From positions 62,001-126,000 of the forward strand of contig CANGYH010000007.1 of assembly GCA_947458545.1 (NCBI GenBank): a DNA stretch of 64,000 bases, read 5' to 3'. The DNA comes from Cytophagaceae bacterium (GTDB lineage Bacteria; Bacteroidota; Bacteroidia; Cytophagales; Flexibacteraceae). The translations under genes were made by a program, and so were the position numbers. The notes beneath the pieces are model-generated. The model saw nothing but the letters and a program-made list of their open reading frames with translations, had not been told where the DNA came from and made no database searches. Every line of letters starts with the position of its first letter. Within the stretch, counting starts at the first letter, position 1. This document shows positions 1 through 64,000 of the stretch, piece after piece.

Positions 1-158
1 GTGTACGGCGTTGCGCACTACAAAGGTACCGCCCCAGACGGCCAGACCTGTGTAGGTACATGGAATTAGTAAGACGACTACCAGCCAGCTACCGGCTTAA
101 GGTAGGCAGGCTACAGGACAGACTCGCTGCCGGGGCAGGTAAGGGCCTGGCTATGCAC
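1..158. other. Left-edge non-coding stretch
   Basis: No convincing coding region. On the minus strand near positions 24-31 there is a TACCTTTG, which matches the Bacteroidota -7 box. It could be the promoter of a gene that runs left out of the window. I see no clear upstream TTTG partner, so this is only a hint. Confidence 0.3.
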
Positions 159-1055
159 CTAGTCTGCATACACGGCCCAGGCCTCGCGTAGTTGGCGGGC
201 TACCTCTTGGCGCACCTCGGCCGGGGCCAGCACCTCTACCTCTTTGCCTAGGCGGATGACCTCTTGGTAGAACTCTACGTTGGGGCGGATTGTCAGAAAG
301 ACCCGGTCGCCGTCTGTGCGTTGGCTGGTATGCAGCGGTACAGATTGCAGGTATAGCATTTGGCTGGGGCTGGCGCGCAGCTCCACCTCTAGCAGGGGGG
401 CACCGGCCTGCACGGTAACCCCCACCACGGGCTCTAGCATGCGTCGGTAATCGTCTTGATCTTGGGGGTCTTCTTTGGGGGCCTCCAGTTGCTCTAGCTG
501 TTGGATGCGGTCTAAGGCAAAAACGCGGACTTCGGCACGCTCTTGGTAGTAGCCGCAGACGTACCAGCGGTAGCCCCACTCCGTCAGCAGGGCGGGCTCA
601 AAGGTGTAGGTGCGGGGCTCCTGCCGCTTAAAGCTTTGGTAGGTCAGGCGCAGCACGCCGCCGCGGTCTGCCGCGTCTAGCAGGGGTTGCAGGTACTCTG
701 TGCCGCCTTTGGGTTGGATGGGGTCTAGCCGCAGGCAGGGCTTCTGGGCAAAGCGCACCAGTTGGGTGGCCACGTCTCCGCTTTGCGACAGGCGGCTCAA
801 AATCTGGAGCTTATCCTGGATCTCGGTCAGGTCTTCGCCGTGGGCATTGCCCAGGGTGTACTGGTTTCGCTTACGGTCGTAGCTGATGGGCAAGCCCAGG
901 GCTTGGGTAATTTCTGCCAGATCCCGCTCTAGGGTGCGGGCCGAGGTGCGGAAGTCTTCGTCTTGCAGCCTGTCCAGCAGTTCGGCCTTGGTGCGGGGCC
1001 GGGCCTTCAGCAATTGGATGGTGCGGTGCCAGCGGTTGAGGGTAGCCAGATTCAT
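159..1055 (-). CDS. WYL-domain transcriptional regulator
   Basis: Predicted DNA-binding regulator of the HTH/WYL family. Residues about 10-60 form a winged-helix domain with the pattern SARTLERDLAEI. Residues about 125-190 form the WYL domain, with the signature tract WYVCGYY at 164-170 and the following FALDRI. A WCX-like C-terminal extension covers about 215-295. The length of 298 aa is normal for the family. WYL domains are known to sense nucleotides or other ligands, and members often control DNA repair or defence genes, but no such gene is adjacent here, so the target is unknown. A TACTTTAG box lies 7 nt before the ATG. Confidence 0.85.
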   Translation of the reverse strand: MNLATLNRWHRTIQLLKARPRTKAELLDRLQDEDFRTSARTLERDLAEITQALGLPISYDRKRNQYTLGNAHGEDLTEIQDKLQILSRLSQSGDVATQLVRFAQKPCLRLDPIQPKGGTEYLQPLLDAADRGGVLRLTYQSFKRQEPRTYTFEPALLTEWGYRWYVCGYYQERAEVRVFALDRIQQLEQLEAPKEDPQDQDDYRRMLEPVVGVTVQAGAPLLEVELRASPSQMLYLQSVPLHTSQRTDGDRVFLTIRPNVEFYQEVIRLGKEVEVLAPAEVRQEVARQLREAWAVYAD

Positions 1056-1218
1056 ACGGCTGCTAAAGTAGGCAGTTTTTCGCCAAAGTGTGGCGAGGTC
1101 GAATTTTGTAGCGCGGGCTGATGGTCGGTCACAATTTGGAAGGTAGGGGATTGCCGTGGGGAGGCCCCAACTGTTGCTTCTGTAGGACAGGGCGGCAGAC
1201 CTGTCCCCAATTTGTGCA

Positions 1219-1313
1219 AGGGCTGTGCCCCCTAATTCTGTGCAATGGCTTTGCCATTGTCACGTGCTCTTGCGAGGCTGCGCCTCGCGGGTAGCCCAGG
1301 CCAGCATGCCTGG
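1219..1313 (+). repeat. Hairpin repeat element L, copy 1
   Basis: String of small palindromes: GGGC-tgt-GCCC (1220-1230), CAATGGC-ttt-GCCATTG (1243-1259), CACGTG (1261-1266), GCGAGGC-tgc-GCCTCGC (1272-1288) and CCAGGC-cagcat-GCCTGG (1296-1313). The same order of hairpin, CACGTG and hairpin recurs inverted at 19344-19389. Stem bases differ in a compensated way between the copies. It fills the 368-nt gap between the WYL and TonB genes, and no gene is seen there. Confidence 0.7.
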
Positions 1314-1423
1314 CGGCCCCCATCGCGCAGGAATGCATAAATTAAGAATCTGCCCCTTTGCCAGGCAATAGCTTTAGGATTTCAGTCGTTTGCTCGATAG
1401 TTTTGTTGAAACATTGATATTCT

Positions 1424-1828
1424 ATGCGTAATTTCCAACAACTATCGATTGCCCTGTTTGTCGCTTTTTGCTGCTTGGCTCCAGGTTTACGGGCAGGGGC
1501 TCAAACGACAAAACAGCCGGAGGCTGCTGCCGAGTACACCATTGTAGAGCAGATGCCCGAAGCACCTTACAACTTCGGCGAGTACTTGGGCAAAAACATC
1601 AAGTACCCTGCCCAAGCCCTGAAGGATAAGGTGCAGGGTGTTGTGTATGTCAGCTTTCAGGTAGCGCCCGACGGCTCCATCAAGGACGTGCAGGTGACAA
1701 AAGGCATCCAAGGCCTGGATGAAGAGGCCGTTCGCGCCATCGCCGCCATGCCCGCCTGGCTGCCTGGCAAGCAAGGGGGCGTCGCCGTGCCCGTCCGCTG
1801 CCAGGTACCGGTGCGGTTTCGGCTGTAG
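1424..1828 (+). CDS. Secreted TonB C-terminal domain protein
   Basis: A 134-aa protein with a signal peptide (residues 1-26, cleavage near RAGAQT) followed by one TonB C-terminal domain (about 45-134). The domain shows the family patterns IKYPAQALKDKVQGVVYVSF and VAPDGSIKDVQVTKG. In the family this domain contacts TonB-dependent receptors. Here there is no proline-rich spanning segment or N-terminal anchor, so it is not a classical energy-transducing TonB. Bacteroidota encode many such small periplasmic forms. It stands alone and is followed directly by a strong terminator. Confidence 0.85.
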   Translation: MRNFQQLSIALFVAFCCLAPGLRAGAQTTKQPEAAAEYTIVEQMPEAPYNFGEYLGKNIKYPAQALKDKVQGVVYVSFQVAPDGSIKDVQVTKGIQGLDEEAVRAIAAMPAWLPGKQGGVAVPVRCQVPVRFRL

Positions 1829-1860
1829 GCTGGCAACTGGCTCGCTTTAATCTCTTGTTA

Positions 1861-1887
1861 GCCCCTGCCGTTCGTGGGGGCTTTTTT
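1861..1887 (+). terminator. Rho-independent terminator
   Basis: GCCCC stem, 10-nt loop, GGGGGC, then TTTTTT. It lies 33 nt after the stop of the TonB-domain gene. Confidence 0.85.
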
Positions 1888-1998
1888 ATTGGCCATGCAT
1901 AGGTTTAGAAGTTAAGCATAATATAGGGTATATGTAAACGTATAAACTATAATTTATTTTATGCGTACTTTATAATAATATAAGCCGTTTAACCAAAG

Positions 1999-3111
1999 AT
2001 GCGTAAACATACTTATTTCGGGGTAATTGAATTTATGGCCAGTGGCATGGCTTTGTTGGTATTGTCTCTTTTTTGGGTTTTATTGGCGGAGGATACCCTT
2101 GCAGAAGATTTTTCTAACTTGCCTGTAGCTTTTGCGGGGCTCTTGCTAATGATCAGCTTCGTAACGGCATTAACAGTTAAACCACCGCAAGTACGGAATT
2201 TAGGCCCTCCCGCCATAGGCCTGTATAAAGATCATAGCCAAAAGGTATCCATTGATCAAGGTGGGTTGGCTGATGATATGGTAGCCATAAAGACCATACG
2301 AGGCACCTATCTCCTTTCATCAAATGGTCCGTATATCGCCTATCCAGATGGGTCTGTCAGAACGGCTTCAATAATAAATGCAGAGCTATTGGTGCCGCTA
2401 GAGCTTACCATGGCCCAACTATCCAGCACAGTTGCTGATTATGAACAGCCTGCATTGCAGCCGCTTGTAGGTAATAAGGTCATTGGATTACGTAGGTTTA
2501 TTTATTGTGGAATGGCAGCTGCGCTGCTTACCCTGGTATTTTCATTCTGGGATACTTGGTGGGGTAAATACTATACTTGGCAGGCCGAGCAGGCGCCAGG
2601 CGTAAGCGTAGCTTCGCTACAAACAATCACCTGCACCGATGGTAAAGATTATCTTGACCTTACCATCAAGAAGGGAAAGCACTCATTAGCCTTTGAGCAG
2701 CTGCAGCTAGAGCGTAGCCCGCTTGGGGCAAACATTCAAATCGCTGCGGTAGATGGTATGTATCTCTATGACAGCATGGCTTTCATCAATCCATTTGATG
2801 AAGATTGCCTCAACCGAGGTGTGTCCTATAATCGCCAATTAATGCATAAAGGTTTAGATATTGGCACCAGAGGCGTGCATCGCTTCTTGATAGACCGTGC
2901 AAATTTTGATCCAGTAGATTTAACCGAGCTCTCTGGCAATCTGGCGCAAATCAGGCAATGGCTGCTAAAAGTACCTACTTGGCCCAATACCTACAGTTAT
3001 GTTGGTGGATATTATGAAAATGACTATTATATAGGTTACCAACCACGGCCCCATATGCAGGTAAAACACTACCTGTTTAAGTCTGCCACAAAGAGGAATG
3101 GTAATTTATAA
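1999..3111 (+). CDS. Hypothetical membrane protein
   Basis: No family recognised. The 370-aa protein has two hydrophobic segments near the N-terminus (about 12-30 and 42-60), a soluble stretch, a third segment at about 167-186 ending in FWDTWW, and a 180-residue C-terminal soluble domain with a tyrosine-rich tail (YVGGYYENDYYIGY). By eye its base composition is much more AT-rich than its neighbours, with AT-rich flanks, suggesting recent acquisition. No operon partner: the upstream gene has its own terminator, and a repeat element follows. Confidence 0.65.
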   Translation: MRKHTYFGVIEFMASGMALLVLSLFWVLLAEDTLAEDFSNLPVAFAGLLLMISFVTALTVKPPQVRNLGPPAIGLYKDHSQKVSIDQGGLADDMVAIKTIRGTYLLSSNGPYIAYPDGSVRTASIINAELLVPLELTMAQLSSTVADYEQPALQPLVGNKVIGLRRFIYCGMAAALLTLVFSFWDTWWGKYYTWQAEQAPGVSVASLQTITCTDGKDYLDLTIKKGKHSLAFEQLQLERSPLGANIQIAAVDGMYLYDSMAFINPFDEDCLNRGVSYNRQLMHKGLDIGTRGVHRFLIDRANFDPVDLTELSGNLAQIRQWLLKVPTWPNTYSYVGGYYENDYYIGYQPRPHMQVKHYLFKSATKRNGNL

Positions 3112-3130
3112 CCATACCCGCTAACCCGAT

Positions 3131-3280
3131 AAGCAAGGTCTCTGACCTTGCTTTCCGCCGTTGCAAGTCTCCGACTTGCATGGGGATAATTACCCCTGAA
3201 TCAAGCTAGAGGCATGTTTAAATACTAGCAAGTCAGAGACTTGCAGCGGCAATGAAGCAAAGTCAGAGACTTAGCTTAGC
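3131..3280 (+). repeat. Nested-hairpin element S, copy 1
   Basis: Composite inverted element. The left arm is AAGCAAGGTC-tct-GACCTTGCTT (3131-3153) followed by TGCAAGTC-tcc-GACTTGCA (3162-3180), separated by TTCCGCCGT. The right arm is GCAAGTC-aga-GACTTGC (3228-3244), then an AGCGGC spacer and an imperfect AAGCAAAGTC hairpin (3255-3277). The arms are reverse complements in layout. A second full copy lies at 42659-42825 and a solo hairpin at 43698-43724. Confidence 0.8.
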
Positions 3281-3346
3281 CCGGTATGCGACTTTGCTAA
3301 GCCCGATTAGCCCGGATGAGCCCCTGCGCCCCCTCGCTTTTGGCAC

Positions 3347-3382
3347 AAAACCCGCCCCGCCGGGCAGGCGGGGTTTTGTTTT
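3347..3382 (+). terminator. Terminator-like hairpin upstream of capsid gene
   Basis: AAAACCCGCC pairs with GGCGGGGTTTT with one bulge, followed by GTTTT. It lies between element S and the capsid start, so it would insulate the capsid gene from upstream transcription. It also argues against a start upstream of 3438. Confidence 0.55.
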
Positions 3383-3437
3383 GGCCCATGCCCCAATGCC
3401 GGGGCAGGCAACAAAACCCCCATTACCCCTCTGCCAC

Positions 3438-4334
3438 ATGGCATTACTACAAGAAATCTGGGTGCAAGACATCCAAGAGCGCATGGCCGAGCAAAATGCT
3501 TTTTTGAGCTACTCGGTCGACCATGGGCCCTTCATCACCAACAGCATCGTGCATGTGCCGCAGGCGGGCACACTGCCAGCCTCCGTCAGAAACCGAAGCA
3601 GCCTGCCCGCCACCGTGGGCCAGCGCACCGATGCAGACCTGACCTACCCCATCTACAACCGCAGCACAGACCCGATTTTGGTGCCAGACCTGACCAGCTT
3701 CCAGCTCAGCTACGACAAGCGGCAGTCTGTACTGCAGGCCCACGTAGACCGCCTGCTCGAGGACGCCGCCCGAGACGTAGCCTTCGAGTGGGCACCTACC
3801 CAGGCCGGGCGCATCGTGCGCACCACAGGCACGGCCGGCAGCACCAGCCTCTCGGTGGGGGCCACGGGCACCCGCAAAGCCCTGACGGTGAAAGACGTGG
3901 CCAACCTGGCCCGCTTGTTCGATATGGACAACGTGCCCAGCGGAGACCGCTACCTGCTCCTGCACCCTTACCTCTACTACGAGCTCTTCGACACGCAGGC
4001 CCTGCTGAGCCGCGATGTGATGGGCGGCAGCACGCTGCCTTCGGGCGTTATCGGGCAGCTCTTCGGGTTCAACCTCATGGTGAAGGCGACCCTGCCCGTT
4101 TATGACACCACCGCCACCCGCAAAGACCTAGACGCCGCCCCCGCCACCAGCGACAACCTCTGCGCCCTGGCCTGGCAGCGCAGTTGCGTGGCCCGGGCCC
4201 TCAGCCCGGTAGAGGTTTTCGAGAACGAGAAAGACGCTACCTATTACGGTGATGTCCTCTCGGCCCGCCTCTTCTGCGGCGGCACCAAGCTCCGCTCAGA
4301 CCAAAAGGGCGTTGCCGCCCTGGTGCAGGCATAA
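3438..4334 (+). CDS. Phage major capsid protein (Bacteroidota phage type)
   Basis: Major coat protein of tailed-phage type. From the ATG at 3438 the 298-aa product begins MALLQEIWVQDIQERM and resembles capsid proteins of Bacteroidota prophages throughout. Shared features are SLPATVGQRTDADLTYPIY near the N-terminus, YDKRQSVLQAHVDRL, the central segment VPSGDRYLLLHP, and the C-terminal YYGDVLSARLFCGGTKLRSD. The open frame extends upstream to 3252 but runs through a repeat hairpin and a terminator, so that start is rejected. GC content matches the host. No other head, tail, terminase or integrase gene is adjacent; the next genes are a toxin-antitoxin pair and an outer membrane protein. Portal and protease genes lie about 49 kb away. 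Family assignment is from memory of the sequence pattern. Confidence 0.8.
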   Translation: MALLQEIWVQDIQERMAEQNAFLSYSVDHGPFITNSIVHVPQAGTLPASVRNRSSLPATVGQRTDADLTYPIYNRSTDPILVPDLTSFQLSYDKRQSVLQAHVDRLLEDAARDVAFEWAPTQAGRIVRTTGTAGSTSLSVGATGTRKALTVKDVANLARLFDMDNVPSGDRYLLLHPYLYYELFDTQALLSRDVMGGSTLPSGVIGQLFGFNLMVKATLPVYDTTATRKDLDAAPATSDNLCALAWQRSCVARALSPVEVFENEKDATYYGDVLSARLFCGGTKLRSDQKGVAALVQA

Positions 4335-4377
4335 GCCTCGGCTAACCCGTGCCTTCAACCTTAGTTTAACCCTCTTT

Positions 4378-4410
4378 CCCCCCGGTTGCGTTGGCAGCCG
4401 GGGGTTTTTG
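4378..4410 (+). terminator. Rho-independent terminator after capsid gene
   Basis: CCCCCGG stem, loop GTTGGCA-like, CCGGGGG, then TTTTTGTT. It lies 44 nt after the capsid stop. Confidence 0.85.
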
Positions 4411-4453
4411 TTGTGGGATGATAAGGCTACCCATAGGTTTTTAGTCTCTTTTG

Positions 4454-4473
4454 CGACAATTGTCGTATATTTA
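4454..4473 (+). promoter_or_regulatory. Palindromic operator and -7 box of the xre-res module
   Basis: A perfect 12-bp palindrome CGACAATTGTCG (4454-4465) abuts a TATATTTA -7-like box (4466-4473), 25 nt before the antitoxin ATG. Xre-type antitoxins usually autorepress through palindromes at this position, so this is the likely operator (inference). Confidence 0.6.
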
Positions 4474-4498
4474 CCTTAGACATCTGGCTGCTGCAACG

Positions 4499-4909
4499 AT
4501 GCCCACAACACAAGTAAATATGCCTAATCCAGATGGTTGGGCAGATAAACAAGCCTTGCTAGAGGCCATTAGACAGGGCGTGCCGGTCTCGTTAATAGGC
4601 ACTGTTCAACGACGCATGGGCATAACCCAGCAGCGTATTGCAGGCTTACTCAACATTACTGCCCGAACATTGCAGCGCTATGCGCCTACCAATCGCTTAA
4701 ATCCGCCATTAAGCGAAAAAGTGGCTTATTTGGAGCATTTGCAAAACTTAGGCCGCCAAGTGTTCGGGACGGATGCGCAGTTTGCCCAATGGCTGCAAGA
4801 AGAACTGCCTGCCTTGAATAACGCAAAGCCCATAGCCTACCTTGATACCATCACGGGCATTCAAGCTGTGCGAGAGACGCTACTCCGCTACCAGCACGGC
4901 ATCTATTGA
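4499..4909 (+). CDS. Xre/MbcA/ParS-type antitoxin
   Basis: Antitoxin partner of the RES-domain toxin that follows. From the ATG at 4499 the product has 136 aa. An N-terminal Xre-like HTH (RRMGITQQRIAGLLNITART) is followed by the C-terminal toxin-binding DUF2384 domain, seen in LSEKVAYLEHLQNLGRQVFG and WLQEELPALNNAKPIAYL. An upstream TTG at 4451 would extend the frame through the operator palindrome and is less likely. In known xre-res systems the antitoxin blocks the toxin active site and represses the operon. The toxin starts 5 nt downstream. Confidence 0.88.
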   Translation: MPTTQVNMPNPDGWADKQALLEAIRQGVPVSLIGTVQRRMGITQQRIAGLLNITARTLQRYAPTNRLNPPLSEKVAYLEHLQNLGRQVFGTDAQFAQWLQEELPALNNAKPIAYLDTITGIQAVRETLLRYQHGIY

Positions 4910-4914
4910 CAGGT

Positions 4915-5388
4915 ATGGATCTGTTTAGACTTACCTCCCCTGCCTTTGGGCTAGATATCAGCGGGCGTGGCGGTTTGTTTGTGAGTGGTCGGTGGCACTT
5001 GCAAGGGTACGAGGTTCTCTACACATCCCCTTCGATAGCGCTTGCCGCCCTAGAGCTACTGGTACAGCCGCGCGTTGGCAAGACACTACCTGCCCTTGTA
5101 TTGCAGACGCTCTCTTTGCCAACAGACTTTGATTTTGAAGCAGTTGCTATTGACACATTGCCTCACACGTGGCAACGGTCTGACCCCTACGACCCTTACA
5201 CACAAAACCGTGGCGTCGCCTTTTTGACGCAAGGCCTGGCACCTGCGCTGCGGGTACCATCTGCGGTGATTCCGCAAGAGCACAATTATATCTTATCGCT
5301 CCAGCGAGCTAAAGTGGCTGGTCTTAGTTTGGTCAGTTGCCAACCTTTTGAGTGGGATCAAAGAATCTGGAAAGCCTCAGACAGGTAA
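4915..5388 (+). CDS. RES-domain toxin (NAD-depleting family)
   Basis: A 157-aa RES-domain protein. It shows the family pattern FRLTSPAFGLDISGRGGLF with the conserved Arg and Gly residues, SGRWHLQGYEVLYTSPS, then ALAALELLVQ and the C-terminal VPSAVIPQEHNYILS. Characterised RES toxins degrade NAD+ or ADP-ribosylate targets and are held inactive by an Xre/DUF2384 antitoxin, which is the upstream gene here. The ATG at 4915 lies 5 nt past the antitoxin stop; a TTG at 4906 overlaps that stop and is the less likely start. The pair sits directly downstream of the lone phage capsid gene. Confidence 0.88.
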   Translation: MDLFRLTSPAFGLDISGRGGLFVSGRWHLQGYEVLYTSPSIALAALELLVQPRVGKTLPALVLQTLSLPTDFDFEAVAIDTLPHTWQRSDPYDPYTQNRGVAFLTQGLAPALRVPSAVIPQEHNYILSLQRAKVAGLSLVSCQPFEWDQRIWKASDR

Positions 5389-5500
5389 GCGTAAAGAAGT
5401 TTGCCAGCTTGATGCTTTGAGAAGCAACCTACATAGGCTACCCACACAGCTAGCCAGGTATTGCAGGCAGCCGTTCCGGTGCGATGCGCTACTTTAGCCG

Positions 5501-6940
5501 GTGGTGCGCGCAGTTTTTTGTTTGTTACTGGTTTGGGTCGGTTGCTTGGGGCAACTGCACGCGCAGCCGTTGCTGCCCGCACCTACAGCCTGCGACAGCC
5601 TCCACATACGCTACATCGTGCTGGTGGGCAACCGCATCACGCGCAAGCACATCGTGTTGCGAGAGCTGGGCTATGCCGAAGGGCAAGTGTTGGCGGCAAG
5701 CGATACGGGCCTGCTCTTTACGGAGGGGCGCAACCGGGTGTTTAATACACGGCTGTTTGTGGCGGTGCGGCAAAACATCATTCCGCTGGAGGCGCCGCAG
5801 CATGGCTGCCCCCAGCCGGTGCTGGTAGAGCTGATACTCAAAGAGCGGTGGTACTTGTTTCCGTTTCCGATACTTGAGCTGGCAGACCGAAGCATCAACG
5901 AATGGATCTACAACCGGGGTGCAGACCCTAGCCGAATCAATTACGGCATGCGGGTAGATGCCTACAACCTGCGCGGCCGCAACGAGACGCTCAAGCTCAT
6001 CGGGCAGTTGGGTTTTACGCGTAAGCTAGAGGCGAGCTACGTCTTTCCGTATCTCTCCAAAAGGCTCAAAGAGGGGTTGGCGCTCGAGGCGATGTACAGC
6101 AGCAACCGCCAGGCAGCCATCCGGAGTGCAGGCAACAAGCAGTTTTTTCAAGAGAATCCTGGCAGGGGGCCGCTTTTTGAGCGTTTCAGGGCCGGGGCCG
6201 AGTTCTCGCTGCGGCCACAGTTCTGGCTGACGCACCGGCTGGCGGCAGGCTACGGCTGGTCTGCCCTGGCAGACAGCATTGCCCAACAGGCCCCCGATTT
6301 TTTTCTGGACGGCAAGAGCTTCCAGCGGTTTTTTTACCTGCGTTACAATTTCAACTACGACCGGCGCGACATCCGCCAGTACCCGCTGAAGGGCTTTTAC
6401 TTCGACTTTACGGCCGAGCGCTTTGGCCTGCGCCCCCAAGACGATGTGCAGTTCTGGAGCACCTCGGCAGACCTGAGCTACTTTCGGCCACTGGGGGGGC
6501 GCTGGTATGGGGCCACCGGGTTTTCTGCCACGGCAAGCACGCCCATGCGCCAGCCCTACGCGCAAATACGGATACTGGGCTTTAGCCAGCGCTTTGTGCG
6601 CGGCTACGAGCGGTATGTGATGGAGAGCCCCGTGAACGTGGTGGTTAAGAACACGGTGCGGTACAAGCTTTTTCAGCGTACATACCAACTGAAGGGTATG
6701 CCGCTGCATGAGTTTTCGACCTTACCCCTCAGCCTGTACCTGAAGGGCTTTGTGGACGGAGGCTACGCGCGCAACCCATTTCCGCTGCCAGACAACAAGC
6801 GGCTGCTCAATACCCTGCTCTTGGGCACGGGCGTGGGCCTGGACATCGTTACCTACTACGACTACGTGTTGCGCCTGGAGTACAGCCGCAACCGGCAGGG
6901 CGAGCAGGGTTTCTTCATCCACGTAGCTGTGGAGCTTTAG
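5501..6940 (+). CDS. BamA/TamA-like outer membrane protein
   Basis: Omp85-superfamily protein of 479 aa. A signal peptide (residues 1-22, ending LHAQ) precedes one POTRA-like domain (about 33-110, starting IRYIVLVGNRITRKHIVLREL), followed by a 16-strand-type barrel region to the C-terminus. Barrel signatures include YDRRDIRQYPLKGFYFDF and the RFVRGYERYVMESP loop. The last residues, HVAVEL, fit a final strand. The short POTRA part separates it from BamA itself (five POTRAs) and places it with the TamA/surface-antigen-like proteins common in Bacteroidota. The start is a GTG at 5501, chosen because it gives a proper signal peptide. Confidence 0.82.
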   Translation: MVRAVFCLLLVWVGCLGQLHAQPLLPAPTACDSLHIRYIVLVGNRITRKHIVLRELGYAEGQVLAASDTGLLFTEGRNRVFNTRLFVAVRQNIIPLEAPQHGCPQPVLVELILKERWYLFPFPILELADRSINEWIYNRGADPSRINYGMRVDAYNLRGRNETLKLIGQLGFTRKLEASYVFPYLSKRLKEGLALEAMYSSNRQAAIRSAGNKQFFQENPGRGPLFERFRAGAEFSLRPQFWLTHRLAAGYGWSALADSIAQQAPDFFLDGKSFQRFFYLRYNFNYDRRDIRQYPLKGFYFDFTAERFGLRPQDDVQFWSTSADLSYFRPLGGRWYGATGFSATASTPMRQPYAQIRILGFSQRFVRGYERYVMESPVNVVVKNTVRYKLFQRTYQLKGMPLHEFSTLPLSLYLKGFVDGGYARNPFPLPDNKRLLNTLLLGTGVGLDIVTYYDYVLRLEYSRNRQGEQGFFIHVAVEL

Positions 6941-6972
6941 GCCGCAGAAGCCTGCACCTGCCCGCCCGAAGT

Positions 6973-9546
6973 CTAGGGCTGTACGCCAACGACGGCTTTG
7001 CGCTGCGGCAGCGTCTGGCTGGGGTGGAAAAACTCTGCCAGCACGATGTACAGCCCCGGCCCGGCTGAGGTGCCGGCGTCGGTGCGGCCATCCCACACGG
7101 CCGAGAAGGTGCCCGCCAACGCAGGCTGCGGGGCCAGCCGACGGATGAGGTTGCCTGCCTGGTCGAAGATGCTCAGCCGGCCGAGTGTGCCGTTGGGCAG
7201 GCCTGAGGCGGCCAAGGTGGTAAAGTCTTGCCAGCCATCGGCATTTGGGCTGAAGGCAGAGGGCTCGGCCTGCAGCCCCGGGCCTGTAGGCGAGCTGCCC
7301 TCAGTGCTTTGGCTGTTGCGGTAGCCGGGCGTGGCGGCCGGGCGGGCCCCGGAGCTTTGCCAGTTGCCTTCGGCGGCGGTGGGCTGCCGGGCCGACACAC
7401 GCTCCAGGCTTACGCCCTCCGTAGGCAATCCGGGGGTATGAAGCGCAGGACCGTAGGCCAGGGCATCTATCTGGGCACCGGTGGAGTTCACCAAGGCCAG
7501 GCGTCCGCCAGCAGCCTCTAGCGGCGGCAGGCGCAGGGCCAGGTAGGCCTCGGGCACGGCACGGGGGTAGGCCTGGGCTATGTTTCGGCGCTCGCGGGCC
7601 AGCCAGCGGTAGCCGCCGGGCTCTAGGGGCGGGGTAGCAGTGGGCAGCCAGGCGGTGTCGGCCCAAGGGTCTCGCAGGCTGGCAAGGCCAAGCCCGGCCA
7701 GATGTACCCAGCGTGCGGAGGGGTTGTGTATCTCTACAAAGGGCAGGCCGCCGGGTCTGGGGTCAAAAAGCACCTCGTTGAGCACAAGCCGCCCGCTATC
7801 AGCCGCCACGGGCTGGCGCATCAGCAGCGCAGAGGGACGGCTGGCTCCGCCGCAGCCCACAGCCCCGCTAAGCATAAGCCGGTAGGCCAGGCCTGAGTCT
7901 GGCGCGGGGCTGCCTGCATACACCAATTGGCTGTCTGCCCACATCAGGGCCCCGCCGGGCAGGGGTGGGTCTATGGCCAAGGCAGTGCCTGCCAGGTCAG
8001 CCCCGGGCTGCAGGGGCGGCGCCAGGTAAAGGCGTAAACCCAGGCCAGGCACCCATACGGCGGCGCTAAGCTTGGGGGCCTGGGTAGTATCCGTAGCCCA
8101 GTCGTAGCCGGAGGGCTGGCCAGGCGTGCCGCCCAAGGCTGCCCGGCTCGGATACCAACCGCCATTGGGCAGGCAATCGGGCCCACGCTCTAAGGCAAGG
8201 GCGCGCAGGTCTGCCAGGGTGGGCCAGGCTTCGGGCGAGTAGGCCAGGCTGTCGGCCGTTTGCCCAAACAGACGCAGCCTGAGGCGGTCGCCCTCGTCGT
8301 TTAGGCTGGGCAAGAGGGCTGCTGCTGCGTTGCCCACTACCCCGGCGGCCTGCAGGGCTGCCATCCCCGCGGCAGAGGTATAGACTCGATACGCCCCCGC
8401 CGCCAGCGAATCGGGCGGCAGGGTGCGGCGCATCAGGCTTGCATCTTCTAACTCGGCAGCCTCTAGCCAGACGGCATGCCCGGCCGGGTTGTACAACTCT
8501 ATGTACTCTGGCAGCGGGGGCTGGTCTTGCGGGTTGCCCGTGGCCACCTTCACCTCCGTCAGCGCCAGCCTTTTGGCCTCCGGCAGGCAGCGGCAGGCAA
8601 ACGTTTGGGGCGGCACAGGGCCGCCCAGGCTATCTACCCAACCCGTGGTGCGCACCGTAAACCTGAAGGCACTGTCTGGCCCTAGCACGCCCGTAGCGTT
8701 GCGCAGCCGCGCCATGTATCGGCCATCGGGCTGGCGGGCAAAGGGCGAGGCCAGCGCCCCGGGGGCACCGTCCACTTCTGCCCAGGGCCCGTTGCCGGGG
8801 CGCACGCCGGGGGCCGGGGTAGCATAGAGCCTGCGCCCGGCACAGGCTAACCGCAATAGCCTGGCGTCTGGATTGGGCGGGGCGGCCGGCCCAGGCCAGA
8901 TGCGTAGATCGTCCCAATGCCAATAGTAGCGCAGAAAGCTGGTGGTGCACCCAGCCTCTAGCCCCACGTAGCTGCCCGCCAGCCGGGCCGTGTCGGCCAC
9001 TGAACCCAAGAGCCGATAGCCCGTAGCGGCCGTGTCTGCCCAGCAGCGCCAGGTGCCGTCGTGCCCGCGCGAGATTTGGATGCGCGTCAGAAACGGCCGG
9101 GCAAATTGCTCTTCCCCAAAGGTGGCCACCAGCCTGCGGCGGCCTTGCAATACGCGGTAGAGGTCTAGCCCGTCGCGGTCGCCGCTCTGGCCTACCGAGA
9201 GTTGCCAGCCCGTATAGGCACCGCCGAGGCCGGGGCCGTCTGCCGCCAGCACATAGCGGGCATAGTTGGCCTGGCTAGGCGCCAGGCCGCACCAAAGGGT
9301 AAGCTCCCACCGGGCAGAGTCTTGCAAGGCCAGCGGTGTAGCCAGCCATGCCTGGCCCGGCCCCCGGGCCGTGAGGTGGAGCCAGCCGTTAGAGGCTTCA
9401 AAATCAGCTAAACTACCTTGCCAGGGCGGGTTTTGGGTAAGGTCTGCTGCAGAGAAGGTGGCCTCTAGCGATTGAGCCCATGCACCCTGCCCCAGCCGGC
9501 TGGCCAGCAGCATACACACCCATCCAAAACTTAGCAGCCGCCGCAA
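6973..9546 (-). CDS. Secreted lamin-tail-domain protein with FlgD-like C-terminus
   Basis: Large surface protein. Two lamin-tail domains are visible: LTEVKVATGNPQDQPPLPEY with IELYNP, and RLVLNEVLFDPRPGGLPFVE with IHNP. The C-terminus is a FlgD-like Ig domain beginning FSPNADGWQDF and including LSIFDQAGNLIRRL and WDGRTDAG, a common terminal domain in type IX secreted proteins. The N-terminal 300 residues look like a concanavalin-type beta sandwich. The frame extends to 9822 but would overlap the divergent cupin gene; the TTG at 9546 gives a good signal peptide (MRRLLSFGWVCMLLAS, cut at AWAQ), with an ATG at 9513 as the alternative. Function at the surface is unknown. Confidence 0.8.
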   Translation of the reverse strand: MRRLLSFGWVCMLLASRLGQGAWAQSLEATFSAADLTQNPPWQGSLADFEASNGWLHLTARGPGQAWLATPLALQDSARWELTLWCGLAPSQANYARYVLAADGPGLGGAYTGWQLSVGQSGDRDGLDLYRVLQGRRRLVATFGEEQFARPFLTRIQISRGHDGTWRCWADTAATGYRLLGSVADTARLAGSYVGLEAGCTTSFLRYYWHWDDLRIWPGPAAPPNPDARLLRLACAGRRLYATPAPGVRPGNGPWAEVDGAPGALASPFARQPDGRYMARLRNATGVLGPDSAFRFTVRTTGWVDSLGGPVPPQTFACRCLPEAKRLALTEVKVATGNPQDQPPLPEYIELYNPAGHAVWLEAAELEDASLMRRTLPPDSLAAGAYRVYTSAAGMAALQAAGVVGNAAAALLPSLNDEGDRLRLRLFGQTADSLAYSPEAWPTLADLRALALERGPDCLPNGGWYPSRAALGGTPGQPSGYDWATDTTQAPKLSAAVWVPGLGLRLYLAPPLQPGADLAGTALAIDPPLPGGALMWADSQLVYAGSPAPDSGLAYRLMLSGAVGCGGASRPSALLMRQPVAADSGRLVLNEVLFDPRPGGLPFVEIHNPSARWVHLAGLGLASLRDPWADTAWLPTATPPLEPGGYRWLARERRNIAQAYPRAVPEAYLALRLPPLEAAGGRLALVNSTGAQIDALAYGPALHTPGLPTEGVSLERVSARQPTAAEGNWQSSGARPAATPGYRNSQSTEGSSPTGPGLQAEPSAFSPNADGWQDFTTLAASGLPNGTLGRLSIFDQAGNLIRRLAPQPALAGTFSAVWDGRTDAGTSAGPGLYIVLAEFFHPSQTLPQRKAVVGVQP

Positions 9547-9736
9547 ACGATAATCTGTCTGTGTACAAGAGAGAACTGCGCCAAAATAGGCAGGCGTGGG
9601 TGATAATTGCTTTATCCTTGCCAGCCTTTTTGAGGAAGCCCTGCGGTAGGCATGTAGCGGGTTGCCCCTCTTTGGCGGCCAGACCGCAATCAGCGGTTTA
9701 CCTTCAACCCTCAACCGCAATAGCTCTAATGCCCCC

Positions 9737-10111
9737 ATGCCATACCGCCTGCTGACCGAACCCTTCCGCGTACCCACCACCGATGGCAAACGTATAGACG
9801 AACACGTAGGCCTGGCCGCCACCGGCGAGCCCGCCTTGAGCGTAGCCTATATGGAAGCGCCTCCCCATTGGGCAGAGCCTTTCCAGCGGCCGGCCTTCAG
9901 CGAGGTTACCCTGCTGGTGGAGGGCCGCAAACAAATCGAGATAGACGAAGATGGCCGCATAGAGGCCGTGACGCTATGGCCCGGGCAAAGCATCGTCGTC
10001 GGGCCCGGCACGCGGGTGCGGTACAGCAACCCGTTTGCAGAGCCCAACCGCTACGTGGCCGTCTGCTGGCCTGCTTTTGCCATAGACAAGGCAGGCAGAG
10101 AAGAGGTCTAG
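9737..10111 (+). CDS. Cupin-domain protein
   Basis: A 124-aa single-domain cupin. Strand patterns VTLLVEGRKQIEIDEDG and LWPGQSIVVGPGTRVRYSNP match the two cupin motifs, but the metal-binding histidines of motif 1 are not evident, so it may not bind metal in the standard way. It resembles EutQ-like small cupins. The ATG at 9737 is preferred over one at 9662, because the upstream part shows no domain and overlaps the probable promoter of the divergent lamin-tail gene. Substrate unknown. Confidence 0.75.
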   Translation: MPYRLLTEPFRVPTTDGKRIDEHVGLAATGEPALSVAYMEAPPHWAEPFQRPAFSEVTLLVEGRKQIEIDEDGRIEAVTLWPGQSIVVGPGTRVRYSNPFAEPNRYVAVCWPAFAIDKAGREEV

Positions 10112-10126
10112 AAGTACCGCGCTCGG

Positions 10127-10807
10127 TTACTCTCTGCCCTTGCCCAGCGGCACGATGACACCCACAAAGCCCGAGTTCACAAACTCATCGAAGTGGTTGG
10201 GAGCAATGGCCGAGCTCTCTACCAGATAAACATCCAGATGTTGATGGGCAAAGCCAGCTTTTATCCACACCTTACCCGCCTGGTAGGCCAGGTAAAACTC
10301 TGAGTTGAGCAGGCCTTGGTCTCGCCAGCCGCCGCCCAGCAGCGAGAGGTTGTCGGGCCTGATGGTGGTGCGCGCCAAAGGGCCAGGCCCGCGCATGGGC
10401 TGCGCCATGGCCGAGGGCCCCACCGTGCCGCCTACCAGATCTATATTAAACCCTACAGCCAGCTTAGGCACCACGCGGTACTCGGCCGACAGGATGACCG
10501 CCAGATTGGCGTGCAGCGTAGGGTCGGCGTTCAGGCTGAGTTTCTCGCCGGTACTCTCCTCGGGCTGGTGCTGGTAGAAGGTGCGGTTACCACTGTGCAC
10601 CACCGTGGTGCGCAAGCCCGTGCCGAGGCTCAGATTTTTGGCAAAGGGCAGGCTCCAGGTAAGGCGGTAGCCCGCCGAGCCCCAGACCAGCTTTTGGCCT
10701 GCGCCGATGCTGCCCAGCGCATCGCGGCGCATCTGGGCCTGGGCCTTGGGGGCGGCCGCCAACGTCAGCAGGAGCATTCCGAGCGCGCATAGAAGAGACT
10801 TTGTCAT
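10127..10807 (-). CDS. Outer membrane beta-barrel protein, unknown role
   Basis: A 226-aa protein with a clear signal peptide (residues 1-24, cut at KAQAQ). The rest alternates polar and hydrophobic residues as in an 8- to 10-strand barrel (for example AGYRLTWSLPFAKNLSLGTG, LHANLAVILSAEYRVVPKL, FVGVIVPLG). No named family recognised. It converges with the cupin gene 15 nt away, with no obvious terminator between. Confidence 0.7.
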   Translation of the reverse strand: MTKSLLCALGMLLLTLAAAPKAQAQMRRDALGSIGAGQKLVWGSAGYRLTWSLPFAKNLSLGTGLRTTVVHSGNRTFYQHQPEESTGEKLSLNADPTLHANLAVILSAEYRVVPKLAVGFNIDLVGGTVGPSAMAQPMRGPGPLARTTIRPDNLSLLGGGWRDQGLLNSEFYLAYQAGKVWIKAGFAHQHLDVYLVESSAIAPNHFDEFVNSGFVGVIVPLGKGRE

Positions 10808-10863
10808 AATCGGGTTTTATCTAGGGGTTTGGGCGCAATTTAGCGTGCCAGAGATAGGCCTGC

Positions 10864-11505
10864 CTACGGCGCGGCTTGCCGCCGGGTTGGCCTCCCCTGC
10901 AGCCGCCGGGCCAGCCAATGGGTAGCCAGGGCAGTGCCTGCGCCCAGGGCGGCCCCGGCCAATACGTCGCTGGGGTAGTGGACGCCCATGTGGAGGCGGC
11001 TATAGCCTACGGCCGTGGCCCAGCCATAGGCAGGCACGGCCACGTACCACCTTGGGCAGGCCAGCGTTAGGGAGGTGGCAAACTGAAACGCCACACCCGT
11101 ATGCCCGCTGGGCAAGCTGGATGTCTGCGGATGGTAAAAGGGTTGCAGGTCTGGGTAAGTTTCGTAAGGGCGTGGCCGGTTGATGGCCAGCTTGAGCCCG
11201 TAGTTCAGCACCCGCTCGGCGGCAAAGGCACTGGCTGCCGTCCAGGCCTGGCGGCGCTCTGGCGGCCCGCCCCATACATAGGCCGCCCCCAGGCCAGCCA
11301 ACGTGCCGCCGGCCGCCAGAGGCCCAGCCGAGGCAGATACAAACCGGGCGGGGCCATCTAGCCTGGTGTTGCGGTGCACGTTGGCCTGCCGCAGCCAGGC
11401 AATGTCTGCATTTTGGCCAAGGGCCAGCGGAGGGCTAAGCAAGGTTAGCCAAAAAAGCAGGCGAAAAAGTGGGGCAGGCGCAGACAGCATAAAGGAGCTA
11501 CGCAA
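10864..11505 (-). CDS. PAP2-family membrane phosphatase
   Basis: Type 2 phosphatidic acid phosphatase superfamily, 213 aa. All three catalytic motifs are present: K105-x6-R112-P113, P132-S133-G134-H135, and S169-R170-x5-H176-x3-D180. A signal peptide or first membrane segment covers residues 9-30 and further membrane segments surround the motifs. Members dephosphorylate lipid phosphates such as undecaprenyl diphosphate or phosphatidate; which one cannot be told here. The annotated start is a TTG; an in-frame ATG lies at 11490. Confidence 0.88.
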   Translation of the reverse strand: MRSSFMLSAPAPLFRLLFWLTLLSPPLALGQNADIAWLRQANVHRNTRLDGPARFVSASAGPLAAGGTLAGLGAAYVWGGPPERRQAWTAASAFAAERVLNYGLKLAINRPRPYETYPDLQPFYHPQTSSLPSGHTGVAFQFATSLTLACPRWYVAVPAYGWATAVGYSRLHMGVHYPSDVLAGAALGAGTALATHWLARRLQGRPTRRQAAP

Positions 11506-11577
11506 GGTAACCGTACAAAGCTGCCTGGCAAGCCCAAAATCGGTCGTTTATATAGACCGTTTTGCTTGCAACCAGCC

Positions 11578-11607
11578 TTGCCGGATGTGCTGCCTGGCCT
11601 ACCTTTG
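11578..11607 (+). promoter_or_regulatory. Bacteroidota-type promoter
   Basis: TTG (11578-11580), 19-nt spacer, TACCTTTG (11600-11607). It lies 68 nt upstream of the ATG of the four-helix-bundle gene. Confidence 0.6.
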
Positions 11608-11675
11608 TCGGTGCGGAGGTAGGCACAGCCGGGCCTTCTGCCGGCAGGTGCGTTATCCTCCGCGTACCTAAAACT

Positions 11676-12023
11676 ATGTATGCTTCTCCGATGAACCCTT
11701 CTCTGGCCAGCCGGGTCGAGGCCTTCTCTGCGCACCTTACGCAGATGGTAGATGGCCTGCCCGAAAGCCGCCAGGCCCTTTTGCCTACGCGGCAGGCCTA
11801 CTTCAGCACACAGGCTATGGCCGAGCATGTGGCCCGCGCCGCCTCTGCCCGCTCCGTAAGCAGCTACCGAGCCGCGCTAGACCACGCCCTGCTAGAGGTA
11901 CGCGAGGCCAACCATTGGCTCGCTGCCCTCATAGACGGCCAGCCCGAGACGGCCCGCCTCTGCACGCCCCTTCACGACGAGGCCGCCGCCCTGGCCGAGC
12001 TGCTGGTGGACGAGGCGTATTAG
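11676..12023 (+). CDS. Four-helix-bundle protein (S23/IVP-like)
   Basis: A small helical protein of 115 aa. The central block ASARSVSSYRAALDHALLEV followed by REANHWLAALIDG matches the pattern of the four-helix-bundle family related to 23S rRNA intervening-sequence proteins, in which a Ser/Arg-rich turn precedes a helix ending E.NYWL. These proteins are widespread in Bacteroidota and their function is mostly unknown. The ATG at 11676 is used; another in-frame ATG at 11691 is equally possible. Confidence 0.65.
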   Translation: MYASPMNPSLASRVEAFSAHLTQMVDGLPESRQALLPTRQAYFSTQAMAEHVARAASARSVSSYRAALDHALLEVREANHWLAALIDGQPETARLCTPLHDEAAALAELLVDEAY

Positions 12024-12041
12024 GTTGTCGCTTTAGCAGGT

Positions 12042-13322
12042 TCAGACCAGCTCTACCCGCACCTTCTTCACCTGCCGGGCAGACGACGACAGCACCGTAA
12101 GCTGCAGCGGGCCTGCGGCTACGCTCTGGCCTTGGCGAGGCATTTGCCCGGCCGCCTCTAGCAGCAAACCTGCCAGGGTCTCGGCCGTGCCGCGGATGGG
12201 GTCTAGCTGTGCGGCATCCAGGCCGATGGCCCGGCATAGGTCGTTGACGGCCGTGCGGCCCTCGGCCTCCCACACGCCAGTGCGCACCTGCGTCCAGGTA
12301 GGGCGGGCCAGCTCGTCAAACTCGTCGCGGATGTCGCCGACGATCTCTTCCAGCACATCCTCAAGGGTAGCAAGGCCGCGCAGGCCACCGTACTCGTCTA
12401 CCACCAGGGCAAGGTGGGTCTTGTTGGTCTGAAACTCGCGCAGCAGCTCGTCTATGGGCTTTTGCTCGGGCACAAACAGCGGCGAGCGTAGCAGCGTCTG
12501 CCAGGCAAAATCGTCTTCTTGCTGGATGTGGGGCAGCAAATCTTTCACAAACAGCACGCCTACGACCTCATCTTCTTTGCTGCCCACCACGGGCAGGCGC
12601 GAGAAGCCCACTTTGTTGATGCGGTCCATCACCTCGTGGAAGGTGGCCGATAGCGGCAGCGTCTCCATGTCCACGCGGGGGGTCATCACCTGCCGGGTGG
12701 GTATGCTAGAGAACCGGGCGATGGAGCGCAGCAGCTCGCGCTCGTCGGCAGGGCCGGTTTCTTCTTCTGTATCTTCTGCATCGGCATCGGCGGTTTCTTC
12801 GGCCGTGGTGGCGCTGGGTAGGCGGCGGCTCATGTTACCGGCCAGGCGTAGCAGCGGGGCCACCACGGGGCCCAGCAACTGGTGGGCCACCAGCACCCAA
12901 AAGCCCGCCCGGGCCAGAATCTCTTGCTGCCAATGGGGTGCCAGGCGGTAGGGCAGCCCAAACCCCAGCACGGCCGAGGCCAAGGCCACCCCTGCGGCCC
13001 ACGGCCACACACCCGCTCCGTCTGCCACCAGGGCCAGGCTCCAGAGCAGGGCCAGGCTGGTGGCAAACAGCGTTTGCAACAGCAACAGCGTAGCCAGCAG
13101 GCGGCGCTGGTCTTGATGCAGGTATGCAATCTGCTGGCCTGCAAACTCTTGCCGTGCGCGCAGCAGCCCCACCTCCGTCGGCGAGAGCATAAACAGCGCA
13201 GAGCGCACCAGCCCTGTCCAGAAGAGCAGGGCCAGCAAGAGTATGGTGCCGCCCGCCAAGGGGGCTAGGTGTGCGTAAGGCAATGCGTATGAGGTTGGCA
13301 CAGGTGGGGGTTGCCAGGGCAA
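12042..13322 (-). CDS. gldE: GldE-like CBS-domain transporter-associated protein
   Basis: A CorC/HlyC-type protein of 426 aa. Four hydrophobic segments form an N-terminal CNNM-like membrane domain (about 20-180). An acidic linker follows, then two CBS domains (VMTPRVDMETLPLSATFHEV and the block around LLREFQTNKTHLALVVDEYG). A CorC/HlyC C-terminal domain ends VKKVRVELV. Family members handle divalent cations; in Flavobacterium johnsoniae the GldE paralogue supports gliding lipoprotein function. The gene lies just downstream of ssb on the same strand, the conserved ssb-gldE arrangement of Bacteroidota. The start is uncertain: the TTG at 13322 or an internal GTG (13301). Confidence 0.82.
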   Translation of the reverse strand: MPWQPPPVPTSYALPYAHLAPLAGGTILLLALLFWTGLVRSALFMLSPTEVGLLRARQEFAGQQIAYLHQDQRRLLATLLLLQTLFATSLALLWSLALVADGAGVWPWAAGVALASAVLGFGLPYRLAPHWQQEILARAGFWVLVAHQLLGPVVAPLLRLAGNMSRRLPSATTAEETADADAEDTEEETGPADERELLRSIARFSSIPTRQVMTPRVDMETLPLSATFHEVMDRINKVGFSRLPVVGSKEDEVVGVLFVKDLLPHIQQEDDFAWQTLLRSPLFVPEQKPIDELLREFQTNKTHLALVVDEYGGLRGLATLEDVLEEIVGDIRDEFDELARPTWTQVRTGVWEAEGRTAVNDLCRAIGLDAAQLDPIRGTAETLAGLLLEAAGQMPRQGQSVAAGPLQLTVLSSSARQVKKVRVELV

Positions 13323-13438
13323 TTATACGCCCTAACGCCGGGCTTGGGCTATGCCCAAATACAACAAAGCCCCCGGGGCCGCAGGGCCCCAGAGGCATTT
13401 GGCGTGGCAGGCTTTGGTGTAGCCAGGCCTGGTTTGGT

Positions 13439-13888
13439 TTAGAAGGGCAGATCCTCGTCTGCGGCAGCGGCGGCACCTGCCGGGCGGATAGGCTCTGGCG
13501 CAGCGGCAGGCTCTGCGGCACGGTAGGCACCCTGGCCGCCGGCCGGGGCCATCTGGCCCTCGCCTGCGCCGGGGCGGCTGCCCAGCAGTTGGAAGTCGGC
13601 CACCGTCACCTCCAAAGCATAACCGGCCGTGCCGTCAGACTTGGTGTAATCGCGTACCTGCAGGCGGCCTTCTACAAAGAGCTGCTCGCCTTTACGGACG
13701 TATTGCATGGCCGTCTCGCCCTGCTTGTTCCAGAAAGAGAGGCGGTACCAGTTTGTGCCATCCTCTTGGCCGCGCTTGTTGGTATTGACGGCAAGCGAAG
13801 TCTCTACCACGGTCAGAGAGCCGGCCTGTTTTTGTTGAGGATCTTGGCCTACGCGGCCAATGAGTGTGATGCGAGCGTAGTTTGCCAT
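13439..13888 (-). CDS. ssb: Single-stranded DNA-binding protein
   Basis: A typical bacterial SSB of 149 aa. An OB-fold covers about residues 1-108, with the family signatures NYARITLIGRVGQDPQ, FWNKQGETAMQYVRKGEQLF and VEGRLQVRDY. An Ala/Pro/Gly-rich linker follows and ends in the acidic tip DEDLPF, which recruits replication and repair proteins. It coats single-stranded DNA during replication, repair and recombination. The gldE-like gene follows on the same strand after 116 nt. Confidence 0.96.
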   Translation of the reverse strand: MANYARITLIGRVGQDPQQKQAGSLTVVETSLAVNTNKRGQEDGTNWYRLSFWNKQGETAMQYVRKGEQLFVEGRLQVRDYTKSDGTAGYALEVTVADFQLLGSRPGAGEGQMAPAGGQGAYRAAEPAAAPEPIRPAGAAAAADEDLPF

Positions 13889-14079
13889 AATGCAGGTATT
13901 AAATAATAGAGACGATGACCGTCTGTTGGGTTGAATGGTGGGCTAGGCCGGTAGGGGCTCTGCAAAGGGCAGCGCACCTGGCCCGCCAAGGGTTAACACC
14001 GTAGCCGCCCCGAAGGTGCACCCAAGCCCGGCATTGAGCCAAACCCAGACCGTAATACGCGCAATGCTGTTGCGCAGAT

Positions 14080-15438
14080 TTACTCGGCTATGGTGAGGCG
14101 AAGTTGCAAACCACCATCGCCATTAGCTGGCGGTGTACTCAGCAGGTAGAGGCCCGGTGCCAGGCCTACCGTGTTGAAGCGGAGCCCTGCGCCTTGTGAG
14201 GTTGGCCAAATGCGGCTTTGCCGGCCGTCTGCGGTAGTTATGTACCAGGGGCGGTTTGCCTCTGAGGCGGGCAGAGGTAGCAGGGTGTAGCCTTGCGCCG
14301 GGTTGGGCTGCAGGCGCAGTTTGCCAGCGGCCAGGCCTTGTTGCAAGGCCGTAGGGTCTGCCACGCGGATGTAGTCGCGCTCCAGCGTGTCGGCAGAGAG
14401 GCCGCCCGAGGTGGCACGCAGGCCGATGGAGTAGCTGCCCGGCGCCGTAAACGCAATAACCGGGTTGGTGCTGCCCGCCGAGGTGCCACTGGCAAAGCGC
14501 CAGCCCGTCAGCGGCTCTACAGACCATTGGTAGCTGTTGGGCCCGCCAGCGCCGGGTGGCGTCAGGTTAACAAAGAAGGTAGAGTCGCCCACCGTCAGGT
14601 TGCGGCGGGGCGATACGAAGGCAGGCAGCGGTGCCGAGGGCACCAGGTTGCGGTAACGGTCTCGGTATTGCACGCCGGTGACGGTCTCGCGGTTTTGGGG
14701 CGTGAGGCCGATGGACAGCTCCATGACGGGAATCTTCTGCCCCGGAGCCAGCCATATGATGGTGCGCGTAACGCTCGGAAAGGCAATCGGGATGGGTAGT
14801 TGCGGGCTGATGATGGAGTCTATCCGCCGCTCGGTAACGCGGACCATCAGGGCCTGGAAGGTGCCGTTGGGCGTGGTGATGCTGCCCCAGCCCACCACGC
14901 GGTTGGTCCGCGTGCCCCGCTGGATGAGCGACCCCTGCCCCGCCACACTAAACGCCACGCGGAATGTGGTCGAGTCCACATCCCCAAACTGCAGCGGAAA
15001 GCTGTAGAGCTCGTCTGGATCGGTGTAGTTGGCCGGCAGCGGCAGGCCCGTAAACTCTACCGAGCGGCCGACGACAGAAAATGAGCTGCTGTTGCGGCGG
15101 AAGTAGTTGTAAACGTTTTGCACCGATATGGGGCCAAGGCCGATGGAGTCTGCCACCTTAGAGCCGTATGCCTGGAATCCGAAGGTGAGCACAAAGAGTG
15201 GGTTGATGCTGGCCACAGGCTGATACCGAGCCACGGCCTGCCGGGTGGGTACCAGTGTGCCATAGTCCCACGTTTGGCCCGGGCCCACCTGTGTAGGCAC
15301 GGGTATGCCTACTGGCGATGCCACCGAGTAGCGCAGCGTATCGTTGGCCACGGGCATGTCTGCCTGGGTGATGGTGATCTGGGCTTGGGCTGCGGTAGCC
15401 AATGCCAGCGCCGTCAGCAAAGCGTAGAGGTTTTTCAT
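14080..15438 (-). CDS. Secreted PKD-domain protein with T9SS sorting tail
   Basis: A 452-aa secreted protein. The signal peptide covers residues 1-19 (cut after AAQAQ). The N-terminal 270 residues are beta-rich and of unknown fold. A PKD-like domain follows (NSYQWSVEPLTGWRF to GSYSIGLRATSGG). The C-terminal 75 residues are a type A sorting domain with RLQPNPAQGYTLL, VGLAPGLYLL and a terminal LRLTIAE. This predicts export by type IX secretion and surface attachment. No enzymatic motif was found. Confidence 0.78.
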   Translation of the reverse strand: MKNLYALLTALALATAAQAQITITQADMPVANDTLRYSVASPVGIPVPTQVGPGQTWDYGTLVPTRQAVARYQPVASINPLFVLTFGFQAYGSKVADSIGLGPISVQNVYNYFRRNSSSFSVVGRSVEFTGLPLPANYTDPDELYSFPLQFGDVDSTTFRVAFSVAGQGSLIQRGTRTNRVVGWGSITTPNGTFQALMVRVTERRIDSIISPQLPIPIAFPSVTRTIIWLAPGQKIPVMELSIGLTPQNRETVTGVQYRDRYRNLVPSAPLPAFVSPRRNLTVGDSTFFVNLTPPGAGGPNSYQWSVEPLTGWRFASGTSAGSTNPVIAFTAPGSYSIGLRATSGGLSADTLERDYIRVADPTALQQGLAAGKLRLQPNPAQGYTLLPLPASEANRPWYITTADGRQSRIWPTSQGAGLRFNTVGLAPGLYLLSTPPANGDGGLQLRLTIAE

Positions 15439-15519
15439 AGAGGTGTTGGGCAGGCGTCAGAAAGGTGCAAGGTACCAAACACCGGCCATAAGCGCAGGCG
15501 GCGGCCCTACCGTATGGTC

Positions 15520-16143
15520 TTATTTACGGCCAAAATCGGCCGGGTTTTCTCCCCAAAAATCGGTCTCCCACTTCAGCACCGGGTTAGGATAGCTGTTTTG
15601 GGCCAACCAGGCGTCGGCGCGCTCCAGCAGGTCGAACAGGGCTTGGTTCTGGGCCGTAGGCTCCAGCTTCGAGCCGTGCTTCTTTTTCTTGAGCCAGGCC
15701 AGCGCCGTGCGGCTGTCTGAGTAGATGGGGATGGCCAGCCCATGCTTCTGGCAATAGGCCAGTGCGTGTACCAGTGCCAGATACTCGCCCACGTTGTTGG
15801 TGCCCTCTGCAAACGGCCCTTGGTGGAAAAGGCGCTGCCGCCCCTCTATCTGCACCCCTTGGTACTCCATTTTGCCTGTTTGCATATTGCAGGCCGCATC
15901 TACAGCCATGGCCCCGGGCAGGGGCTGGCCCACACTGGCCTTGGTGGGCTTTGGGCCCTTGGCCTGCCCCTGCTGCAGGGCACGGGGCCCCAGCTTGTAG
16001 GCCGCTTCGGCCTCGGCGCGGGTGGGGTAGCTTTTGTAGAGGGCTCCGCCCATACCCTCTACCTGGGCCTGGCAGGCGGGCCAACTCTCGTAGATGCCTG
16101 GTGTGCGCCCCTTCCAGACGACGTAAAACTTGGGAGCAGGCAT
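15520..16143 (-). CDS. rnhA: Ribonuclease HI with viroplasmin domain
   Basis: Cleaves the RNA strand of RNA-DNA hybrids. The N-terminal viroplasmin (caulimovirus-type) hybrid-binding domain covers residues 1-50 (KFYVVWKGRTPGIYESW). A linker leads to the type 1 RNase H domain (about 75-207). Catalytic residues are intact: D82 (VDAAC), E120 (NNVGEYLALVHAL), D143 (YSDSRTALAW) and D203 in the final PADFGRK. The 207-aa length and layout are usual for Bacteroidota. It starts 3 nt after the stop of the LdcA-like gene, so the two form an operon. Confidence 0.93.
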   Translation of the reverse strand: MPAPKFYVVWKGRTPGIYESWPACQAQVEGMGGALYKSYPTRAEAEAAYKLGPRALQQGQAKGPKPTKASVGQPLPGAMAVDAACNMQTGKMEYQGVQIEGRQRLFHQGPFAEGTNNVGEYLALVHALAYCQKHGLAIPIYSDSRTALAWLKKKKHGSKLEPTAQNQALFDLLERADAWLAQNSYPNPVLKWETDFWGENPADFGRK

Positions 16144-16146
16144 AGG

Positions 16147-17085
16147 CTAGGCGGTGGGTACGGCTGGTACGGGATTGGGCTCGAGCGCTTCTAATGTCCA
16201 TTGGCCGTGGCGGGCCTCCAGCCGCAGGGGCCTGCCGTAGGGGATGGGGTAGTTGGGCCGCGCATGGCCTATCGGGGCGCCAGCCACCACGGGGATCTCG
16301 GCCGGTACGTGTGTCCGTACAATCTCGTACAGATGCTGGCCAAAGGCAGGGGTTGTGTCTCTGATATCTGTAAAATGGCCCAGCAGCACGGCCAGGGCAC
16401 CGTCTAGCGCGCCTGCCCGGCGCAGTTGCAGCAGCATACGGTCTAGGTGGTAGCGCTGCTCGCCCACTTCTTCTATCAGCAGTATTTTACCGGCCGCCTG
16501 CACCGGATAGGCCGAGCCGATGGTATGGGCCAGCAACGTCAGGTTTCCGCCCGTGGCTGGGCCTACCACGGCCAGGCCATCCAGCAACTGTGCCGAGGGA
16601 TCGTCCCACCCGAAGCTTAGCTGGCCTGTGGTGGCCAGGCGGGCCAAGGCAGCGGCATCGGGGGCGGCATGGTCTGCCAGGTGGCTGGCCATGGGCGCGT
16701 GGCAGGCGTAGGCGGCCTGGCCCACGGCCTCCCAGGCCAACAGGCCTGCGGTAATGTCAGAAAAGCCCAGGAGGTGTTTGGGTGCGGCGGCCAGCAGCTC
16801 GGCTAGGGGCAGGGCATCGAGCAGGCGGCTTAAGCCATAGCCCCCCCGCAAGGCATGGACGATACCCGGGCCCGGTGCCTCCAAGGCGTGGCGAAGGTCG
16901 GCCAGGCGCTCTTCGTCAGTACCAGCAAAAGCGTGGTGCTGGCCCAGGGCATGGGGCATCAGCCTAGGGTGCATGCCCAGGCTCTGCCAGAAAGCCACGG
17001 CATACCCCGCCACCTCTGCCGAGGCGGCAAACGCCGGAGCCAGCAAGTAAACCGGTGTGCCCGGCGCCATCATAGGCACAAACAT
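16147..17085 (-). CDS. ldcA: LD-carboxypeptidase (peptidase S66)
   Basis: Muramoyltetrapeptide carboxypeptidase family: removes the terminal D-alanine from tetrapeptides during murein recycling. The family blocks are clear: HALRGGYGLSRLL (77-89), GFSDITAGLLA with the Ser109 nucleophile, LLIEEVGEQRYHLDRML with Glu205, and GAPIGHARPNYPIPYG with His274. Length 312 aa is usual. No signal peptide, consistent with a cytoplasmic enzyme. It is immediately followed by rnhA. Confidence 0.9.
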   Translation of the reverse strand: MFVPMMAPGTPVYLLAPAFAASAEVAGYAVAFWQSLGMHPRLMPHALGQHHAFAGTDEERLADLRHALEAPGPGIVHALRGGYGLSRLLDALPLAELLAAAPKHLLGFSDITAGLLAWEAVGQAAYACHAPMASHLADHAAPDAAALARLATTGQLSFGWDDPSAQLLDGLAVVGPATGGNLTLLAHTIGSAYPVQAAGKILLIEEVGEQRYHLDRMLLQLRRAGALDGALAVLLGHFTDIRDTTPAFGQHLYEIVRTHVPAEIPVVAGAPIGHARPNYPIPYGRPLRLEARHGQWTLEALEPNPVPAVPTA

Positions 17086-17141
17086 CTGCCCGCGAAGTTG
17101 GTGGATACGCTGCCGAAAAGGCTGCCCGCGCCCAGGCAGGC

Positions 17142-19166
17142 CTAGCGCCTGGCCAAGAGGTAATCTATGCCCAGCACAAAGCTGCGCCCGCCCAGCGGCC
17201 CATACACGTAGGCGGGGTCGAAGGTGCCGGTGCGGTCGGGGTCGGCCCCACGGTCAAAGGGGTCTTGCGCCCGCCAGATGGGGGCGTAGCGAGGCATCCA
17301 ATTGCCCAGGTTGCGCACCTGGGCCAGCAGGGTGAGGCGGCCGGTGGGCCGGTAGCTGATCTGCCCATGCAGCAGTGCATAGCTCGGGCTGAGGGCGGGC
17401 CTGTCGTCTGCCGGTTGCAGGGGCATGGGCTGGGGGCCGGTAGCCTCTAGACGGGCGGTGGCCTCTAGGCGCTGCCGCGGCAGGCGATACGTGAGCTCGG
17501 CCTGGGTTTGCCAACTGGGTGTGTAGAGCACGGTTTGGCGCTCTAACCCTGGCAGGCTGCGGGTGTAGCTAAGCCATGTGGCGCTTGCGCGCGCGCTCCA
17601 GGCCGGGGCTACGGCGGCGGCCTGCATGGTCAGGCCTTGGTTGCGGGCTTGCTCGGGCGTGTTGCGGTATATGATGGCGTTGGGGTCGGTGTCAAAGTCT
17701 GCCAGGATTTTGTTGGCAAAGTCTGTACGCCACGCCGTCAGGGCCAGATCCAGGTGTACGCCGCCCAGGGCAGTATCCCAGGCAAGCTCTGCCAGGTGCG
17801 TCCAGGCGCGCTCGGGTTGCAGGCTTTGTGGCAGCACCAGGCGGCGGCTACCCGTGAGGGCGGCATGGTCTTCGGTGATGACGTTTACGCTTCGGTAGCC
17901 AAGGCCAGTAGCTGCCCGGGCCAACAAGCCGGGGGCCAGCCGCAAGGCTCCGTGCAGCCGAGGGGCCCATTGGCTACCGTGGACGGGGTGGTGCTCATAA
18001 CGCAGGCCCGGGCGTAAGGTAGCCGGGCCCAGTGGCAGCTCGGCTTGCACGTAGCCGCCGGGCATCAGCTCGCGGCGCAGGGTGTTGGCGTTTTCGGTGC
18101 GGGTGGCGGGGGTATTGTCGTCGTAGTGCAGATACCGGGCCGTGGGGCCCAGCTGTACGCGCCCCCTGCCGAGGCGGGCGCTGGCGGTATGCTGCACAAA
18201 AACGTCGGCTTGCAGGCCTTGGTAGAGCATGGTGCCATAGGCGGCATCCTGGTAGTGGGCGGCACCCGATAGCAGGGTCTGCTGCTGCCAGCGGCCTTGC
18301 GATGTGTAGCGTATGTTGGCTACGGCCTCGCCCCGGTACACGTAGATGTCTTCTCCATAAACGGCCTCTGTTAGCCGGTGGAGGCGGGGCACAAAGGCCG
18401 TCTGCCCACCGGTGCGCCGCTCGGCATAGCCCCGGGCATAAACGCTGGCCCGGGCCCACTGGCCCAGTGTTGGGCTGCCCGTGAGCGCAAGCGAGCCCCG
18501 GTTGTATTTGACAAGATCATAAAAGCCGTCGGCGTTGCGGTCTGGCGGGCGGCGGCGCGTGGCTGCCTGGCCGTATAGCGCCCAGGTGGTGTTGAGGGGT
18601 ATGGCGATGTCGGCAGAGCCCTCGGCCCAACTGCCGCCGAGCAGACGCACCTGGGGCACTACCCCTCCGGCGGGCCGGGTAAGCAGGTTGACGGAACCGC
18701 CCAGGCCCTCGGCGGGCAGGCCTGCGCCTACGGGGCCGCGCACTACCTCTACCCCTCTGGCCAGCAGCGTGGGCAGGCCTTGCGTACCGTAGATGCCCCC
18801 CAGGCTGCCCACCAGCGGGGCAGAGTCTATCATAACGAGCGTGTAGGGCCCCTCTAACCCGTTGAGGCGCAGCTCTGCCGCCCCACAGACGGCACAGGTG
18901 GTTTGCAGCCGAAGCCCGGCTATACGGCCAAACTGCTCTGCCAGTGTGGCCGAGGCCAGGCCCAGCATGGTGCGGGCCGAAAGGCGCTCTACGCTCTCTG
19001 TGCGGGGCAGGCGGGTAGAGTGGGCCGTGCTGCCCACTACCAGGGCCTCAGACAGCTCAAGCGTACGATCTAGCCGGGCCGAATCAAGCCTTGCCTGCCC
19101 TTGAGCCAGGGCGGTCGTTGCCAGGCAAAGCCCCACCAGCAGCCCAAAGCCACAAACCCGATTCAT
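17142..19166 (-). CDS. TonB-dependent outer membrane receptor
   Basis: A 674-aa receptor with signal peptide (1-21), plug domain (about 55-165) and 22-strand barrel. The plug contains TTCAVCGAAELRLNGLEG, with Cys91 and Cys94 in a CxxC pair before the NGLEGPYTLVMIDSAP strand; this cysteine-bearing plug occurs in a Bacteroidota receptor subgroup of uncertain substrate, possibly a metal or heme compound. There is no N-terminal carboxypeptidase-like domain and no SusD partner, so it is not a SusC glycan transporter. Its promoter carries an inverted repeat (19167-19190), suggesting regulation. It ends 57 nt before the ldcA start. Confidence 0.88.
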   Translation of the reverse strand: MNRVCGFGLLVGLCLATTALAQGQARLDSARLDRTLELSEALVVGSTAHSTRLPRTESVERLSARTMLGLASATLAEQFGRIAGLRLQTTCAVCGAAELRLNGLEGPYTLVMIDSAPLVGSLGGIYGTQGLPTLLARGVEVVRGPVGAGLPAEGLGGSVNLLTRPAGGVVPQVRLLGGSWAEGSADIAIPLNTTWALYGQAATRRRPPDRNADGFYDLVKYNRGSLALTGSPTLGQWARASVYARGYAERRTGGQTAFVPRLHRLTEAVYGEDIYVYRGEAVANIRYTSQGRWQQQTLLSGAAHYQDAAYGTMLYQGLQADVFVQHTASARLGRGRVQLGPTARYLHYDDNTPATRTENANTLRRELMPGGYVQAELPLGPATLRPGLRYEHHPVHGSQWAPRLHGALRLAPGLLARAATGLGYRSVNVITEDHAALTGSRRLVLPQSLQPERAWTHLAELAWDTALGGVHLDLALTAWRTDFANKILADFDTDPNAIIYRNTPEQARNQGLTMQAAAVAPAWSARASATWLSYTRSLPGLERQTVLYTPSWQTQAELTYRLPRQRLEATARLEATGPQPMPLQPADDRPALSPSYALLHGQISYRPTGRLTLLAQVRNLGNWMPRYAPIWRAQDPFDRGADPDRTGTFDPAYVYGPLGGRSFVLGIDYLLARR

Positions 19167-19190
19167 GATACAAATATAAAAGTTTGTATC
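19167..19190 (-). promoter_or_regulatory. Promoter with inverted repeat before TonB-dependent receptor
   Basis: A TATATTTG -7 box (19171-19178, minus strand) lies 4 nt before the ATG, and a TTTTG lies 22 nt upstream of it. The box overlaps an inverted repeat GATACAAA-N8-TTTGTATC (19167-19174 and 19183-19190), a possible repressor site. The transcript would be nearly leaderless. Confidence 0.6.
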
Positions 19191-19210
19191 CTCTAACTTT
19201 CAAAACAAGA

Positions 19211-19242
19211 GAAAGGTTGCCTGGGGTATCAAGCAACCTTTC
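19211..19242 (-). terminator. Terminator after RCC1-repeat gene
   Basis: GAAAGGTTGC pairs with GCAACCTTTC around a 12-nt loop. On the minus strand it is followed by TCTTGTTTT. It separates the RCC1-repeat gene from the TonB-dependent receptor. Confidence 0.65.
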
Positions 19243-19343
19243 TGAAAGGAAATCAAGAACTTGCCACCTAGCCTGCACTTTGCCTAAGGCGAATAAACTT
19301 CCCAAGCACTAGCGAGCCAGGCCAGCATAGCCAACTCCCATTA

Positions 19344-19389
19344 GCGAGGCACAGCCTCGCCAGAGCACGTGACAAGGGCACAGCCCTTG
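19344..19389 (-). repeat. Hairpin repeat element L, copy 2 (inverted)
   Basis: GCGAGGC-aca-GCCTCGC (19344-19360), CACGTG (19366-19371) and CAAGGGC-aca-GCCCTTG (19373-19389). This is the same order as copy 1 (1243-1288) on the opposite strand. The first stem reads CAAGGGC/GCCCTTG here and CAATGGC/GCCATTG there, a compensated change. A further CAAGGGCTTTCCCAAGG-like hairpin lies just beyond on the minus strand (to about 19415). Confidence 0.7.
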
Positions 19390-19428
19390 CACAGTATACC
19401 TTGGGAAAGCCCTTGCACAGCATAGGCC

Positions 19429-22400
19429 CTACTCCCGCACCCAGCGCACGCTTTGGCCGCCCATGCGTAGCAGGTAGAGGCCGCGCGGCAGGGCAGAAAG
19501 ATCCAGGTAGCTGGTGCCTTTGGGCAGATAGGCGCTGCGCAGCAGCGCCCCTTGAGCCGAGCGCACCTCGAGCTTGCCTGCTGCCTGGGCCGTGAGCTCT
19601 AGCTGGCCTGAGCTGGGGTTGGGCCGGGCGCTGAAGGTGCTTGGCAGCACCTTTCGTGCCGAGGTGATGACCTGTACCGAGTCTGAGCGGCTCGTATCGA
19701 CAACAGGCCGGTATAAGGTGTTGACGACCGTGTTTGTGCGCACCGGGTCGTTGAAGTCAAAGTAGATGTCGGCGTTGTTTTCGATCCTTGTGCCAAGCGG
19801 AGCCTCTGCCAGAGGCAGGATGGAAAAGTCAATGAAGCCCTGCGAGGCCTGGCCAGAGCGCGTCGAGTCTGGCAGCTGAATGCCGGGGAAGGTGAAGGTC
19901 AGCACCGGCCGCCCTTCGCCAGAGAGGCTTGCGCGGTAGGGATGTGAGGCTGCACCAAAGCGCAGTGTTGCAAGGTCCAGCTGCAAAGAGAGCGTGTCTG
20001 TGATGCGCACGGCAAAGGCCGTGTCGTTGCCCTTGTTCATAAAGCGCAGGCGGTAGCGAAGCCTGGTGCCAGGCTCGACGTTGCCTGCCGTGCCGATGCC
20101 CTTCGGGTCGACTTGCTTGTCGTTGGGGTCGTAGCTGTCTCGGATGGGCAGACACTCTCTGGCCTCGATGGGCGAGTCTGAGCCGGGGTGCTGCACCTGC
20201 TGACCGCCTGCCTGCGAGAGCGTCAGGCAGCTGGCCCAGGCCCGCTGCCATCGTCCTCGGGGCGAGAGCGAGTCTTGCTCCACTTCCACAACGGCCATCG
20301 TAGCAGCAGAGAGCGGGCTGACGGCCACGGCCAGCGTATCGCCTGCATCGAGGCGATAAGGCCGCTCATAGACCAGCACCGAGTCTTGCCAGAGCCGCAG
20401 GCGGCGCGCCCGCTGCATGGATTGGCCTGTGTTGCGCAGCGTGAAGGTGGGCCGCCCTTGCTGGCAGTAGCCCGTGGCCTCGACAAAGGAGCCATCGTAG
20501 CCCTGGGGCCAGGCGCAGGCCTCTGGCGCGGGGGTGAGCCAGGCCTTGGTGCACTGCTCGACGCCCATCAGGCCCCGGATGCAAAGCACGGTATCTCGTA
20601 TGATGATGCGGCCCCTGGCCCCTGGCTCCAGCGTGCCAACAGCAAAGCTGTAGGTAGAGTCTTGGGCATTGTAGGTAAAGGCCCTATCGGCCCGCACCAG
20701 CTTTATGTACTGCGGCAGCCTTAAGTGCGCCACCACACCCGCCTGGGCCACCCGGCCTGTGTTAGAGTATTCGATGACGGTGGTGTTGAGCCAGCAGCGC
20801 CTGCGGCTGGATCGTAAAAAGACGTTGAGCTTGGCGCACTCCCTGCGCTCGATGGCGAAGGCCAAGCCTGCCACCGTATCACGCGGGCCGGCAAAGTCGG
20901 CCGTGTAGCCCGTGTCGGGGGGTGGGCAGACTTGGCGCTGAAGCATGTCCTCTTGGTTAGGAAGTAGGATTTGCACCTTATAGCGGCCCGAATCTACTCC
21001 AAAGTTGAAGTTACCTTGAATGGATGTTAGGCCAAAGAAAGTGGATCCCTTTGAGGTGTCTTCGGCTATGACGGGTATGAGAGGAATACCTGCTTCCCCA
21101 GAATCTTGCTGACAATCCTGGTTTAAAGAAGTAAAAACCCTTCCTATGATTCTCTTTGCACGCTGCTCAAATGGGTAAGGGCTTTTTAAAATGGCGGCAG
21201 AGAAGTTATGCCCAGAAGAAATCGAAGTAGCTGTGAAAATATCTCTTGGAACTCCAGATTGCCAATTAGAATTAGTGCCCCAACCAATAGCACGCCCATT
21301 AGATTTTAATGCCAAGCAGTGAAACTGGCCTGCAGAAATAGCGATTACATTTCGTAAACCACTAGGTACTGTAGCTTGCCCTAAATTGTTGCGGCCCCAT
21401 GCAACCACGGTTCCGTCCTCTATCAAAGCCAAATTGTGGTAATTACCCGCAGCGATGGCAATTACCTTTCGAAGATTTGGTGGTACGTCTGTCTGGCCAA
21501 AGTCATTGAGGCCCCACGCAATAACCGTACTATCACGGAGTAATGCAAGATTGTGTTGAAGCCCACATGAGATGGCAACCACATTTCTGAGTTGAGAGGC
21601 AAGTCCAGGGAGAAAACAGGTCGTATCTCCCCATCCCACCACCGTATTATCTGCTTTCAGGACGAGACTATGCCTTTCTCCAGCTGCAACATCAATGACC
21701 CTGGTTAGGAGAGATGGAACGGACGTTTGCCTATTGGCATTATAACCCCATGCTCTTACTGATGAATCTTTTTGTAACGCAATACTATGAAAAGTGCCAG
21801 CGGCAATTTTGGTAACTTTATCAAGGCTAAAAGGCCTATTTAATTGACCTTGACTGTTGCTGCCCCATGCTACTACAGAACTATCTGATTTTAAAGCAAC
21901 AAAGTGTAATTTGCCAGCTGCTATTGAAACAATATCTGAAAGATCTCCTTTCGGTGGAATTTGACCCCAGTCATTAGCACCCCAGCCGATCAAAGTTCCG
22001 TCTCGTTTCAGTGCTAAGCAATTATTCCCCCCAGCAGAAATGGCTACAATATCAGTGACATTCTGCGGCATAGGCAGCAAACCGCCGGTTGCACCCCAAA
22101 CTAGCACTGTTCCATTAGCCCTAAGTGCCATGTGATGCATATTGCCCCCATCTATTGCAATGGCATCGCTCACCGCAGGGTGATTGTTTTCTCCGTATCC
22201 AGAGCTACCCCAGGCCATTACCTGGCCCGTAGCACGCAAAACAACTGTTGAGTAAAAGGCTGCGCTTATAGCGGTTACATCGCGTAGTGTGCGTGGCCCG
22301 GTATTTTGCCCATTAGAATTATCTCCCCACCCGCCGACTGTACTATCTCTCCATAATACTACTGAGTGGCGGAGACCTGCCGCAACTTTTGATACGTTGC

Positions 22401-22848
22401 TTAGGCTAGCGGGTGGTGAAGCTTGAAGATACATATTAGAACCCCACCCTACCACGGTACCGTTTCGTCTTACGGCGAGAAAGTGTTGGTGGCCAGCTGC
22501 TATGGCGACAATATCGACCAGACCCATGGGCAGTGTTGTGGCACCCCACCCAATTACAACGCCATCGCTCCTGAGTGCAATACTTGCAAAAGATGATGCT
22601 GCAACTTCCACTACTCCCTTCAGCCCTATTGGAACCTCGCACTGTCTTGAGGTATTGTCACCCCATGCAACGACCGTACTGTCTTGCATGAGGGCCAGAT
22701 TGTGTGTGGTCCCTGATGAAAGCTTTCGAATGGGCTTGTTGAGGTTACCCGTAATGCAAATCCTACCCCAGGCCCGAACCTCCTTTTGCCCCCACCCCGG
22801 CAGGGCGCTTATACACAACAAAAGCAATAGGTAGAGACGGTTTGGCAT
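19429..22848 (-). CDS. Secreted RCC1-repeat protein with T9SS sorting tail
   Basis: A very large surface protein, 1139 aa from the ATG at 22848 (signal peptide ends PGWGQ). The N-terminal 560 residues hold about twelve RCC1-like units of the form VVAWG.N..GQ...P with VVAIAAG.YHNLAL, predicted to form one or two beta-propellers. The middle region is beta-rich. A conserved Bacteroidota domain starts YDPNDKQVDPKG and includes ADIYFDFNDPVRTNTVVNTL. A type A sorting domain ends the protein (FSARPNPSSGQLEL to LRMGGQSVRWVRE). The propeller half is visibly AT-rich, while the part downstream of about 20960 is GC-rich. Ligand unknown. Confidence 0.82.
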   Translation of the reverse strand: MPNRLYLLLLLCISALPGWGQKEVRAWGRICITGNLNKPIRKLSSGTTHNLALMQDSTVVAWGDNTSRQCEVPIGLKGVVEVAASSFASIALRSDGVVIGWGATTLPMGLVDIVAIAAGHQHFLAVRRNGTVVGWGSNMYLQASPPASLSNVSKVAAGLRHSVVLWRDSTVGGWGDNSNGQNTGPRTLRDVTAISAAFYSTVVLRATGQVMAWGSSGYGENNHPAVSDAIAIDGGNMHHMALRANGTVLVWGATGGLLPMPQNVTDIVAISAGGNNCLALKRDGTLIGWGANDWGQIPPKGDLSDIVSIAAGKLHFVALKSDSSVVAWGSNSQGQLNRPFSLDKVTKIAAGTFHSIALQKDSSVRAWGYNANRQTSVPSLLTRVIDVAAGERHSLVLKADNTVVGWGDTTCFLPGLASQLRNVVAISCGLQHNLALLRDSTVIAWGLNDFGQTDVPPNLRKVIAIAAGNYHNLALIEDGTVVAWGRNNLGQATVPSGLRNVIAISAGQFHCLALKSNGRAIGWGTNSNWQSGVPRDIFTATSISSGHNFSAAILKSPYPFEQRAKRIIGRVFTSLNQDCQQDSGEAGIPLIPVIAEDTSKGSTFFGLTSIQGNFNFGVDSGRYKVQILLPNQEDMLQRQVCPPPDTGYTADFAGPRDTVAGLAFAIERRECAKLNVFLRSSRRRCWLNTTVIEYSNTGRVAQAGVVAHLRLPQYIKLVRADRAFTYNAQDSTYSFAVGTLEPGARGRIIIRDTVLCIRGLMGVEQCTKAWLTPAPEACAWPQGYDGSFVEATGYCQQGRPTFTLRNTGQSMQRARRLRLWQDSVLVYERPYRLDAGDTLAVAVSPLSAATMAVVEVEQDSLSPRGRWQRAWASCLTLSQAGGQQVQHPGSDSPIEARECLPIRDSYDPNDKQVDPKGIGTAGNVEPGTRLRYRLRFMNKGNDTAFAVRITDTLSLQLDLATLRFGAASHPYRASLSGEGRPVLTFTFPGIQLPDSTRSGQASQGFIDFSILPLAEAPLGTRIENNADIYFDFNDPVRTNTVVNTLYRPVVDTSRSDSVQVITSARKVLPSTFSARPNPSSGQLELTAQAAGKLEVRSAQGALLRSAYLPKGTSYLDLSALPRGLYLLRMGGQSVRWVRE

Positions 22849-22943
22849 ACGCAAAGAGATATTCAGGGCGTCAAGATAGGTGGGCGGTTGCAATGGTGCA
22901 ACCTAAGCCCTGTTTTATACCGAAAGAACGGCCTTGGTAACCA

Positions 22944-25448
22944 TTGTTTGTAGAAGCGCCCACAATTTGCCCGGCAGGGCAGACCTTTGTGCATTATACC
23001 GTGCTGACACCTGCTGACTCTGCCGCCCCGGCGGCTACGCCTCCACTGCCCGACACCGGGCCCGACTTGCGCGCCCTGGCCGGGCGGATGCTGGCCCGCT
23101 GGTACTGGTTTGCAGCCTCGGCCCTGCTGTGTTTGAGCCTGACCTACGTGTACATCCGCTACACCGAGCGCGAGTACGTGGTAGAAGGCTCGCTCATGCT
23201 CCGCTCTGCCTCGGATGATAGGCAACTGCTGGAGAGTCTGCTCGAAAACCTCGGCACCGGCCGCGACGGCCAGCAACCCAACCTCACCAACGAGATGCTG
23301 GCCTTGCAGACCTTCCCCATGGCGCGCGAGGCCGTGGACAGTTGCAACCTGCAAGCCACCGTGCTGGTAACGGGCAAGGTGCGCTCGGGCGAGTTTTACA
23401 AGGTGGGGCCGCTGCGCGTATGGGCCGACACCGTGGCCACCAGCCACGCCGGCCAGCAGGTGGAGTTTGAAAAGGCCGGGCCAGGCTCGTACCGCCTCTA
23501 CCTGAACGAGCGGGCCGAGGGCTACGACCCTGCCGGCCGCACCTTTGTGCCCTTGCAGGGCAAGCCCGCCCCGCTGCTGCAGTTCGGGCTGACGTATGCC
23601 CTAGACTCGGGCAACTTCCGCTGCAGTTGGGATGCCCGCCAAGAGGCAGCGCTGCCCAAGGGGGCGGGGATCTCCATCATCTTCAACGATATGGACCGCC
23701 TGGCCGATGCCCTGGTGCGCCGCCTCAACGTAGAGCGCATCGGCGACAACAGCACGGCCCTGGTGCTGCGCAGCCGCGGGCCCGTCATAGAGAAAGAGGT
23801 GGACCTCATCAACCAACTGATGCGCAATTACATGCGCCATGGGCTGGAAGAAAAGAACCGGCAGGCCGTAAACACCATCCGCTTTATAGACGAGCAACTG
23901 GCCGAGACAGCCCTGCGCCTACAGAAGGCAGAGGGAGAGCTGGAGAGCTTCCGCAGCCGCAACAAGGTGATGGACCTAGCTGCCACCAGCACCGCCACCT
24001 TTACCAAGCTGGATGAGTTGGAGGGCGAGAAGGCCCAGATACAGGTGCGGCGCAAATACTACGAGTATCTGCTGGGGTATGTGCGGCGCGGCTCGGGCAA
24101 GCCCAACGAAATCGTATCGCCCTCGGCCATGGGCATAGAAGACCCGCTGCTGCAAAGCCTGATTGCGCGTCTCTCTCAGCTATATGGCGAGAAGAGTGCC
24201 CTACAACTGACGGCACAGCGCGGCAACCCAGCCCTCAACAGCCTGGAAGACCGCATCGGCGTGGCCCGCCAAGAGCTGGAAGAGAACGTGCGCAACATCA
24301 TCCGCAATGCAGACATCACCCTGCGCGAGATTGACCAGCGCATTGCCGAGGCCGAGCGCCAGGTGCTGCGCCTGCCAGAGACGGAGCGGACGCTGGTAAA
24401 CCTGCAGCGCCGCTTCAACCTGAACGACAACATCTTTACCTACCTGATGCAAAAGCGCGCCGAGGCCGGCATGGCCCGTGCCGCCAACACCACCGACGCC
24501 CGCATCTTAGAGATGGCCAGCACCCGGCAGGCCCTGCAGGTAGCCCCCAAGCCGGTATCGCTCTACACGCTGGCGCTGATACTGGGGCTGCTGCTGCCCG
24601 CCCTGGTAATTGGCGGGCGCGAGCTGACCAACGACAAAATCCGCACCCGGGCCGAGCTGGAGCGGCTGACGCGCATCCCCATAGCGGCCGTGGTGGGCCA
24701 TGCCCAGGGCCAAGGCAACCTGGTGGTGAGCCGGAGTCTCAAAAGCCTTATTACCGAGGCATTCCGCTCGCTGCGGCTCAACCTCAACTACCTGGGCCCA
24801 GACGGCGACGCCCAGGTGGTAGGCATCACCAGCTCCGTATCGGGCGAGGGTAAGACGTTCACCGCCATCAACCTGGCGGCCGTCTCGGCCCTGGCGGGCA
24901 AGCGCACGGTGCTGGTGCTGGCAGACATGCGTAAGCCCAAAAACGAGGCAGACCTGTCTGTTGACCATACCCGTGGCCTGAGCCAGGTGCTGGCCAACGC
25001 CGCCCCCCTGGCAGACGTGCTGCAGCAGGCCCCGCAAGACCACCTCTGGGTGCTGCCCAGCGGCCCGGTGCCCCCCAACCCGGCAGAGCTCTACGGCAGT
25101 GCCCGCATGCTAGACGTGCTTGCCCAGCTGCGCAGCCAGTTCGATTTTGTGGTGGTAGATACGCCGCCGCTGGGGCTGGTGTCAGACTTTATGCACATCG
25201 TGGGCCGGATGGACGTTAACGTTTACCTGGTGCGGCACAACTATACGCGGCGGCCCTTTCTGGAGCGCATCAATGCCTTGCACGCCGAGGGTAAGATTCC
25301 GCGCCTGGCATTGGTAATCAACGACGTGGACCAGGCCGGCAAGACGTACGGCTACTATGGCTACGGATATGGCTACGGCTATGCCTACGCCGACCCGTAC
25401 TTCGACCAGCCCAAGCGCAAGGCCTGGTGGCGGCGCTGGCTCGGTTAG
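22944..25448 (+). CDS. Wzc-like polysaccharide tyrosine autokinase
   Basis: Membrane co-polymerase and bacterial tyrosine kinase that controls capsule or exopolysaccharide export. Order: membrane segment at about 53-70, Wzz domain, long coiled coil (about 310-510, VRLQKAEGELESFRSRNKV-like), second membrane segment at about 537-555 (LALILGLLLPALVI), then the BY-kinase with Walker A VSGEGKT (about 632-638), Walker A' VLADMRKP, Walker B FVVVDTPP and a C-terminal tyrosine cluster YGYYGYGYGYGYAYADPYF, the autophosphorylation tail. No export or glycosyltransferase genes flank it, so it is orphaned here. The first codon is a TTG; GTG codons at 22989 and 23001 are possible starts. Confidence 0.9.
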   Translation: MFVEAPTICPAGQTFVHYTVLTPADSAAPAATPPLPDTGPDLRALAGRMLARWYWFAASALLCLSLTYVYIRYTEREYVVEGSLMLRSASDDRQLLESLLENLGTGRDGQQPNLTNEMLALQTFPMAREAVDSCNLQATVLVTGKVRSGEFYKVGPLRVWADTVATSHAGQQVEFEKAGPGSYRLYLNERAEGYDPAGRTFVPLQGKPAPLLQFGLTYALDSGNFRCSWDARQEAALPKGAGISIIFNDMDRLADALVRRLNVERIGDNSTALVLRSRGPVIEKEVDLINQLMRNYMRHGLEEKNRQAVNTIRFIDEQLAETALRLQKAEGELESFRSRNKVMDLAATSTATFTKLDELEGEKAQIQVRRKYYEYLLGYVRRGSGKPNEIVSPSAMGIEDPLLQSLIARLSQLYGEKSALQLTAQRGNPALNSLEDRIGVARQELEENVRNIIRNADITLREIDQRIAEAERQVLRLPETERTLVNLQRRFNLNDNIFTYLMQKRAEAGMARAANTTDARILEMASTRQALQVAPKPVSLYTLALILGLLLPALVIGGRELTNDKIRTRAELERLTRIPIAAVVGHAQGQGNLVVSRSLKSLITEAFRSLRLNLNYLGPDGDAQVVGITSSVSGEGKTFTAINLAAVSALAGKRTVLVLADMRKPKNEADLSVDHTRGLSQVLANAAPLADVLQQAPQDHLWVLPSGPVPPNPAELYGSARMLDVLAQLRSQFDFVVVDTPPLGLVSDFMHIVGRMDVNVYLVRHNYTRRPFLERINALHAEGKIPRLALVINDVDQAGKTYGYYGYGYGYGYAYADPYFDQPKRKAWWRRWLG

Positions 25449-26737
25449 GTGGTGATACCCTCTGCCGCAGCCCGCCGCTTAGCCCAGGCGGCCATCCAGC
25501 CAATGAGCCCGCTAGAGGTGAGCAAGACCATAGCGCCTGCCTGGTAAGACAAGACTGCCTGGCCAGCCCCCACAGCAATGGCCTGGACTATGCCGGCAAC
25601 ACCTGCCAGCGCCAGCAACCCTCTAAATAGCCAGAGGGGCTTTAGCCTGTAATCCAACAGAGCCCAGCCCAGGCAGGGCAGCAGCCCAAGCAGGCCCATA
25701 CCCCAAAAGCCCAGCGGGCCGTGGTTGGCAACGGCTCCGGCTATGCCTATGCCTAGGCCCAGCACCAAAACCAGCGGCATGGCAATGGCGATAACCTTGC
25801 CCCTAGGGGTGATGACGCTGCGGCCGTAGCGGTCTAGCCACAAGCTGGTAACCTCTAGCCCGGGGACAGCCCAGGGCAGGTACATAGAAAGGGCAAGAAC
25901 CAAGCCTACAACAACCAATGTAAAAGCTTGGTAGCCTGCCTCTTGGGCCGTACTCTGAAAGAGCACTCTTAGCACTGTAAACGTTAAAAAGGTGGCCCAC
26001 CAAACATAGTTATTGCCTTTGAAGTTGGCCACGGCCTCTAGCGCACGGGCAAACCAACTGCGCTCTCGGATGGCCTCTACCAGGCCCTCGTGGGCTTCGG
26101 GGTGGCCGGGGTATTGTTGCAGTACCCGGCGAAAGGCATCGGCAGCCTCATCGAAGCGGCGCTGGGCCATGTGGCGGCGGCCCTGCAGCAGCAAGCCAAA
26201 CGTATCATCGGGGAACGTTTGGCAATAAGCCTCTTCGGTTTCGTCCACCGCGGCGGCATCTTTCATCTTACGGATGAGGTGCAGGCGCAGCCGCCAGGTG
26301 ATGGGGTTGGGTGCCTCCTCTAGCGCGATGCAGGCTTCAATGGCGGCCAGGGCGTCGTCGTTCTGGTCTAGCTCGTCTTGGCACCAGGCCAGGTGGTAGA
26401 GGTACTCGGCCTGATCGGGCGCATCGGGCTCGGTCAGCAAATGCTCGAAGCACTCCACGGCTGCGGGATAGTCTTGGGCATAGCGACTGTACAGCCCGCG
26501 CAGGTACAGCCCCGCAATCGTGTCTGGAAACTGCTCGTCGTAGCGCTCCAGCATCTCGGCTGCCAGGTCCAGATCGTCCTGCAAAATCGCCAGATACGCC
26601 CGAGACCAGAGCACGTCTGGGTTGCCTGGGTCCAAGGCTTCGGCCTGGTCTAGCGCCTGGCGGGCTTCGTCGTAGAGTTCAGCATCCAGGCAAAGGTTAA
26701 ACTGCTCCAGGGCCTCGGAGACGGAGTCGAAGTGCAT
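25445..26737 (-). CDS. TPR-repeat membrane protein
   Basis: A 430-aa protein. Residues 1-225 form five to six tetratricopeptide-like helical repeats (for example LDQAEALDPGNPDVLWSRAY and AADAFRRVLQQYPGHPEAHE). Residues 235-420 contain about six membrane segments. TPR units mediate protein contacts; the role of this architecture is unknown. It converges on the tyrosine kinase gene with a 4-nt overlap of the two stop regions, and diverges from the restriction-modification locus. Confidence 0.75.
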   Translation of the reverse strand: MHFDSVSEALEQFNLCLDAELYDEARQALDQAEALDPGNPDVLWSRAYLAILQDDLDLAAEMLERYDEQFPDTIAGLYLRGLYSRYAQDYPAAVECFEHLLTEPDAPDQAEYLYHLAWCQDELDQNDDALAAIEACIALEEAPNPITWRLRLHLIRKMKDAAAVDETEEAYCQTFPDDTFGLLLQGRRHMAQRRFDEAADAFRRVLQQYPGHPEAHEGLVEAIRERSWFARALEAVANFKGNNYVWWATFLTFTVLRVLFQSTAQEAGYQAFTLVVVGLVLALSMYLPWAVPGLEVTSLWLDRYGRSVITPRGKVIAIAMPLVLVLGLGIGIAGAVANHGPLGFWGMGLLGLLPCLGWALLDYRLKPLWLFRGLLALAGVAGIVQAIAVGAGQAVLSYQAGAMVLLTSSGLIGWMAAWAKRRAAAEGITT

Positions 26738-26835
26738 GAGATATGCAAGATAATGGCACTTAGCGCTTTAGGCAGCTTTACACGACTTAGACTTAGGGGT
26801 CTGTTAACCAAAGTTCTTAAATTGTCACTTGGATG

Positions 26836-26868
26836 TTTTGTTACTTTGTGTACGATTAGCTATGTTTG
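26836..26868 (+). promoter_or_regulatory. Consensus promoter of the methyltransferase gene
   Basis: TTTTG (26836-26840), 20-nt spacer, TATGTTTG (26861-26868). The ATG follows after 4 nt, so the mRNA would be almost leaderless. Confidence 0.7.
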
Positions 26869-26872
26869 TGAT

Positions 26873-28159
26873 ATGTATCTGTCTATCGATCAATACGCAA
26901 CTAAATATGGACTTACGAGGCAAACGGTCTCTAAGCTCATTAAGGCTGGCGAGATAAATGCTGAAAAAATCGGCAAGCAATACAGAATTCGCGAACAATC
27001 CCTTTCTCTACAAGAGCCAGAATTATTTTATATACCCAGAAAGGATAAGGCCGTATTAAATTTCGATAAAAAGCAAGCTGAATTAGATATTATATATTCA
27101 GAGGATCTGGCATCCATAGTTCCTGTAATTTATAAACATGAAAATATATGGAACTCATTATACCAAGGTGAAAACTCTAAAATTATGCGTACGCTACTAC
27201 ATGATTTAGCAGGCAAGATCGATTTAGTTTACATTGACCCTCCATATAATACAGGTGATGAGTTTCATCACCTTGAAAAGGGTTTTGCTTATTCAGATAA
27301 GTTTACCCAGCCAGAATTTTTATATTTCCTCAGGGAAAGATTGGTTCTTATTAGGGAATTGCTTAGTGAAAAGGGCAGCATCTATATACACATCGATAAA
27401 AAAATTGGACATTACGTCAAAGTGTTAGCAGATGAGATATTTGGATTTGATAATTTTATCAATGACATTACAAGAATCAAGTGCAATCCGAAAAATTTTG
27501 GTAGGCAGGCTTATGGAAATCAAACTGACATGATTTTATTCTACGCCAAGAAAAAAAACTATAATATCTGGAACAATGTTTCCGAGGAGTTAGATGTAAA
27601 TGAAAGAGCTAATTTCTTTAAGAAATGGCATCCAAAGCATGGTTATTACACAACCCATCCAATTCATGCGCCCGGAGAAACTCGCAATGGCGATACTGGT
27701 GAAGACTGGATGGGTATGTCACCACCCCCAGGCAGACATTGGAGATATAGCCGTGCGGAACTAGACCGACTGAACGCAGAGGGGCTAATAGAGTGGTCTC
27801 CATCAGGCAATCCAAGAAAGATTGTATTTGCAAAGGATCACTCTGGGAAAAAAATTCAAGATGTGTGGGAGTTTAAAGATTCTGGCCTATCTAGGTCTCA
27901 TTACCCCACCCAAAAAAATCTGGACCTACTGAACCGAATCGTTGAAGTCTCCTCTAATGAGGATTCTATAGTTATGGATTGCTTCTGTGGTTCTGGCACA
28001 ACCATCATCGCTGCTGAAAAATTAAAAAGAAGGTGGATTGGAATAGATGAAAGTCCATTGGCTATCACAGTTTCTAGTGATAGGTTAAATGAATTGAACT
28101 CAAGCTTTAATTCTTTTCGTTGTAACCAACCCTCTAGATACTGTCTAAATAGTCTTTAA
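26873..28159 (+). CDS. Site-specific DNA methyltransferase (beta class) with N-terminal HTH
   Basis: Modification enzyme of a restriction-modification pair. The start at 26873 is chosen because a consensus promoter precedes it, giving 428 aa. Residues 1-45 form an excisionase-type HTH (SIDQYATKYGLTRQTVSKLI and KQYRIREQSL). The catalytic motif IV is DPPY (122-125, VYIDPPYNTGDEF). The SAM-binding motif FCGSGT lies near 371-376, after motif IV, which is the beta-class order of N6-adenine or N4-cytosine methyltransferases. The HTH could regulate the locus or assist specificity. The gene is AT-rich unlike its neighbours and its 3' end overlaps the convergent nuclease gene by 26 bp. Confidence 0.9.
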   Translation: MYLSIDQYATKYGLTRQTVSKLIKAGEINAEKIGKQYRIREQSLSLQEPELFYIPRKDKAVLNFDKKQAELDIIYSEDLASIVPVIYKHENIWNSLYQGENSKIMRTLLHDLAGKIDLVYIDPPYNTGDEFHHLEKGFAYSDKFTQPEFLYFLRERLVLIRELLSEKGSIYIHIDKKIGHYVKVLADEIFGFDNFINDITRIKCNPKNFGRQAYGNQTDMILFYAKKKNYNIWNNVSEELDVNERANFFKKWHPKHGYYTTHPIHAPGETRNGDTGEDWMGMSPPPGRHWRYSRAELDRLNAEGLIEWSPSGNPRKIVFAKDHSGKKIQDVWEFKDSGLSRSHYPTQKNLDLLNRIVEVSSNEDSIVMDCFCGSGTTIIAAEKLKRRWIGIDESPLAITVSSDRLNELNSSFNSFRCNQPSRYCLNSL

Positions 28160-28973
28160 GCAGTAAAGCACTTAAAATCGAATAATTACTTTCTTGTATG
28201 CGAACAACTTCTTTGGTAGAAAAAATACTACCTGATACTCTGTTTACCGCCCATGGGTAACCATCAACAATACCTATCCTGCGTACATTACCTCTTTGCC
28301 TAGAACAAAATTCTTCTACCTCCTTCGTTTGTTTTTCTTGATTACCCCCTGGTGACCCTATCCACTTAGCCTCTCCTATAACAAATTGTCCATTTTTGAC
28401 CGCAACTAAATCTGGCCTCTTTGGGAGATCATTTTGACCCAAATCGTTTTTAACTATTCTATAAGCTTCAGGTTCACTAGCTCTAAGAATGTATATTCCT
28501 TGTCTTGAACTTAAGAATTCGTCTTTGGTTAATGCCGTAAAATTATTATTAAGCCAATCTGAAAACATACGACCCATCTGCGTATTTAATTTTGGAGCAG
28601 CTTCTAACCTTACAAGCATTTCCTCTGCTGTCATAGCATAAAGAGCGCTTGCTATTCGATTTCTATGGATTGGGTTGCTCGCTAGTTGTCCTCGTACATT
28701 TTTCATTAAGAACCACATTGGATCTTCGTAAGGAAACTTATCCAGGCGAGCTAGGGCAGCTAATAAGTTCTCTGTATCTCTTTCGTTATGCAACCTAATT
28801 AGGTTTCGCCTGGTTTGGTCGCTTAACCTATTTTGAACTGCAACTCGCAAAGGATAAACAGTCTGGAGACCATCTAGATAACCTGGGCCGTCAAATAAAG
28901 CAAGGCTGCGTTGCACCCAATATGACAACGCAGCCCTGTTAGTGGTAGGATCTAAGTTTGGATTTCTAGGCAT
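28134..28973 (-). CDS. Putative Type II restriction endonuclease, PD-(D/E)XK fold
   Basis: Probable restriction partner of the methyltransferase. The 279-aa protein has an all-helical N-terminal half and a C-terminal nuclease core RPDLVAVKNGQFVIGEAKW, with P187-D188 and E201-A-K203, the PD-x12-EAK spacing of PD-(D/E)XK enzymes. The following QEKQTKEVEEFCSRQRG and RRIGIVDGYPW fit the remaining core helices and strands. I do not recognise the restriction subfamily and cannot predict the site. It is AT-rich, convergent with the methyltransferase (26-bp overlap), and starts 12 nt past the typA stop with its own -7 box. Confidence 0.78.
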   Translation of the reverse strand: MPRNPNLDPTTNRAALSYWVQRSLALFDGPGYLDGLQTVYPLRVAVQNRLSDQTRRNLIRLHNERDTENLLAALARLDKFPYEDPMWFLMKNVRGQLASNPIHRNRIASALYAMTAEEMLVRLEAAPKLNTQMGRMFSDWLNNNFTALTKDEFLSSRQGIYILRASEPEAYRIVKNDLGQNDLPKRPDLVAVKNGQFVIGEAKWIGSPGGNQEKQTKEVEEFCSRQRGNVRRIGIVDGYPWAVNRVSGSIFSTKEVVRIQESNYSILSALLLKDYLDSI

Positions 28974-28977
28974 CCGG

Positions 28978-28985
28978 CAAATTTA
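28978..28985 (-). promoter_or_regulatory. -7 box of the endonuclease gene
   Basis: TAAATTTG on the minus strand, ending 4 nt before the ATG and touching the typA stop. No clear TTTG upstream, so the promoter may be weak. Confidence 0.4.
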
Positions 28986-30800
28986 TTACGCCACCGCCAT
29001 CTTGTTGTTGTAGCGCTTGCGCTCGTTCTCATCCAGGTAGATTTTGCGTATGCGCATTTTGAGCGGGGTAATCTCGAGGTACTCGTCCTTTTGGATGTAC
29101 TCCATAGATTCCTCTAGCGAGAAGCGGATAGGCGGGGCTATGCGGACGTTGTCGTCTGAGCCGGAGGCGCGCATGTTGGTCAGCTTCTTGGTTTCGGTCA
29201 TGTTCACCACCAGGTCGTTGGGGCGGTTGTGCTCGCCTACCACCATGCCGCCGTACACCTCGTCGCCGGGCTCTACGAAGAACTTGCCCCGGTCTTGCAG
29301 CTTGTCGAGCTGGTAGGCCGTTACAGAGCCCGCCGCCATGGCGATGATGCTACCCGCTATGCGGCCCGGGATGGGCCCTTTGAAGGGCTCGTAGCCCTCC
29401 AGGCGGTGCGTCATCACGGCCTCGCCGGTGCTGGCGTTGAGCACCTGCGTACGCAGGCCGATGATGCCGCGGGAGGGGATCGAGAACTCCAGGTGCTGCA
29501 GGTCTCCCTTTGGCTCCATGATGCGCAGCTCGCCTTTGCGCTGGGTGGCCAGGTCAATCACCTTGCCGGCAAACTCTTCGGGCACATCTACCACCAGCAG
29601 CTCCATGGGCTCGTGGCGCTCGCCGTCGATCTCTTTGTAGAGCACGGTGGGCTGGCCCACCTGCAGCTCGTAGCCTTCGCGGCGCATCGTCTCGATGAGG
29701 ACGGATAAGTGCAGGATGCCCCGTCCATAGACGATGAAACGGTCTTCTGAGCCGGTGCTTTCGATGCGCAGGGCCAGGTTCTTTTCCGTCTCCTTAAAGA
29801 GGCGGTCGCGCAGGTGGCGGCTGGTCACGAACTTGCCCTCTTTGCCAAAGAAGGGCGAGTTGTTGATGGTAAAGAGCATCGACATGGTCGGCTCGTCTAT
29901 GGCGATGCGCTCCAGAGCTTCGGGGTTTTCGGCATCAGCCACGGTGTCGCCGATCTCGAAGTCTTCCAGGCCTACCATGGCGCAGATGTCGCCGCTGCTG
30001 ACCTCTTGCACGCGCTCGCGGCCCAACCCCTCAAAGGTGTAGAGCTCTTTGAGGCGCAGCTTTTTGATGGTGCCGTCGGCCTTCATCACGGCCACGGGCA
30101 TGTTCTCTTTAAAGGTGCCGCGTACCACGCGGCCGATGGCGATACGCCCCGTGAAGTTGGAGAAGTCCAGCGAGGTAATCTGCATCTGAGCCGCGCCGTC
30201 TGCCACCGGGGCAGGGGGGATATACTCGATGATACCATCCAATAAGGGCTCGATGGTATCTGTGGGCTTTTTCCAGTCGTCAGACATCCAGCCGCCCTTG
30301 CCAGAGCCATAGAAGGTGGGGAAGTCCAGCTGATCCTCCGTCCCGCCGAGGTTGAACATGAGGTCGAACACCTGCTCGTGCACTTCGTCAGGGCGGCAGT
30401 TGGGCTTATCTACCTTATTGACGACCACGATGGGCTTGAGGCCCAGCTGCAGGGCCTTGGTGAGCACGAAGCGCGTCTGGGGCATGGCGCCTTCGAAGGC
30501 ATCTACCAGCAGCACCACGCCGTCGGCCATTTTGAGCACGCGCTCTACCTCGCCACCGAAGTCGGCGTGGCCGGGTGTGTCAATAATGTTAATCTTTACG
30601 CCCTTGTAACGTACCGAAACGTTTTTGGCCAGGATGGTGATGCCGCGCTCACGCTCAAGGTCGTTGTTGTCCAGGATAAGTTCTCCGAACTCTTGGTTGT
30701 CGCGGAAGAGCTTAGAGGCGTGGATGATTTTGTCGACAAGGGTCGTCTTGCCGTGGTCAACGTGGGCAATGATGGCCACGTTGCGGATGTTGTTCTGCAT
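28986..30800 (-). CDS. typA: Ribosome-associated GTPase TypA/BipA
   Basis: Translational GTPase linked to ribosome assembly and stress or cold adaptation. The 604-aa product has all GTPase motifs: AHVDHGKTT (12-20), [16 protein letters not shown] and NKVDKP. Domain II and the EF-G-like domains follow, with the TypA-specific C-terminal domain ([32 protein letters not shown]-like end). The ATG at 30800 matches the normal [11 protein letters not shown] start; an upstream extension to 30848 overlaps the promoter box at 30835-30842. Confidence 0.97.
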
Positions 30801-30834
30801 GGGGGAGTTGGGCCCGCCGGGACGAAAATTCCCG

Positions 30835-30842
30835 CAAAGGTA
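30835..30842 (-). promoter_or_regulatory. -7 box of typA
   Basis: TACCTTTG on the minus strand, 34 nt before the typA ATG. No good -33 element is seen at normal spacing. Confidence 0.5.
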
Positions 30843-30920
30843 CGGCACCCAGCGCCAGAAAGCTAATTATCAAACAGATAATAGCGCGCCATCCGCTTGA
30901 CCAAGCCTGGCCCAGGCCCG

Positions 30921-30928
30921 TATCTTTA
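30921..30928 (+). promoter_or_regulatory. -7 box of toxin-antitoxin operon
   Basis: TATCTTTA with a TTG 21 nt upstream. It ends 4 nt before the antitoxin ATG, predicting a near-leaderless message. Confidence 0.5.
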
Positions 30929-30932
30929 CCCT

Positions 30933-31196
30933 ATGGGACTCATCACGGTAGAAGTGCCAGATGCGCAAATAGCCTTTTTTAAGAAGCTGGTAGCCCAGCT
31001 GGGCTTTGCTTTGCAAAAGCCCACGGCTGCCAAGGCCCAAGCCACGCACAAGCGCCCCCTCAACAAAGTACAACAAGACTTTGTGGATGCCTACCGCGAG
31101 ATGATAGAGGCAGATAAGGGTATAGGTCCACCACTTACCCCTGCACGCGAGTTTTTGGCTGAGTTACGGGCTGAGGAAGCAGAGCGAAATGGCTAG
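30933..31196 (+). CDS. Putative antitoxin of RelE/ParE-type module
   Basis: An 87-aa protein beginning MGLITVEVPDAQIAFFKKLVAQLGFAL. The N-terminal strand and helix, then a charged helical C-terminus (NKVQQDFVDAYREMI and LAELRAEEAERNG), fit small Bacteroidota antitoxins. Its last 8 nt overlap the start of the toxin-like gene, a typical coupled layout. Assignment rests mainly on the partner. The ATG at 30933 is favoured because a -7 box ends 4 nt before it. Confidence 0.68.
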   Translation: MGLITVEVPDAQIAFFKKLVAQLGFALQKPTAAKAQATHKRPLNKVQQDFVDAYREMIEADKGIGPPLTPAREFLAELRAEEAERNG

Positions 31197-31530
31197 CAGC
31201 TTTGAGGTTGAATTAGGTGAAATCTTTAAGCGCCAAGCCAGGCAGCTTAGTAAAAAGTACGGGTCGGTCTCATTCGAGATAAATGCACTTGTAAAACAGT
31301 TGGAAGCGGACCCTTGGACAGGTGCCAAATCCCTCGGCAAAAACTGCTACAAGATCCGCATGGCCATCGCCAGCAAGGGCAAGGGTAAAAGCGGCGGAGC
31401 GCGTGTGATCACCTACATCAAGGTAATAGACAACCGCGTGGTGCTGCTCTCCATCTACGACAAGAGCGAAAAGGAAGACCTCCAACCCGGAGAGCTCGAA
31501 GATCTGCTGAGTCAGGCGGGCCTGGATTAA
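31189..31530 (+). CDS. RelE/ParE-superfamily toxin
   Basis: A 113-aa toxin-like protein. Order: helix hairpin FEVELGEIFKRQARQLSKKY, then NALVKQLEADPWTGAKSLGK, then strands CYKIRMAIASKGKGKSGGAR, VITYIKVIDNRVVLLSIYDK and a final SEKEDL helix. This is the RelE/ParE fold pattern close to HigB/YoeB-like enzymes that cleave mRNA on ribosomes; target not determinable here. Overlaps the antitoxin by 8 nt. Confidence 0.8.
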   Translation: MASSFEVELGEIFKRQARQLSKKYGSVSFEINALVKQLEADPWTGAKSLGKNCYKIRMAIASKGKGKSGGARVITYIKVIDNRVVLLSIYDKSEKEDLQPGELEDLLSQAGLD

Positions 31531-31534
31531 CAAA

Positions 31535-31558
31535 AACGCCACCCCAGGGGGTGGCGTT
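31535..31558 (-). terminator. Bidirectional terminator
   Basis: AACGCCACCCC pairs with GGGTGGCGTT. On the minus strand it is followed by TTTTG, serving the marR gene; on the plus strand a weaker GTTTTC follows, serving the toxin gene. Confidence 0.75.
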
Positions 31559-31581
31559 AGGTTTTCAGTATGGACTAGCGG

Positions 31582-32049
31582 TTAGGCGCTGGCGCCGTCG
31601 CGCATCTTGTCAAGCAGGTCTGAGAGTTGGGTAGATTCAGCGTCTGTCAGGCCCGATAGGGCCGAGAGACGCTCTTGCAGTACGGGTTCTATCCGCTCTA
31701 GCAGTAGGCTGCCGTCTTCTGTAATAGAAATGTGGACCTGCCGGCGGTTGAACTGATTGTTCTTCCGGGTCAGGTAACCCTTGCCCTCCAGGCGGTCACA
31801 AAGGCGCGTCACGTCTGGATTTTTATCCAGCATGAGGTCTTTGATGTCCATGCCGCAAAGAGGCTTGGGGGCATGGTCTTGCAAAATCCGCAAGACGTTA
31901 TATTGCTGGTGCGTGATGTCAAAATCATCCAGCAGAGTACGCAGTTTGCTCGAAAGCCAGGTATGTGTATAGAGCAGGTTGGTCAGGGCCCGGTTGCGCG
32001 GGTTGTCCAGATCCTTGATCTGCTTCACTTCAAGTTCTATGTTAGGCAT
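31582..32049 (-). CDS. MarR-family transcriptional regulator
   Basis: A 155-aa winged-helix regulator from the ATG at 32049. The family pattern is clear: FDITHQQYNVLRILQDHA, recognition helix region MDIKDLMLDKNPDVTRLCDR, wing LEGKGYLTRKNNQFNRRQVH, ISITEDG, and a C-terminal dimer helix. MarR proteins usually repress their own gene or neighbours and respond to small ligands. No transporter or oxidative-stress gene is adjacent, so the target is unknown. Confidence 0.9.
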   Translation of the reverse strand: MPNIELEVKQIKDLDNPRNRALTNLLYTHTWLSSKLRTLLDDFDITHQQYNVLRILQDHAPKPLCGMDIKDLMLDKNPDVTRLCDRLEGKGYLTRKNNQFNRRQVHISITEDGSLLLERIEPVLQERLSALSGLTDAESTQLSDLLDKMRDGASA

Positions 32050-32236
32050 TGTGGTTCTGTTTGCTACCAAACGAAAGGTCGGTGGGGTAACGAGGATGGA
32101 CTATGCCAAGTTCCAACACTCGCCAAATAATCCATTCCAGAAAGGGAAACGGGGAAGCGCATTACCATGTTTTGTTTAGACAATAGAAAGAGCGTGTGCT
32201 TGTGGGATGGCAATATGCACACGCTGCAACATTCGG

Positions 32237-32698
32237 TTAGCCAAGTTTTTGGGCAAGCGCCGTCAATACATGTTGTACGGCGGGGCAGAACTCAGCGTTT
32301 TTGGCCGTGAGCGCTGGGCGTTTCAGCATTACGTCTTCGTCTGTGTAGGGAAAACGGGCACAGTCTGACGGACGGTCGTCGTAGATGGTGCAGGCATTGT
32401 CTGGGCCAAGAAAGGGGCAGGGCTGGCTGCGCGTAACGTAGTCGTTGTCCTCGTCTAGGCGGAGGTATTGCTCTATAAATGTGCCCTGTTTGAGGCCAAG
32501 TACCTTGGCAATCCGCACAATGTCAGGAGTCTTAAACCTTGGGCTGTAGCCTTTGCAGCAGCGCGCACAGGCCAGGCAATCTACCTGCGCAAAGGCATCG
32601 GCGTGTAGCTCTGGCAGCAACCGGTAGGCCCGCGCCTTGGCAGCCTGGGCCAGCAAGCGCTTTACCTGCCGGGGCTGGGTAGGGTCGAAAGCAGACAC
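32237..32698 (-). CDS. YkgJ-type cysteine-cluster protein
   Basis: A 153-aa metal-cluster protein of the YkgJ/zinc-iron-chelating family. Cysteine clusters are DCLACARCCKGYSP near the N-terminus, CPFLGPDNACTIYDDRPSDC in the middle and FCPAVQHV at the end. These are predicted to bind zinc or an iron-sulfur cluster; the biochemical role of the family is unclear. The start is a GTG. A short AT-rich gap (32699-32784) separates it from the acetyltransferase. Confidence 0.85.
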   Translation of the reverse strand: MSAFDPTQPRQVKRLLAQAAKARAYRLLPELHADAFAQVDCLACARCCKGYSPRFKTPDIVRIAKVLGLKQGTFIEQYLRLDEDNDYVTRSQPCPFLGPDNACTIYDDRPSDCARFPYTDEDVMLKRPALTAKNAEFCPAVQHVLTALAQKLG

Positions 32699-32784
32699 GG
32701 GTTTTGGAATTAAAAATTAATAATTAAAAATTAAGGAAAATACCTAATTAAATAAGGATGAGGGCTATGGTAATGATATTCCCT

Positions 32785-33384
32785 TTAAGCCTTAAGACGG
32801 GCAGGTACACCTGCGACGGTGGTGCCCGCTGGCACGTCTTGCACGACGACGGCGCCTGCCCCCACCGTGGCCCAGGCCCCTACGCGGACGCCAGGGATGA
32901 GCTTGGCTCCAACGCCGATCAAGGCACCCTCGCCCACCTCTACCCCGCCACAGAGGTTGCAGCCGGGGGCTATGTGCACAAAGTCGGCGATGCGGCAGTC
33001 GTGGTCAATGGTGGCCCCGGTGTTGACGATGACGTGCCGCCCCAACTGCGCCCCCGCCTGCACGATTGCGCCGTGGTAGAGCACCGTCCCCTCGCCCACG
33101 CCCGCCGTGGGCGAGAGCAGCACCGAGGGATGAATGCCCTCGGCAAAGCGGTGGCGCACCTGGGCGGCCAGGTCTCGGCGGGTGGCATTGTGGCCGATGG
33201 CCAGGATCAGGGGCAGCTCCGGGTAAGCTTCCGGGTCGTAGGGGCCCAGGTAGGGCACGGAGCCCCAGTCCCGCCCGGGCGGCGTATCGGCAAAGACGCC
33301 CGCCACCGCGCGTCCCTGGGCCGCCAGTACATCGGCCAGCACGGCGGCGTGGCCGCCGGCACCGTAAATCAATAACCTATCCAC
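32785..33384 (-). CDS. NeuD/PglD-like sugar O-acyltransferase
   Basis: A left-handed beta-helix acetyltransferase of about 199 aa. The N-terminal Rossmann-like part begins LLIYGAGGHAAVLADVLAAQG, as in PglD/NeuD. The C-terminal hexapeptide repeats include GVGEGTVLYHGAIVQAGAQL and ATIDHDCRIADFVHIAPGC, with the catalytic-type His. Such enzymes acetylate amino sugars or sialic acids for surface glycans. The GTG at 33384 is preferred over upstream TTG codons, which overlap the TACTTTTG box. Located 28 nt after the AT-rich ATPase gene. Confidence 0.85.
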   Translation of the reverse strand: MDRLLIYGAGGHAAVLADVLAAQGRAVAGVFADTPPGRDWGSVPYLGPYDPEAYPELPLILAIGHNATRRDLAAQVRHRFAEGIHPSVLLSPTAGVGEGTVLYHGAIVQAGAQLGRHVIVNTGATIDHDCRIADFVHIAPGCNLCGGVEVGEGALIGVGAKLIPGVRVGAWATVGAGAVVVQDVPAGTTVAGVPARLKA

Positions 33385-33390
33385 AAGTAG

Positions 33391-33398
33391 CAAAAGTA
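33391..33398 (-). promoter_or_regulatory. -7 box of the acetyltransferase gene
   Basis: TACTTTTG on the minus strand, 6 nt before the GTG start. It implies that the acetyltransferase can be transcribed separately from the ATPase gene. Confidence 0.45.
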
Positions 33399-33412
33399 AA
33401 ATGGAATACTAA

Positions 33413-34300
33413 TCATTCTTTACCAGAGAGAATCCTTGAAACCGTTTTCTCAACAATATCTAACTTTAGAGCTACTACTTTTTGCTTACCATACAAATCA
33501 ACAGCTTCTTGAATAATATGCCTTTTGAATCTTTTGACCAACTCCTCTAGCTTATTCTCATCCTCTATACGATATGAGAAAGCACCCTTAGTTGCGGCTA
33601 TCGGAGCACCAAATCCAATGTCGCGGTAAGTGATTTTTATTTTTTCAAAGGCCTCACCCTGACTCATTTTTTGAACGTAAGCGTATAGTTTCCAACGCTC
33701 TCGCAAGCGAATGATATCTCTAAAGTTTCCTTTTAGTTCAGGTTTATGGTAATGAAGCCAATCCAATAACTTAACATCTGAAGGCCACTCAGCTTCTTCA
33801 TTCCAAACATCCTTAACCAATGTATCAAAGTCAGGCCTGTTTCTTAATGGACTTAGGTGAATGACCCAATCTGTAATTTGTTCATATAGAGGCGAAATTA
33901 AAAAATCGCGGTTATCGCGCAATTCCTTAATATTGGTAGTTGAGGTAAATATAAACGATAAGTTGATTGAGCTTTTTTCTGCCCTTTTTTTAAATCTATC
34001 TAAGTATAACTGAAAGATGGCTTGATTTTCTTTGGGCATCAAATCAATAGATTCAATGATGACTACCTGTTTCTTCTGAGCCTTCAACCACCCTTCAAAG
34101 CGCTTCCACCCATCTATGGACTTTCGCCGCATAGGGGCATAGGTAGTGTAGTGCCGATTGCCCACCCCAGCCTTTTCCAGGGCTTTAGTAATCAAGTGGG
34201 TCTTACCAGTACCTGGCTCTCCGGAGACTAAGACCATTGGTCGCTTAGTGTTCAGAAGCGCATAAGTAAGAGATTCTATTGAGTCTTGCACGCTAAGCAT
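33413..34300 (-). CDS. Reduced sigma-54-activator-like AAA+ ATPase with Fis-type HTH
   Basis: A 295-aa AAA+ protein derived from bacterial enhancer-binding proteins. Visible motifs are Walker A GEPGTGKT (27-34), Walker B-like VVIIESID (79-86, Ser in place of the usual second acidic residue context), sensor I FTSTTN (118-123), the LYEQITDWVIHLSPLRNR segment (139-155) matching LYYRLNV.pLReR, the GNFRDI block (191-196) matching GNVREL, and a C-terminal Fis-like HTH (256-291). The sigma-54-contacting GAFTGA loop is absent and there is no receiver domain. TyrR-like relatives without that loop act on sigma-70 promoters. AT-rich, so probably acquired. Confidence 0.72.
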   Translation of the reverse strand: MLSVQDSIESLTYALLNTKRPMVLVSGEPGTGKTHLITKALEKAGVGNRHYTTYAPMRRKSIDGWKRFEGWLKAQKKQVVIIESIDLMPKENQAIFQLYLDRFKKRAEKSSINLSFIFTSTTNIKELRDNRDFLISPLYEQITDWVIHLSPLRNRPDFDTLVKDVWNEEAEWPSDVKLLDWLHYHKPELKGNFRDIIRLRERWKLYAYVQKMSQGEAFEKIKITYRDIGFGAPIAATKGAFSYRIEDENKLEELVKRFKRHIIQEAVDLYGKQKVVALKLDIVEKTVSRILSGKE

Positions 34301-34305
34301 GGACA

Positions 34306-34313
34306 CAAAGGTA
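34306..34313 (-). promoter_or_regulatory. -7 box of the ATPase gene
   Basis: TACCTTTG on the minus strand, 5 nt before the ATG at 34300. The GTG at 34306 overlaps it and is unlikely as the start. Confidence 0.5.
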
Positions 34314-34415
34314 CATAATGAGAGACAATTTTTACTATAAGATTCTTTCTAGTTGACATCTATGTCTCCAAGCTTTTCTTTTGCATTGCCTTCTAACCAA
34401 AAGGCACATACTCTT

Positions 34416-34586
34416 ATGGCTACACCTAGAACGCCTAACGACCAAAGCTCTGACGTTCACAACCCGAACAGTGCAGAGTATAAAGCCAAGCTGGACAACG
34501 GCTCCAGACAGCAAAATTCTAAAGACGACAAATACACTCAAACCCGACAGAAAGCAGCAGCTAAGAAAGCAGGTGGCGACAACTAG
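34416..34586 (+). CDS. Small hydrophilic protein of unknown function
   Basis: A 56-aa protein rich in Asn, Gln, Ser and Lys (MATPRTPNDQSSDVHNPNSA and a QKAAAKKAGGDN end), with no hydrophobic core, so probably disordered. The ATG at 34416 is chosen because the protein-like composition begins there. Coding is supported by an efficient terminator 16 nt after the stop. Short N/Q-rich proteins of this look occur in Bacteroidota, but I cannot name a family. Confidence 0.5.
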   Translation: MATPRTPNDQSSDVHNPNSAEYKAKLDNGSRQQNSKDDKYTQTRQKAAAKKAGGDN

Positions 34587-34602
34587 CCAGCCAAAAAGAA
34601 AA

Positions 34603-34636
34603 GGCCCTGATATTCAGGGCCTTTTTGTTTTTTGTG
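34603..34636 (+). terminator. Strong bidirectional terminator
   Basis: GGCCCTGA-tat-TCAGGGCC followed by TTTTTGTTTTTT on the plus strand and, on the minus strand, by TTTTCTTTTT-like tract. It serves both the small gene and the convergent dioxygenase gene. Confidence 0.85.
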
Positions 34637-34640
34637 GGGG

Positions 34641-35621
34641 TTATTTCCGCAACCCAATCTCGCGCAGGCGCTCTTCTAAGAAGGCGCCGGCGGTGATGTC
34701 GGTGTAGCGTTTGGGGTTGTTGGCGTCTATGCAGCTCTCCAGGCAGGTGAGGTCCATCTCTGAGCGGGGGTGCATAAAGAAGGGGATGGAGTAGCGCGGG
34801 GTGTTCATCTTCTCGCGCGGGGGGTTTACCACGCGGTGGATGGTGCTCTTGAGCTTGTGGTTGGTGAGGCGGTCGAGCATGTCGCCTACGTTGACCACAA
34901 GCTGGTCTGGCAGGGCGGTGATGCCGATCCACTTGCCGTCTCGGCGGAGCACCTCCAGGCCCTCGGCGCTGGCACCCATCAGCAGGGTGATCAGGTTGAT
35001 GTCGCCATGCGCTGCGGCGCGGACGGCATCGGGTGCGATGGCATCCGGATTCTCGATGGGGAAGTAGTGGATGGCCCGCACGATGCTGTTGCCGTGGTAC
35101 ACCTTATCCTCGAAGTAGGCTTCGTCTAGCCCCAGGTAGAGGGCGATGGCCCGCAGCATCTGCTTTCCGGCGGCCTCCAGGGTGCGGTAGGCCTCGATGG
35201 CGGCCTCGCGGAAGGCGGGCGGGTTTTGGGGCCAGATGTTGTCGGGGTAGTCGGGCTGGCCGCGGTCTGGGTCGCCCTCGGGCAGCTCCTGGCCAATCTG
35301 GTAAAACTCCTTAAGGTCTGCCACGTTGGCCCCTTTGGCGCGCTCGCGGCCGACGGGCGTGTAGCCCCGCTGGCCTGCCAGGGCCTCGTCGTGGCACTTG
35401 AGCTTTTCTTCTACGGGCTGGGCAAAAAACTGCTGGATGGCCCCATACAGGCGGCCCTGCAGCTCGTCTGACAGGCCATGGCCTTTGATGGCCACAAAGC
35501 CGATATCGTTGTAGGCGCGGCCCAGGGCTTGCACGAAGCCGGCCTTCTGGGCTGGTGTGCCGTGGGTAAAGTGCGAGAGATCGAGGCTAGGGATCTCGTC
35601 TAGAAGTTGCTGCTCAGCCAT
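34641..35621 (-). CDS. Isopenicillin-N-synthase-like 2OG-Fe(II) dioxygenase
   Basis: A 326-aa non-heme iron oxygenase. The N-terminal DIOX_N domain carries GFVAIKGHGL. The catalytic double-stranded beta-helix has His205-x-Asp207 (AAHGDINLITLL), His262 (STIHRVVNPP) and the 2-oxoglutarate-binding Arg276-Tyr-Ser278 (TPRYSIPFF). These members oxidise small molecules with 2-oxoglutarate and O2; the substrate is not predictable. No biosynthetic cluster surrounds it. A TATCTTTG box lies 5 nt upstream of the ATG. Confidence 0.88.
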   Translation of the reverse strand: MAEQQLLDEIPSLDLSHFTHGTPAQKAGFVQALGRAYNDIGFVAIKGHGLSDELQGRLYGAIQQFFAQPVEEKLKCHDEALAGQRGYTPVGRERAKGANVADLKEFYQIGQELPEGDPDRGQPDYPDNIWPQNPPAFREAAIEAYRTLEAAGKQMLRAIALYLGLDEAYFEDKVYHGNSIVRAIHYFPIENPDAIAPDAVRAAAHGDINLITLLMGASAEGLEVLRRDGKWIGITALPDQLVVNVGDMLDRLTNHKLKSTIHRVVNPPREKMNTPRYSIPFFMHPRSEMDLTCLESCIDANNPKRYTDITAGAFLEERLREIGLRK

Positions 35622-35626
35622 AGCAG

Positions 35627-35634
35627 CAAAGATA
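35627..35634 (-). promoter_or_regulatory. -7 box of the dioxygenase gene
   Basis: TATCTTTG on the minus strand with a TTG 16 nt upstream. It ends 5 nt before the ATG. Confidence 0.5.
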
Positions 35635-35737
35635 CAGGCTATGATTAACTCAATGTTAAAGCGGACGGTACTTATGGGTTGTTTTACAACCGCACCCTCC
35701 TTACGCTATTACTGTTTTGATGTAGGCATTATGAAAA

Positions 35738-35760
35738 GGCCTATCTAATTTGGATAGGCC
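35738..35760 (-). terminator. Hairpin terminator after giant hydrolase gene
   Basis: GGCCTATC-taattt-GGATAGGCC, flanked by AAAA on the left, which reads as a T tract on the minus strand. It lies 8 nt past the stop of the surface hydrolase. Confidence 0.75.
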
Positions 35761-35768
35761 TCTTTCAT

Positions 35769-38700
35769 TTAACGAGCTATTTGAAAGTGTTTGTTATACT
35801 CACTGAGTCCATCGGTGAGCTTTAGAATGTAGGTGCGCCCTAAGGGTAAGTCTGACACAGGAATCGAGATGAAATTGGTATTTGATTCATCATCGCCACG
35901 ATAGTAGAAGTTGCCTTGTGTATCAAAAATCTCCCACGAGGCTTTCAACTTGGGGTACACCGGATCATTGAGGGTAGCGCGCAAGTTGGTTGCAGCCGGG
36001 TTGGGCGAGAGTGTAAGGTAAGGCATACCTTTGAGCAAGAAGTCCACATCTTCTGACCAGCTCTGACCGCTGCCGCTGACGATAACCTGGTACGTACCTG
36101 GAGCAATATCACCTATGGGTAGCTTGGCAGATATTGCTTGGCTTGTGGTTTGGAAGAGCGGATTGCCCGCAAAATCAGCTAAAGTGTAGGTATAGTCGCC
36201 GAACGATTTAGGGACGGTCAGAGCGACACTTATGCTATCGTCAAGCCCTTGGCGAGCAGGGTTTGGAGATACGACCAAGGCTTTACCGGGTGATGCCAGA
36301 TAGAGGTCCAAAGTCCAGGTAATATCCCCATTCTTGGCAGATAGGATATAGTGCGCAGGCAGTAAGCCTTCCAGATTGACATCTACCCGACCATCCGGAA
36401 ATGAGCCTGACCAAACTACTTTGTCACGTTCGTCCATTAACTCTGCTTCCACAGGCCTGCCGAATATCTCCGATGAATCTACACCGGCATACAAAGTGGC
36501 CCGGGCCGTCTGGTCTTCCTGATACACAACCGGGTTTTTGACGAATCTACCCCCAGGTAAAAAAGACAAATTTATGGAAAAGTAATCGGTCTCAGGCAGA
36601 TTCTGGTTTTGACAGCGGTTACGAACGTAGAATACTACTGTACAAGGCGGCAAAATATCTATCTGAACATTAGGCGTATTCAACGGCAAGGCAACCCAGC
36701 CCCTAGAGCTGCCTAAAACAGTAGGCTGATTATTGCCAACACTTCTGAAAGCAATCCACTGATATTGATCTGAAAAATGTGTTAAATAAGTTAGTCTAGT
36801 ACCGCCCGCTGGGCTACGAGATATTTCAGGTTGGTCAGCCGTAGCAACGTAAGCCGGACCAAGTACTGTGAATGACCTGCTGCCGAACAACCGACATCTT
36901 TGTGGCGTAAGCACTTCAGCTTCGACTGTAAACCTATTGATGTTATTTGGCAGCACATTGGAAAATTGTGCTGAACCTGTTCCCTGTCCGCTAATTAAAT
37001 TGCCACCGGTTGTAGTCCAAGTCACAGTACTGCCGGGTGGGAAAGCTCCTACTTGTAAACTAATATTAGAACCTGGCGGGCTGCAAACAAACCTAGGCCC
37101 CAAGATTTCCTGTGTGGGTTCGCAAGCTGCAGGACAATTGGCTTCAGTGTACGCAGTATTAGTTGCTTCAGACCTTAGAAGTGCAGCTGAACGCTCAGTG
37201 AAAAACGGATGCGTAAAATTATGCCTCATGGTATTGGTAGCATTATTTGCGCGAGGCCGCTCGGCCGAGAAATTAGCAATTGAAGCTCCTATTGGCGGTG
37301 AGACTACAGGTGAGTTCACAAAATAATTTCTAGGCCTAAACAATGCAAGGTCAGATTGCACGCTTTGACCCAGACCGCTTGCTGCAGGAATGAAGCAGAA
37401 AGCAAAGTTTCTTACAGTGGTTTCCGTCATATAAGTAACCACAAATCTGTCCAGCAGGTAAACTGGCGAAAATGTGGAAATATTCGTAGGTGTATCCCCA
37501 GTGCTTAAGCTGCCACCCGGTGCAAAATCCCATGCTTTATGACCGTCACCTGCATCTACATTTGCAGTTAAGTTTACAAGATTGTACCGCCTCTCATACA
37601 CGGCAAAATTGCCTAAAGAGATGACTCTAACTATGTCGTCTATATTAAACGTTACAATGGAGCCTCCAACACTCTCGTTTGGCATACCATTCAGCCTCAC
37701 TAGTAATCCATGGTCATGCCTTATGAGCCTAAAACTACCGGGGCGGCTAGAGAACCGAACAGAGTAAGAATAAAAGATACGATTGAGAATGTCGTCTTGG
37801 CCAATACCACATTCACTACCAAGGGTAGTAGGTACAAATCGATATTGCGCACCAGGTACGTTAGCTACTTGAGCTTGATACCAAGCAAGCCAGGCATTAC
37901 TGTAGTTTGTATTAAAGGTTAGGCCATCAAAGCTAAATTTAGCAATGAGCATATTATCTGCCGCAGGACAATCAGCTATTGCTATCAGCTCTCTTAAGTA
38001 GGTGCCATTCAGAATGGTTTCAACCTGTTGATTTAGCCTACCAATCATGCGGATGCCTGCTGCAGATATTGGTGTTGGATTAATTGCTGCATAAATCCCC
38101 CGACCGCTTGCAATTAGCGACCTGGCCAATATTTGAAATGCTACCGGTACATTTGCACCAGAGTGTGGGCTGTCTTGAGTAAAAAGCAGGCTAACGAAGG
38201 TGTTGTCAACGTTGTTGTTTGCTTGCACTAGCTGCGCTAAGCCTAATCGGGCTACCAATCCGCCCATGCTAATACCTACCACTACGGCCGGATGATCTGC
38301 TAAAACCAGATTAGTTTGCCGGTTTGCGTTCACCCATGCCAGCACTTCTTTAAACAGGTCAGCATTACTCTGAATGCTTGCAGTACTGTTGTTGTAATTT
38401 AAAAATACCAAGTCTCGACCATTAGTACCCTGTGATAATTGGGCGTTTCTAAAGTTAAACTCACTTACAATATCTTCATAGGTGGTCCCAGATTGTACGA
38501 TGTGAGGAGCTACATCATTGAAATCAATACCCTCAAGAACAATAAGGGGATCTCGCAGCAGCCATTGATTCACGTCTCCTACTGGTCTGTTCGATTCTGC
38601 AAAACCAATATGGAGAGTGCCACCAGCATGTACCCCTGCTCGTGGTAAAACATTAACGATACGATCTACAACAAATGGCCAGACAGTTGGTGTGTTAGGC

Positions 38701-39437
38701 TGAGTAGGCCTTCCTTTGGCTGTAACTTCGATTTCGGTAATCAGTGGTGTGCCATTGACTTGAGCATGCACTTTGATGTAAGACACGCCTACTGTAGTTG
38801 GGACGAAGCTTATCCCTGAGCCCGGTGTGATAGTTTGAAGTCCTTTGCCGTCTCTTAAATCTAACTTAACTTCTTGCAGCGTAGCACCTCCTATAGCAAT
38901 TCTAGCAGCGGTCGGCATTACTATATCATATACGCGACCTACCTCAACATAGGTGCGCGATAGCGTTGCTGCCAATAGGTTGCAGGCAATGAATGGCGAG
39001 GGGGCATCTCCTACATCCTCAAAATGATCATGTACCCAACGGATCTTTCCGCTTTGCTCAGCATTCTGTGCAAAGCGGTGATACTTCCCACCGGTTACTG
39101 CAAGGGCCAGCTGATAACGTGTTGTAGATTGTTCGAGTGCTGCATTTATAATCTCAAATGCTGGCAAGTTCGAAGATAGTTGTGCGTCGAGCAGGGTGTT
39201 ATACACCCTTTCGTATCTGAAGAAGTCAAACCGGTTGCTGTCTGATGCAATCCCGTTAAACAGCGTAAGGTCGGCGTAGGGTCGTCCTACATCCAACACT
39301 ATGCCCGAACTGGCACGACTTAAGTTTACTCCTGCCACCAAACGGAGTACATCCGCCTTTACGGAGTCGAAAGCTATCTGTTGCCCAAAAGCGTATTGGA
39401 AGGCAAGACACAGCGTTAGGGTCAAAATTTTTCTCAT
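35769..39437 (-). CDS. Giant secreted alpha/beta-hydrolase with Ig and sorting domains
   Basis: A 1222-aa secreted protein with signal peptide (1-18, cut at FGQQ). The central region holds a lipase-like alpha/beta-hydrolase: GISMGGLVARLGLAQ is the nucleophile elbow (GxSxG) at about residue 390, preceded by VLEGIDFNDV. An Ig/PKD-like domain follows (TVTWTTTGGNLISGQGTGSA). Two consecutive sorting-type domains end it: VVSPNPARQGLDDS and LTLSPNPAATNLRATL, finishing YNKHFQIAR. Such proteins probably act on lipids or esters outside the cell. It is more AT-rich than the housekeeping genes around it. The catalytic Asp and His cannot be fixed by eye. Confidence 0.75.
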   Translation of the reverse strand: MRKILTLTLCLAFQYAFGQQIAFDSVKADVLRLVAGVNLSRASSGIVLDVGRPYADLTLFNGIASDSNRFDFFRYERVYNTLLDAQLSSNLPAFEIINAALEQSTTRYQLALAVTGGKYHRFAQNAEQSGKIRWVHDHFEDVGDAPSPFIACNLLAATLSRTYVEVGRVYDIVMPTAARIAIGGATLQEVKLDLRDGKGLQTITPGSGISFVPTTVGVSYIKVHAQVNGTPLITEIEVTAKGRPTQPNTPTVWPFVVDRIVNVLPRAGVHAGGTLHIGFAESNRPVGDVNQWLLRDPLIVLEGIDFNDVAPHIVQSGTTYEDIVSEFNFRNAQLSQGTNGRDLVFLNYNNSTASIQSNADLFKEVLAWVNANRQTNLVLADHPAVVVGISMGGLVARLGLAQLVQANNNVDNTFVSLLFTQDSPHSGANVPVAFQILARSLIASGRGIYAAINPTPISAAGIRMIGRLNQQVETILNGTYLRELIAIADCPAADNMLIAKFSFDGLTFNTNYSNAWLAWYQAQVANVPGAQYRFVPTTLGSECGIGQDDILNRIFYSYSVRFSSRPGSFRLIRHDHGLLVRLNGMPNESVGGSIVTFNIDDIVRVISLGNFAVYERRYNLVNLTANVDAGDGHKAWDFAPGGSLSTGDTPTNISTFSPVYLLDRFVVTYMTETTVRNFAFCFIPAASGLGQSVQSDLALFRPRNYFVNSPVVSPPIGASIANFSAERPRANNATNTMRHNFTHPFFTERSAALLRSEATNTAYTEANCPAACEPTQEILGPRFVCSPPGSNISLQVGAFPPGSTVTWTTTGGNLISGQGTGSAQFSNVLPNNINRFTVEAEVLTPQRCRLFGSRSFTVLGPAYVATADQPEISRSPAGGTRLTYLTHFSDQYQWIAFRSVGNNQPTVLGSSRGWVALPLNTPNVQIDILPPCTVVFYVRNRCQNQNLPETDYFSINLSFLPGGRFVKNPVVYQEDQTARATLYAGVDSSEIFGRPVEAELMDERDKVVWSGSFPDGRVDVNLEGLLPAHYILSAKNGDITWTLDLYLASPGKALVVSPNPARQGLDDSISVALTVPKSFGDYTYTLADFAGNPLFQTTSQAISAKLPIGDIAPGTYQVIVSGSGQSWSEDVDFLLKGMPYLTLSPNPAATNLRATLNDPVYPKLKASWEIFDTQGNFYYRGDDESNTNFISIPVSDLPLGRTYILKLTDGLSEYNKHFQIAR

Positions 39438-39515
39438 GAAGATTGGGAGGAAGAATGTGGTGAACGTTATATTTGGTCACCGCCAAGTTACACCTAAGAC
39501 CTTATTTACCCAACT

Positions 39516-40097
39516 ATGTCGAGCAAAATTTTAATCCTGGCCTCGCCCATCCTGCTTTGCCTTGTTGTTTTGACAGGTTGTAGTCGAAGGCAAGATCCAG
39601 TGCCTACCCGCCCCTACCGGTTGCCTGCCATCACCGCGGAGGGGCGCAACACTTTCGGCTGTACCATCAACGGAGAGGTGATGGTGGCCATAGACCAATG
39701 CGCCAATCCGTTTTGCTTCCCCAACCCAAACTTTGATCCAACTATGGGAATGGTGGTGGGGGGCAGGATGGACACGGTTCGCAATCAACCCCGGTCGGGG
39801 GTCATCCTAAATCTGTATGACATAAACGAAGTGGGTCGGTATCGGCTAGACACGTTCGACTTTGTGACGGAGCGCTTTAACGTGCGCAACATGCTGCGGG
39901 TGCAGCGCTATGTGGCCCCGGCTTTTTATGTCACTACCATGGACAGCGGCAGCTTCGCCCGGGGGGAGATCAACGTTACCCGCTACGACCTAGTGGCCGC
40001 AGGCACGTTCTGGTTCGACCTATACGATCCCTCTAGGTGGCCCGACACGATACGCGTACGCGATGGACGCTTTGATATCCGCTGTGCGTGCCGTTAG
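39516..40097 (+). CDS. Lipoprotein, DUF6252-like
   Basis: A 193-aa lipoprotein. The signal peptide ends in the lipobox LTGC (Cys22). The mature part begins near LPAITAEGRNTFGCTINGEV, the opening seen in a Bacteroidota lipoprotein family (TFGC.vNG). Four further Cys residues (CANPFCF and CACR) may pair. The rest is beta-rich. Function unknown. It diverges from the giant hydrolase gene. Confidence 0.72.
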   Translation: MSSKILILASPILLCLVVLTGCSRRQDPVPTRPYRLPAITAEGRNTFGCTINGEVMVAIDQCANPFCFPNPNFDPTMGMVVGGRMDTVRNQPRSGVILNLYDINEVGRYRLDTFDFVTERFNVRNMLRVQRYVAPAFYVTTMDSGSFARGEINVTRYDLVAAGTFWFDLYDPSRWPDTIRVRDGRFDIRCACR

Positions 40098-40141
40098 CTA
40101 AAGTCAATCGGTTTCGTGCAACTAGCAGGCCAACCGCCCCC

Positions 40142-40480
40142 CTAATCCGGCAACAACGCCCCCAGCAACGCCGAGATGAGCGATACCAGCAGCGAGAACA
40201 GCAGCGCCGTAAAAAACCCATCTACCCGAAAGCCCGGCACAAGACCCGAGGCCATGTACACGATAATCACGTTGATGACGAGCAAAAACAGCCCCAAGGT
40301 CAAAAACGTGACGGGCAGCGTCAGCACAATCAGCAGGGGCCGCACCACGGCGTTCAGCAGGCCCAGCACCACGGCCACCAGCAACGCCGCACCAAAGCCG
40401 CTGACGTGCACGCCGCTAAGCAAATAAGAGGCCCCCATCACAGACAGGGCAGAAACCAACAATTGGATTAAAAACTTCAT
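40142..40480 (-). CDS. Phage-holin-IV-superfamily membrane protein
   Basis: A 112-aa protein with four membrane segments (MKFLIQLLVSALSVMGASYL; AALLVAVVLGLLNAVVRPLL; FLTLGLFLLVINVIIVYMAS; FTALLFSLLVSLISALLG). It matches the widespread pfam04020 family, named after holins but present as a housekeeping membrane protein in most bacteria. The conserved N.VVRPLL motif is present. The ATG at 40480 fits the family length. I do not count it as phage-derived. Confidence 0.85.
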   Translation of the reverse strand: MKFLIQLLVSALSVMGASYLLSGVHVSGFGAALLVAVVLGLLNAVVRPLLIVLTLPVTFLTLGLFLLVINVIIVYMASGLVPGFRVDGFFTALLFSLLVSLISALLGALLPD

Positions 40481-40598
40481 GGCTTTATCTGGGTTTTTAT
40501 GGCAGCACGCATGGCCTTTACGCGGCATGCCCGGCCCAAGTTAGCCACGGCAGGCCCACTGTGCCGCGCCGCCAAGGGGCGGGCCCGTGCGGGGGCTC

Positions 40599-40606
40599 TA
40601 CCTTTG
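40599..40606 (+). promoter_or_regulatory. -7 box of NYN gene
   Basis: TACCTTTG, 57 nt before the ATG at 40664. No clear -33 element. Confidence 0.45.
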
Positions 40607-40663
40607 CAGGGCGCAATGCGCGCAGTATAGCTTCATCTATCAAGCTCAACATAACATACTTAA

Positions 40664-41614
40664 ATGTCTAAAGAGTTGGTTACCAATCGCCTAACCAAGG
40701 TTGGTGTGTTCTACGACGGCAACTATTTCTTGCACGTCTCTAACTACTACAACTACGTACACCCCCGCCGGGCGCGGCTTTCCATCGCCGGGCTGCACCA
40801 GTTTATCCGCCAGCAGATTGCAGCCGAAGAAGGGGTAGACGTGCGCCACTGCAAAATCGTAGATGCGCACTACTTCCGCGGCAGGCTCAATGCCCAAGAG
40901 GCCAGCCAGAAAGGCAACCTGCTCTACTACGACCGTGTCTTCGACGACATCCTCATGTCGGAGGGAGTGGTGACGCACTACCTGCCCATCCGCACCTACT
41001 TTGGCCGCCGCGAAGAGAAGGGCGTAGAAGTATGGCTCTCGCTGGAGGCCTACGAGCTGAGCCACCTCAAACAGTTCGACGTCATCGTGCTCATTGCCTC
41101 TGACGGAGACTACGTGCCGCTGGCCCGCAAGCTCAACACGCTAGGCACCCGCGTCATGCTCGTAAACTGGGAGTTTGAGTACACCAACGAGGAGGGCGCC
41201 AAGATGGTAACCCGCACCAGCTCAGACCTGATCGAAGAGGTAACCTACCCGCTCCCCATGCACGCCATCATCGAGGGCAAGGTGCGCCGCCAGGCCGCCG
41301 GCAATGTGGAAGATCTCTTTGTGCAGTCTGCCGCCAGCCGCTTTGCCGGCCCCGCCAACGGTGAGGCCCCCCAGGCCGAGGTAACCGAGGGCGAGCAAGC
41401 AACTGGCGAGATCCACAGCCTCAAAAACGGGTATGGATTTATTAAGTACCCACCCAACAACCTCTTCTTCCACTACACCAGCGTGATAGACGGCGAGTTT
41501 GCCGAGCTGCAAGAGGGCGACCCAGTGACCTTCACCTTCGCCAAAAACGATGAAGGCCAGCCCATCGCCAAAAACGTCCGCCTGCTCGTAGGCGAGGAGG
41601 GCGGGCCTTACTAG
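40664..41614 (+). CDS. NYN-domain RNase-like protein fused to a cold-shock domain
   Basis: A 316-aa two-domain protein. Residues about 10-185 form a NYN (PIN-like) domain with acidic catalytic residues in VFYDGNYF, VDAHYFRGR and IVLIASDGDYVPLARKL. After a variable linker, residues about 245-312 form a cold-shock/S1-type OB domain (GEIHSLKNGYGFIKYPPNNL and FFHYTSV, ending AKNVRLL). The cold-shock part should bind RNA and the NYN part cleave or modify it. It stands alone on the plus strand and has its own -7 box. Confidence 0.88.
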   Translation: MSKELVTNRLTKVGVFYDGNYFLHVSNYYNYVHPRRARLSIAGLHQFIRQQIAAEEGVDVRHCKIVDAHYFRGRLNAQEASQKGNLLYYDRVFDDILMSEGVVTHYLPIRTYFGRREEKGVEVWLSLEAYELSHLKQFDVIVLIASDGDYVPLARKLNTLGTRVMLVNWEFEYTNEEGAKMVTRTSSDLIEEVTYPLPMHAIIEGKVRRQAAGNVEDLFVQSAASRFAGPANGEAPQAEVTEGEQATGEIHSLKNGYGFIKYPPNNLFFHYTSVIDGEFAELQEGDPVTFTFAKNDEGQPIAKNVRLLVGEEGGPY

Positions 41615-41647
41615 GCCTACTGCATTCCCCATCTGGCGCAATTACGC

Positions 41648-41686
41648 GGCCACCTGTCCCTGTTTATGGCGGGGCAACAGGTGGCC
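41648..41686 (+). terminator. Hairpin after NYN gene
   Basis: GGCCACCTGT pairs with ACAGGTGGCC around an inner CCC/GGG helix. It lies 33 nt past the stop codon. No long T tract, so termination is uncertain. It overlaps the ATG at 41666, which argues for the glycosyltransferase start at 41708. Confidence 0.5.
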
Positions 41687-41707
41687 GCCATCTTTGTAGG
41701 CAGAACT

Positions 41708-42673
41708 ATGGCAGACGTGCGCATCTCGGTCATCGTACCGGTTTACAACGAGGAGGCCAACCTGGCCCTGCTGCGGCAGCGCCTCACGGCCGTGCTGGAG
41801 GGCCTGGCCGGCCCGGCCTACGAGGTCATTTTCATCAACGACGGCAGCCGCGATAAGTCTATCGACATCCTGCACGCCTTCGCGGCCGAGGATGCCCGCC
41901 TGCGCTACGTCAACTTCAGCCGCAACTTCGGCCACCAGATAGCCGTGTGGGCCGGGCTGGATCGTGCCCGCGGCCAGGCCATCGCCATCATAGACGCCGA
42001 CCTGCAAGACCCGCCCGAGGTCATTGCCGACCTCTACGCCCGCCTGCAGCAGGGCTACGAGGTCGTCTATGCCCGCCGCCGCCAGCGCCAGGGCGAGAGC
42101 TGGCTCAAAAAAGCCACGGCGCGCGCCTTCTACCGCACGCTGGCCTCCATCACTTCGGTGTCCATCCCCGTAGATACGGGCGACTTCCGCATCGTGGACC
42201 GGCGCGTGGTAGAGGTGCTGCGGCAGATGAAGGAGCACAACAAGTTTATCCGCGGGCAAATCGCCTGGGTTGGCTTTCGGCAGACGTATGTGGAGTACGA
42301 CCGCCACAGCCGCCACGGCGGCACCACGGGCTACACCTACGGCAAGATGCTCCGCTTTGCGCTCGATGGCATCACCAGCTTCTCAGACTTTCCGCTGAAG
42401 CTGGCCAGCTATATGGGGTTCTTTGTGGCAGCGGCTTCTTTTCTGATGGGCATCTATGCGCTCTACGGCCGCTTCATCCGCAAAGACTACGTCCCCGGCT
42501 GGGCCAGCCTGATGCTGGTGATGCTCTTTCTGGGCGGGGTGCAGCTCTTCTCGCTCGGCATCATCGGCGAGTACCTCAGCCGCATCAGCCAAGACGTCAA
42601 GAACCGCCCGCTGTACGTGGTGGCCGATGAGAGCCCGGAGGCCGCAGTTGGGCCTGCTAAGCAAGGTCTCTGA
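41708..42673 (+). CDS. GT2 bactoprenol-type glycosyltransferase
   Basis: A DPM1/GtrB-like family 2 glycosyltransferase of 321 aa. The GT-A domain shows ISVIVPVYNEEANL, INDGSRDKS, FGHQIAVWAGLDRARG, the metal-binding IIDADLQDPPEV and DTGDFRIVDRRVV. Two C-terminal membrane segments follow (YMGFFVAAASFLMGIYALYG and WASLMLVMLFLGGVQLFSLG), as in GtrB, then EYLSRISQDVKNRPLYVV. It transfers a sugar to a polyprenyl carrier at the membrane. The last residues, GPAKQGL, and the stop codon lie inside the repeat hairpin at 42659-42681, so the native C-terminus was replaced. Confidence 0.9.
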   Translation: MADVRISVIVPVYNEEANLALLRQRLTAVLEGLAGPAYEVIFINDGSRDKSIDILHAFAAEDARLRYVNFSRNFGHQIAVWAGLDRARGQAIAIIDADLQDPPEVIADLYARLQQGYEVVYARRRQRQGESWLKKATARAFYRTLASITSVSIPVDTGDFRIVDRRVVEVLRQMKEHNKFIRGQIAWVGFRQTYVEYDRHSRHGGTTGYTYGKMLRFALDGITSFSDFPLKLASYMGFFVAAASFLMGIYALYGRFIRKDYVPGWASLMLVMLFLGGVQLFSLGIIGEYLSRISQDVKNRPLYVVADESPEAAVGPAKQGL

Positions 42674-42825
42674 CCTTGCTTTCCGCCGCTGCAAGTCTCC
42701 GACTTGCTAATTGGTCTAGGCCCGAAGGTGGAAATTAGTTTAGCGGCTTTCGTTCAAATTAGCTTTGCAATAGATTGCAAGTCAGAGACTTGCAGCGGCG
42801 GAAAGCAAAGTCGGAGACTTTGCTT
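42659..42825 (+). repeat. Nested-hairpin element S, copy 2
   Basis: Left arm: AAGCAAGGTC-tct-GACCTTGCTT (42659-42681), spacer TCCGCCGCT, GCAAGTC-tcc-GACTTGC (42691-42707). Right arm: GCAAGTC-aga-GACTTGC (42777-42793), AGCGGCGG, AAGCAAAGTC-gga-GACTTTGCTT (42803-42825). The arrangement is the same as copy 1 (3131-3280), but the core between the arms differs. The outer stem differs from its mate by a compensated G-C to A-T change. Confidence 0.85.
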
Positions 42826-42845
42826 AGCAATGGCTAAGTCATAAA

Positions 42846-43640
42846 TTAACAGATAATTCGGGAAACATGTGCAAAGAAGAAACAGGCAGGGAAAAAGCGA
42901 TAATATTTATCTTCTTTGTTGCCATAATATCGTTTGGCTCTGTAGCCTTCTTTCAAAAACCAAAGGCTGCCCCAGTTTGGGCGATCACTAAACTCTCTAC
43001 CATAAAAGGTACCATTAGTCATCACTTCTGAAAGTGCATTTCTGTAGTAGGGATAGTCATTACAAAGAAGGGCACAGTTAGCTTCTATTTCCCTCATACT
43101 ATTATCTGAATCTGGTGTGTTGCCCCCAATCCATACAGTAACTGGCATAAAGGCAATTTTGTATCCACCCTCGAAACGCGTAAGCTCCTCACTTGTAATT
43201 CGCTGAAGTTGATCAAGCGCTTCAGTCCACTTATCAAAGGTACTTTTCTCCGGATTGGTGGTTTTACGGCCTGTTATCCATCCATGTTTAAGTTCTAGCA
43301 GAACATGGCGTTTGCTGTTTAATCGAATAAAGTAGTCAATAAAACCTCTGGTTTCTTCTCGCCCACTAGGTGAGCTACCATCAGATTTGGTTTGCCGAAA
43401 GGTCTCCCATTCCATCATAAACCTATCGGTCCGCTTGGCAATCCCAGGCATTATAAGGCTGTGTATACATTTCTCATTATTGGCAAAAGGAGGATGAAAG
43501 TCGGCTTCGTCATCCATCCATGAGTAAGAGTTGCTTACTATATCCTTTACCATTCCGCTGAGTAGTTCCTCTACGGACTCTCCATTACCTTGCCACCTTT
43601 TATCAAGACGGCTATCAAAAACTAACTCTTGTGTCCTCAT
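42846..43640 (-). CDS. PD-(D/E)XK-like protein of unknown function, repeat-flanked
   Basis: No named family recognised. From the ATG at 43640 the product has 264 aa. A candidate nuclease core is GFIDYFIRLNSKRHVLLELKHG, with D102 and E116-L-K118, followed by a helix DKWTEALDQLQRI; this fits the PD-(D/E)XK fold but is not proof. The C-terminus is rich in Tyr and aromatic residues. It is clearly AT-rich and lies between element S copy 2 and the solo S hairpin, like a cargo gene. Restriction or another defence role is only inferred. Confidence 0.55.
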   Translation of the reverse strand: MRTQELVFDSRLDKRWQGNGESVEELLSGMVKDIVSNSYSWMDDEADFHPPFANNEKCIHSLIMPGIAKRTDRFMMEWETFRQTKSDGSSPSGREETRGFIDYFIRLNSKRHVLLELKHGWITGRKTTNPEKSTFDKWTEALDQLQRITSEELTRFEGGYKIAFMPVTVWIGGNTPDSDNSMREIEANCALLCNDYPYYRNALSEVMTNGTFYGREFSDRPNWGSLWFLKEGYRAKRYYGNKEDKYYRFFPACFFFAHVSRIIC

Positions 43641-43697
43641 GCGCACATAGATAACCAATCGAAAAAAAACTTCCAAGAGGTATTTCTAAGTCCCCAG

Positions 43698-43724
43698 CTA
43701 AGCAAAGTCAGAGACTTTGCTTAG
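43698..43724 (+). repeat. Solo S-type hairpin
   Basis: CTAAGCAAAGTC-aga-GACTTTGCTTAG, a perfect 12-bp stem. It lies 57 nt upstream of the AT-rich gene start and matches the outer hairpin of element S. Confidence 0.8.
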
Positions 43725-43751
43725 CAAGTTCACTCTAAATCAACCCCATAA

Positions 43752-43795
43752 ACGACAAGAGCCAGAGCCGCACCTGCAGCTCTGGCTCTTGTCGT
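43752..43795 (-). terminator. Long perfect hairpin after sugar transporter gene
   Basis: A 17-bp perfect stem (43752-43768 with 43779-43795) and 10-nt loop, 19 nt past the transporter stop. T tract is weak, but the stem is exceptionally strong. Confidence 0.65.
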
Positions 43796-43814
43796 GTGAA
43801 GTAGGCCTCAACCC

Positions 43815-45071
43815 CTACACCTGCCCCGCCACCGGCTTGTGGCCCCGCAGGCCGTACCAGACGATGTAGGCATAGCACACCACCGGCAGCAAAAACGCCA
43901 CCTGCAGCGACTCCACATCGGCCAGCTTGCCGAAGAAGAGCGGCACCACCGCCCCACCGACGATGGCCACGTTGAGCAGGCCGGAGGCCTCCTCGGTGTG
44001 GCGGCCCAGGCCAGCTACGGCCAGGGTGAAGATGGTGGCAAACATGATTGAGTTCATGAGGCCCACGGCCAGCAGGCTGTACATGGCCAGCTCGCCGGTG
44101 GTAGAGATGGAGACCAGCACCAGGGCGATGGCCCCAATGGCATTGAAGGCCAGCAGCTTGCCGGGGTTGATCTTGTTGAGCAGGTAGGCACCGGCAAAGC
44201 GGCCCACCATGGCCCCGCCCCAGTAGTAGCTCACCATGTGGCCGGCGGCTTCGGCGCTCATGCCCATCACCGAGGGCGACTCCAGGTAGCTGACGATGTG
44301 GCTGCCGATGGCCACCTCGGCCCCCACGTAGGTGAAGATGCCCACGCAGCCCAGCACCAGGTGGGTGAAGTTCCACGCCCGGCGGCCGTCTTTGGCGGCC
44401 CCGTCTGCAAACGAGATCTTGGGCAGCTTGAGCATGGCCAGAAGCGCCGCAATAGCGACCAGCACCCCGGCGATGTAGAGGTAGGGAATCTGCACGGCCC
44501 GCACATCTACCTGGGCGGTAGGGTCTTTGGGCAACTGGCTCAAAATGAGGGCCGAGCCTACAAAGGGCGCAATGGTGGTGCCCAGCGAGTTAAACGCCTG
44601 CGTAAGCGTAAGCCGCGCCGGCGCAGACTGCGGCGGGCCCAGGATGGCCACATACGGGTTGCCCGCTACCTGCAGCAGCACAATACCCGAGGCCAGCACA
44701 AACAGCGAGCCCAAAAACAACCCGAACGACCGGCTGTCTGCTGCCGGAAAAAACAGCGCGCAGCCCAGCGCCGCCAGCAAAAAGCCCGCCAGCATGCCGC
44801 CCTTGTAGCCAATGGCATGTACCAACTTCCCCGCCGGGATGCCCATCACGAAGTAGGCCCCAAAGAAGCAGAGGTTGATCAGGTTGCCCTGCGTGTAGGT
44901 GAGCGAGAAGGCCGCCTTCAGGTACGGAATCAGGATGTCGTTCAGGCAGGTGATGAAACCCATCATGAAAAACAGCACCGTAAGCGAGGCCAGGGCCGAG
45001 GTGTAGTTCTGCCGCGGGGCCCCAGAGGCCTCAAGGCTGGCAGCTTGTGGAGTGGCAGACGCCAGAGCCAT
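43815..45071 (-). CDS. FucP-type sugar:H+ symporter (MFS)
   Basis: A 418-aa major facilitator with about 12 membrane segments. It matches the FHS/FucP-GluP family: FFMMGFITCLNDILIPYLK with the conserved Asn-Asp, GAYFVMGIPAGKLVHAIGYK, and VLLQVAGNPYVAILGP with the LTQAFNSLGT helix. Family members import fucose, galactose, glucose or N-acetylglucosamine with protons. No sugar-catabolic gene is adjacent, so the substrate is open. Starts beside a long repeat-rich non-coding stretch. Confidence 0.92.
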   Translation of the reverse strand: MALASATPQAASLEASGAPRQNYTSALASLTVLFFMMGFITCLNDILIPYLKAAFSLTYTQGNLINLCFFGAYFVMGIPAGKLVHAIGYKGGMLAGFLLAALGCALFFPAADSRSFGLFLGSLFVLASGIVLLQVAGNPYVAILGPPQSAPARLTLTQAFNSLGTTIAPFVGSALILSQLPKDPTAQVDVRAVQIPYLYIAGVLVAIAALLAMLKLPKISFADGAAKDGRRAWNFTHLVLGCVGIFTYVGAEVAIGSHIVSYLESPSVMGMSAEAAGHMVSYYWGGAMVGRFAGAYLLNKINPGKLLAFNAIGAIALVLVSISTTGELAMYSLLAVGLMNSIMFATIFTLAVAGLGRHTEEASGLLNVAIVGGAVVPLFFGKLADVESLQVAFLLPVVCYAYIVWYGLRGHKPVAGQV

Positions 45072-45189
45072 AAAAAGTAGGTAGGTGTTAGGTAGAGGAG
45101 ATAAAAATACCGAGGGCCACCAGGCCCAAGGCGTAAAAGTATGGCATGCGGAGGGTTATATGCCAAGATTTGCGGGGTTAAGGCGCGGG

Positions 45190-45568
45190 CCCAGGTCTCC
45201 CCAAGGGGTTGGTCCCGGTCTCCCTATGCGCTGGTCCCGGTCTCCTGACCGGGACCCACCCACGGAAGGCCCCGCGGTCTCCTGACCGCTGAAGGGGAGG
45301 GTGTGGGGTGCGGAACGACAGCTACGGGGCCACCCCCGGGTGGGGCCGCCCAAGGGTTTGAGGCCGCCCCAGGCTGAAGCCGTGGGGCAACTAGGATAGC
45401 GACGGCTAAAGCCGAACGCTTTTGCCCTCCGCCGCTCTCGCCAGCCTCAAGGCTGGTGCCTGGCAGGGCCGGAAGCGTCCCGCTTCCGCGCCGTTGGCGA
45501 AGAACGTCCCTTCCACGTACCTGGCCCGTGTACCAGGTCCCGGTTTGCAACCGGGACCTGGTACACGG
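45190..45568. repeat. Dense field of perfect palindromes
   Basis: The 558-nt gap between the transporter and the HNH gene has no gene. Hairpins: GGTCCCGGTC-tcct-GACCGGGACC (45233-45256), GCGGTC-tcct-GACCGC (45274-45289), GGCT-ga-AGCC (45372-45381), CGGCT-aa-AGCCG (45403-45414), CCAGCC-tcaa-GGCTGG (45441-45456), GGAAGCG-tcc-CGCTTCC (45471-45487), and a perfect 20-bp stem with 3-nt loop (45526-45545 with 45549-45568). A broken half copy of the first lies at 45211-45224. The GTCTC...GAC core recalls element S. Confidence 0.85.
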
Positions 45569-45629
45569 CTGCCGGTTTGTAACCAGCCCCAAAGTCAAAC
45601 GTCTTGTAGAAGCAAACCTGCCTAGACCG

Positions 45630-46790
45630 CTATATGTAGTACACCGCCGCTATGCAATTGAGCAGGCCACCTTTCTTGGCCAGAGCCTTGCAGTCGATGG
45701 ATTTTGCAGGTTTATTTAAGTGTTTTTCTATAAGCTCTCGCGCTGGTTCGTCTTTTTTATGGCCAAATTGTGGCACCAAGACCACATTGGGCAGCTCCAG
45801 GTAATTGATGTATAGGCCGGTGCAGTCGATGCCTTCTTTGTCGGCTTTGCGTGACACCTCGTAATAAGGAAGCTCTACCTGCTTCCATTTTTTGCCTGTC
45901 TGGGCATTCAGGGCCGGCACGGTCGTCGTATCCCCTTTACACACAAAGACAGTATCGTCGTTGATGATGCGCATATAGGTATCTATGTGGCCGGCATAAT
46001 CGTGTGCTTCGTAGGGTACCAGCACCACCTTTTTTGCTAGCGCATGGCAGAGTTGCTTATACAGCTCTGCGAAATCCAAGCTGTGATTGTCAATAAATAT
46101 CTTGGAAGTTACGAATGCAAATTCCCCGTGCAGCAGCACGTTGCCGCCATCTATGATCAAGTCGCTGTCCTTTTCCGTGTATTTAGACAAATACCTACTG
46201 TAATCCAGTGGATCCGTTTTCAGATTTACATAACGCTCCAGCCTTAAGTAGTCTGGATCGAATACAAACTGAACGAAAAGATTAGAATCAACCTGAATCC
46301 GGGCAAAATCCCGGATGAAGGGTTCTTTGCAACCGGATACCAGCGCGGTGGTGTAGCCATAAGATTTGATTGCCTCTAGAATTGCATTGTAGGTAAGAGG
46401 AAATTCAGTGTTTAACAAATCTGCAAACAGAATCTTTACGCTCCCCTTAGGGTGGAACGGCTTGGCACCCTTAAACTCTCTGCCTGCCTCCAGGATGGCG
46501 GCCTGGGCTTCTAACAGCCGATTGTAATAGTCTCGGATGCCTTTGGCCCAGTATGCCTTAAAGTCAACGGCGCTGACAATGTCGTTCTTGGCATTGTTGC
46601 ACAGGTAGCAAGCCTTGGCCAAATTGATCTCGTTCTTCTTGCCGGGCCTGAAGGGATCCAGGTGCTCGTTCTCCAGGGCTTTGCCCCGCTGATAACGCTT
46701 AGAGCGCAAAAAGCCGAAGGTGTGCAGGGCATTTAGTTCTTCTTGGGAGATGCCGCAATAGCAGCATTTGTCATGTGAAGTTATTTCCAT
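45630..46790 (-). CDS. HNH domain fused to agmatine-deiminase-like enzyme
   Basis: A 386-aa fusion. Residues 5-75 form a zinc-stabilised HNH-like domain: C9-x2-C12, E42-H43-L-D45, and N-L-A-K-A-C61-x2-C64-N65. Residues about 117-386 match the guanidine-modifying fold of agmatine deiminase and peptidylarginine deiminase: FIRDFARI with D161, DGGNVLLHGEF (214-224), AGHIDTYMRI with H268, GLYINYLELPNVVLVPQFG, and KKGGLLNCI with C379 as the catalytic Cys. All catalytic positions appear intact. I know of no described HNH/deiminase fusion. No partner gene is adjacent. It could be a defence effector, a toxin or a nucleic-acid-linked regulator; all are guesses. Confidence 0.75.
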   Translation of the reverse strand: MEITSHDKCCYCGISQEELNALHTFGFLRSKRYQRGKALENEHLDPFRPGKKNEINLAKACYLCNNAKNDIVSAVDFKAYWAKGIRDYYNRLLEAQAAILEAGREFKGAKPFHPKGSVKILFADLLNTEFPLTYNAILEAIKSYGYTTALVSGCKEPFIRDFARIQVDSNLFVQFVFDPDYLRLERYVNLKTDPLDYSRYLSKYTEKDSDLIIDGGNVLLHGEFAFVTSKIFIDNHSLDFAELYKQLCHALAKKVVLVPYEAHDYAGHIDTYMRIINDDTVFVCKGDTTTVPALNAQTGKKWKQVELPYYEVSRKADKEGIDCTGLYINYLELPNVVLVPQFGHKKDEPARELIEKHLNKPAKSIDCKALAKKGGLLNCIAAVYYI

Positions 46791-47286
46791 GCGCGTTTTT
46801 TGCCTGCAAGATGGCATAGCATCCAAAACCAGTCAAGAAAAATATTTATTATATTAATTATATATAATATATAGGGCTTAATGCGCTGACGGGGAGGTAA
46901 TTACATTCGTCGAAAATTTCACTTAGTGGGTTTCCTTTCCCGATGTGCTACAAGGTTTTGCCTGGGTTGTAAGGCGTAGGTGGTAGCTGGTATGTTCTTT
47001 ATATCTATTAAGTACTGGCAACCCCTGACCCCACAGACATTCCACTCTGGCAAAGTAGCCCCCAAGGCTTCCAGACCTACCAATGATTTGGCCAACGGTA
47101 CAGAGTCTCTCCCTCTACCCTGGCGCGGGTGAGGAGCCAGGGGTCGGGGGTTGCCCGATAGCCCGTTCAAGTTTCAACTTCCTGTTTTAACAACATTCCC
47201 TCTTGCATTGTACCTTAGCCGGTGCAGAAGCTAGGCCCGTGGCATAAGCCATCAAGCCGCTGCTTACCTCCCTGAATACGGATAAC
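46791..47286. other. Non-coding gap
   Basis: About 500 nt without a convincing gene. The left 80 nt are very AT-rich (TATATAATATATA-like), a plausible promoter region for the HNH fusion gene. A TACCTTAG near 47211 may be the -7 box of the downstream secreted-protein operon. Nothing else recognised. Confidence 0.4.
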
Positions 47287-48366
47287 ATGGCAAACCTATA
47301 CCGCGTGCTTTGTTGGGCCTTGGTGCTGGCATGGGCAGGCATGGCCCAGGCATGGGCGCAAGCCACGGTGTACCTGGCAGACGGGGCCCGCATACCGGGC
47401 CAGATACAACAGATTACGCGCAGCCATATAGAGCTTGTGCCAGACGGCCAGGCGGCCGTCCAACAGGTGCCCCGCGCCAAGGTGCTGGCCCTCTTCAACC
47501 GCAAGGGCGATTTCTTGCTGCTAGACTCTGCCAGCAAAGCGCCAGACTCGGTGGCCGTGCGCCGCTTCCTCAACCCCAACGACCCTGCCCTGGAGGCCGA
47601 CATCATCGTGGCCCGCAACGGCAAATCAACCGTGGCCCACATCACCGGCGAAGACATGAACCGCGTCTATGTAGAGGCCCGCGGCGGCGTCCGGTTCGAC
47701 TGGGAGAAGCAAAAGCTGGCCGCCGTCATTCGCAAAGACGGGCGGCACCAGGTCTTTGGGCCTATGGGGCCGCTCATGCCCGCCCTCCGCACGGCCTCGG
47801 CCGAGATGCCCACCCTCAAAGAGCAGGCCCAGACGATGAAACTCGTCAAAGTGCAGGAGGGCGACACAGACCTGCCCTTCGACAAAAACCTCTTTGAGCG
47901 CAAAATCCTCCAGAAGGTTGACGACCTGGGCCGCTACGTCCGCATCATCGCCGACAAGAAAACAGAGCTAGACGAGGCCAACCGCACCATCAACCTCGCC
48001 TGTGCCCTCTTCTTAGACGAAGACCGCCTCGTAGAGGTCACCCAACCCAACCGCGACAGCGAGCTCTACAAAATCCGACAGTACCTCAACAAGCTCAAGC
48101 TGCTGCGCTACCAAGACGTGCGGGTAAGCTGGTACAACGTGTCGTTCGTATCCAAGCTCCGCCTCGGGCCCGACGGGCGCTACTACGGCACCGTCAGCTT
48201 CGACCAGAAGTTTGAAGGCTACCAAGAGGGCAAGCTCGTCTATGCCGATAAGGTGCGCAAAAACATCGAGATCGTCGTAGACAAGTATAAGAAGGTGGTG
48301 GATGGCAAAGAAGAAGACGGCTGGGAGGTTTTCTTGTCTGACATTGGCGTAAAGCGCTCAGTTTAA
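47287..48366 (+). CDS. Secreted protein of unknown function, operon gene 1
   Basis: A 359-aa exported protein with signal peptide (1-25, cut after AQAWAQ). Residues 27-80 form a small beta barrel-like unit (VYLADGARIPGQIQQITRSH), a pattern also seen in LSm-like secreted domains. A second similar unit occurs at about 105-135 (DIIVARNGKSTVAHITGEDM). The C-terminal half is helical then beta-rich, ending SDIGVKRSV. No family name recognised. Its stop overlaps the next start by 1 nt, so the two are translationally coupled. Confidence 0.7.
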   Translation: MANLYRVLCWALVLAWAGMAQAWAQATVYLADGARIPGQIQQITRSHIELVPDGQAAVQQVPRAKVLALFNRKGDFLLLDSASKAPDSVAVRRFLNPNDPALEADIIVARNGKSTVAHITGEDMNRVYVEARGGVRFDWEKQKLAAVIRKDGRHQVFGPMGPLMPALRTASAEMPTLKEQAQTMKLVKVQEGDTDLPFDKNLFERKILQKVDDLGRYVRIIADKKTELDEANRTINLACALFLDEDRLVEVTQPNRDSELYKIRQYLNKLKLLRYQDVRVSWYNVSFVSKLRLGPDGRYYGTVSFDQKFEGYQEGKLVYADKVRKNIEIVVDKYKKVVDGKEEDGWEVFLSDIGVKRSV

Positions 48367-49247
48367 TGCAGAGAGCAAGCATGTGGCAACGGCTGGCAGG
48401 CTTTACCTGGGCGCTGCTTTGGGCATGTGGCTTGGCAGCTACGGCAAGCTGGGGGCAAAGCATCCCCGGTGTGCCCCTGCCGGGCAAGCCGCTCCAAAAG
48501 AAGTTTACCGCCTCTGTCGATCAGCTCGATGAGTTCATAGACCGTTTCAACCATAAAGACCCCATGTTCGTGGAGGCCTTCCCGAACCGGCCGCAGCGCC
48601 CCCTCTGGGCCGAGCGGGCGTTTCTGATCCGTACGCTCATCAACCCCAAGGCCCGGCTAGACCCCAAGGTGGTAGATGCGTTCGTCAAGCAGGTATCGGG
48701 CCCGCCCAGGGCCATTATGCTCAACCTAGAGGATAAGCATTGGTATGCTGCCCTGCAATGCCGCCTCGTATATGACGGCAAACCCGTTGTGGCCAAGCTG
48801 GTGCTGGGTTTTGAGCAAGACAGCAACGGCGTGCAAGCCTGGCGGCTGCGGGCCGTGCAGGCCGCATGGCTGGCAGAGGCAGGGGGTACCCCCGCCAACC
48901 TGGCCCAGGGCCGCCGCCGAGGCCTCAACCCGGCCAGCCATGGCAACGGGTTTATTGCCCTGCACCGCGCATTTGCCAGCGCAGATCGCTTTGGCGACAA
49001 CCTGTCTGACTCTGCCACCACCGATGCGCATTCCTTTGCCGGGCTGGTGGCCGCCCAACGCCTCAAGCTAGAGCGGGTGACGAAGGTCGTCTTCCACTTC
49101 TTGCAGGTAGATGGGTACGTCTTCAGCGTGGCAGACGTCACCGCCAAAGAGGGCGAGCCCAGCGGCTACCTCATCGGCTCGCTGGCCAAGGCCGGGGCCG
49201 AGGCCAAGCGGAAGTACCGGCAGGCCGGGCTGGCCCTGGCCAGGTAG
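48366..49247 (+). CDS. Secreted protein of unknown function, operon gene 2
   Basis: A 293-aa exported protein (signal peptide to about ASWGQ at 31). The mature part starts LPGKPLQKKFTASVDQLDEF with IDRFN, then a mixed region with WYAALQCRLVYDGKPVVAKL and VFHFLQVDGYVFSVADV, compatible with an NTF2-like or cystatin-like sheet, but no motif fixes a function. It is coupled to the preceding gene by a 1-nt stop/start overlap. The pair probably works together outside the inner membrane. Confidence 0.68.
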   Translation: MQRASMWQRLAGFTWALLWACGLAATASWGQSIPGVPLPGKPLQKKFTASVDQLDEFIDRFNHKDPMFVEAFPNRPQRPLWAERAFLIRTLINPKARLDPKVVDAFVKQVSGPPRAIMLNLEDKHWYAALQCRLVYDGKPVVAKLVLGFEQDSNGVQAWRLRAVQAAWLAEAGGTPANLAQGRRRGLNPASHGNGFIALHRAFASADRFGDNLSDSATTDAHSFAGLVAAQRLKLERVTKVVFHFLQVDGYVFSVADVTAKEGEPSGYLIGSLAKAGAEAKRKYRQAGLALAR

Positions 49248-49342
49248 CAATTGGGAGTGCCAATCATCGCACCGTTTCTGCCGCTGGTGTGCCTCCAGGG
49301 CCCGCTTGCCCAATAACTGCAGCCTCTAGCCAGGGCGGCTGG

Positions 49343-49350
49343 TATCTTTG
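49343..49350 (+). promoter_or_regulatory. -7 box of T9SS protein gene
   Basis: TATCTTTG, 42 nt before the ATG at 49393. No matching -33 element at normal spacing. Confidence 0.45.
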
Positions 49351-49392
49351 GCGGGTCCGTGGCTCTGTAAGAGAACGGCCCATTCACGCTTT

Positions 49393-50715
49393 ATGAGAAG
49401 TTTGCTAACCCTTTGCCTGGTTTGCCTGGCTATGGCTGCCCAGGCCCAAATACATCCTTCATTTCGCAAGCTGGCCCAAAGGGCCACCGAGGCCACGGGC
49501 CGCACCCGCCCGCAACCTACGCCCCGCCCACAGCTTAACGGTGATTTTGACATCTTTCTGGGCTCTGCCCGGCTGGGGCGGTCGGCGCAAATCAGCCGCC
49601 AAACGGGCGATAGCCTCCAGGGCTACACCAACGCCTACCTGGCACGCCTGAGCTACACCGCCGCAGGCCAGCCAGACACCATCTTGTACCGCGACTCAAG
49701 CTCTAATGCCATTATTGGGCGCCGCATCTTTGGCTACACCGCTACGGGCAAAGTAGCCTCCATACAAGACGAGGACAGCAACTTCGAGCCAACCTTCCGC
49801 GAGCTCTACACCTACGACGGACGCGACTCCGTTGTGCGTGAGGTCTCTCAACAGGCCGGGCCAGGAGGCATGTGGATGACGACCTTCGCCACCGCATACG
49901 GGCGCACCTTCGACGCGCAAAACCGGTTGACGGCCCAGATAGACTCTGGTTACGACGAGACAACAGGCCTATACGTGGCCAACTTCAAATTAGAGTTTTC
50001 TTATGCCGGGGCATCGCAGATGCCCAACCGGATTGATATCTTCGATACGGCGGCCGGCGCCTGGGAGCAGTCTGCACGGCTGGCCAACATCACCTGGGTA
50101 GATTTTACGCGTTTCCGCCCCGCACGGGCCGATTTGCAGATCCAGGCCCCAATCTTTGGATGGATTACACTCGGCCGGTTAGAAGGTGTATTGACGGGCC
50201 AAACCTACGTGCTTACCACCAACGAGCGCAGCAGCCCACTGGGCCCGCTAGAACCTTCTAGCCGCACCACAGAGACTGAAAATGCCCAGGGAGACCGAAT
50301 CCTCAACCGCGACGAGTCTTACGATGCTACCACCAGCACCTGGACCTTGTCGTTTGAAGAGGTGTCAACCCTGGCCTACAACCGCACCGGAGGCAACCTC
50401 AGCAGCCGCGAGACCATTGTAAGAGGGGGCTTCGGCCCGGCCACCCTAGAGCGTTTCTTGTTTGCCGATGCCGCAACGGCTGCACGCCCCACCACGCACA
50501 TTGCAGCCCTGGAGGTGCGCCCCAATCCGGCCTCTGGCCAAACCTGGGTCTATGGTCCTATGGGTGCTGCCGCACAACTCTACACGGCCACAGGCCGGCT
50601 GGCGCGCCAGTTTACGCTGCAGCGCGGCGGCACCTTGCTGCCGCTGCAAGGGTTGCCCGCAGGCATGTACTATGTCCGCGTAGGCCGCCAGAGCCTGCGC
50701 CTGGCAGTCCAGTAG
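49393..50715 (+). CDS. Secreted protein with T9SS sorting tail
   Basis: A 440-aa protein from the ATG at 49393 (signal peptide MRSLLTLCLVCLAMAAQAQ). The body contains YD/RHS-like beta units (GYTNAYLARLSYTAAGQPDT, IFGYTATGKVASIQDEDSNF) that resemble Bacteroidota proteins built of repeated text-like beta hairpins. The C-terminus is a type A sorting domain: LEVRPNPASGQTWVYG, LYTATGRLARQF, LPAGMYYVRVGRQSLRLAVQ. Predicted surface protein; function unknown. Confidence 0.78.
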   Translation: MRSLLTLCLVCLAMAAQAQIHPSFRKLAQRATEATGRTRPQPTPRPQLNGDFDIFLGSARLGRSAQISRQTGDSLQGYTNAYLARLSYTAAGQPDTILYRDSSSNAIIGRRIFGYTATGKVASIQDEDSNFEPTFRELYTYDGRDSVVREVSQQAGPGGMWMTTFATAYGRTFDAQNRLTAQIDSGYDETTGLYVANFKLEFSYAGASQMPNRIDIFDTAAGAWEQSARLANITWVDFTRFRPARADLQIQAPIFGWITLGRLEGVLTGQTYVLTTNERSSPLGPLEPSSRTTETENAQGDRILNRDESYDATTSTWTLSFEEVSTLAYNRTGGNLSSRETIVRGGFGPATLERFLFADAATAARPTTHIAALEVRPNPASGQTWVYGPMGAAAQLYTATGRLARQFTLQRGGTLLPLQGLPAGMYYVRVGRQSLRLAVQ

Positions 50716-50743
50716 TGTCTTAACCCCCTGACAGGATTCTACT

Positions 50744-50772
50744 CCCCCTCTCCCCTGGAGGGGGAGAGGGGG
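50744..50772. repeat. C-rich/G-rich palindrome
   Basis: CCCCCTCTCCCC, TGGA loop, GGGGGAGAGGGGG. It lies just after the T9SS protein gene and may act as terminator. This type of sequence occurs as a dispersed repeat in many bacterial genomes. Confidence 0.7.
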
Positions 50773-50835
50773 CTGGGGGGTGAGGGGGTGCGTCCCTTGC
50801 ACAGGGGGCAGGCCTGCCGTCGCTTTTTAGGCAGG

Positions 50836-50843
50836 TACCTTTG
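50836..50843 (+). promoter_or_regulatory. -7 box of YheT-like gene
   Basis: TACCTTTG, 34 nt before the GTG at 50878. Confidence 0.5.
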
Positions 50844-50877
50844 CCCTGGAAAAACCCTGTGGTGTATCAGCTGGCCT

Positions 50878-51858
50878 GTGCAACTTCCTTTCCCCTACTT
50901 CTGGCAAAGCAGTGGCCACGGCCAGACCGTCTGGCGTGCCCTGGCTGCACGCCAACGATTGCCCTACCGCCGAGAAAGGATTGCCACGCCAGACGATGAT
51001 TTTCTGGACCTGGACTGGCTGCCCGCACCCGGAGCGGCCGCGTCCGAGGCCCCGCTGCTCGTCTTCTGCCACGGGCTAGAGGGCGACAGCCAATCGAGCT
51101 ACATTCCCCTGACGGTGGAGGCCCTGCGCCGTCACCACAACTGGCCCGTGTTGGCATGGAACTACCGCAGCTGCTCGGGCCAGCTCAACCGGCAGCCCCG
51201 CTTCTACAACCTGGGAGACACGGCCGATCTGGAGACCGTGCTGCGCCATGCCCATGCCCTGGGCTACAGACGTTTGGTGCTGGTGGGCTTCTCTGCCGGG
51301 GGCAGCATCGTGGTCAACTTTTTGGCCAAGCGGGCAGCGCAGGCCCTGGCACTCGGCGTGGTAGCGGCAGCGGCCATCAGCGCGCCCATGGACCTGGCCG
51401 GCGGGGCCGCCATGCTAGAGCGGCCGGGCAGCCTGTTTTATAACCGCCGCTTCTGCCACAGCCTGGCCGCCAAGGTGCAGGCCAAGGCTGCCCACATGGG
51501 CAGCGCCTTTCCGATAGCAGTGGCCGGGCTAGAGCGCGTACAAACGCTGCGCCGCTTCGACGATTGGGTCACAGCTCCGCTCCACGGCTATGCCTCTGCG
51601 GCAGACTATTACAGCCAATGCTCAGGCCTTGGGTTGCTGCCGCAAGTACCCGTACCCCTACTGCTCTGGAACGCCCGCAACGACCCCTTTTTGTCAGAGG
51701 CCTGCTTTCCGCCCGAGGCCCGCTCTGGGGCCTGGCCGCAGGTGCGTGGCATCTACCCGGCCCAGGGTGGCCACTGTGGCTTTACCATGGCCAATGGCTC
51801 GGCATTGTTAGAAGCTACAACGCCCGGAGGCCATTGGCACCGGGCGTTATTCAGGTAG
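50878..51858 (+). CDS. YheT-family alpha/beta-hydrolase
   Basis: A 326-aa hydrolase from the GTG at 50878, chosen because the family begins with the FWQSSGHGQTVWRAL-like motif and a -7 box lies 34 nt upstream. Conserved blocks: LLVFCHGLEGDSQSSYI, WNYRSCSGQLNRQPRFYNLG, VGFSAGGSIVVNFL (nucleophile Ser), NARNDPFLS (Asp) and GGHCGF (His). Family members are esterases of uncertain natural substrate. Its frame to 50788 shows no further conserved residues. Confidence 0.88.
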   Translation: MQLPFPYFWQSSGHGQTVWRALAARQRLPYRRERIATPDDDFLDLDWLPAPGAAASEAPLLVFCHGLEGDSQSSYIPLTVEALRRHHNWPVLAWNYRSCSGQLNRQPRFYNLGDTADLETVLRHAHALGYRRLVLVGFSAGGSIVVNFLAKRAAQALALGVVAAAAISAPMDLAGGAAMLERPGSLFYNRRFCHSLAAKVQAKAAHMGSAFPIAVAGLERVQTLRRFDDWVTAPLHGYASAADYYSQCSGLGLLPQVPVPLLLWNARNDPFLSEACFPPEARSGAWPQVRGIYPAQGGHCGFTMANGSALLEATTPGGHWHRALFR

Positions 51859-51931
51859 GTGGTTTTTGCCTAAAGTTGCTCTTCAGACCCGGTGGCAAAG
51901 GCCGGCTCTATGCCCTGTACGCAGGTGGCCG

Positions 51932-52291
51932 CTACAGGGTTGCGTTGGGCGTACCACGCTCGCCAAGGGCACCGTGGGGTACGCTGAGCTGTTTCACAAA
52001 GACATCAACATTAGGGTCTGAATGGGTGCCGAAGGCGTCTATGAGCAGGCCTTGGGTGCCGCCTGGGGTTTGTAAGGCATAGATGATAGTCATGTCTGAC
52101 GGGTCAGACTCGCCCTCAAAGCGGTGGAACTCCACCACCTGCACCTCTGCCGCGCCGTAGGTGGTTGCGGCGTTGTGCGCATCTACCAGTTGGCAGGCCT
52201 CGTTTACGCTAAACTCAAAGCCAAAACCTCTGGCCTTCAGGGCTTGCGTGGCTTGGCTCAAGGTATCGTATTGGTTGATGTTGACAGACAT
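51932..52291 (-). CDS. Small conserved Bacteroidota protein
   Basis: A 119-aa protein from the ATG at 52291. Pattern YDTLSQATQALKARGFGFEF, FHRFEGESDPSDMTIIYALQ and LLIDAFGTHSDPNVDVFVKQ. It matches a short family often labelled phosphoribosylpyrophosphate synthetase in databases. It is far too short for that enzyme and has no PRPP-binding loop, so the label should not be used. Function unknown. Confidence 0.72.
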   Translation of the reverse strand: MSVNINQYDTLSQATQALKARGFGFEFSVNEACQLVDAHNAATTYGAAEVQVVEFHRFEGESDPSDMTIIYALQTPGGTQGLLIDAFGTHSDPNVDVFVKQLSVPHGALGERGTPNATL

Positions 52292-52413
52292 GGCGGCAGG
52301 TTGAATTTGAGGCCGTTTGCACGGCATATTCTACGCAGCGCCAGCGCATGGGGTTGGCCGGAGCCGAATTTTTTGCCGCATGGCCCGGTTATGCTGGCAA
52401 AGACCACCACCCC

Positions 52414-52806
52414 ATGGACCAAAGCCCCAGCCCCACCGATAGCCTGGCCCAGGCCGCCGCCCGCCAGATCCGCAAACTGTATTACGTTTTGCTGCGCGTG
52501 CTAGAAGAAGACCGCTTTTTGCCCGCCGACGAGCTAGACGTAATGGCCACACGTCTGGCGCGCATCTTCCGCAACGGGGCTGGCATCTACCAACGGCGCA
52601 ACCTGGCACCACAAGACCTGCGCGACGACTTCGGCCTCCTCTTCGAGGCCCTCATCCAATCTACGCTGAAAGACGAGCTCTACGAGCAAACGGCCAACCT
52701 GTCTCGGGTGCGTGCCCGATTTGAGGCCCAAACCGCCGACACCGCCCCAGATCTCTGGCCCAGGCCTGCCGCCATGGCTCCAACAGAGGCCAGGCAACCC
52801 TTATAA
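52414..52806 (+). CDS. Helical protein of unknown function
   Basis: A 130-aa, largely alpha-helical protein from the ATG at 52414. Visible are QIRKLYYVLLRVLEEDRFLP, DELDVMATRLARIFRNGAGI and LFEALIQSTLKDELYEQTAN, then a Pro-rich tail. No family recognised. It lies next to, and convergent with, the phage portal/protease pair, but nothing links it to phage by sequence. Confidence 0.5.
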   Translation: MDQSPSPTDSLAQAAARQIRKLYYVLLRVLEEDRFLPADELDVMATRLARIFRNGAGIYQRRNLAPQDLRDDFGLLFEALIQSTLKDELYEQTANLSRVRARFEAQTADTAPDLWPRPAAMAPTEARQPL

Positions 52807-52840
52807 AAAAGAAAACCCGCGACCACTGGGCCGGCGGGCT
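52803..52840 (-). terminator. Bidirectional terminator
   Basis: CCCGC (52816-52820) pairs with GCGGG (52834-52838). On the minus strand the stem is followed by TTTTCTTTTTT, making a good terminator for the portal operon 260 nt upstream; the plus-strand tail is weaker. The 52855-53099 gap is AT-rich and holds no gene. Confidence 0.6.
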
Positions 52841-53099
52841 TTCGAGTTTACAATCACACACTATTTGCCCAAAAGTACTACCCACATTTTATTTGGCAAG
52901 CGCTTCTGAAAAATTTTAGATGAATCGTAAAAAAACGGCAAAAAATTAAGAATCATCTAAAGAAATACACGTAAATAGACCCATCTGGCAGCCTATTAGT
53001 CAAAGAAACTGCAAAGTCTCACAACAAAGGTGTGCCTAATAATCTTTGCCCAACAACGTACAACAGGTAGCAAACGTGGGGTAGTAGCTTGTAAGTGCC

Positions 53100-54275
53100 T
53101 TAGATTGTTTTGTGAGCTTCGGGCTCCTGCAGGGCTATTCCAAACTCGGCAGAGAGCCAGGGTGCGGGTATGCGGTAGTGGGGTAGCAAGGTGCGCACCA
53201 GGTCTAGCTTCAGGGCTGGAGGCAGGGCGTCCTCGTCGGGCAGAAACTGAAAGCGGACGCCTGCCACGGGCATACCCAGCCGCTCCATGCGGGGCAGCAG
53301 TGCCGTGTTTATTACCTCCTCTACCCACTGCGCATCTGCGCGGAACAAGGCCTGGCCGATGCGCTCGTGTACCTGCGCCTGCGCCAGCGATCCGCCCCGG
53401 TCTGTCGTCATGGTCTGGCCCAGCACCAGCTTGCTTAGTTGCTCGTCAGCAAATCGGCAGAGCGGCTCGTAGCCAGCCTGGGCGGCGTTGCCTTGGGCAA
53501 ATTCGATGCGGTCGTCCTTGTCGAAGACGCCCCAACCCGCTGCCCCCAGCGTGTTGAGCATCTCGCCCACACGGGCGTACTGTGCAGGGTCGTCCAAGGC
53601 AGTATGCGCAGCGCGGAAGGGCATGCCAAACAGCTCTAGGTAGCGGTTCCAGTAGGCAAGTGCCTGTTGCTTGGCCAACACCAGCGGCACGGCCTGGGCC
53701 AGCAGCCCCAGCGGGCTGCCCGGGCTCAGGGGCACGGCCCAGTCGGCATAAGGCGGCTCGTCGTAGCGCAAGCGCAGGCCGCCCTCGGTTTCTACCTCCT
53801 GGCTTTGAGGCCAGAGCTGTTGCTCGGGTACATTGCTGGCGTGGGCAAAGCCTCCGGCAGGGCGGGGAGGCCCCAGCTGCACCAGCCCTGGCCCCCAAAA
53901 AAGAGCACGCACGGCCAGCCGCTTAAAATCTGCAAACCAAGCCCCGGCCAGGGCATCTTCGGCATCAGGGGCGGGCTTGCCATTGGGGCCCAGCAGTTGG
54001 TAAGGGCGGCTGGTGGTGGCCAGTGTCCGCTGCTGCAGCACGCTGGCCAGGTGGGCGTCTTGCACGGCTTGCTCGTAGAGGCCCACCAGCAGCTTGCGGT
54101 TGCCGTTGCGGGCCTGCCGCATGGCAGAGCGGTAGGTGTCCATACTGGGCTCGGGCAGCCAGGGGGCAGTGCGGCGCTGTGGTGGGGGCAGCGGATTGTG
54201 GCGTGCCTGCCCCTGGGCATGCAGGCGGCCTAGCCAGGTGGGTAGGCGGTTAGGCAAAAGAGAGAGCCAGCTCAT
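53100..54275 (-). CDS. Phage portal protein, Mu gp29-like (DUF935)
   Basis: Forms the ring at the capsid vertex through which DNA enters. The 391-aa product shows the DUF935 blocks: DTYRSAMRQARNGNRKLLVG, QDAHLASVLQQRTLATTSRP, YWNRYLELFGMPFRAAHTAL, LNTLGAAGWGVFDKDDRIEF and FADEQLSKLVLGQTMTTDRG, then a C-terminal LDLVRTLLPHYRIPAPWLSA block. It is somewhat shorter than Mu gp29. Its ATG overlaps the stop of the upstream protease gene (ATGA), so translation is coupled. GC content matches the host. No terminase, capsid or tail gene is adjacent; the capsid gene lies at 3438. Confidence 0.85.
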   Translation of the reverse strand: MSWLSLLPNRLPTWLGRLHAQGQARHNPLPPPQRRTAPWLPEPSMDTYRSAMRQARNGNRKLLVGLYEQAVQDAHLASVLQQRTLATTSRPYQLLGPNGKPAPDAEDALAGAWFADFKRLAVRALFWGPGLVQLGPPRPAGGFAHASNVPEQQLWPQSQEVETEGGLRLRYDEPPYADWAVPLSPGSPLGLLAQAVPLVLAKQQALAYWNRYLELFGMPFRAAHTALDDPAQYARVGEMLNTLGAAGWGVFDKDDRIEFAQGNAAQAGYEPLCRFADEQLSKLVLGQTMTTDRGGSLAQAQVHERIGQALFRADAQWVEEVINTALLPRMERLGMPVAGVRFQFLPDEDALPPALKLDLVRTLLPHYRIPAPWLSAEFGIALQEPEAHKTI

Positions 54276-55228
54276 CGGGTACCTCCCTTCTGCCCATAAC
54301 AGGCGCGGTATAGGGCCTCAAACCGGGCCGGGTCTTCGGCCTGCAGGCGCGCCAACCACTGCGGATTGTGGCGCTCCCACTGCCTGAAAGTCCGCTCCGG
54401 CTGCCCATTTGCCCTGGCCGTAGCCTGTGGCAGGGGTGTATAGGCCGATGCAACGGCTGCCGATGGCGCAGCCAGCCGCCCTTCCAACGCCGTTAGCTGG
54501 GCCTCCAGCGCAGCCAGTTGGGCCAGCAGGGTGGCCAGCCCCTCGGCCGGGGCGGCGGGCGGTTGGCCTGCCGATGCATCAGGCGCGGGCCGGGCTTGCA
54601 GCAGGGTGGCCTGCAGTGCTTCTATCCCAGCCTGGGCCTGGGCGCGCAGGGTTTGCTCTAGGGCGGGCTGGGGGGCTTGGCCTGCCAGGTCTGTGGCCAG
54701 CCCCAGGGCCAGTGCTTCAGAGGCCGTCAGCCAGGTTTCGGCCTGCATCATGGTGGCCAGTCTGCCGTCTGACAGCGCTGTTACGTCGGCGTACATCTTC
54801 AACACAGACTGCCGCACGCGCTCTAGAATCAGGGCGTTGCCGGGGTCTTCAGCCTCACCCTCGGCCGTCAGGCTCGGGTTGTGCAGCATCAGCATAGACC
54901 ATGGCGCCATGTGCCGGTGCCGCCCCGCCAAAAAGAGCAGCCCTGCCATAGAGAGGGCCAGGCCGTCGGCCCAGGTGTGTACCTCCATGCGGGTGTGGCG
55001 CAAGGCGGCAAACAGGCTATAACCCTGCGCCACCGAGCCCCCGGCCGAGTTGATGCGCAGGTGGATGCGCGGGCAGCCCTCGGCCTCTAGCCGCCAGACC
55101 TCGCGCGCCAGCGCATGGCCGTCGGCATGGCCGGGCCCCAGGGTGTCGTAGAGCGTCAGCACAGGCTCGCCCGCGGGGATGGGCAGCAGGGTTGCGCCGC
55201 TTGGGCTTAATGGTTTTTCTGTTGTCAT
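54272..55228 (-). CDS. ClpP-like prohead protease (peptidase S49/ClpP superfamily)
   Basis: Predicted capsid-maturation protease of 318 aa. The ClpP-fold signatures are all visible: INSAGGSVAQGY (60-70), active Ser93 in LALSMAGLLFLAGR, His116 in MLMLHNPSL, and the late Asp region TWLTASEALALGLATDLAG. The C-terminal 130 residues are Ala/Gln/Leu-rich, a plausible scaffold-like tail. The ATG at 55228 is chosen; an upstream extension to 55408 overlaps the divergent acyltransferase promoter. It precedes the portal gene with a 4-nt overlap. Phage proteases of this fold cut scaffold or coat proteins during head assembly. Confidence 0.85.
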   Translation of the reverse strand: MTTEKPLSPSGATLLPIPAGEPVLTLYDTLGPGHADGHALAREVWRLEAEGCPRIHLRINSAGGSVAQGYSLFAALRHTRMEVHTWADGLALSMAGLLFLAGRHRHMAPWSMLMLHNPSLTAEGEAEDPGNALILERVRQSVLKMYADVTALSDGRLATMMQAETWLTASEALALGLATDLAGQAPQPALEQTLRAQAQAGIEALQATLLQARPAPDASAGQPPAAPAEGLATLLAQLAALEAQLTALEGRLAAPSAAVASAYTPLPQATARANGQPERTFRQWERHNPQWLARLQAEDPARFEALYRACYGQKGGTR

Positions 55229-55388
55229 AGGCTGCAAACCAACGCTTGCGCCAAGCGGGCATGCGGTTTTTGGCACAAGCCCGGCGCGCCGCCTGCCTTT
55301 GGCGACCTGCCGCTCACCCCCCAAATACAACCATTGGCAAACGCCACCTGAGGCGGGCGGTAGGCCCGGGGCATACCTTCGGCAACAG

Positions 55389-56597
55389 ATGCTTACCGCC
55401 ACCCACATCAGCCCGGCCCTTAGCCAAAAGATGCGCTTTTGGAGCTTTGCCTCTATGTTGGCCTTGGTGTTTGTACACGGCTACAACCTGCGCGACAATT
55501 ACCTGCAGCCCTTCACCATGCCCGGCGAGCCCATGACGGCCACCGCCTTTGGCGAGTACCTGCTGGCCAACGGCCTGTTGCGCTTCCGTATTCCGATGCT
55601 GTTTGCCATCAGCGGCTACCTCTTTGCCTTGGGCGACGCTCGGCCCTTTTGGCCTCGGCTGGGCCGCAGGCTGCGCACATTAGGGGTGCCTTACCTGGCC
55701 TGGTGTGCATTGGCCATCGGCCTGGCAGCCCTGCTTACCTGGGCACACCCCCTTACCCGGCAGGCCGTGCTGGGTGCCCAGTTGGGCGCGTTTGGCATGC
55801 AGCCCGTCTGGCAAGCCCCGTGGCAAGCCTGGACCAGCGCCTTCACCTTCGAGCCACTGGGCTTTCAGCTCTGGTTCATCCGTACGCTGCTGCTGTGCAA
55901 CCTGCTCTATCCCCTGTGGCGGGCCATAGTGCTTGGGCCTGCCTGGGGCCGTTGGGTAGCCTACACGCTGCTGGGCCTGGCCTGGGTGCATGGCCTAGAG
56001 ATTCCCTTTGTGGTGCCAGAGGGCTTGCTGTTCTTTTTGCTGGGTGTGCAGTATGCCAAGCGGGGGTTGCCTGCCGGGCCTCCCTGGCCGGTGTGGCTGG
56101 CCGCCACCCTATGGGTAGGCCTTTGCGTAGCCAAGACCTGGGTGGCCTTCCATGTAGAGTGGCATGCCCTGGTGCCCAACCCCCAAACAGGCGACGATTA
56201 CGTGCTGCGCCTGCTGCTGCCTGCCGGTAGCCTAAACTTGCCGCAGCCTGCCTACTTCTTGGGTATGCTGCTGGTGCACCGCCTGGCCGAGGTAGCCGGC
56301 CTCATCACCGCCTGGTACGGCCTAAATGGCCTTGCTCGCCGCGCCATGGCCTGGCGTCCGTTTGCCTGGGCATCGGCCTTCAGCTTCTTTCTGTTTATGG
56401 GCCACGAGCCGCTGCTGCATTACGTGCAGGGCACCCTCAACCTGGCCGTGCCGCACTTTGCCCTTTACCGCCTGGCTACCTACCTGCTGGTGCCCAGCAC
56501 CGTCATCGCCTTGTTGATAGCCGCCGGGGCCGCCTTGCGGGCCGCCTGGCCCCAGGCCTACCGCGTGCTTACGGGTGGCAGGGGCCAGGGGCTCTAG
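55389..56597 (+). CDS. Acyltransferase family 3 membrane protein
   Basis: A 402-aa integral membrane protein with about 10 membrane segments. It resembles OafA-type acyltransferases: FVHGYNLR after the first segment, RFRIPMLFAISGYLFALG, QLWFIRTLLLCNLLYPLW and FLFMGHEPLLHYVQG. These add acetyl or other acyl groups to extracellular polysaccharides or lipids. The start at 55389 gives the usual N-terminus. It diverges from the protease/portal operon. Confidence 0.85.
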   Translation: MLTATHISPALSQKMRFWSFASMLALVFVHGYNLRDNYLQPFTMPGEPMTATAFGEYLLANGLLRFRIPMLFAISGYLFALGDARPFWPRLGRRLRTLGVPYLAWCALAIGLAALLTWAHPLTRQAVLGAQLGAFGMQPVWQAPWQAWTSAFTFEPLGFQLWFIRTLLLCNLLYPLWRAIVLGPAWGRWVAYTLLGLAWVHGLEIPFVVPEGLLFFLLGVQYAKRGLPAGPPWPVWLAATLWVGLCVAKTWVAFHVEWHALVPNPQTGDDYVLRLLLPAGSLNLPQPAYFLGMLLVHRLAEVAGLITAWYGLNGLARRAMAWRPFAWASAFSFFLFMGHEPLLHYVQGTLNLAVPHFALYRLATYLLVPSTVIALLIAAGAALRAAWPQAYRVLTGGRGQGL

Positions 56598-56610
56598 GGC
56601 TGATTCTGCC

Positions 56611-57216
56611 TTAAATCTCGCGCCACTTAATGGTGCAGCCGATGGCCTTGGTGCTGGCAGGCTCAGCCGGTTTGCCGGCCAGCAGATTGCCAATGGCCTG
56701 CTCTACGTACTTGGTTTTGACGCCAGAGGGCTCGTTGGCATTGTCGTCTATGGCACCGATGTAAGAGACGGCAAAACCGTCGCCCTGCCGCGTCAGTACA
56801 TAGACGTGGGGTGTGCGTGCCGCTCCGTAGGCTTTGGCAATCTGCTGCGTCTCATCCCACAAATAAGGAAAGGTAAAGCCCTTCTCTTTGGCGCGGACCT
56901 GCATCTCGGGGTAGGCATCTTCGGGCTGCTTTTTGGGGTCGTTCGGGTTGATGGCGATGACAGGGTAGCCCTTGGGGCCATACTGCGCTTGCAGCGCCAG
57001 GATGCGGTCTTCGTACAGCTTGCTAAAGGGGCAATGGTTGCATGTAAAGACGACGATGGCCCCCTTGGCCCCGGCAGCCGCCTCTAGCGAGAGCATTTTA
57101 CCGTCCACGTTTTTGAGCGTGAAGCTGCGGGCTTTGTCGCCCACCTTGTAACCGTCGCCAGCGTAGCTGCTGAGCACCACGGCCAGGGTTAGTAGAAGCG
57201 TCCAGATCGTTTTCAT
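56611..57216 (-). CDS. Secreted redoxin/thioredoxin-like protein
   Basis: A 201-aa exported thioredoxin-fold protein (signal peptide 1-19). AhpC/TSA-like features: VGDKARSFTLKNVDGKMLSL, the CxxC-type active site FTCNHCPFSKLYED, IAINPNDPKKQPEDAYPEM, the cis-Pro region ARTPHVYVLT. Members of this redoxin family with CNHCP are common in Bacteroidota and of unproven substrate. It converges with the acyltransferase gene 14 nt away. Confidence 0.88.
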   Translation of the reverse strand: MKTIWTLLLTLAVVLSSYAGDGYKVGDKARSFTLKNVDGKMLSLEAAAGAKGAIVVFTCNHCPFSKLYEDRILALQAQYGPKGYPVIAINPNDPKKQPEDAYPEMQVRAKEKGFTFPYLWDETQQIAKAYGAARTPHVYVLTRQGDGFAVSYIGAIDDNANEPSGVKTKYVEQAIGNLLAGKPAEPASTKAIGCTIKWREI

Positions 57217-57308
57217 GATTTTGGGTGGCTTAGCCTGTTAGGGCATTGTTGCCGCCAAGCTAACACGTTCTGGCTCAAAAGGATTGTTAACTCTTGCAAA
57301 CGGGGCGC

Positions 57309-57869
57309 CTACCGGGCCGCAAACCGCTCTTTCAGCTCCGTCCAGCAGGGGGTGGCGCTGGTTTTGGCATCGCGCCAGCGGGCTATTTGCCACTCGTTGG
57401 CGGCATTGCGGCTCAGGCTGAAGACCAGGTTGCCCGTAAACAAGTACTCCCTAAAGGTGGTGTCGGTGTGGTAGATCTGCAGCCGGTAGTCGGCCACATA
57501 CTCTACCGAGTCTGGCGTAATGTTGTTGGTGCGGGCGTTGGTAAAAGCCAGGCTGTTGCGGGTAGTGCCATCTTTCACCCGGTTTAGATTCCGGATGACA
57601 TCCAACTCGCTCGGCTGCAGCGCCCATTGCGAGAAAAGGCCCACATTGTTGCGCGCCACACCTGGATCCGGCAAAAAGACGTAGCCAGTAGGTACAAAGC
57701 AGCGCTCGTAGTTGGCTACGTTGAGGCGCGTGGTGGCCGCCGTCAGGTTAGAGAGCAGGATCTCTGGCTGAAGCGGTGGGGCAAAATCAGACGCCGCCCC
57801 CGGCTGCGCAGGCTCTCTGGTGCGGAAGCAGGCTGTCAGAAATTGACTGCATAACAACAACGCAAACAT
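57309..57869 (-). CDS. Lipoprotein of unknown function
   Basis: A 186-aa lipoprotein from the ATG at 57869. Signal MFALLLCSQFLTAC, lipobox LTAC. The mature part is an alpha/beta sheet-like fold with repeated long strands (VEYVADYRLQIYHTDTTFRE, YLFTGNLVFSLSRNA) and a short tail. No family assigned. Upstream bases to 57968 overlap the GH57 3' end and give no leader, so the shorter form is used. Confidence 0.65.
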   Translation of the reverse strand: MFALLLCSQFLTACFRTREPAQPGAASDFAPPLQPEILLSNLTAATTRLNVANYERCFVPTGYVFLPDPGVARNNVGLFSQWALQPSELDVIRNLNRVKDGTTRNSLAFTNARTNNITPDSVEYVADYRLQIYHTDTTFREYLFTGNLVFSLSRNAANEWQIARWRDAKTSATPCWTELKERFAAR

Positions 57870-57933
57870 GCTCTCGCGCAGCTTAACTGCATAAGGCTTA
57901 ATCCAGCCGCTGTCGCGCAGCGGGCTATTACCA

Positions 57934-59121
57934 CTACCCCAACACCATCTCAAAATCCGTGAGCACATTCATGTAGTTGATATAGGCGTCGTACGGGTTC
58001 TTGTACGGCGAAAAGCTCTGGTGCACCGGGTCTCGCCAGTACTTGGTGCTCATGTAGTAGAAGTGGTCGCTGGTTTGGAGGCGGCCCCAAACCTCGAGCA
58101 CGTTGTCGTCTTTGCTGGCGCGTACGCGCTCTTCCAGGGCATAGATGCGGTTGAGGGCATCTTTCTGCATGTGGTCGGCCGTCCAGGCGCCCAGGTCTCG
58201 CTCGGCGTCGGCCCAACTGGTGGGGTGGGGCACGTCGTAGGTAGTGCTGGTGTCGGCTAGGGTGGCGGCCAGCTCCGTGGGGGTGGCAAAGCCCTGGCCA
58301 TTACCCAGCACGTACTTGGGCAGCGCCTCCATAAAGTCGAAGATGCCCGACTCGCGCTTGCGGTGCTCGCCAAAGGTCTCGTAGTCCAGAAAGATGTTGG
58401 CCGTCTCGACACCCTCTTGCGTCAGCAGCGCTTTGAGCCAGCCGGCGTAGGTGTCGGCCTTCAGCGGCCAGGCGCTCCAGCTTTGGTCCGTAAAGCGGAA
58501 GGCGATATCGTCGGACAGGCGGTAGTTGCGCAGCAGCACGGCCATGTCGCCCTCTGCCGAGCGCTGCACGTGGTTGGGCGTCAGGTTGTTGAGCAGGTAG
58601 CGATCTACGCCCTCGGCCAGCACGGCCTTAAAGCCCAGGCCCGCCAGGGCGGTGGGCAGACTGTTGTCGTAGATCAGCTCCGTGTTGCGGAAGCTCGTCG
58701 TCCGGTAGCCCAGCAGCGTTTGCACCTGCTGGCGGTGTGCCTCTACCTGGCGCAGGAACTCCTCCCGGCTAAAGAGGTAGGCCAGCGAGTGGTACTGCGT
58801 CTCGTTCAGAAACTCTACGCAGCCTGTGGCAGCCAGGGCGCGAAAGCTCTCCAGCACCTCAGGGCAGTACTGGGCCATCTGCTCCAGCGCCGTGCCCGAG
58901 ACGGAGTACGTAACCTTAAAGCGCCCCTCGTACCGGTCAATGAGCTTGAGCATCAGCTCGTTGGCGGGCAGGTAGCACAGGTCTGCCACGCGCTGCAAGA
59001 TGGCGTAGTTCTGCTGCGTGGCCCCATAGTTGTGGTCGGCCCCGATGCGGAAGAAGCTGTAGTCCTTCAGCCGATACGGCTGGTGGACCTGGAAGTAGAG
59101 GCAAACCGTACCCACGGGCAA
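57934..59121 (-). CDS. Glycoside hydrolase family 57 alpha-glucan enzyme
   Basis: A GH57 enzyme of 395 aa that acts on alpha-glucans such as glycogen. The five family regions are visible: VHQPYRLKDY (HQP), YSVSGTALEQM (region 2), SFRNTELIYDN with the nucleophile Glu148, FLDYETFGEH with the acid/base Asp246, and the C-terminal region SDHFYYMSTKYW. Located about 630 nt downstream of the GT4 starch-synthase-like gene on the same strand; the two probably work in glycogen turnover. The start codon is a TTG; a GTG at 59115 is also possible, since a TACTTTAG box ends just upstream. Confidence 0.9.
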   Translation of the reverse strand: MPVGTVCLYFQVHQPYRLKDYSFFRIGADHNYGATQQNYAILQRVADLCYLPANELMLKLIDRYEGRFKVTYSVSGTALEQMAQYCPEVLESFRALAATGCVEFLNETQYHSLAYLFSREEFLRQVEAHRQQVQTLLGYRTTSFRNTELIYDNSLPTALAGLGFKAVLAEGVDRYLLNNLTPNHVQRSAEGDMAVLLRNYRLSDDIAFRFTDQSWSAWPLKADTYAGWLKALLTQEGVETANIFLDYETFGEHRKRESGIFDFMEALPKYVLGNGQGFATPTELAATLADTSTTYDVPHPTSWADAERDLGAWTADHMQKDALNRIYALEERVRASKDDNVLEVWGRLQTSDHFYYMSTKYWRDPVHQSFSPYKNPYDAYINYMNVLTDFEMVLG

Positions 59122-59391
59122 TGCTAAAGTAGAATCGATATGGCTGTTGGTCAGAATGTTATTGCGGGTGTAGGCTGGTCTTGCAATCTAACGTGTAAAG
59201 CCGCATTACCTCTGGCCTTGGGGTCGGATATCTGGGGGCGGAAAGTGCGGGGTTAGTTTGGCGACACAACCCAATACAAGCGCCTTGCGAATGATAGCCG
59301 CCAGTTGATGCTTTTGCTTCTTACCTGCTTGTCGGAATCGCTCATAAAATACGGCTTGGCGATAGGCGGCTGGTACAGGCTTTTGGTAAAG
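59122..59391. other. Gap without a supported gene
   Basis: About 270 nt. A minus-strand frame at 59253-59447 looks like a shadow, overlapping the 59392-59727 gene in another phase. Nothing else recognised. Confidence 0.3.
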
Positions 59392-59727
59392 CTAAAGATA
59401 AAGCACCATGAGCCAAGAATAATTCTCAAGAATATCCTTTGTAACAAAGTAATAGTCTCGCACAGATCGTTGCAGAATAAACATGGCCCCCATGTTCATC
59501 AGCATATCCGTATGAAGCTGGCCTGATTTTTTTATTGGCGTTGAGCAATGCTCTACCAGATAGCTACCCGTTACCTTGTTATTAGGAGCCCGCTCTTCCT
59601 CCGATGTATAGCCATAAAATCGAAGGGCGCAATAAAATAGGAGGTTGTCCCATTCCTCGGATTGAGGATCTTCTTGCAATTCAGGAAACTCCCCGGGAAA
59701 ATAGGTGCCTAGCCAACGGATAATCAT
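59392..59727 (-). CDS. Small protein of unknown function
   Basis: A 111-aa AT-rich gene lying between the GT4 and GH57 genes. The product begins MIIRWLGTYFPGEFPELQED and has a helical, aromatic-rich core (YDYYFVTKDILENYSWL-like C-terminus). No signal peptide or membrane segment, no family recognised. Starts 28 nt past the GT4 stop, so it may be cotranscribed. Its AT-rich composition hints at insertion. Confidence 0.5.
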   Translation of the reverse strand: MIIRWLGTYFPGEFPELQEDPQSEEWDNLLFYCALRFYGYTSEEERAPNNKVTGSYLVEHCSTPIKKSGQLHTDMLMNMGAMFILQRSVRDYYFVTKDILENYSWLMVLYL

Positions 59728-59754
59728 TTGCTTCGTTGAGATATGTGATCGTCT

Positions 59755-61032
59755 TTACCCCGCCACCATGCTATACACCTCCAACACGTCGCGGGCGCTG
59801 TCGTCCCAGGTGAGGTGGCGCAGGTCTTTGTTGGTGTTGGCCACCAGGTCTCGGCGCAGGCCCTCGTAGTTGAGCAGGGCAAAGAGGAAATTGGCAAAAC
59901 GGTCCGTATCCCAGAAGTCGGCCTGCAGGGTGTTGGGCAGCACCTCGCTCACGCCGCTTTGGGTAGAGACGATGACGGGCACCTCAAACTGGGCCGCCTC
60001 TAGCGCCGAGAGGCCAAAGGGCTCCGATACCGAGGGCATAAAGTACACATCAGCCTGGGCCAGCAACTGGCGTACGGCGGGCGTGGGCAAAAAGCCCGTA
60101 AACACAAACCGATCCTTCAGCCCGCGCTGGGCCACCATGGCCTTCAGCAGGTCGAGCTTGTCGCCGGTGCCGGCCACGGCAAACTTGACCTTCTTGTACT
60201 TGGTGAGCAGCTTGGTGGCCGACTCGATCATGAACTCGGGCCCCTTCTGGTAGGTGATGCGGCCCAAAAAGACGACCAGCTTCTCGTCGCCGGGTTTTTC
60301 GATGCGAAACGTCTCTGCCGGGTTGATAGCGTTGTACACCGGCATGAGCTTGCCCGCATCAATACCATAGTTCTTGATGGCGCATTTCTTGGTGTACTCC
60401 GACACGGGGATGACCAGGTCTGCCGCCTCCATACCCTTGCGCTCCAGCTCATAGACGGCGTTCTGGCTAAAGTCGTGCTGCTCGCCGATGCGGTCCGTCT
60501 CCAGGCTGTGGACGTGCAGCACCAGCGGTTTGCCGGTCAGCTCTTTTAGGCGGATGGCCGCCGGCACGGTGATCCAGTCGTGCGCGTGGATGATGTCAAA
60601 GTCCTCTTGCTGGGCAGCCTCCACGGCCATGTCGCGGAAGCGATAGACCTTCTCTAAAATGCGGGGGCCATAGGGCTCTTTGGTGTTGAAGAGCGGCTTG
60701 GCCGCGGCACCTACACGTTGCTCGGCCACCTGCACCTCAAAGGCAATGCCGACGGGGTAGGGGTCAAAGTCTAGCTCAGCATCCACCACCACCGTCTTTA
60801 CGTCGGTATGCACGGGCTTATTGCGCTCCAAATAGCCCGCCTCTTGCGCAGAGAGGCCCACAATCTTGAGGCGCTCTTCCACAAACTGCTCAGAGAAGGT
60901 GGGCAGCACCAGCGTGATGGGCACATAGGCCTTCAGGGCATTCACCAAGCCGTGGCAGGCCGTGCCGAGGCCGCCCGTCAGGTGCGGGGGGTACTCCCAG
61001 CCGAGCATCAAGATTTTTCCGTGGTAGCGCAT
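59755..61032 (-). CDS. GT4 glycogen/starch-synthase-like glycosyltransferase
   Basis: A family 4 glycosyltransferase of 425 aa from the ATG at 61032. The N-terminal GT5-like Rossmann domain has KILMLGWEYPPHLTGGLGTA with the KxGGL-type loop, and IIHAHDWITVPAAIRLKEL. The C-terminal domain has FLGRITYQKGPEFMIESATK, VFTGFLPTPAVRQLLAQADV and the EX7E motif in SEPFGLSALEAAQFEVPVI. It probably elongates alpha-glucan or a related polymer. A TTG upstream at 61062 overlaps the -7 box, so it is not the start. Confidence 0.9.
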   Translation of the reverse strand: MRYHGKILMLGWEYPPHLTGGLGTACHGLVNALKAYVPITLVLPTFSEQFVEERLKIVGLSAQEAGYLERNKPVHTDVKTVVVDAELDFDPYPVGIAFEVQVAEQRVGAAAKPLFNTKEPYGPRILEKVYRFRDMAVEAAQQEDFDIIHAHDWITVPAAIRLKELTGKPLVLHVHSLETDRIGEQHDFSQNAVYELERKGMEAADLVIPVSEYTKKCAIKNYGIDAGKLMPVYNAINPAETFRIEKPGDEKLVVFLGRITYQKGPEFMIESATKLLTKYKKVKFAVAGTGDKLDLLKAMVAQRGLKDRFVFTGFLPTPAVRQLLAQADVYFMPSVSEPFGLSALEAAQFEVPVIVSTQSGVSEVLPNTLQADFWDTDRFANFLFALLNYEGLRRDLVANTNKDLRHLTWDDSARDVLEVYSMVAG

Positions 61033-61059
61033 AGGGTCGTAGTGCTTAATAACTATGGG

Positions 61060-61092
61060 CAAAGCTAGGCTAAAAATTGCGAATTTGCCAAA
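61060..61092 (-). promoter_or_regulatory. Consensus promoter of GT4 gene
   Basis: TAGCTTTG (61060-61067, minus strand) with TTTG (61089-61092) 21 nt upstream. The ATG follows after 27 nt. Confidence 0.7.
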
Positions 61093-61118
61093 AAAATAGC
61101 CATATCTTTTGATGAATG

Positions 61119-62159
61119 CTAAGACTTCTGGCCTGTTCTTGCTAACTTATTCAAAATAGGATTTTCCACAAGCTTATGTAAAGCTACGGCCACCAGCCAC
61201 AAAAAGACAAACTGCCAAATAACCTGCTGCCCTACGGCAAAGCCCACCAACCGCGCCACCGGCCCTATGTGGATCAGGTAGAACGCATACGAGCCCTGGG
61301 CCAGCAGTTGCCAAAACGCCGCTCCGGGCACCCGGGCCCCCAGCGTCAGCCCCAGGCAGGCAGTCCACACCAGAGGGATGGCTATCGTATTGGCCAGCAA
61401 CGCCCATGGAGCCAGGCTGTCTGTGCTGGCCGTCAAAGGGCCAGCGGGGGCCAGCGTTCCTAAGGCCAGCAGACCAGCACCTGCCAAGAGGAGAGCCAGG
61501 GGCCAGCGGATGCTTGGCAGAGAGGCCCCCTCGTTACCCCCCCGCCCCCTGTGCAGAGACAAAGGCCACCGGGCCAGCGCTACCCCCAGGCAAAAGGCAA
61601 AGCCCCGCCCGGCTACGGTATAGAGGGCCGCAAAAGGCCAAAGCCAGCTAGCTGCTGCAGCCACAACGGCCGCAAGGCCTAGCACCCCGGCCAGGCCCCT
61701 GCCGGGCAGACGCACCAGCATCGGCAGCATCGCATAGCACATCAGCTCTGCCGTGAGCGACCAGCTCTGCGGCAGCCCTGCAAACACAGCCGAGGGCACC
61801 AGGCCCTTGGTCAGCGTAAGGCTTAGCGCCGCTTGCCCTGGCGTATCTGCCAGCAAAGGCAGGCACAACAGGTAGAGCAGCGTGTGTAGCGAATAGATTT
61901 TGGCCCCGCGTCGTAAAAAAAATACCCTCCAGCCCTGCCTGGGTAGGCCCCCTTCAGCAAAGAGTTGCCTGCCCAGCAACAGTCCGCTCAGCACAAAAAA
62001 CAGGGCTACGCCCGTGTGCCCTTCGTGGCAAAGGGCGCGCAGCGGGCCACCCCAAGGCTTGTAGTGCGTAGCAAACACCAGCGATGCCGCCACAACGCGC
62101 CACACGTCTGGCCAGGCCATGCGCCGGTGGGTGCTGCATACGGTGTCTTGGTCTGCCAT
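61119..62159 (-). CDS. Acyltransferase family 3 membrane protein
   Basis: A 346-aa OafA-like acyltransferase from the ATG at 62159. About 10 membrane segments; family signatures include VWRVVAASLVFATHYKPWGG, the catalytic-type His in HEGHTGVALFFVLSGLLLGR, RRGAKIYSLHTLLYLLCLPL, and LAQGSYAFYLIHIGPVARLV. It modifies extracellular glycans or lipids. Divergent from nupC. The acceptor is unknown. Confidence 0.85.
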   Translation of the reverse strand: MADQDTVCSTHRRMAWPDVWRVVAASLVFATHYKPWGGPLRALCHEGHTGVALFFVLSGLLLGRQLFAEGGLPRQGWRVFFLRRGAKIYSLHTLLYLLCLPLLADTPGQAALSLTLTKGLVPSAVFAGLPQSWSLTAELMCYAMLPMLVRLPGRGLAGVLGLAAVVAAAASWLWPFAALYTVAGRGFAFCLGVALARWPLSLHRGRGGNEGASLPSIRWPLALLLAGAGLLALGTLAPAGPLTASTDSLAPWALLANTIAIPLVWTACLGLTLGARVPGAAFWQLLAQGSYAFYLIHIGPVARLVGFAVGQQVIWQFVFLWLVAVALHKLVENPILNKLARTGQKS

Positions 62160-62239
62160 GGCAAAAGGGGTTTTCTTTGTAACCCCGTGGGCTGTTGCAA
62201 TGCGCAACGCTGCGGCAAAGCACACCGCCAACCTACACG

Positions 62240-63526
62240 ATGCCGGATAGATTTACAGGACTTTTGGGCGTAGCCGTCATCTTAGGCCTCGCCTTTGCGC
62301 TCTCCAATAATAAGCGCGCCATCAACTACCGGCTGGTGTTGTCTGGCCTCGGGCTGCAATTGGCGTTGGCGCTTTTCATCTTGAAGACGTCGGTGGGCAA
62401 GGCTGTATTCGGTTGGCTGGGCATGGCCGTTAGCAAGTTGCTCAGCTTTGCAGACCGTGGGGCAGACTTCGTCTTTGGCCCCCTGGTCAAAAACGAGCTT
62501 ATGGCCGGGGCCTTCGGCGAGGGCAACACGTTCATCTTCTTTTTCAAGATTATCCCCACCATCATCTTTGTGGCGGTGCTGGTTAGCATTGCCTACCACA
62601 TCGGGCTGATGCAGCGGGTAGTGTCTGCCCTGGCCGTGCTGGTGTATAAGCTGATGGGCGTATCCGGCTCGGAGGCACTATCTAACATAGCCTCCGTATT
62701 TGTAGGGCAGGTAGAGGCGCAAATCATGATCAAGCCCTACATCCCCGCCATGACGCGCTCTGAGCTGCTGGCCTCCATGGCGGGCTCAATGGCCTGCATT
62801 GCCGGGGGCGTGTTGGCTGTTTACGTCTCGCTGGGCGTGCCGGCCGACTATCTGATTGCCGCCTCGCTCATGGCCGCGCCGGGGGCGCTGGTCATCTCCA
62901 AAATCGTGTACCCAGAGACGGAGCCCTCGGCCACCAAAGGCACCGTCAAGCTGCATGTAGAAAAGACCACCGCCAACCTTGTAGATGCCATCAGCCACGG
63001 CGCGTCCGACGGGCTGCGTATCGGCCTCAACGTCATCGCCATGCTCATCGGCTTCATTGCACTCATCGCCTTGGCAGACTATGGCCTGGGCGCCCTGGGC
63101 CAGGCCCTGGCCACCCACACCAGCCTAGACCTCAGCGTCATCGGGCTAGACCTCAACCGGCTGTCCATCCAATACCTGCTGGGCAAGTTGTTCTCGCTCT
63201 TTGCCTTTGTGATGGGCGTGCCCGGGGCCGACATCCAGGCCGCCGGCGAGCTGATGGGCACCAAGTTCGTCATCAACGAGTTTGTGGCCTACCTAGACCT
63301 TGCCCCCCAGATCAAAGCCGGCACGCTAGACCCTAAGACGGTGACCATCGTCACCTTCGCGCTCTGCGGCTTTGCCAACTTCAGCTCTGTGGCCATCCAG
63401 GTCGGCGGCATCGGAGAGCTGGCCCCCTCCCGCCGCAAAGACCTCTCGGAGCTGGGGTTCAAAGCCCTCATCTGCGGCACCCTGGCCAGCTATTTGAGTG
63501 CGACGATTGCGGGGATGCTGGTGTAG
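62240..63526 (+). CDS. Concentrative nucleoside transporter, NupC family
   Basis: A 428-aa CNT permease from the ATG at 62240. The CNT N- and C-terminal domains show LGVAVILGLAFALSNNKRAI, ALFILKTSVGKAVFGWLG, FKIIPTIIFVAVLVSIAYHI, SNIASVFVGQVEAQIMIKPY with the QxE substrate-binding residues, SLMAAPGALVISKIVYPETE, and the CGFANFSSVAIQVGGIG C-terminal helix. Transports nucleosides with Na+ or H+. No nucleoside-catabolic gene is adjacent. Confidence 0.93.
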   Translation: MPDRFTGLLGVAVILGLAFALSNNKRAINYRLVLSGLGLQLALALFILKTSVGKAVFGWLGMAVSKLLSFADRGADFVFGPLVKNELMAGAFGEGNTFIFFFKIIPTIIFVAVLVSIAYHIGLMQRVVSALAVLVYKLMGVSGSEALSNIASVFVGQVEAQIMIKPYIPAMTRSELLASMAGSMACIAGGVLAVYVSLGVPADYLIAASLMAAPGALVISKIVYPETEPSATKGTVKLHVEKTTANLVDAISHGASDGLRIGLNVIAMLIGFIALIALADYGLGALGQALATHTSLDLSVIGLDLNRLSIQYLLGKLFSLFAFVMGVPGADIQAAGELMGTKFVINEFVAYLDLAPQIKAGTLDPKTVTIVTFALCGFANFSSVAIQVGGIGELAPSRRKDLSELGFKALICGTLASYLSATIAGMLV

Positions 63527-63616
63527 GGGTAAAGTAAGAGGCAAACAGGGCAGGCGTATTTTCTACTTAGTAAGTTATTAGTCTTGTGCATTAGAGGATG
63601 ACATCTTTAGGTAGGT

Positions 63617-64000
63617 ATGGCAGATATTAAATATAGTGGCCTATCTATTTCCTCTAAATTGCTCATCGCTGGTTTAATAGAACAGGGCTACCAAGAATAC
63701 CCTCTTGGAGAAAAATGCCTTGGATGCCTACTTGCAGAGCCTGAAGTATTACGCAATCCTGACGACCAGGCAAAAACCATTCCTCAAGCTTCTTTATATG
63801 CCATGAGAGGAGATCTGGTAGTGCTAAGAAAGCCCTTGCGCATTGATAATCGGGGTGAAAGGCCAACACCTGATGGCTTCCTCAATAATCCTGATGAACC
63901 TATTGAGTTCAAGCATCCAGACTCCAACTCATCAAATGCCTTTACTAAAAACCTCAGCAAAGCAAGCAAGGGTCTAGCGCATATTCGTCGGTCCGTTTGG
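63617..64000 (+). CDS. Partial gene, possible PD-(D/E)XK nuclease or toxin domain
   Basis: A gene cut by the right edge; 128 codons are visible from the ATG at 63617. The product is hydrophilic and AT-rich. A candidate nuclease core is PDGFLNNPDEPIEFKHPDSN, with D86 and E97-F-K99, followed by FTKNLSKASKGLAHIRRS, which resembles the helix after the catalytic strand in restriction-like toxin domains of contact-dependent inhibition proteins. Whether this is a toxin, an immunity protein or an unrelated nuclease needs the missing 3' part. Upstream gap of 90 nt holds no promoter I can name. Confidence 0.5.
   Translation, partial: MADIKYSGLSISSKLLIAGLIEQGYQEYPLGEKCLGCLLAEPEVLRNPDDQAKTIPQASLYAMRGDLVVLRKPLRIDNRGERPTPDGFLNNPDEPIEFKHPDSNSSNAFTKNLSKASKGLAHIRRSVW

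Follow-up and report, generated by a model that had tools for sequence, protein, structure and literature searches.

Five phage head and packaging genes, encoding a large terminase, a probable head-tail adaptor, a portal protein, a prohead protease and a major capsid protein (Table 1), lie unbroken at four loci in the genome of a Cytophagaceae bacterium, with at most two of the genes together, and homologues of four of the five occur as a module in Winoviridae-like phages. What has kept these genes? We slightly favour the reading that they are a domesticated head-and-packaging set, resembling a gene transfer agent and taken from a Winoviridae-like phage, over the reading that they are a prophage relic. 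The preference is tentative, and we put the chance of domestication a little short of even. The window referred to below is the whole 64,000-nucleotide stretch analysed (G000:C7:62001-126000), which belongs to a genome of 3.23 Mb in nine contigs, with completeness 99.73 and contamination 0.08.

Table 1. The five dispersed head and packaging genes: location, strand, product and family evidence
Product	Location	Strand	Length	Evidence
Portal protein, Mu gp29-like	window 53100-54275	(-)	391 aa, complete	PF06074 Portal_Mu, E 4.8e-65
ClpP-type prohead protease	window 54272-55228	(-)	318 aa	PF00574, E 2.3e-24; PHROG 133, E 1.4e-36
Major capsid protein	window 3438-4334	(+)	298 aa	PHROG 267 major head protein, E 1.4e-30
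Large terminase	G000:C4:101427-102815		462 aa	PF04466, E 3.8e-42; intact motifs
Probable head-tail adaptor	G000:C4:198587-199147		186 aa	profile of 12 phage adaptors

Identity and surroundings of the five genes

The first-pass annotation described an adjacent, intact portal and protease pair with a 4-nt overlap and no terminase, capsid, tail or integrase around it, and the description stands. Both genes are complete, they overlap at 54272-54275, the genes flanking them are host-like, and queries with 610 phage-locus proteins added no structural gene in the window, where the Pfam and PHROGs scans covered selected ORFs only. The overlap looks like that of a working operon, which argues against the pair being a relic. 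The PF06074 match of the portal spans positions 3-336 of the 336 in the profile (Pfam scan), and a portal profile matched a 512-aa phage portal in the PDB (9khx, E 2.2e-23). With the portal structure model (mean pLDDT 70.7), the best fold matches are JBD30 and Mu entries, the top Foldseek match being the JBD30 connector entry 8rka (E 9.9e-11), and the gene transfer agent entries 6toa and 6tba rank lower in the list; because the portal fold is common to all portals, a fold match cannot separate a gene transfer agent from a phage.

The protease ORF opens at 55408, with a sensible ATG at 55228. Its product belongs with the head maturation proteases (PHROG 133) and the CLP_protease family (PF00574), and it matches the NCBIfam models NF045540 (E 2.2e-35) and NF045542 (E 3.2e-31), both under their cut-offs. 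The residues Ser93 and His116 and the INSAGGSV loop, which had been read from the sequence as present, are borne out by the alignment, in which S93, H116 and INSAGG line up with the phage homologues. The C-terminal motif starting FRQWE is also retained; the stretch preceding it is shorter than in the phage homologues, and the scaffold-like C-terminal part is shortened. Three other places in the window were considered and set aside as phage parts: a 19-bit match at 26732-28159, where the ORF is methylase-like; a phage neck protein match at 36162-36410, which falls within a 1222-aa ORF reading as a large secreted protein and was judged to be chance; and a small ORF at 52348-52806, which has no Pfam, PHROG or NCBIfam match and finds no phage-locus protein better than E 0.3.

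The capsid gene that had been placed 49 kb from the pair is real, and its start needed correction. The ORF, of 360 aa, opens at 3252, and we put the likely start at 3438 because M63 of the ORF aligns with residue 1 of phage capsid proteins. The protein is 48% identical to the capsid protein of phage contig L036, and a capsid profile matched the P-SCSP1u capsid protein in the PDB (8i4l, E 5.4e-17). Sequence profiles were used because the capsid structure model is poor (mean pLDDT 50.4, best fold match E 2.3e-5). Directly downstream of the gene is an Xre/MbcA/ParS-type antitoxin and RES-domain pair (window 4451-5388), and a 370-aa ORF is another neighbour. A repeat upstream, at window 3125-3280, recurs at window 42658-42828 and at several sites on contigs C4 and C7 (L127, L150, L023, L155).

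The terminase and adaptor genes lie on C4. A profile of three closer IMG/VR phage terminases has a single match in the genome, at C4:101520-102770 (E 3.1e-77); the profile built from the first phages found (A1) has none. The terminase scores above the cut-off of the NCBIfam PBSX-type terminase model, and by sequence it matches solved structures named Gene 2 protein (E 1e-15), the Sf6 terminase. Aligned with phage homologues, it retains the Walker A motif (GGAGSGKS), VEEA and the nuclease Asp positions at 266, 324, 429 and 432. Its neighbours, read by eye, are an asparagine-synthase-like ORF and a glycosyltransferase-like ORF.

The adaptor profile also has a single match in the genome (C4:198653-199126, E 3.2e-13). 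Eight phage-locus proteins match the product, all of them adaptors and two of them copies in one genome. Compared pairwise, it is matched at 17-36 bits in 5 of the 17 phage loci and not at all in the remaining 12. Searches against Pfam and NCBIfam gave no match, and PHROGs only one at E 0.024 to an unknown family. It is on the profile evidence, then, that we regard this gene as probably encoding a head-tail adaptor. Divergent from it is a 163-aa ORF (C4:199207-199698, L126:11207-11698), which was considered as a missing phage part and rejected, since Pfam, PHROGs and NCBIfam all gave nothing and the phage-locus proteins scored no better than E 0.3 against it. The earlier idea of a distributed head-gene set holds as to dispersal, and the set is larger than had been seen: the genome-wide check for terminase and adaptor that the idea called for gave one terminase of the matching kind and one probable adaptor, at separate loci.

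The phage module, the relatives and the missing tail

From what sort of phage might these genes have come? Of the 17 phage loci compared, 7 have homologues of all four of terminase, portal, protease and capsid: L036, L037, L041+L042, L160, L161, pippi8-1 and the prophage of G254. The remaining ten include some incomplete contigs and several loci whose terminase is of the other type. Best identities of these four proteins to the module phages are about 32-48%, so that no close relative is known. In Flavobacterium phage vB_FspM_pippi8-1 (NC_048830.1; Winoviridae, Pippivirus) the four homologues belong to one region, in the order small terminase, large terminase, adaptor (PF07030), portal (PF06074), PF04233 protein, PF05069 protein, protease, structural protein, sheath and tail protein, and the region also includes a baseplate hub and an endolysin, whereas the bacterial genes are at four loci. 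The annotated adaptor of pippi8-1 is of the PF07030 kind, and the bacterial adaptor gives no pairwise match to that phage. The IMG/VR contigs L036, L041+L042, L160 and L161 resemble pippi8-1 in carrying the four homologues.

Porphyromonas phage phage008a_KCOM2797 (BK068090.1) has a capsid protein 37% identical to the bacterial one and a portal homologue at 95 bits; its genes are contiguous, and its terminase and protease give no match to ours. In the 26.6 kb viewed, the annotation names a major tail gene and a tape measure gene of 3.8 kb, and a sheath is not among the genes listed. Since a phage of this sort has tail genes and lacks a sheath, a missing sheath does not by itself exclude a tail.

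Neck and tail parts were sought throughout the bacterial genome; a tail search had been proposed in the first-pass annotation, and its outcome went against a working particle. Two sheath profiles gave no match in this genome and matched 5 of 7 and 4 of 6 genomes searched; the tail tube, PF05069-type and MuF profiles likewise gave none and each matched 4 of 5 genomes searched, although for the first sheath, tube and PF05069 profiles some matched genomes had supplied profile rows, so that those matches come partly by construction. These neck and tail parts would belong to a complete gene transfer agent particle, and their failure to appear favours the relic reading; the missing sheath and tube would also suit a structure that is all head.

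The whole of C4 and C7 (373,693 bases) was scanned with 12 profiles and the 610 phage-locus proteins, a scan that took in the baseplate hub on these two contigs. The yield was the five head genes and one prophage of another type; the few other matches are ORFs reading as transporter, methylase, helicase or host genes. No other piece of the same kind of phage was found by these queries among ORFs of at least 40 aa, a length below which short broken pieces would escape, and this speaks against a decayed prophage. The resident prophage, at C4:133656-171482 (L150-L152), is apparently whole, with integrase, repressor, terminase, portal and tape measure genes and a capsid-like gene assigned by position only. 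It ends beside a gene reading as pfkA.

Relatives offer another view. With the present genome included in each count, a Mu-type portal is found in 7 of 59 genomes of the relatives search, in 26 of 291 genomes of the order and in 3 of the 11 family genomes examined, and the portals of the other two family members (G001 and G003) adjoin adaptor and terminase genes in phage order. We examined 29 of the 35 other order-wide portal matches, from 25 genomes. In 27 of the 29 the portal has an adaptor, MuF, terminase or PF05069 gene as a separate neighbour, and in the other two, near contig ends, MuF is seen only within the portal ORF itself; in none is a protease found beside the portal, within flanks of about 1.5 kb, a contrast that we count for domestication. 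No relative examined has a portal set out as here or keeps the set, and this we count for the relic reading. Co-occurrence of the head loci in related genomes, put forward earlier as a test, leans as far as it goes against a working system, in a comparison that is weak because the relatives include none of the same genus.

An exact-peptide-pattern scan of a named species collection, which may leave out records of this genome or of near neighbours, found terminase relatives in Hymenobacter sp. UV11 and in a Microscillaceae MAG, where the gene lies in phage order. A stretch of G003 (C57:565-6687, L143) holds a 137-aa ORF, a large terminase and ORFs of 163, 500 and 667 aa adjoining a gene reading as pgk; the last three ORFs have no PHROG match. 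We considered it as a second dispersed set and rejected it, as the 667-aa protein is present in G003 alone of the 59 genomes.

Selection, decay and other readings

Have the five genes been kept by selection, or have they simply not yet decayed? The relic reading holds that a dead Winoviridae-like prophage was cut up by deletions and rearrangements, that five head genes stayed unbroken by chance, and that they make nothing, or single proteins with no role. We consider it a serious contender, itself somewhat short of an even chance. A Winoviridae-like prophage as such would have contiguous head, tail and early genes, and here there are four loci with no sheath or tube found. Against decay, the five ORFs (4,980 nt) contain zero in-frame stops and the catalytic positions are retained. 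A neutral-decay estimate that assumes a 10% indel share gives a probability of about 0.008 for all five being unbroken at 1% neutral change, and about 0.09 at 0.5%. Being unbroken, the genes must be under selection or have lost it only recently, and scattering over four loci takes time. The chance survivors of a relic would, moreover, happen to be exactly those required for assembling a head and packing it.

On the other side, three of the five proteins retain a smaller share of near-invariant positions than every phage row (portal 29/38, terminase 39/48, adaptor 10/17), whereas the protease (10/13, with 2 of 12 phages lower) and capsid (6/6) do better. The comparison is asymmetric, since the bacterial proteins were measured against the full set of phages and each phage against the rest. 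Gene transfer agents themselves closely resemble remnant phages, according to PMC11841831, a likeness that also helps the relic reading.

Codon use of all five genes is within the host range, at percentiles 0.23-0.83, which counts towards function. The ORFs adjoining each locus, read by eye and in some cases scanned against families, read as host genes and include no replication or integration genes. PADLOC defence models matched none of seven proteins. We looked as well for signs of shared regulation. The motif YTTKTGCCRAA has only two matches in the window, upstream of capsid and of protease, and 10 sites on C4 and C7, of which 3 are at head-gene loci; it was devised post hoc from three upstream regions, as many window matches arose in 8 of 100 shuffles, and we rejected it. 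No 9-mer is common to three of the four upstream regions. The 21 that are common to two, a count reached in 3.55% of 2000 random sets of four, come in part from one 16-base stretch common to the terminase and adaptor upstream regions, which we took for chance coding similarity; this sharing too was rejected as regulatory evidence. The want of a shared motif counts against domestication.

An encapsulin consists of a shell gene and a cargo gene, with neither portal nor terminase. By a third reading, the cell uses the capsid shell, alone or along with portal and terminase, as an internal compartment or DNA store of encapsulin-like origin. Encapsulins are HK97-fold protein compartments related to viral capsids and do occur in Bacteroidetes (PMC8346489). 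An enzyme compartment, however, would not need the portal, adaptor and terminase kept here, and nothing next to the capsid gene, where the neighbours are the Xre/RES pair and the 370-aa ORF, was recognised as a cargo enzyme. We judge this reading improbable.

It is less probable still, to the point of being hard to credit, that heads of the dispersed set are completed by a tail or lysis gene of the resident C4 prophage. The genome does hold that apparently whole prophage of another type, with its tape measure gene; but it is already equipped with a terminase and a portal, which leaves no sign of any exchange, the joining of unrelated neck parts is unlikely, and the proposal is pure conjecture on our part. 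That contamination or misassembly put phage fragments into host contigs, as might be feared of a draft in nine contigs, we practically dismiss, since every locus is flanked on either side by host-like genes within a contig of 148 or 225 kb, codon use is host-like, and completeness is 99.73 with contamination at 0.08.

Relation to gene transfer agents

The domestication reading runs as follows. A host would have taken over the large terminase, head-tail adaptor, portal, protease and capsid genes of a Winoviridae-like phage. The genes would have come to four chromosomal places, no phage replication or integration genes being seen beside them, and selection would have kept all five intact. The likely product would be a DNA-filled head: capsid shells would be assembled on the portal and matured by the protease, and the terminase would drive DNA in through the portal. 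As no phage replication genes are attached, most of the DNA packed would come from the host, much as happens in gene transfer agents. Delivery would have to do without the ancestral contractile tail, possibly by means of another tail, or by release on lysis and uptake as free DNA.

How near does this come to the known agents? A bias toward cheap amino acids is a mark of gene transfer agents. Mean carbon per residue falls at host percentiles 0.66 for the portal, 0.08 for the protease, 0.31 for the capsid, 0.73 for the terminase and 0.38 for the adaptor, so that the bias relative to host proteins is absent except in the protease and lends domestication no clear support. Phage-derived structural and packaging genes are present in the host genome, intact, with no replication or integration genes seen alongside. 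In these respects the set is like the five genetically distinct types, RcGTA, BaGTA, Dd1, VSH-1 and VTA, in which such genes are likewise chromosomal and in many cases spread over several loci, some with only one or two genes (PMC11841831 and PMC11409702). In RcGTA a single head-tail cluster accounts for 17 of the genes, which number at least 24 (PMC11409702), whereas here at most two genes are together and no tail was found. We do not file the set as a gene transfer agent, because the tail parts sought were not found.

The original suggestion of a system akin to a gene transfer agent gains from the terminase and adaptor, and loses from the thin co-occurrence and the tail parts that did not turn up; as far as gene content can tell, a working agent is possible. 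The stronger proposal, that this is an independent gene transfer agent of Bacteroidota, of Winoviridae-like origin, dispersed at one or two genes per locus and so more finely than known ones, with its tail replaced or lost, we think rather unlikely. Such an agent would indeed be new, as the first-pass annotation had said: none of the five types listed in PMC11409702 is from Bacteroidota, and among the matches listed, titles and abstract openings named no Bacteroidota gene transfer agent, in a search whose scope left preprints and most subscription journals outside. Prominent gut packaging events in Bacteroidota are ascribed to lateral transduction in PMC12946183.

If the set is a relic, it shows plainly that head genes can survive unbroken after the loss of their phage, and it is a warning against calling gene transfer agents from gene content. 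If it is a real system, it would be a new origin of gene transfer agents in another phylum, and would mean that such systems can be broken up into lone genes, an arrangement overlooked when prophage clusters are what is searched for.
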